DNA of 12,455 nucleotides from Methanobacteriota archaeon (lineage in GTDB: Archaea > Hydrothermarchaeota > Hydrothermarchaeia > Hydrothermarchaeales > JACRDW01), in contig JACRDW010000050.1 in the NCBI GenBank assembly GCA_016212785.1, forward strand, positions 1 to 12,455, in the 5' to 3' direction. The notes beneath the pieces are model-generated. The model worked only from the letters and a program-made list of their open reading frames with translations. It made no database searches and was not told where the DNA came from. The translations under genes and the position numbers were made by a program. Shown one piece after another: positions 1 through 12,455 of this stretch; positions within the stretch are counted from its first letter, which is position 1, and each line of letters starts with the position of its first letter.

Positions 1-1
1 A

Positions 2-841
2 ATTCTAGCGAAAGAGGTAGCTGACGAGCTGGGCTCTGAGCTGGGGCAGCTGACGATAAAGAATTTCCCGGACGGCGAGCGTTACCTCCGCATAGACAGC
101 GATGTTAAGGGGAAGGACTGCGTCGCTATTCAGTCCACCTCCAAGCCGCAGGATTCCAACCTGTTCGAGCTTCTTGCAATTCTCGAAACTCTCAAGGATA
201 TGGGAGCGGGCAAAATTTCTACGGTAGTTCCGTACTTTGGCTATGGAAGGCAGGACAAGCGCTTCCTCGGTGGAGAAGCGGTGAGCGCAAGAGTTGCGGC
301 CAAGCATATCCAGATGAACAGCGACGAGTTTTTCACGGTAAACGTTCATCAAACTGAGATTCTGAAATTTTTCAGCATACCCGTAGCTATCTTAGACGCA
401 GCACCGGTGCTCGGAGATTATTTCAAAATTCACCAGCTGGAAGCTCCTGTTGTAATAGGTCCGGATAAAGGCGCCATAGAACTTGCGAAGAGTGTAGCGG
501 GCATTGTAGGATGTGGCTCAGACTACATCGAAAAGCGGAGAATTGCCCCTGGTCAGGTGGAGATGAAGCCAAAAAATCTGGACGTCGCAAATAAAGATGT
601 TATACTCGTGGACGACATGATAGATACGGGCAGCACGATGATTGAAGCAATAAATATGCTGAGAGCGCAGAAAGCAGGCAATGTGCTCGTGGGCTGCGTG
701 CATCCCGTGCTCACCGGAAACGTCGTCACGAGATTATTCGGCGCAGGCGCGGTCGATGCCGTGGCGACGAACACGATTCCATCTCAGATAAGCTTCATAA
801 CAGTTGCTCCGCTCATAGCGAATGCGCTGAAGAAGGAGTGA
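2..841 (+). CDS. prs: Ribose-phosphate pyrophosphokinase (PRPP synthase), 5'-truncated
   Basis: This enzyme transfers pyrophosphate from ATP to ribose 5-phosphate, giving PRPP for nucleotide, histidine and tryptophan synthesis in the cytosol. The frame is open from base 2, so the gene starts before the window; 279 residues are visible and, against an archaeal length near 285-290, only about 10 N-terminal residues are missing. Visible signatures are NFPDGERYLRI (residues 21-31), the ATP/loop segment VPYFGYGRQDKRF (about 76-88) and the PRPP-binding loop VDDMIDTGST (203-212). The ATG at 200 is internal, because strongly conserved sequence lies before it. The gene ends in TGA at 839-841 and converges on a CBS-domain gene 13 bp away. 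The identification is secure from these motifs. No regulatory signal is in view. Confidence 0.96.
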   Translation: MLAKEVADELGSELGQLTIKNFPDGERYLRIDSDVKGKDCVAIQSTSKPQDSNLFELLAILETLKDMGAGKISTVVPYFGYGRQDKRFLGGEAVSARVAAKHIQMNSDEFFTVNVHQTEILKFFSIPVAILDAAPVLGDYFKIHQLEAPVVIGPDKGAIELAKSVAGIVGCGSDYIEKRRIAPGQVEMKPKNLDVANKDVILVDDMIDTGSTMIEAINMLRAQKAGNVLVGCVHPVLTGNVVTRLFGAGAVDAVATNTIPSQISFITVAPLIANALKKE

Positions 842-854
842 GCACATTGGGATT

Positions 855-1631
855 TCAAAAAAGCAACTTCGCTAAGTCCGCTTTCGTCACCATGCCCGCA
901 AGTTTTCCTTTCTCTGTTACAGGAATCCCGGATATGCTGTTCTCGAGCATTAGTTTTGCAGCTTCGCCAATGGTTGCATTGACCTCCAAGGTTTTGACGT
1001 CTTGAGTCATCACATCTCCTACAAGCATGTTGCGAATCCTTCTATGCTGATATCTATCAGCGAGCTTTTTAAACCTTCCAAGAGCTCTCATCAAATCTCG
1101 CTCGGTAAGCATGCCGACAACATCTCCCTCTTCTACCACAACTACTCCGCTGATTTCGTTATCCAGCATCAATCTCCTGGCATGGACTATCCTGTCGGTA
1201 GGAATGACTGTAATTACATGCTTGCTAAGTACGCTGCTCACTTTTTCTTCGCAGTCTTTCAAAATCTTGAGTATATCCGTGGTCGTCACAATGCCCGTAA
1301 GCTGCCCTCCGTCAATGACCGGCAGGGAGCTGACTTTATTTTGCACCATTAAAAGAGCTGCTTCTCGTATCTCTGCATCCTCCCTTACTGCAATCAAAGC
1401 AGAGCGCATTGCAGCAGAAACGTGCAGAGTTGAAGGCAAAATTCTTTTGGTCTTCGAAGAGCCCAGAGTCTTTATTAGGTCTTTCTCGGTAACGATGCCG
1501 CAAACTTTTCCTGAATCAGTAACCACTACTCTGGAAATTCTGTTCTTCTCTATAAGTTTTATCGCGTCTGAGAGCTTTCTGTTCTTGTCTATTGTGATTA
1601 CGTTCCTCGTCATTACATCCTTCACCAGCAT
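855..1631 (-). CDS. Protein with four CBS domains (tandem Bateman modules)
   Basis: The 258-residue protein consists almost entirely of four CBS repeats, at about residues 1-58, 71-126, 133-186 and 203-258. Each carries the typical DVM(T/S)..V.T opening and a G(I/M)(V/L)T..DL end. CBS pairs form Bateman modules that usually bind adenine nucleotides or S-adenosylmethionine and act as energy or ligand sensors; the ligand and partner cannot be read from sequence. There is no catalytic or membrane domain. It is the second gene of a pair, starting 4 nt after the stop of the upstream paralogue. A Shine-Dalgarno-like GGGGTGAT lies across that stop, so translational coupling is likely. The 3' end faces prs, 13 bp away. 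A link to PRPP or nucleotide status is only a suggestion from position. Confidence 0.93.
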   Translation of the reverse strand: MLVKDVMTRNVITIDKNRKLSDAIKLIEKNRISRVVVTDSGKVCGIVTEKDLIKTLGSSKTKRILPSTLHVSAAMRSALIAVREDAEIREAALLMVQNKVSSLPVIDGGQLTGIVTTTDILKILKDCEEKVSSVLSKHVITVIPTDRIVHARRLMLDNEISGVVVVEEGDVVGMLTERDLMRALGRFKKLADRYQHRRIRNMLVGDVMTQDVKTLEVNATIGEAAKLMLENSISGIPVTEKGKLAGMVTKADLAKLLF

Positions 1632-1635
1632 TGCA

Positions 1636-2493
1636 TCACCCCAGCAAAATTCCCTTCGCTATATCCGTCTTCGTTATTATTCCCTCCAGGTCCTCGCTCT
1701 CGCTGACCACAGGAAGAGAAGAGATTTCGCTTTTGTACATGCTCTTGGCGGCCTCTGCTGCATCGTCCTCTGCAAAGGCTGTGAGCAGGTCTGCGCTCAT
1801 TAAATCTTCTGCAACCGCCAGAGGAAAAGTCCTTATGCATCTGTACATCGGTCTTACCGCTTGCTTCGGCTTTCTTACGTATAATACTCTTCTAATTTTT
1901 ATTCCTCTGCCCCTGTCCTGCACGTCTGCAAAGGACAAGTCGCTGGAAGTGACGATTCCTACTGGTTTTCTGCCGTCTACGACGACTATCCTCCCAAAAT
2001 TGTTTTCGTCCATCAGCTCTACTAAATGACTTACCGTATGATGCCTGCTGGCGGTTACCACGTTTTTGCTCATAAGCTCCCTGTTTTTAAAAATGCCTGC
2101 GTAATTCTCGGCATATGCTTTCAGTAGGTCTGTCTTTGTAACAATTCCGGCTACGAGCTCTCCATCCAGCAGTATAACAGAAGAAATGTTATTTTTGATC
2201 ATCAGCTCTGCTGCTTTTTTTATTGAGGCTTTTGGAGAAAGAGTTACGAGATTTTTGCTCATTACCCTGGTCAGCGCTATCGTATCGATCGGTCTTCTCC
2301 TCCAGGGCACGCTTCCTGCGCCGAGCCTACGAGCGATGTCTTTTTTGGTTATTATCCCTACCGGCTTTTCGCCTTCAACCACGACTACCCTGCTGAATTT
2401 TTTCTTGAGCATTAGATTTCTTGCATAAGAAACGGTTTCTGTAGAAGGAGCGACTGCAACTTCGGAAGTCATGTACTTCTCTATCTCCACCAT
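1636..2493 (-). CDS. Protein with four CBS domains, first gene of tandem pair
   Basis: This 285-residue protein also has four CBS repeats, at about residues 3-57, 74-128, 138-190 and 227-283. Domain ends such as GIITKKDIARRLG, GIVTKTDLLKAYA and GIITKTDIAKGI are clear. It has extra linkers: residues 58-73 and a basic stretch at 194-224 (RGRGIKIRR, VRKPKQ) that the neighbour lacks. The basic linker could contact nucleic acid or a partner, but this is inference. The ATG at 2493 has no Shine-Dalgarno sequence, and a palindromic TATA element centred 28.5 nt upstream implies a leaderless mRNA. The pair probably arose by duplication, yet the proteins differ too much for a recent event. It is divergent from the tRNA methyltransferase gene and shares its promoter region. 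Confidence 0.93.
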   Translation of the reverse strand: MVEIEKYMTSEVAVAPSTETVSYARNLMLKKKFSRVVVVEGEKPVGIITKKDIARRLGAGSVPWRRRPIDTIALTRVMSKNLVTLSPKASIKKAAELMIKNNISSVILLDGELVAGIVTKTDLLKAYAENYAGIFKNRELMSKNVVTASRHHTVSHLVELMDENNFGRIVVVDGRKPVGIVTSSDLSFADVQDRGRGIKIRRVLYVRKPKQAVRPMYRCIRTFPLAVAEDLMSADLLTAFAEDDAAEAAKSMYKSEISSLPVVSESEDLEGIITKTDIAKGILLG

Positions 2494-2515
2494 GATTTAT
2501 TCTTATTCTTCTGTG

Positions 2516-2527
2516 ATAAATATTTAT
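2516..2527. promoter_or_regulatory. Palindromic bidirectional TATA box
   Basis: The 12-bp perfect palindrome ATAAATATTTAT is centred at 2521.5. The A of each divergent start codon (2493 on minus, 2550 on plus) lies exactly 28.5 nt away. Neither start has a Shine-Dalgarno sequence. The spacing is right for one archaeal TATA box serving two leaderless transcripts. Transcription start sites are inferred. Confidence 0.7.
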
Positions 2528-2549
2528 TGCTATGAATCGAGTTTGATCC

Positions 2550-3557
2550 ATGAAGATTTTCTTTGTTCTGTCTGGAGAGCACTCCACGCTTCCGAAGGCA
2601 GAGGTATTGGCTGCGCTGGAGAGTATTGGAGCTGAGTTTCGAGTTTTGCAGGATTTCAAGCAGGTTCTGGTTCTGGAGACTGATAAAATAAATGCGCTGC
2701 ACAAAAGAGTTGCACTCAGCCACGCTGTCTGCAAGCTCTTCGGCTATTGCGATGCGGACGTGAACGAAATTATCAAATTGACCGAGGAGAGCGGCATTAA
2801 AGTCAGGGGCAGCTTTGCGGTAAGGGTAAAGAGAATTGAAAATCTCTCCAGAAAAATAAGCACAATGGAACTGGAAAAAAATATTGGAAAGATTATCAAA
2901 GGCAAGGCTGAGCTAAAAGCTCCGGAAAATCTGATTTATGGAGTTCTGACTGATAAATTCGTGCTCGGAAAGCTGCTCCACAAAATAGACAGGTCGCAGT
3001 ACGAAAAAAGGAAGCCTCATCAGAGACCCTACTTCCGCCCGGGAGTAATGCTGCCCAGAAACTGCAGAGCGGTTGTCAATCTCACGAGAGTTAAAGCAGG
3101 GCAGAAATTTCTTGACCCATTCTGCGGAACCGGTGGATTTCTAATAGAGGCAGGCTTGATTGGCGCAAAAGTTTATGGATGCGACATAGAAAGCGAAGCG
3201 GTAGAGGGCTGTGAAAAAAATCTTCGCTGGTGCGGGATAAAAAATTATAAGCTCGAGGTAAGCGATGCCAGAGCGCTCAAGCATAAATATAAAAACTTCT
3301 TCGATGCGATAGCGACCGACCCGCCGTATGGAATCTCCGCAAGCACCAAAGGCTTGGAACTCGGGGAACTGTACAAAAGCTCTATCGCATCATTTTACGA
3401 AATACTGAAGCCAGGCAAGTGCGCCTGCGTTATTTCGCCAAGCAAGGTTGCCTTAGACAAAATTGCACAAAACGCTGGTTTTGAAGTTGTAGAAAAGCAC
3501 CTCGAGAGAATTCACAGAAGTCTAATCAGGAAAATTCTGGTTATCAGGAAGGTTTGA
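2550..3557 (+). CDS. tRNA (guanine10-N2)-dimethyltransferase, THUMP-methyltransferase (Trm-G10/archaeal Trm11 type)
   Basis: The protein has 335 residues, the usual size for archaeal Trm-G10. The family methylates N2 of guanine 10 in tRNA, using S-adenosylmethionine. The N-terminal half (about residues 1-155) fits the N-terminal and THUMP RNA-binding domains, including the SFAVRVKR segment near 88-95. The Rossmann-fold methyltransferase follows, with SAM motif I FLDPFCGTGG at 187-196, an acidic CDIE loop at 211-214 and the catalytic motif IV TDPPYG at 256-261, as expected for an exocyclic-amine N-methyltransferase. The ATG at 2550 has no Shine-Dalgarno and suits a leaderless transcript from the palindromic TATA element. 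The 3' end overlaps the convergent HD gene by 14 nt. Another COG1041-type substrate is possible, but less likely given the THUMP domain. Confidence 0.92.
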   Translation: MKIFFVLSGEHSTLPKAEVLAALESIGAEFRVLQDFKQVLVLETDKINALHKRVALSHAVCKLFGYCDADVNEIIKLTEESGIKVRGSFAVRVKRIENLSRKISTMELEKNIGKIIKGKAELKAPENLIYGVLTDKFVLGKLLHKIDRSQYEKRKPHQRPYFRPGVMLPRNCRAVVNLTRVKAGQKFLDPFCGTGGFLIEAGLIGAKVYGCDIESEAVEGCEKNLRWCGIKNYKLEVSDARALKHKYKNFFDAIATDPPYGISASTKGLELGELYKSSIASFYEILKPGKCACVISPSKVALDKIAQNAGFEVVEKHLERIHRSLIRKILVIRKV

Positions 3558-4065
3558 GCAAATCGTATATCTCCAAGGCAGTTCCCTCGAATTCGTATTC
3601 CTCCTTCCAGAAATCGCTGGTGTCGTAGCCCTGCTTCGCATATTCTTTTGCCTGCAGCAGCATTTCTAATTTGTCCGCATACTTTACGAGCTTTGCCTCT
3701 CTGGTTCTGCCCTCTCTGTATTCTCCCCAGAGCTGCATGTACTCTTTTCTGAGTTTTCCCGGCAGGTTTTTCAGGATTTTGCTCATCGCTTTCTTCTCTA
3801 TTTCTCTTTTCTGCCGGTAATTCGAAGACCGCCTCGTGAGGTCTCCAACCCGCGATTCCGGCAGGTCGTGCAGGAGCGACATCTTCAAGGCTTTCTGCAT
3901 GCTGCATTTTTCAATCTCAGAAAGAAGCATCGCAATGAATGCTACTCTGAATGTGTGCTCTGCGACGCTCTCGCAGTCTTTAATTCCCCTCATCTTCCAG
4001 CCTTCTCTCGGCACTGCTTTTAACTTTCCGGCCTCTTCCAAAAACTTCAGAATTTTTGCTGCCAT
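3544..4065 (-). CDS. HD-domain phosphohydrolase, YfbR/HDDC2-like 5'-deoxynucleotidase family
   Basis: The 173-residue protein is a single-domain HD metalloenzyme. The ligand set is visible: His37 in SVAEHTFR, His66-Asp67 in LLHDLPES, and a distal Asp131 in KYADKLEM. The VAEHTFR / LLHDLPE pattern is that of the YfbR/HDDC2 branch, whose characterised members dephosphorylate deoxynucleoside 5'-monophosphates; substrate specificity here is inferred. The protein should be soluble. The ATG at 4065 has no clear Shine-Dalgarno, and a TTTATATTTTTAA box on the same strand lies about 27 nt upstream, fitting leaderless transcription. The last 14 nt overlap the end of the tRNA methyltransferase gene tail to tail, so the two mRNAs are complementary at their 3' ends. 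Confidence 0.88.
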   Translation of the reverse strand: MAAKILKFLEEAGKLKAVPREGWKMRGIKDCESVAEHTFRVAFIAMLLSEIEKCSMQKALKMSLLHDLPESRVGDLTRRSSNYRQKREIEKKAMSKILKNLPGKLRKEYMQLWGEYREGRTREAKLVKYADKLEMLLQAKEYAKQGYDTSDFWKEEYEFEGTALEIYDLLKPS

Positions 4066-4082
4066 TGATTAAGTATCATTGG

Positions 4083-4098
4083 TTAAAAATATAAAGCT
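4083..4098 (-). promoter_or_regulatory. TATA-like box for the HD phosphohydrolase gene
   Basis: Within the 71-bp divergent spacer 4066-4136, the plus-strand stretch TTAAAAATATAAAG reads TTTATATTTTTAA on the minus strand, centred about 27 nt before the ATG at 4065. RNase Z on the other strand may use the weaker CTTAATAC near 4107-4114, about 26 nt before its ATG at 4137. Both are judged by sequence and spacing only. Confidence 0.5.
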
Positions 4099-4136
4099 GC
4101 GTAAGACTTAATACTGTGTGGTGCACTTTTAAACCC

Positions 4137-5042
4137 ATGGAAATCGTATTTCTGGGCACCACGGCGGCAGTACCGAGCGCTGCGAGAGGGCACAGCGGCA
4201 TTGCGCTTAAGTATCATGACGAGGTCATTCTCTGGGACTGCGGAGAAGGGACGCAGAGGCAGCTGATTGTTTCAAAAACCAACTACATGAAGATTAAAAA
4301 AATATTCATAACTCACTTTCACGGAGACCACTTTCTGGGCTTGCCGGGTTTAATTCAGACTCTATCCTTCGCCGACAGAAGGGAAGACCTGCACGTATAT
4401 GCGCCGAAGGGAATAAAGGATTTAATCGAGAACATCATGCATCTGGGTGAATACGGCTTAAAATACGACATAGTTGCGCACACTCTGTCCGACAACTTTG
4501 AGCTGAAAGATGAAAAATATACAATAAAAAGCATAAAAGTTGAACACTCGATACCGACTTATGGGTTGGTATTCGAGGAAGTCAAAGGAAGAGAGTTCCT
4601 GCTTGACAGGGCAAAAAAGCTCGGAATACCTCCAGGGCCAGCGTACTCGAAGCTTCAGAAGGGGGAGAAAATAAAGCTGGGCGGCAAGTGGATTTATCCC
4701 GACGACGTGCTGGGAGAAAAAAAGAAGGGCTTCAAGGTCGTTTATTCCTCGGATACCAGACCCTGCGGCGCAGTTATTGAAAATTGCAGGGACGCGGTGC
4801 TGATTCACGACGCAACGTTTGACGGCTCTCTAAAAAATAATGCGATAGAAACCATGCACTCTACGTGCACTGAAGCGGCGCAAGTTGCGAAAGAGGGAGT
4901 AGCAAAGGAACTTTACCTGATGCACATAAGCCCGAGATATAAAACAGACGAGCTTCTCCTGAAGGAATCGAGAAAAATATTCAGGAATACAATGGTTGCG
5001 AGGGACTTGCAGAGGGTTGAATTACTTCACAAATCCCTCTAA
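4137..5042 (+). CDS. rnz: Ribonuclease Z (tRNA 3' endonuclease)
   Basis: RNase Z cuts pre-tRNAs after the discriminator base to create the 3' end to which CCA is added. The protein is 301 residues from the ATG at 4137, the usual length for the short archaeal form. It is a metallo-beta-lactamase fold enzyme with the zinc motif THFHGDH (His60, His62, Asp64, His65), further ligands in VEHSIPTYG (near 139), SSDTRPC (near 212) and LMHISPRY (near 270), and the glycine/proline exosite segment GIPPGPAYSKLQKG that binds the tRNA elbow. An in-frame GTG at 4116 would add seven residues, but homologues begin with MEIVFLGT, so 4137 is chosen. Its 3' end overlaps the convergent TIM-barrel gene by 21 nt. 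Confidence 0.95.
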   Translation: MEIVFLGTTAAVPSAARGHSGIALKYHDEVILWDCGEGTQRQLIVSKTNYMKIKKIFITHFHGDHFLGLPGLIQTLSFADRREDLHVYAPKGIKDLIENIMHLGEYGLKYDIVAHTLSDNFELKDEKYTIKSIKVEHSIPTYGLVFEEVKGREFLLDRAKKLGIPPGPAYSKLQKGEKIKLGGKWIYPDDVLGEKKKGFKVVYSSDTRPCGAVIENCRDAVLIHDATFDGSLKNNAIETMHSTCTEAAQVAKEGVAKELYLMHISPRYKTDELLLKESRKIFRNTMVARDLQRVELLHKSL

Positions 5043-5738
5043 TTTCTCCCTGCTTCTGAAAGCTTCTTCTTCTCCAAGAGCTTCGATGGTGAAAAAATCT
5101 TTGTAGCCCATTTTCCTAAAGCGGCGCAGGACTTTTTTGAAATCTATGTTTCCCTTTCCGATTTCTGCGTGCACGTCTTCGCTGCCCTCATTGTCGTGCA
5201 GGTGTACATGGCACAGCTTCGCTTTCAGCACTTCGATGAATTTCTCGATTTTGCCGCTGGTGTTTGCGTGTCCGACGTCTAGAGTAAAAGCTAAACCTTC
5301 AAAGTGCTGAAGAACTTCCTGAATTTCTTCAAGCTTGCAGCAGAATGCTCCGGTAAAATTTGGAGTATTCTCGAGGGAAACTCTAACCTCGTGCTGCGAG
5401 GCGAACTCTAATATTCTTCCGATGCTCTCCAGATTTGCTTCCCATGCTTTTTCCCTGAAAACCATGCCGAGAGGGGAAAGCCTGCCCGGATGAATGTTTA
5501 TCAGCTTTGCTTCCAAAAAATCCGCAAGCTCTATTGATTTGAAGATTTGCGAAAGCGATGCCTCTCTTATTCCATCGTTCAGGCTTGCGATATTCAAATC
5601 CGAAAACGGAGCGTGGACTACGAAGCTTAAATCATAAGACTCAGCAAGTTCTCTAACTTTAGAGTAATCTTTCTTGAGGTGCTTTCCCTCTGGTATTATC
5701 TCCCATGCCTCGAAGCCCAGCTCTCCGACTCTTCTCAC
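5022..5738 (-). CDS. TIM-barrel sugar-phosphate isomerase/endonuclease IV-like protein; start uncertain
   Basis: The protein has the xylose-isomerase-like TIM-barrel fold. Strand-end motifs with likely metal ligands appear in order: VVHAPFSDLN, NIHPGRLSP, SLENTP, LDVGHANTSG, HVHLHDNEG and HAEIGKGNID. Families with this set include sugar and inosose isomerases or epimerases and AP endonuclease IV; the reaction here cannot be decided. The GTG at 5738 is the first usual start codon but is probably not the true one. The frame stays open upstream to a stop at 5807-5805 and encodes FKIGVSSLAFLNYSAEDT, a typical first beta strand of this fold. No ATG, GTG or TTG precedes it. A Shine-Dalgarno-like AGGGGGT at 5806-5800 suggests initiation near 5792-5784 on TTT or ATT, overlapping the upstream gene's stop. 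Likely co-transcribed with the UPF0201 gene. Confidence 0.85.
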   Translation of the reverse strand: MRRVGELGFEAWEIIPEGKHLKKDYSKVRELAESYDLSFVVHAPFSDLNIASLNDGIREASLSQIFKSIELADFLEAKLINIHPGRLSPLGMVFREKAWEANLESIGRILEFASQHEVRVSLENTPNFTGAFCCKLEEIQEVLQHFEGLAFTLDVGHANTSGKIEKFIEVLKAKLCHVHLHDNEGSEDVHAEIGKGNIDFKKVLRRFRKMGYKDFFTIEALGEEEAFRSREKLEGFVK

Positions 5739-5787
5739 GGTGTCTTCTGCGCTGTAGTTGAGAAACGCAAGAGAAGAAACTCCAATT

Positions 5788-6183
5788 TTAAATTTCTTTA
5801 CCCCCTATTGTTTTTGGTGAAAGCCAGTCGACCAGCTTCTCAATCTCCTCGTCGTAAATCTCGACCTCTACCGAGCCGAGCAGAGTGGATTCAGAAAAGC
5901 TTACCGCGCCCGCATACGCCGCCTGCTTATTAAGGCTGAAAGATGTTTTGCTGCCCTCGATTTTGCTGAGCAGAATCCTCCTTGCAGAATCTAAGATGCT
6001 CTGACTTCGGAGCAGAGTATAAAATCTCTTCAGGCTTTCCCTGCCCTCGCCTGCGCCGACGAGGTATTTTACGCTCTCACCTTCCTCCTCTCTGACTGCT
6101 GCTTCGAACAAATTTCGTATCGCAGCTTTAACTTTGTCCGGATTTTCAGTCGGGTATACTTCTGCTCTGACGAATAACTTCAT
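5788..6183 (-). CDS. UPF0201 family protein (archaeal RNA-binding dsRBD-like fold)
   Basis: The protein has 131 residues and fits the archaeal UPF0201 group, which is related by fold to the exosome-associated dsRBD-like RNA-binding proteins. Recognisable blocks are VRAEVYPTENPDKV near the start, LRSQSILDSARRILL in the middle, SFSLNKQAAYAGAVSF, and the C-terminal VDWLSPKTIGG. The molecular role is not established; RNA binding is inferred from the fold. It is the first gene of a pair: its TAA at 5790-5788 overlaps the start region of the TIM-barrel gene, so expression is probably coupled. The ATG at 6183 has no Shine-Dalgarno; a TAATATAAA box about 29 nt upstream on the same strand suggests a leaderless message. 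Confidence 0.88.
   Translation of the reverse strand: MKLFVRAEVYPTENPDKVKAAIRNLFEAAVREEEGESVKYLVGAGEGRESLKRFYTLLRSQSILDSARRILLSKIEGSKTSFSLNKQAAYAGAVSFSESTLLGSVEVEIYDEEIEKLVDWLSPKTIGGKEI
5800..5806 (-). promoter_or_regulatory. Shine-Dalgarno-like site for the TIM-barrel gene
   Basis: AGGGGGT on the minus strand differs from AGGAGGT at one base. It lies inside the last codons of the UPF0201 gene, 7 nt before the TTT codon (5792-5790) where homologues would have their initiator ATG, and 13 nt before an in-frame ATT (5786-5784). It is 60 nt from the GTG at 5738 and so does not support that start. Confidence 0.45.
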
Positions 6184-6186
6184 AAT

Positions 6187-6217
6187 TAAATATAAAAAGA
6201 CAGAGGTTTATATTACT
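6187..6217. promoter_or_regulatory. Two opposed TATA boxes in the 47-bp divergent spacer
   Basis: For the plus-strand DUF1512 gene, AAATATAAAAAG (6187-6198) would place the start of transcription near 6219, giving a short leader that includes the Shine-Dalgarno AGGTGA at 6221-6226, 4 nt before ATG 6231. For the minus-strand UPF0201 gene, TAATATAAA (about 6208-6217) lies 29 nt before its ATG, fitting a leaderless message. The two genes thus seem to use different initiation modes. Confidence 0.55.
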
Positions 6218-6230
6218 TTCAGGTGAAAAA

Positions 6231-7424
6231 ATGCCTCCCTTCGACCCAGGACAGGTGCTCTGGATGCTCATGTTTTTTGCATTCGTCTTCATTTATCCAA
6301 AGTACATGCTCTACAAAATGATTTCGGACATAGAGGAAGTAGCCAAGACTCTCGAAGGTTATACGAGAGATGCAGTCGAGATAATCGTAAAAACCTCAAA
6401 AGAGAAGGGAAAGCCGGAAATAGAGCCGAAGAAGACCATTGAGAATGCCTTCGAATTCTTTTTAATACCGCCTGTGGACTTAGACCCCTACGGGATTCTA
6501 AAAAAAATCGAGCACATAATAGACAAAACAGAGGATAGATTAGAGGAAATTGCAGGAAAAATTGCACCGCAGAGCGATGCTGTGTGGAGGGCAAACACGA
6601 TTTCGCTGGTGAAGGCAGGCATAGGATTAAACAACATCGCAAAGATTGTGCGCCACTACGTCGAGTTCGTCAAGAAGACAGGAAACCTGCAAATTGCGAT
6701 GATTGTGCAGATGAGCCTTCCCCTCATTAAAAGAATAGCAAAGGCGCAGATGAAAGGCGTGGAAGCAATAGCGCAGGGCAAGCCCATAGGCGACTGCATA
6801 GGTCCCCTCGTTGCCGCAAATTTAATTAAAACGGAAGAGCACTACGAAGTCGCCAGAGATATAATCTGCCACGAAACGGAAATCTCTGACAGAGAGATTT
6901 TCATACTGAAGGCAAACGGACCTGGGGCAAATCTCGGAAAATTTGGCGATGGAGTAAAGAAGCTGTGCGAAGAAAACAAAATCTCGAAAATTATTACAGT
7001 AGATGCAAGCCTGAAGCTTGAAGGCGAGAAAACAGGAAAAGTTGCGGAAGGTATAGGTGCGGCGATAGGCGACCCCGGTCCGGAGAAGGCGAAAATGGAG
7101 GAGGCGGCGCTGAAGAATAACATTCCCTTAGAAGCCTATGCAATAAAAATGAGCATAGAGGAAGCAATTGCACCAATGACCAAAGAAATCGGCGAGTCAG
7201 TGAAAAGCGCTCTGGAAATGCTGAGCGAGAGCGTGGAGAGAGTGCCGAAAGAAAGCAAAATAATAATCGTGGGCGTCGGCAACGCATGCGGAATCGGAAA
7301 CTCGCTGCAGTCCGTGAAAGATTTGCAATTGCCTGAAAAGGAGGAAGAGGAAAAGGAAGAAACCCTCGCAGACAAAATAATAAAAGCGCTAGTCAAGCCG
7401 CCGGAGAAGCCGAAAGAGAAGTAA
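6231..7424 (+). CDS. DUF1512 family protein, membrane-anchored
   Basis: This 397-residue protein fits the archaeal DUF1512 family, whose function is unknown. One hydrophobic segment at about residues 8-28 should anchor the N terminus in the membrane, followed by a long cytosolic region. Conserved-looking blocks are the helical VDLDPYGILKKIEHIIDKTEDR (split here as VDLDPYGILKK and IEHIIDKTEDR), SLVKAGIGLNNIAKIVRHY, LKANGPGANLGKFG and IIIVGVGNACGIGNS; the glycine-rich ANGPGANLG and GVGNACGIG could be ligand-binding loops, but this is inference. The C terminus is a charged EEEEKEE and KPPEKPKEK tail, and its codons include a 28-nt pure-purine run at 7335-7362. A good Shine-Dalgarno AGGTGA sits 4 nt before the ATG. 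Arginine codons are almost all AGA/AGG, a useful reference for the block that follows. Confidence 0.88.
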   Translation: MPPFDPGQVLWMLMFFAFVFIYPKYMLYKMISDIEEVAKTLEGYTRDAVEIIVKTSKEKGKPEIEPKKTIENAFEFFLIPPVDLDPYGILKKIEHIIDKTEDRLEEIAGKIAPQSDAVWRANTISLVKAGIGLNNIAKIVRHYVEFVKKTGNLQIAMIVQMSLPLIKRIAKAQMKGVEAIAQGKPIGDCIGPLVAANLIKTEEHYEVARDIICHETEISDREIFILKANGPGANLGKFGDGVKKLCEENKISKIITVDASLKLEGEKTGKVAEGIGAAIGDPGPEKAKMEEAALKNNIPLEAYAIKMSIEEAIAPMTKEIGESVKSALEMLSESVERVPKESKIIIVGVGNACGIGNSLQSVKDLQLPEKEEEEKEETLADKIIKALVKPPEKPKEK

Positions 7425-7448
7425 ATAGTGGCGCGGATTGGCGTCTCA

Positions 7449-7472
7449 AATACTACACTAGTCCTATTCAAA
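7449..7472. repeat. 24-nt direct repeat, left copy
   Basis: The sequence is AATACTACACTA, then GT, then CCTATTCAAA. It matches 11390-11413 at 22 of 24 positions, differing only in the central two bases (GT here, AC there). It lies 24 nt after the DUF1512 stop codon and marks the left edge of the accessory block. It may be an attachment-like site or a dispersed intergenic repeat; the window does not decide. Confidence 0.7.
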
Positions 7473-7506
7473 CGTCTTTCTCTACATAAGCACAAGATAG
7501 TTTGGA

Positions 7507-7762
7507 ATGATTTTAGAATTTGCCGACGGAAGTTTAAATCACAAGCAAATTTTTAAAGACGGCGGACACGACTGCTACCTGATGGGGAAGGTCTGCTTTA
7601 AAAAAAAAGATACTGGTAACTGGGCCTAACAGTAGACTACTCGAAGACTCAAAATTAAAGCCGGAGTTTGCATTTCCGTTCTGCGGTGTCATGCTTACGA
7701 GAGCGACTGAAATCGTTGCCATGATTAAGAAGAAGCGCCCCGAATTTTTAACAGTTACTTAG
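7507..7762 (+). pseudogene. Small gene broken by a frameshift at a run of nine A
   Basis: The 334 bp between DUF1512 and DUF202 (7425-7758) hold a left repeat copy and this remnant. From ATG 7507 a 40-residue reading frame runs to TAA at 7627-7629. Near its end is a run of nine A (7600-7608). Moving forward one base there opens a second frame of about 50 codons (from ATA 7610: ILVTGPNSRLLED, PEFAFPFCGVMLTRATEI, IKKKRPEF) ending in TAG at 7760-7762. That frame has no start codon of its own, and a stop (7580-7582) lies just before it. Joined, the two give a protein of about 84 residues. Its end overlaps the convergent DUF202 stop by 4 nt, as real genes do elsewhere in this window. I do not recognise the family. 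It could be a pseudogene, a programmed frameshift or a sequencing error. Confidence 0.5.
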
Positions 7763-8175
7763 TAGATACGACTGATTGTATTCAGGTATATAGCTAAAAA
7801 AATTGCTACTAAAATAATTAAACCAGCCACAAGCATATCAAGCAGGATAGATGGGCGATAGTAAACATCTGTTTCAATTTCACGTTTAATCATCAAAAAC
7901 CGATATGTAGCCAACAACGTCGTTACGGCTCCAATAATAATCAATACAATCCCTAACATACTCGAGATACCCATTGAAGGCGTGGGCGGAAGTTTTTTAA
8001 CTCCACTTAAGGTCGCAAGTTGTTGAAGGAATATATCAAACCTTTCTACTATGAAGCCAAGAGCCATAATAGCTATGCTCGTGCGCACCCAAGCCAAAAA
8101 AGTACGCTCATTAGCGAAGTGCACCCTCCGATGAAAGTGCGCTTCATCTATTCTTTTCCCTGCTTCAGAGTCCAT
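7759..8175 (-). CDS. DUF202 family membrane protein (YidH-like)
   Basis: The protein has 138 residues, with the DUF202 signature FANERTFLAWVRTS at 20-33 leading into the first membrane helix. Predicted helices are at about 29-46, 72-94 and 111-133. The family is widespread but its molecular role is unsettled. The ATG at 8175 lies 34 nt after the end of the tandem UspA gene. A weak TATA-like GATAAAACTTTAA about 26 nt upstream of the ATG could give its own leaderless transcript, or it may be read through from the operon. Codon use is unusual for the window: 7 of 10 arginines are CGN, whereas the DUF1512 gene has 7 of 8 as AGA/AGG. This points to a separate origin. It overlaps the broken gene at its 3' end. 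Confidence 0.88.
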   Translation of the reverse strand: MDSEAGKRIDEAHFHRRVHFANERTFLAWVRTSIAIMALGFIVERFDIFLQQLATLSGVKKLPPTPSMGISSMLGIVLIIIGAVTTLLATYRFLMIKREIETDVYYRPSILLDMLVAGLIILVAIFLAIYLNTISRIY

Positions 8176-8209
8176 AAATAAAGATGTTCTCCAGTATTAA
8201 AGTTTTATC

Positions 8210-9106
8210 CTAGCTTCTTACGATTAAAACCGGCTTGCTCGAGAGGTTGATTACGGCACCTGTAACGCTGCCTATAAGGAGCCTGCCAACATGCCCCATA
8301 CCACGAGAGCCTATGACTATCAAATCAAATTTTTTCTCCTCCGCCTCTTTTACAATTTCCTCGGCTGGATTTCCAACTCTTATGTTAGAGGCTAAATTTA
8401 AGCCGGCTACTTTTCCTACAGCTTGAGCCTCAGAGACGTATTTCTGCCCGGCGTCTTTTTTGTATGATTCTACCAATTTTTCCCTATCCTCAGGACTAAC
8501 GCCTGCAATTGCGGAGGAGTAGCTAATTGCATAGTCGTTGACCACGTGCAGCACCTCGACGAAAGCCCCTGTTTTTTTGGCAATGCTCACGGCAAACTCA
8601 GCAGATTTCCGGGAATACTTTGAACCGTCGACTGGCACAAGCAGTCTCTTGATGTCCGTAATCTTTGCCTTTGGGCTGATAATCATTACAGGGCAATACG
8701 CCTCCCTCACAACGCGGTCTGCGATACTGCCCAGCGCTATCCTGCTTCCGCTCTTTAACGAACCCATTATTATCATTGTCGCAGGCAGCTCTTTTGCCTC
8801 GTCTATAATCTCATCCACCGGCTCTCCTTCTCTTATTTTTGTCTTGACTGAAACTCCTTCCGCCGCAAAGAGCTTTTTAATCTCGCTGAGAAACTCTCCC
8901 CCCTTTTCATAAATTGATTTTTCCAAGATGCCGTGCAAAGTTTTTGTGTCAAAAAACTCTGATTGATGGCTTGTTTCTCTAATCAGCTTGGTGTTGACTA
9001 CATAAAGCGCAGTCGCTTCAGCGCCATAGTGCTTGATGAAATGTACTGCCTGTTCCGCAGCATCGCTCGAGCACTCTGTGCCGTCAATAGGTATTAAGAT
9101 TTTCAT
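8210..9106 (-). CDS. Tandem UspA-domain universal stress protein
   Basis: Two universal-stress domains are fused in 298 residues, roughly 1-147 and 152-298. Each begins with the family's beta strand and acidic residue (PIDGT with Asp8; PVDGS with Asp160). Domain 2 has the full nucleotide-binding signature G-2x-G-9x-G-S (Gly266, Gly269, Gly279, Ser280) and ends KPVLIV. In domain 1 the corresponding loop, GSLKSGSRIALGS (115-127), is two residues shorter and has Lys at the second glycine, so ATP binding may be limited to domain 2. UspA proteins are cytosolic sensors or chaperone-like factors in stress and energy limitation. The ATG follows the TauE stop with no gap (TAAATG), with a near-perfect Shine-Dalgarno AGGAGGG 6 nt upstream, so the two are coupled and this gene may be translated strongly. 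Confidence 0.94.
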   Translation of the reverse strand: MKILIPIDGTECSSDAAEQAVHFIKHYGAEATALYVVNTKLIRETSHQSEFFDTKTLHGILEKSIYEKGGEFLSEIKKLFAAEGVSVKTKIREGEPVDEIIDEAKELPATMIIMGSLKSGSRIALGSIADRVVREAYCPVMIISPKAKITDIKRLLVPVDGSKYSRKSAEFAVSIAKKTGAFVEVLHVVNDYAISYSSAIAGVSPEDREKLVESYKKDAGQKYVSEAQAVGKVAGLNLASNIRVGNPAEEIVKEAEEKKFDLIVIGSRGMGHVGRLLIGSVTGAVINLSSKPVLIVRS

Positions 9107-10036
9107 TTAATGCCCTCCTATGGAAATGCCTCCACTTAAAGCGCTTCTTATCATTAGCAGCCCAATTGGTATCATTATTACGCCGAATAGCCTTCTGAGT
9201 GTCATGGCCGGGAGCTTTTTGTTTAACCGCGTACCAAATACCGTGCCTAAGATTCCCCCCACCATCAGCAGAGAGCCGATGATGGGGTCCACGTCGCCTT
9301 TAGCGTAGTAGGTAGACGCGCCTACGGCCGCGGAGGCTATTATTTGAGTCAGGTCTGTTCCAACTGCAACCTTCATCGGAATACAAAGGAACACCAAACC
9401 CGGAACGAGCAAAAACCCGCCGCCGACTCCAAGCAGGCCTGCCAACAGGCCGACGCTGCCGCCGAGAAGCAGAATCTTCGGAACATCTATAGTATAATCC
9501 CCTATCGGGCATGTTCTTTTTATTGCCAGCGGCAAGCTGCTGACAAAGGCTACTGGGAGTATCAAAGCAAAGAGGTTATTTTTCTTTACTTTTGGCTGTG
9601 CTTTTGCGGTATCGTATTTAAAAGCGTGTTCTGCCTCGCTTTTCTTTGGGCTCCGCATGAATTTGAGCGCTATCAAAATTACAAAGACGCCGAAAATAAC
9701 TTTCAGGGCGTTTCCAGGCACGCGCTGAGCAAGCGTTGCTCCTACGTATGCCATCACGGAACCAGAGGATATTAATATAGCAGCCAGCTTCAAATCTGCC
9801 GAGCCATATTTGTAGTGCTGATATGCGCCAGACGCCGCTATTCCGGTGACCTGAAACAAACTAGTGCCGATGGCAGACCTTATTGGCATGCCGACGTAAA
9901 GCGTGAGAAACGGCACAATAAGTGTTCCGCCTCCTGCGCCCAGAAGCGCGGTTATGGTGCCCACTATGATTCCATAGGCGAATATTACCAGAATGTTTAC
10001 GTCTATGTTGGAAAAGACGGAATGAACGTAAAACAT
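9107..10036 (-). CDS. TauE/SafE family anion permease (sulfite-exporter-like)
   Basis: This 309-residue polytopic membrane protein has the internal duplication typical of TauE/SafE: LLGAGGGTLIVPF at 31-43 and LLGVGGGFLLVPG at 201-213, each followed by an IGTSLFQ or VGTDLTQ block. About eight membrane helices can be drawn, in two groups separated by a basic loop at about 127-153. Family members move sulfite, sulfoacetate, taurine-derived or other organic anions; the substrate cannot be told from sequence. It is the middle gene of an operon, 14 nt after the degenerate UspA gene and directly followed by the tandem UspA gene. A permease flanked by UspA proteins suggests that transport is regulated by, or linked to, cell energy state (inference). 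Confidence 0.92.
   Translation of the reverse strand: MFYVHSVFSNIDVNILVIFAYGIIVGTITALLGAGGGTLIVPFLTLYVGMPIRSAIGTSLFQVTGIAASGAYQHYKYGSADLKLAAILISSGSVMAYVGATLAQRVPGNALKVIFGVFVILIALKFMRSPKKSEAEHAFKYDTAKAQPKVKKNNLFALILPVAFVSSLPLAIKRTCPIGDYTIDVPKILLLGGSVGLLAGLLGVGGGFLLVPGLVFLCIPMKVAVGTDLTQIIASAAVGASTYYAKGDVDPIIGSLLMVGGILGTVFGTRLNKKLPAMTLRRLFGVIMIPIGLLMIRSALSGGISIGGH
9113..9119 (-). promoter_or_regulatory. Strong Shine-Dalgarno for the tandem UspA gene
   Basis: AGGAGGG lies inside the last codons of the TauE gene, 6 nt before the ATG at 9106. It is the best Shine-Dalgarno match seen in this window, and it confirms the start at 9106. Confidence 0.7.
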
Positions 10037-10050
10037 CGCAGCCCTCTGGA

Positions 10051-10557
10051 CTATGTACGCAACGGAGCAGTCTTCGAGCGGGCTCCAAACCAGCTCGTTA
10101 CTGCGTCTATAAAGCGTATGCTCTTCTTCTTAGGCGCAAACACTATCACGGGACAGGGGGCAACATTTAATAGACCGCTGGGCAGGGTCTGCGAGATAAT
10201 CGCTATTGCGCTTGTTTGCCTAGCCGCCCTAACTATCTCTTCGAGAGGGTTTCCTATCAATACCTTAGTAGAGCCCTCGATGCCCTGTTCGGAAAAGACG
10301 GCCTTAATTTCTCCCGCGATTTTTTCCCCTTCTTTCACAACTGCATCGGTTATCATCTTCCTTTTTGTCGCCGTATCAAAAAATTCGTCATCTGCCAGAA
10401 TTGCATCCTCAAGAAAGTCGCCATCAATGATGTAGAGCAAATCGGCGCCTATTTTTTCGTCAATTCTGTTTATCCAGTCCGTTACCTGGTTTATTATTGC
10501 CAGAAAGTCTTTTGACGTGCCTATCGTCAGCGGTATTATGACCTTTTTATCTTCCAT
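10051..10557 (-). CDS. Degenerate UspA-like protein, first gene of the USP-TauE-USP operon
   Basis: This 168-residue protein keeps the UspA fold pattern: an N-terminal strand KKVIIPLTIGT, a central IGNPLEEIVRAA helix, and a C-terminal CPVIVFAP strand. The nucleotide-binding features are lost: the conserved early Asp is Thr11, and the G-2x-G-9x-G loop is replaced by a short SQTLPSG at 122-128. A tail of about 25 residues after the fold (KKKSIRFIDAVTSWFGARSK) is basic and partly amphipathic and could contact membrane or permease; this is inference. A non-ATP-binding UspA homologue is the best description. The ATG at 10557 has a Shine-Dalgarno AGGAG 10 nt upstream. The gene faces the AT-rich control region, so its promoter probably drives the whole operon. 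Confidence 0.82.
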   Translation of the reverse strand: MEDKKVIIPLTIGTSKDFLAIINQVTDWINRIDEKIGADLLYIIDGDFLEDAILADDEFFDTATKRKMITDAVVKEGEKIAGEIKAVFSEQGIEGSTKVLIGNPLEEIVRAARQTSAIAIISQTLPSGLLNVAPCPVIVFAPKKKSIRFIDAVTSWFGARSKTAPLRT

Positions 10558-10752
10558 AAATAAAAATCTCCTTAATTTTTAATTATATTTAGATAAAAAA
10601 GCTAGTATTTATTATTTTTCTAAAATGAGTATTAATACTATCTTAATATTGTATTAAACTTGTATTAATATCATATTAGACTGTTTTTAAACTCTTTTCA
10701 AAAAGATATTTAAATCTAAGTTTAAACATGTTATCTTGGAGTTATAGCTTAT
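10558..10752. promoter_or_regulatory. AT-rich divergent control region
   Basis: This 195-bp spacer separates the leftward USP-TauE-USP operon from the rightward regulator gene and has no coding potential. TATA-like stretches near 10605-10619 (minus strand) and at 10706-10714 (ATATTTAAA, plus strand) are placed to serve the two directions. GGAG at 10738-10741 is a weak, distant Shine-Dalgarno for the regulator. A periodic repeat array lies between the promoters and is listed separately. Confidence 0.6.
10629..10716. repeat. Eight-unit 11-bp periodic array, likely operator
   Basis: Read in steps of 11 from 10629, the units are GTATTAATACT, ATCTTAATATT, GTATTAAACTT, GTATTAATATC, ATATTAGACTG, TTTTTAAACTC, TTTTCAAAAAG and ATATTTAAATC. 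Positions 2 and 4 are T in all eight; positions 5-7 are TAA in five of the eight (units 1-4 and 6). The period is close to one helical turn. The first unit is part of a perfect 12-bp palindrome AGTATTAATACT (10628-10639), and TTAATA-TTG-TATTAA forms another dyad at 10643-10657. Binding by the adjacent regulator is inferred. Confidence 0.55.
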
Positions 10753-11052
10753 ATGAACAAAAAATTGCTCTGGTGGATATTTGCAGTAAGCAGCGGCGGC
10801 AAGGTTAGGGCACGCATACTGCACATACTTAAAGACAAACCTTCGACATGCAGCCAGCTCGCTAAGGAATTGAACCTCACTTACCAGACCATCAGATACC
10901 ACCTTGCCATTCTTTTGGAAAACAAAGTTATCGTTTCCTCCGGGGATACTTCAATTGCAATATACTTCCTGAGCGACGAAATGGAAGGAGAGTGGGGGGA
11001 GTTCATGAGGATATGGGAACGAATTGAAAAAACAAGAAAAACTATATATTAA
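10753..11052 (+). CDS. Winged-helix-turn-helix transcriptional regulator (ArsR-like)
   Basis: The 99-residue protein is a single winged-helix domain. After KKLLWWIFAVSSGGKVRARIL (given here as two parts, KKLLWWIFAV and SSGGKVRARIL), the helix-turn-helix is at about residues 31-58, with CSQLAKELNL as the positioning helix and TYQTIRYHLAILLEN as the recognition helix. The wing is near 59-73. There is no ArsR metal-binding cysteine pair, and the only Cys is at residue 33. The C terminus is a short helix with aromatic residues (GEFMRIWERIEK), possibly for dimerisation. It is divergent from the USP-TauE-USP operon and next to the 11-bp array, so it probably controls that operon and itself. A membrane protein gene follows 26 nt downstream, likely in the same transcript. 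Confidence 0.88.
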   Translation: MNKKLLWWIFAVSSGGKVRARILHILKDKPSTCSQLAKELNLTYQTIRYHLAILLENKVIVSSGDTSIAIYFLSDEMEGEWGEFMRIWERIEKTRKTIY

Positions 11053-11078
11053 GGATTGAATATAATCGTTTTGAGAAA

Positions 11079-11372
11079 ATGGAAGATATTATTTGGGCAA
11101 CTAGGATGTCACTGGGCCTGATAAACATTGCACTGTTAATCTTCCTCATATACCACTTCAGCAAGAGGAGGAGCGAGATTCCGTCTATTTTTACTACTGG
11201 ATTTTTATTAATTGCTCTGGCGCTTTTTGTGAGAACGGTGCTTTCATCGCCTATAATACGATTCATTCTTTTTAATGAAGAGCGGCACACCATTGTTGAC
11301 CCGTACCGCCTTATTGCCGATGTATTCGAGTTTATTGCCTTGGGGACTTTCGTCTATATAAGTACGAGATAG
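11079..11372 (+). CDS. Small three-helix membrane protein downstream of the regulator
   Basis: This 97-residue protein has predicted membrane helices at about 10-28, 36-57 and 75-94, with a basic loop SKRRSE (28-33) after helix 1 and a charged stretch FNEERHTIVDPYR (65-77) before helix 3. I do not recognise a characterised family with confidence; the layout resembles small archaeal membrane proteins encoded next to winged-helix regulators. It starts 26 nt after the regulator, without a clear Shine-Dalgarno and without its own TATA box at the right distance, so co-transcription is likely. One possibility is a membrane sensor or anchor that controls the regulator, but nothing in the sequence proves it. 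The right-hand 24-nt repeat begins 17 nt after its stop. Confidence 0.75.
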   Translation: MEDIIWATRMSLGLINIALLIFLIYHFSKRRSEIPSIFTTGFLLIALALFVRTVLSSPIIRFILFNEERHTIVDPYRLIADVFEFIALGTFVYISTR

Positions 11373-11391
11373 TTGGAAATTTATATTCCAA
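11373..11391. repeat. Short inverted repeat after the membrane protein gene
   Basis: TTGGAA, seven bases, then TTCCAA: a perfect 6-bp dyad directly after the stop codon at 11370-11372 and running into the right-hand direct repeat. It might help end transcription or be a binding site, but the stem is short and no T-run follows. Confidence 0.35.
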
Positions 11392-11413
11392 TACTACACT
11401 AACCCTATTCAAA
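11390..11413. repeat. 24-nt direct repeat, right copy
   Basis: The sequence is AATACTACACTA, then AC, then CCTATTCAAA, identical to the copy at 7449-7472 except for the central two bases. It lies 22 nt beyond the rtcB stop codon, in the 63-bp convergent spacer. Both copies have the same orientation and bound the accessory block. Confidence 0.7.
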
Positions 11414-11435
11414 TTCAGCTTGATTAGTGGCCTCA

Positions 11436-12455
11436 TTACCCCTTCGCAACCCCGAGCGGTACAAGCTTTGCGACCAGCTTGGAAATCCCTGCTCCGTGCG
11501 CGCTCTTCACAACTTCTCCCACGTCCTTGTATGCTTCGTGCGCTTCCTCTGCAAGCACGGGCTTGCTCGCCGCCTTTACGTATATCCCCCTGCTTGCAAG
11601 CTCCTTTAGAATTTTGTCCCCCCAGAACTGCCTCTTGGCTGCTTCCCTGCTCATCTTTCTTCCTGCGCCGTGACAGGTTGAGCCAAAGGTTTCTGCCATC
11701 GCTCTCTCAGTTCCAGCGAGCAGATAGCTTTCTGAGCCCATGTCTCCAGGAATCAGCACAGGCTGACCGCAATCTCTGTACTTTTTGGGGATATGCTCAT
11801 TACCAGGTCCGAATGCTCTGGTTGCTCCTTTTCTGTGCACGTAGCACTCTCTTAAAGCACCGTCAATTCCATGCTTTTCGAATTTTGCAATGTTGTGCGC
11901 AACCTCATAGATTGTTGACATACCCATATTCTCTGCCTTTCTGCCCAAGACTTTTTCAAAGGATTCTCTCGTCCAGTGCGCTATCGCCTGCCTGTTAGCA
12001 AACCCGTAATTTACTCCGCAGCACATCGCAGCATAGTAGTCCTGCGCTTCCCTAGAGCTTGCGGGTGCGCACGCCAGCTGCCTGTCGGGCAATTCGATTT
12101 TATATTTTTTGGACGCAGCCTCCATGACTTTGAGGTAATCAGAGCAGATTTGATGCCCGCAGCCTCTTGAGCCGGAGTGAATCATCACAGTTACCTGACC
12201 TACTCCACTTATTCCAAACGCCTTTGCAATTTTCTCGTCGTATATCTCCTTGACCTCCTGGATTTCCAGAAAGTGATTGCCAGAGCCTAATGTTCCGAGC
12301 TGCGGCTCCCCTCTCTTCTTCGCAAAATCGCTGACCTTAGCAGCATCCGCCCCCTCCATGCAGCCGTTCTCTTCTATATTTTCTAAATCCTCAGCCCAGC
12401 CGTAGCCTTTCTCTACCGCCCACTTTGCGCCGTTTTCTAAAACTTCGTCAAGCTC
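11436..12455 (-). CDS. rtcB: RNA-splicing ligase RtcB, 5'-truncated
   Basis: RtcB joins tRNA exon halves (2',3'-cyclic phosphate or 3'-phosphate to 5'-OH) using GTP and Mn2+. The frame is open to the right edge; 340 residues are visible and about 140 N-terminal residues, including the GDVHxG region and a metal-binding Cys, lie beyond. Visible motifs are [13 protein letters not shown] (metal-site Asn/His), [58 protein letters not shown] and [15 protein letters not shown], whose His (visible residue 262) is the guanylylated nucleophile. The ATG at 12359 is internal, since typical RtcB sequence ([19 protein letters not shown]) precedes it. No intein lies in the visible part, although RtcB often carries one. 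It converges on the accessory block and ends 63 bp from the small membrane protein gene. Confidence 0.97.

What the first reader, a model, noticed from the sequence alone, without database searches (positions are those of the whole stretch)
7449..11413. Direct repeats bound an accessory stress/transport block inserted between two core genes
Two 24-nt sequences in the same orientation (22/24 identical, differing only in the middle two bases) lie 24 nt after the DUF1512 stop and 22 nt beyond the rtcB stop. Between them sit about 3.9 kb of accessory-type genes: a broken gene, DUF202, USP-TauE-USP, a regulator and a membrane protein. Deleting one repeat plus the block would leave two convergent core genes about 70 bp apart, the compact spacing seen elsewhere here. 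This fits a site-specific or repeat-mediated insertion. No integrase is visible.
Basis: partly seen in the sequence, partly recalled or inferred. Interest (0 to 1): 0.7.

Follow-up and report, generated by a model that had tools for sequence, protein, structure and literature searches.

The report
Leftover single CRISPR repeats, not insertion ends
The two matching 24-letter sequences are solitary CRISPR repeats scattered through an archaeal genome that seems to be losing its CRISPR immune system, so they are best read as scars of vanished arrays and not as the ends of an inserted gene block.

Summary
In detail: two 24-nt direct repeats (22/24) lie 24 nt after DUF1512 and 22 nt beyond rtcB. The interpretation changes. 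On the minus strand they are 30-nt CRISPR repeats (GTTTGAATAGGACTAGTGTAGTATTGAAAT and variants). The genome has five dispersed solo copies and no array. One copy follows cas4-cas1-cas2, with an in-frame TAG in cas1. A model from six solo copies also finds true arrays in three relatives. One pair of relatives shows how a solo repeat can arise: JdFR-17 (G007) has a type I-B cas operon and array; the syntenic locus of G006 keeps only the terminal repeat, homology ending at its edge. So W1 and W2 are most likely relics of lost arrays. At W1 the tail of a membrane-protein gene abuts the repeat, so it also marks a rearrangement junction. The block interval is variable: G015 has one DJ-1/PfpI-like gene between the same two genes and no repeat. 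Repeat-mediated insertion is not excluded, but the pair cannot be called att sites or target duplications.

The parts
6231..7424 (+). DUF1512 protein, left core neighbour
   Evidence: Pfam PF07431 2e-40 and PF23542 1.9e-59; present in 20 of 23 class genomes
7444..7473 (-). Solo CRISPR repeat W1, GTTTGAATAGGACTAGTGTAGTATTTGAGA; first 25 nt identical to the C74 repeat, 3' end degenerate as in terminal repeats of arrays
   Evidence: (E 1.2e-8; the model was built from this copy among others)
7473..7500 (+). Tail (last 8 codons and stop, VFLYISTR*) of a DUF2569-like membrane-protein gene, cut at the repeat edge
   Evidence: 25/28 nt to the tail of the paralogue on contig C64, alignment starting at the first base after the 24-mer; three-frame reading
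7507..7759 (+). Remnant of a possibly DUF1786-like gene in two frames (7507-7605 and 7607-7759)
   Evidence: weak Pfam match of the first piece to PF08735, E 0.0068, below cut-off, none for the second; no homologue found for the two joined
7759..8175 (-). DUF202 membrane protein
   Evidence: PF02656 1.1e-18
8210..9106 (-). Tandem universal stress protein
   Evidence: PF00582 1.2e-61, two stretches
9107..10036 (-). TauE/SafE-type transporter
   Evidence: PF01925 3.6e-52
10051..10557 (-). USP-like ORF
   Evidence: no Pfam hit at E<=0.01; tblastn to ORFs near homologous HTH/membrane genes in relatives, best 5e-15 in G006
10753..11052 (+). ArsR-type winged HTH regulator
   Evidence: PF12840 1.7e-10
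11079..11372 (+). DUF2569-like small membrane protein; beside the same type of HTH in relatives
   Evidence: matches in 17 of 23 class genomes at E<=1; PF10754 0.0011, below cut-off; HTH adjacency
11385..11414 (-). Solo CRISPR repeat W2, ATTTGAATAGGGTTAGTGTAGTATTGGAAT
   Evidence: (E 1.9e-7; model built from this copy among others)
11436..12455 (-). rtcB (runs off the contig; the 47 residues at the window end recur on contig C61)
   Evidence: PF01139 8.6e-139

Best explanation
The two direct repeats are solitary relics of type I-B CRISPR arrays in a Hydrothermarchaeota-related genome whose CRISPR-Cas system has decayed. Arrays contract by recombination between repeats; an array or whole locus can vanish and leave one repeat, often the leader-distal one, which typically already has a damaged 3' end. 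In this genome five such scars were found. One is a lone repeat at a leader-like position behind cas4-cas1-cas2, where cas1 is interrupted by a stop. Two lie on either side of the stress/transport block. The block is an accessory module of a kind found in relatives, in a variable interval; its flanking repeats mark places where arrays once sat, and at W1 a neighbouring gene was broken at the repeat. Shown: repeat identity, dispersal, no array found, the interrupted cas1, the pair of relatives in which a solo terminal repeat stands in place of a full locus. Inferred: that W1 and W2 arose the same way, and that they have no present function.
For: Five copies in the own genome and no array. The C74 copy has the full 30-nt consensus and starts 120 nt after cas2; the interval has weak similarity to the leader of G007 (local score 15 against a maximum of 13 in 500 single-base shuffles). 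Model R1, made from six solo copies, also finds arrays of G007 (70 matches), G010 (12) and G006 (5), period about 66 nt. The cas operon of G007 is type I-B by PADLOC profiles, and Cas4, the Cas1 C-terminal piece and Cas2 of G000 match b-type models best. G006 versus G007: 90-96% identity on both sides; 9.3 kb of cas operon plus array in G007 is replaced by about 0.8 kb with a PIN-domain gene in G006, and homology on the array side stops at the 5' edge of the terminal repeat, which G006 retains. Differences of the four other G000 copies from the C74 repeat: 5 of 88 positions in the first 22 nt, 10 of 32 in the last 8, Fisher p 0.0006, as described for terminal repeats in PMC8047081 (passages). 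No Cas7 by PF01905 in G000, though the model detects that of G007.
Against: The copies were found with a pattern covering repeat positions 2-25, so the 3' clustering of differences is partly ascertainment and the p-value is too good. W1, W2, C98 and C148 have no recognisable leader beside them, and W2 begins 21 nt from the rtcB stop. Two repeats flanking a block could still record one event. G010 has an undamaged solo repeat directly before a predicted start codon, which would fit a functional element. PF01905 found Cas7 in only 4 of 23 genomes and missed four others that have Cas1, so its absence in G000 is weak; Cas3, Cas5 and Cas8 were not searched. In G006/G007 the direction of the exchange is not proven. 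No array with exactly this repeat was found, so the parent array is inferred.
Confidence: 0.72

Rival explanations
1. Repeat-mediated insertion: a DNA circle or segment carrying the block and one CRISPR repeat recombined with a solo repeat (or small array) lying between DUF1512 and rtcB, giving repeat-block-repeat.
For: Both repeats have the same orientation and sit within 25 nt of the two core genes; the two genes are neighbours in G015 with other content; read on the minus strand W2 (3' end nearly intact) precedes the block and W1 (3' end degenerate) follows it, as first and last repeats of one array would. Integration through recombination between solitary repeats and resident arrays has been proposed for viruses (PMC8616872 and PMC10651486, passages).
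Against: Three more copies lie elsewhere beside unrelated genes; the pair differs at its centre; no single-repeat empty site seen; HTH, membrane and USP genes of this kind occur together in relatives, and GC is 47.7% in the USP/TauE genes against 46.4% left of the block.
Confidence: 0.17
2. The solo repeats are functional RNA or DNA elements: solitary repeat units like RNA anti-CRISPRs, or crRNA-like regulators.
For: The conserved part is the 5' 22-23 nt; a solo copy also exists in G010, which has arrays. Solitary repeat units with function are known from phages (PMC10651486, passages).
Against: In G000 cas1 is interrupted and no Cas7 was found (the latter weak); the last 8 nt, which would form the crRNA handle (recalled), are damaged in W1 and C98; in G017/G018 the orthologous solo repeat differs at 3 of 30 positions against 11 of 298 in 150-nt flanks, so no sign of constraint; no match in viral contigs for two patterns.
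Confidence: 0.06
3. Assembly artefact: contigs were joined at the shared 22-24 nt.
For: Fragmented assembly (161 contigs); at W1 and at the G016 copy a gene piece abuts the repeat.
Against: DUF1512 and rtcB, on either side of both repeats, are also neighbours in G015, which a false join would hardly restore; the copies differ in sequence; G017 and G018 carry the same solo repeat at the same place in two assemblies.
Confidence: 0.05

Closest known systems
Degenerate terminal (trailer) repeats and collapsed CRISPR arrays (PMC8047081, passages)
   Same: 3' end damaged, 5' part intact; loss of spacers by recombination between repeats; one repeat may be left
   Different: Here five solo copies in one genome, no array found, and at W1 a gene piece at the repeat edge
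Single-repeat or degenerate CRISPR loci at known array sites in Escherichia/Salmonella (PMC2886076, passages)
   Same: A locus may be reduced to one repeat
   Different: There at four known array sites; here dispersed, and only the C74 copy sits by cas genes
Type I-B CRISPR-Cas of Ca. Pyrohabitans sp. JdFR-17 (G007)
   Same: Same repeat family (24/30 to the C74 repeat), same order cas4-cas1-cas2 then leader and repeat
   Different: JdFR-17 has cas8b-7b-5b-3 and several arrays; in G000 cas4, an interrupted cas1 and cas2 were found, and no array
Solitary repeat units / RNA anti-CRISPRs of phages (PMC10651486, passages)
   Same: Single CRISPR repeat outside an array
   Different: Chromosomal neighbours, no phage gene recognised beside the window copies, host machinery apparently decayed
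CRISPR loci at rearrangement sites in Thermotogales (as cited in PMC5052741, passages)
   Same: CRISPR repeats found at rearrangement junctions
   Different: Here only solo repeats remain

Membership tests
CRISPR repeat (type I-B family of this class) | Sequence matches repeats of true arrays in relatives | tested here: met
   R1 retrieves arrays in G006, G007, G010; 24/30 identity
CRISPR repeat (type I-B family of this class) | Clustered at regular spacing with unique spacers | tested here: not met
   Five single copies, none with a second repeat at spacer distance; hence relic or solo, not a working array
CRISPR repeat (type I-B family of this class) | Next to cas genes and a leader | tested here: inconclusive
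   Cas genes beside the C74 copy only, leader similarity weak; the window copies have neither
att sites / target-site duplication of one inserted element | Repeat found only at the two ends of the element, copies identical | tested here: not met
   Three further copies, pair 22/24
att sites / target-site duplication of one inserted element | Empty site with one copy in relatives | tested here: inconclusive
   G015 adjacency has no copy; no other adjacency seen among the 23 genomes, some hidden by contig ends
Solitary repeat units / RNA anti-CRISPR | Located in a virus or other mobile element | tested here: not met
   0 viral contigs for two patterns; neighbours are chromosomal-type genes
Solitary repeat units / RNA anti-CRISPR | Transcribed and bound by Cas6/Cas7 | not testable with these tools
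   needs RNA and protein work; Cas7 not found in G000 (weak); the Cas6 model is uninformative here, 1 of 23 genomes

The most novel reading that the evidence does not exclude
CRISPR repeats in this lineage act as recurrent breakage-and-joining sites: chromosomal gene modules enter or leave between dispersed solo repeats, by recombination or by Cas1-Cas2 joining DNA at the repeat edge, and the 3.9-kb block between W2 and W1 is one such oversized insert in place of spacers.
Probability: 0.1. Interest if true: 0.7.

Novelty: new member of a known kind. Interest (0 to 1): 0.38.

Why it matters
It corrects a tempting reading (a mobile block with att-like ends) and gives a compact case of how CRISPR immunity may disappear from a genome: an interrupted cas1, a lone repeat at the leader-like position, and scattered single repeats. 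Solo repeats are easily missed by searches for arrays, so they can serve as fossils of past arrays and as markers of rearrangement, and they can mislead searches for insertion boundaries.

Tried and rejected
Transposon/att reading: dropped because of dispersed copies. RNA family or tRNA in the window: none by Rfam gathering scores or ARAGORN. crRNA-like regulator: disfavoured because the 3' 8 nt are damaged in W1 and C98. Idea that the 36-40 nt beside W1 is a surviving spacer: the membrane-gene tail there is of spacer size, but no second repeat was found beyond it, and the G016 HTH reading runs longer than a spacer to the contig end; not adopted. C148: the reading that ends in the repeat looked to me like a nicotinamidase piece (recall only); Pfam gave no support, so it is not counted as a broken gene. 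C98: the reading that ends inside the repeat resembles the end of a PIN-type ORF on C148 (55% over 20 aa, E 0.04, in a search of fetched loci only; no Pfam match) and may be a natural end. Pyrrolysine reading of the TAG in cas1: no PylS above cut-off in G000, only in G011, so a plain stop is likelier, in an assembly 93% complete. Cas6 by PF10040: uninformative. Exact-pattern scan of genome contigs: 0 (which may leave out the own genome); looser pattern: six contigs. Viral contigs: 0 and 0. One search also matched G012 with two mismatches, inside an ORF, with one reversed-pattern control hit in the same genome; taken as chance. Papers: the listings of searches showed, by title and abstract start, none on solo CRISPR repeats in archaeal chromosomes (72: one paper, not opened); one search listed the review PMC8616872 and PMC10651486; one search (CRISPR with Hydrothermarchaeota) listed 8 papers, none opened; searches led to PMC5052741, PMC4869251 and PMC8047081. 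Of PMC2886076, PMC5052741, PMC10651486, PMC8616872, PMC4869251 and PMC8047081 I saw passages only. Mended after self-check: the ascertainment bias in the 3'-end count and the weakness of the Cas7 test are now stated, and confidence in the best explanation was lowered from 0.75 to 0.72, with the insertion rival raised from 0.15 to 0.17 and the artefact rival from 0.04 to 0.05.
Full report
What was claimed and what is there. The window is contig C161 of a 1.11-Mb, 161-contig, 93%-complete genome. The two 24-nt repeats are real: 7449-7472 and 11390-11413, two differences, 24 nt from the DUF1512 stop and 22 nt from the rtcB stop. They exceed chance: mean 0 in 200 shuffles of the window and none for the reversed pattern in the genome.

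They are not a private pair. With up to three mismatches the genome holds five copies: the two in the window and one each on C74, C98 and C148. The copy on C74 lies behind cas4-cas1-cas2, and on that strand reads GTTTGAATAGGACTAGTGTAGTATTGAAAT. The 30-nt unit, its ATTGAAA end and its place suggested a CRISPR repeat. This was tested. A sequence-only model from six solo copies (five of G000, one of G016) was run over the 23 genomes of the class. It returned the five own copies (E 2e-9 to 2e-7, by construction), the G016 copy, a copy in G017 (5e-5), and, more weakly (E 0.01 to 0.5), regularly spaced arrays in G007 (70 matches), G010 (12) and G006 (5). Candidates were scored in full for G000 (73 of 73) but capped at 150 in 9 of the 23 genomes. 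The repeat of G007 is GTCAGAATAAGACTAATGTAGGATTGAAA(G/T) or close to it, period about 66, 24 of 30 like the C74 repeat. Of the remaining weak matches, those in G022 and on C113 of G016 were inspected (best 19 of 30); those in G011 and on C31 of G017 were not. All four are in the same order as G000, hence the inferred Hydrothermarchaeota relation.

CRISPR state of the genome. No array was found by pattern or model. Cas1 gives 14 matches in 9 of 23 genomes. The full-length matches are uninterrupted except that of G000, which has one TAG; two partial matches, in G020 (TGA) and G002 (TAG, below cut-off), also contain stops. G000 has no PylS above cut-off. Cas7 by PF01905 is absent in G000 although the model finds that of G007; but it hits only 4 of 23 genomes and misses G001, G002, G011 and G019, which have Cas1, so this is weak. 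G016, G017 and G018 (80-90% complete) have solo copies but no Cas1 match (G018 at E 0.2, accepted because it is orthologous to the G017 copy).

How a solo repeat may arise: a worked case. In JdFR-17, contig C9 carries cas8b-cas7b-cas5b-cas3, a toxin-antitoxin-like pair (named from recall), cas4-cas1-cas2 and an array whose last repeat ends GGACTAAAA where the others end GGATTGAAA. G006 is syntenic at 90-96% identity on both sides, but 9.3 kb (C9 2838-12111) is missing and about 0.8 kb with a PIN-domain gene stands instead; homology resumes at the first base of the terminal repeat, kept as a solo copy. Thus a type I-B locus was exchanged for a solo terminal repeat, or the reverse; the direction is not proven, but a damaged terminal repeat without an array is most simply a leftover. 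A review states that terminal repeats often carry 3' changes and that recombination between repeats can delete spacers and could remove an array (PMC8047081, passages).

Application to the window. The four other G000 copies differ from the C74 copy at 5 of 88 positions in the first 22 nt and 10 of 32 in the last 8 (p 0.0006); since the search pattern covered repeat positions 2-25, part of this is ascertainment. W1 and C98 look like terminal repeats. At W1 the base next to the 24-mer begins the last eight codons and stop of a DUF2569-like membrane gene, 25 of 28 nt like the tail of the paralogue on C64; the likeness to the window's own membrane gene scores 22 against at most 19 for 593 other window segments. 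It is followed by pieces of a possibly DUF1786-like gene in two frames (weak). In G016 the repeat edge abuts what reads as the second half of an ArsR-type HTH (profile positions 30-46 of 47, E 0.0004, slightly below cut-off). So a joint at the repeat edge is seen in G006 by synteny, at W1, and probably in G016. For C98 and C148 I looked for the same and could not show it; W2 and C74 have complete gene ends around them.

The block. HTH and membrane-protein genes occur side by side (mostly divergent, whereas in the window they are in tandem), often with USP genes near, in relatives, so such a module is normal for the class. DUF1512 is in 20 of 23 genomes and rtcB in 17 of 23. Only in G015 were they seen side by side, with a DJ-1/PfpI-like gene (named from recall) between and no repeat anywhere in that genome by pattern or model; in G011 they are about 55 kb apart.

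Function. Nothing found points to a present role. The G017/G018 solo repeat varies at 3 of 30 positions against 11 of 298 in its 150-nt flanks (p 0.13): no sign of constraint, though not significantly faster. G010 has an undamaged solo repeat immediately before the predicted start codon of a 197-aa ORF with no Pfam match; this is the best candidate for a functional solo repeat and deserves a look.

Verdict. Repeat identity is firm; origin by array loss is likely; the relation between the two repeats and the block is open. A new instance of a known kind, of moderate interest.

Noticed in passing
G010 C93 (L147 6551-6580 and ORF 6581-7174): An undamaged solo CRISPR repeat lies directly before the predicted start codon of a 197-aa ORF without Pfam match, in a genome with arrays: possible repeat-containing 5' leader.
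   Followed up: partly
L011 5163-5165: In-frame TAG in cas1 in the FFNY-GYY stretch; G000 has no PylS above cut-off, while G011 of the same class has one.
   Followed up: partly
G006 C1 (L145 7332-8143) against G007 C9 2838-12111: A I-B CRISPR-Cas locus in one species stands where its relative has a short stretch with a PIN-domain gene.
   Followed up: partly
L125 and L128, between GPN-GTPase-like and RecQ-like genes (names from recall): Orthologous solo repeat in G017 and G018; beginning about 65 nt upstream, a sequence resembling the start of the repeat in inverted orientation (GTTTCAATTCTACATGTCC).
   Followed up: no
window 12315-12455 and G000 C61 1-141: rtcB recurs on contig C61 (47 residues identical), so the two contigs probably adjoin.
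   Followed up: no
G015 C21, C191, C209: G015 has more than one rtcB-like gene: the C191 match covers the whole query, and C209 and C21 hold two partial ones at contig ends.
   Followed up: no
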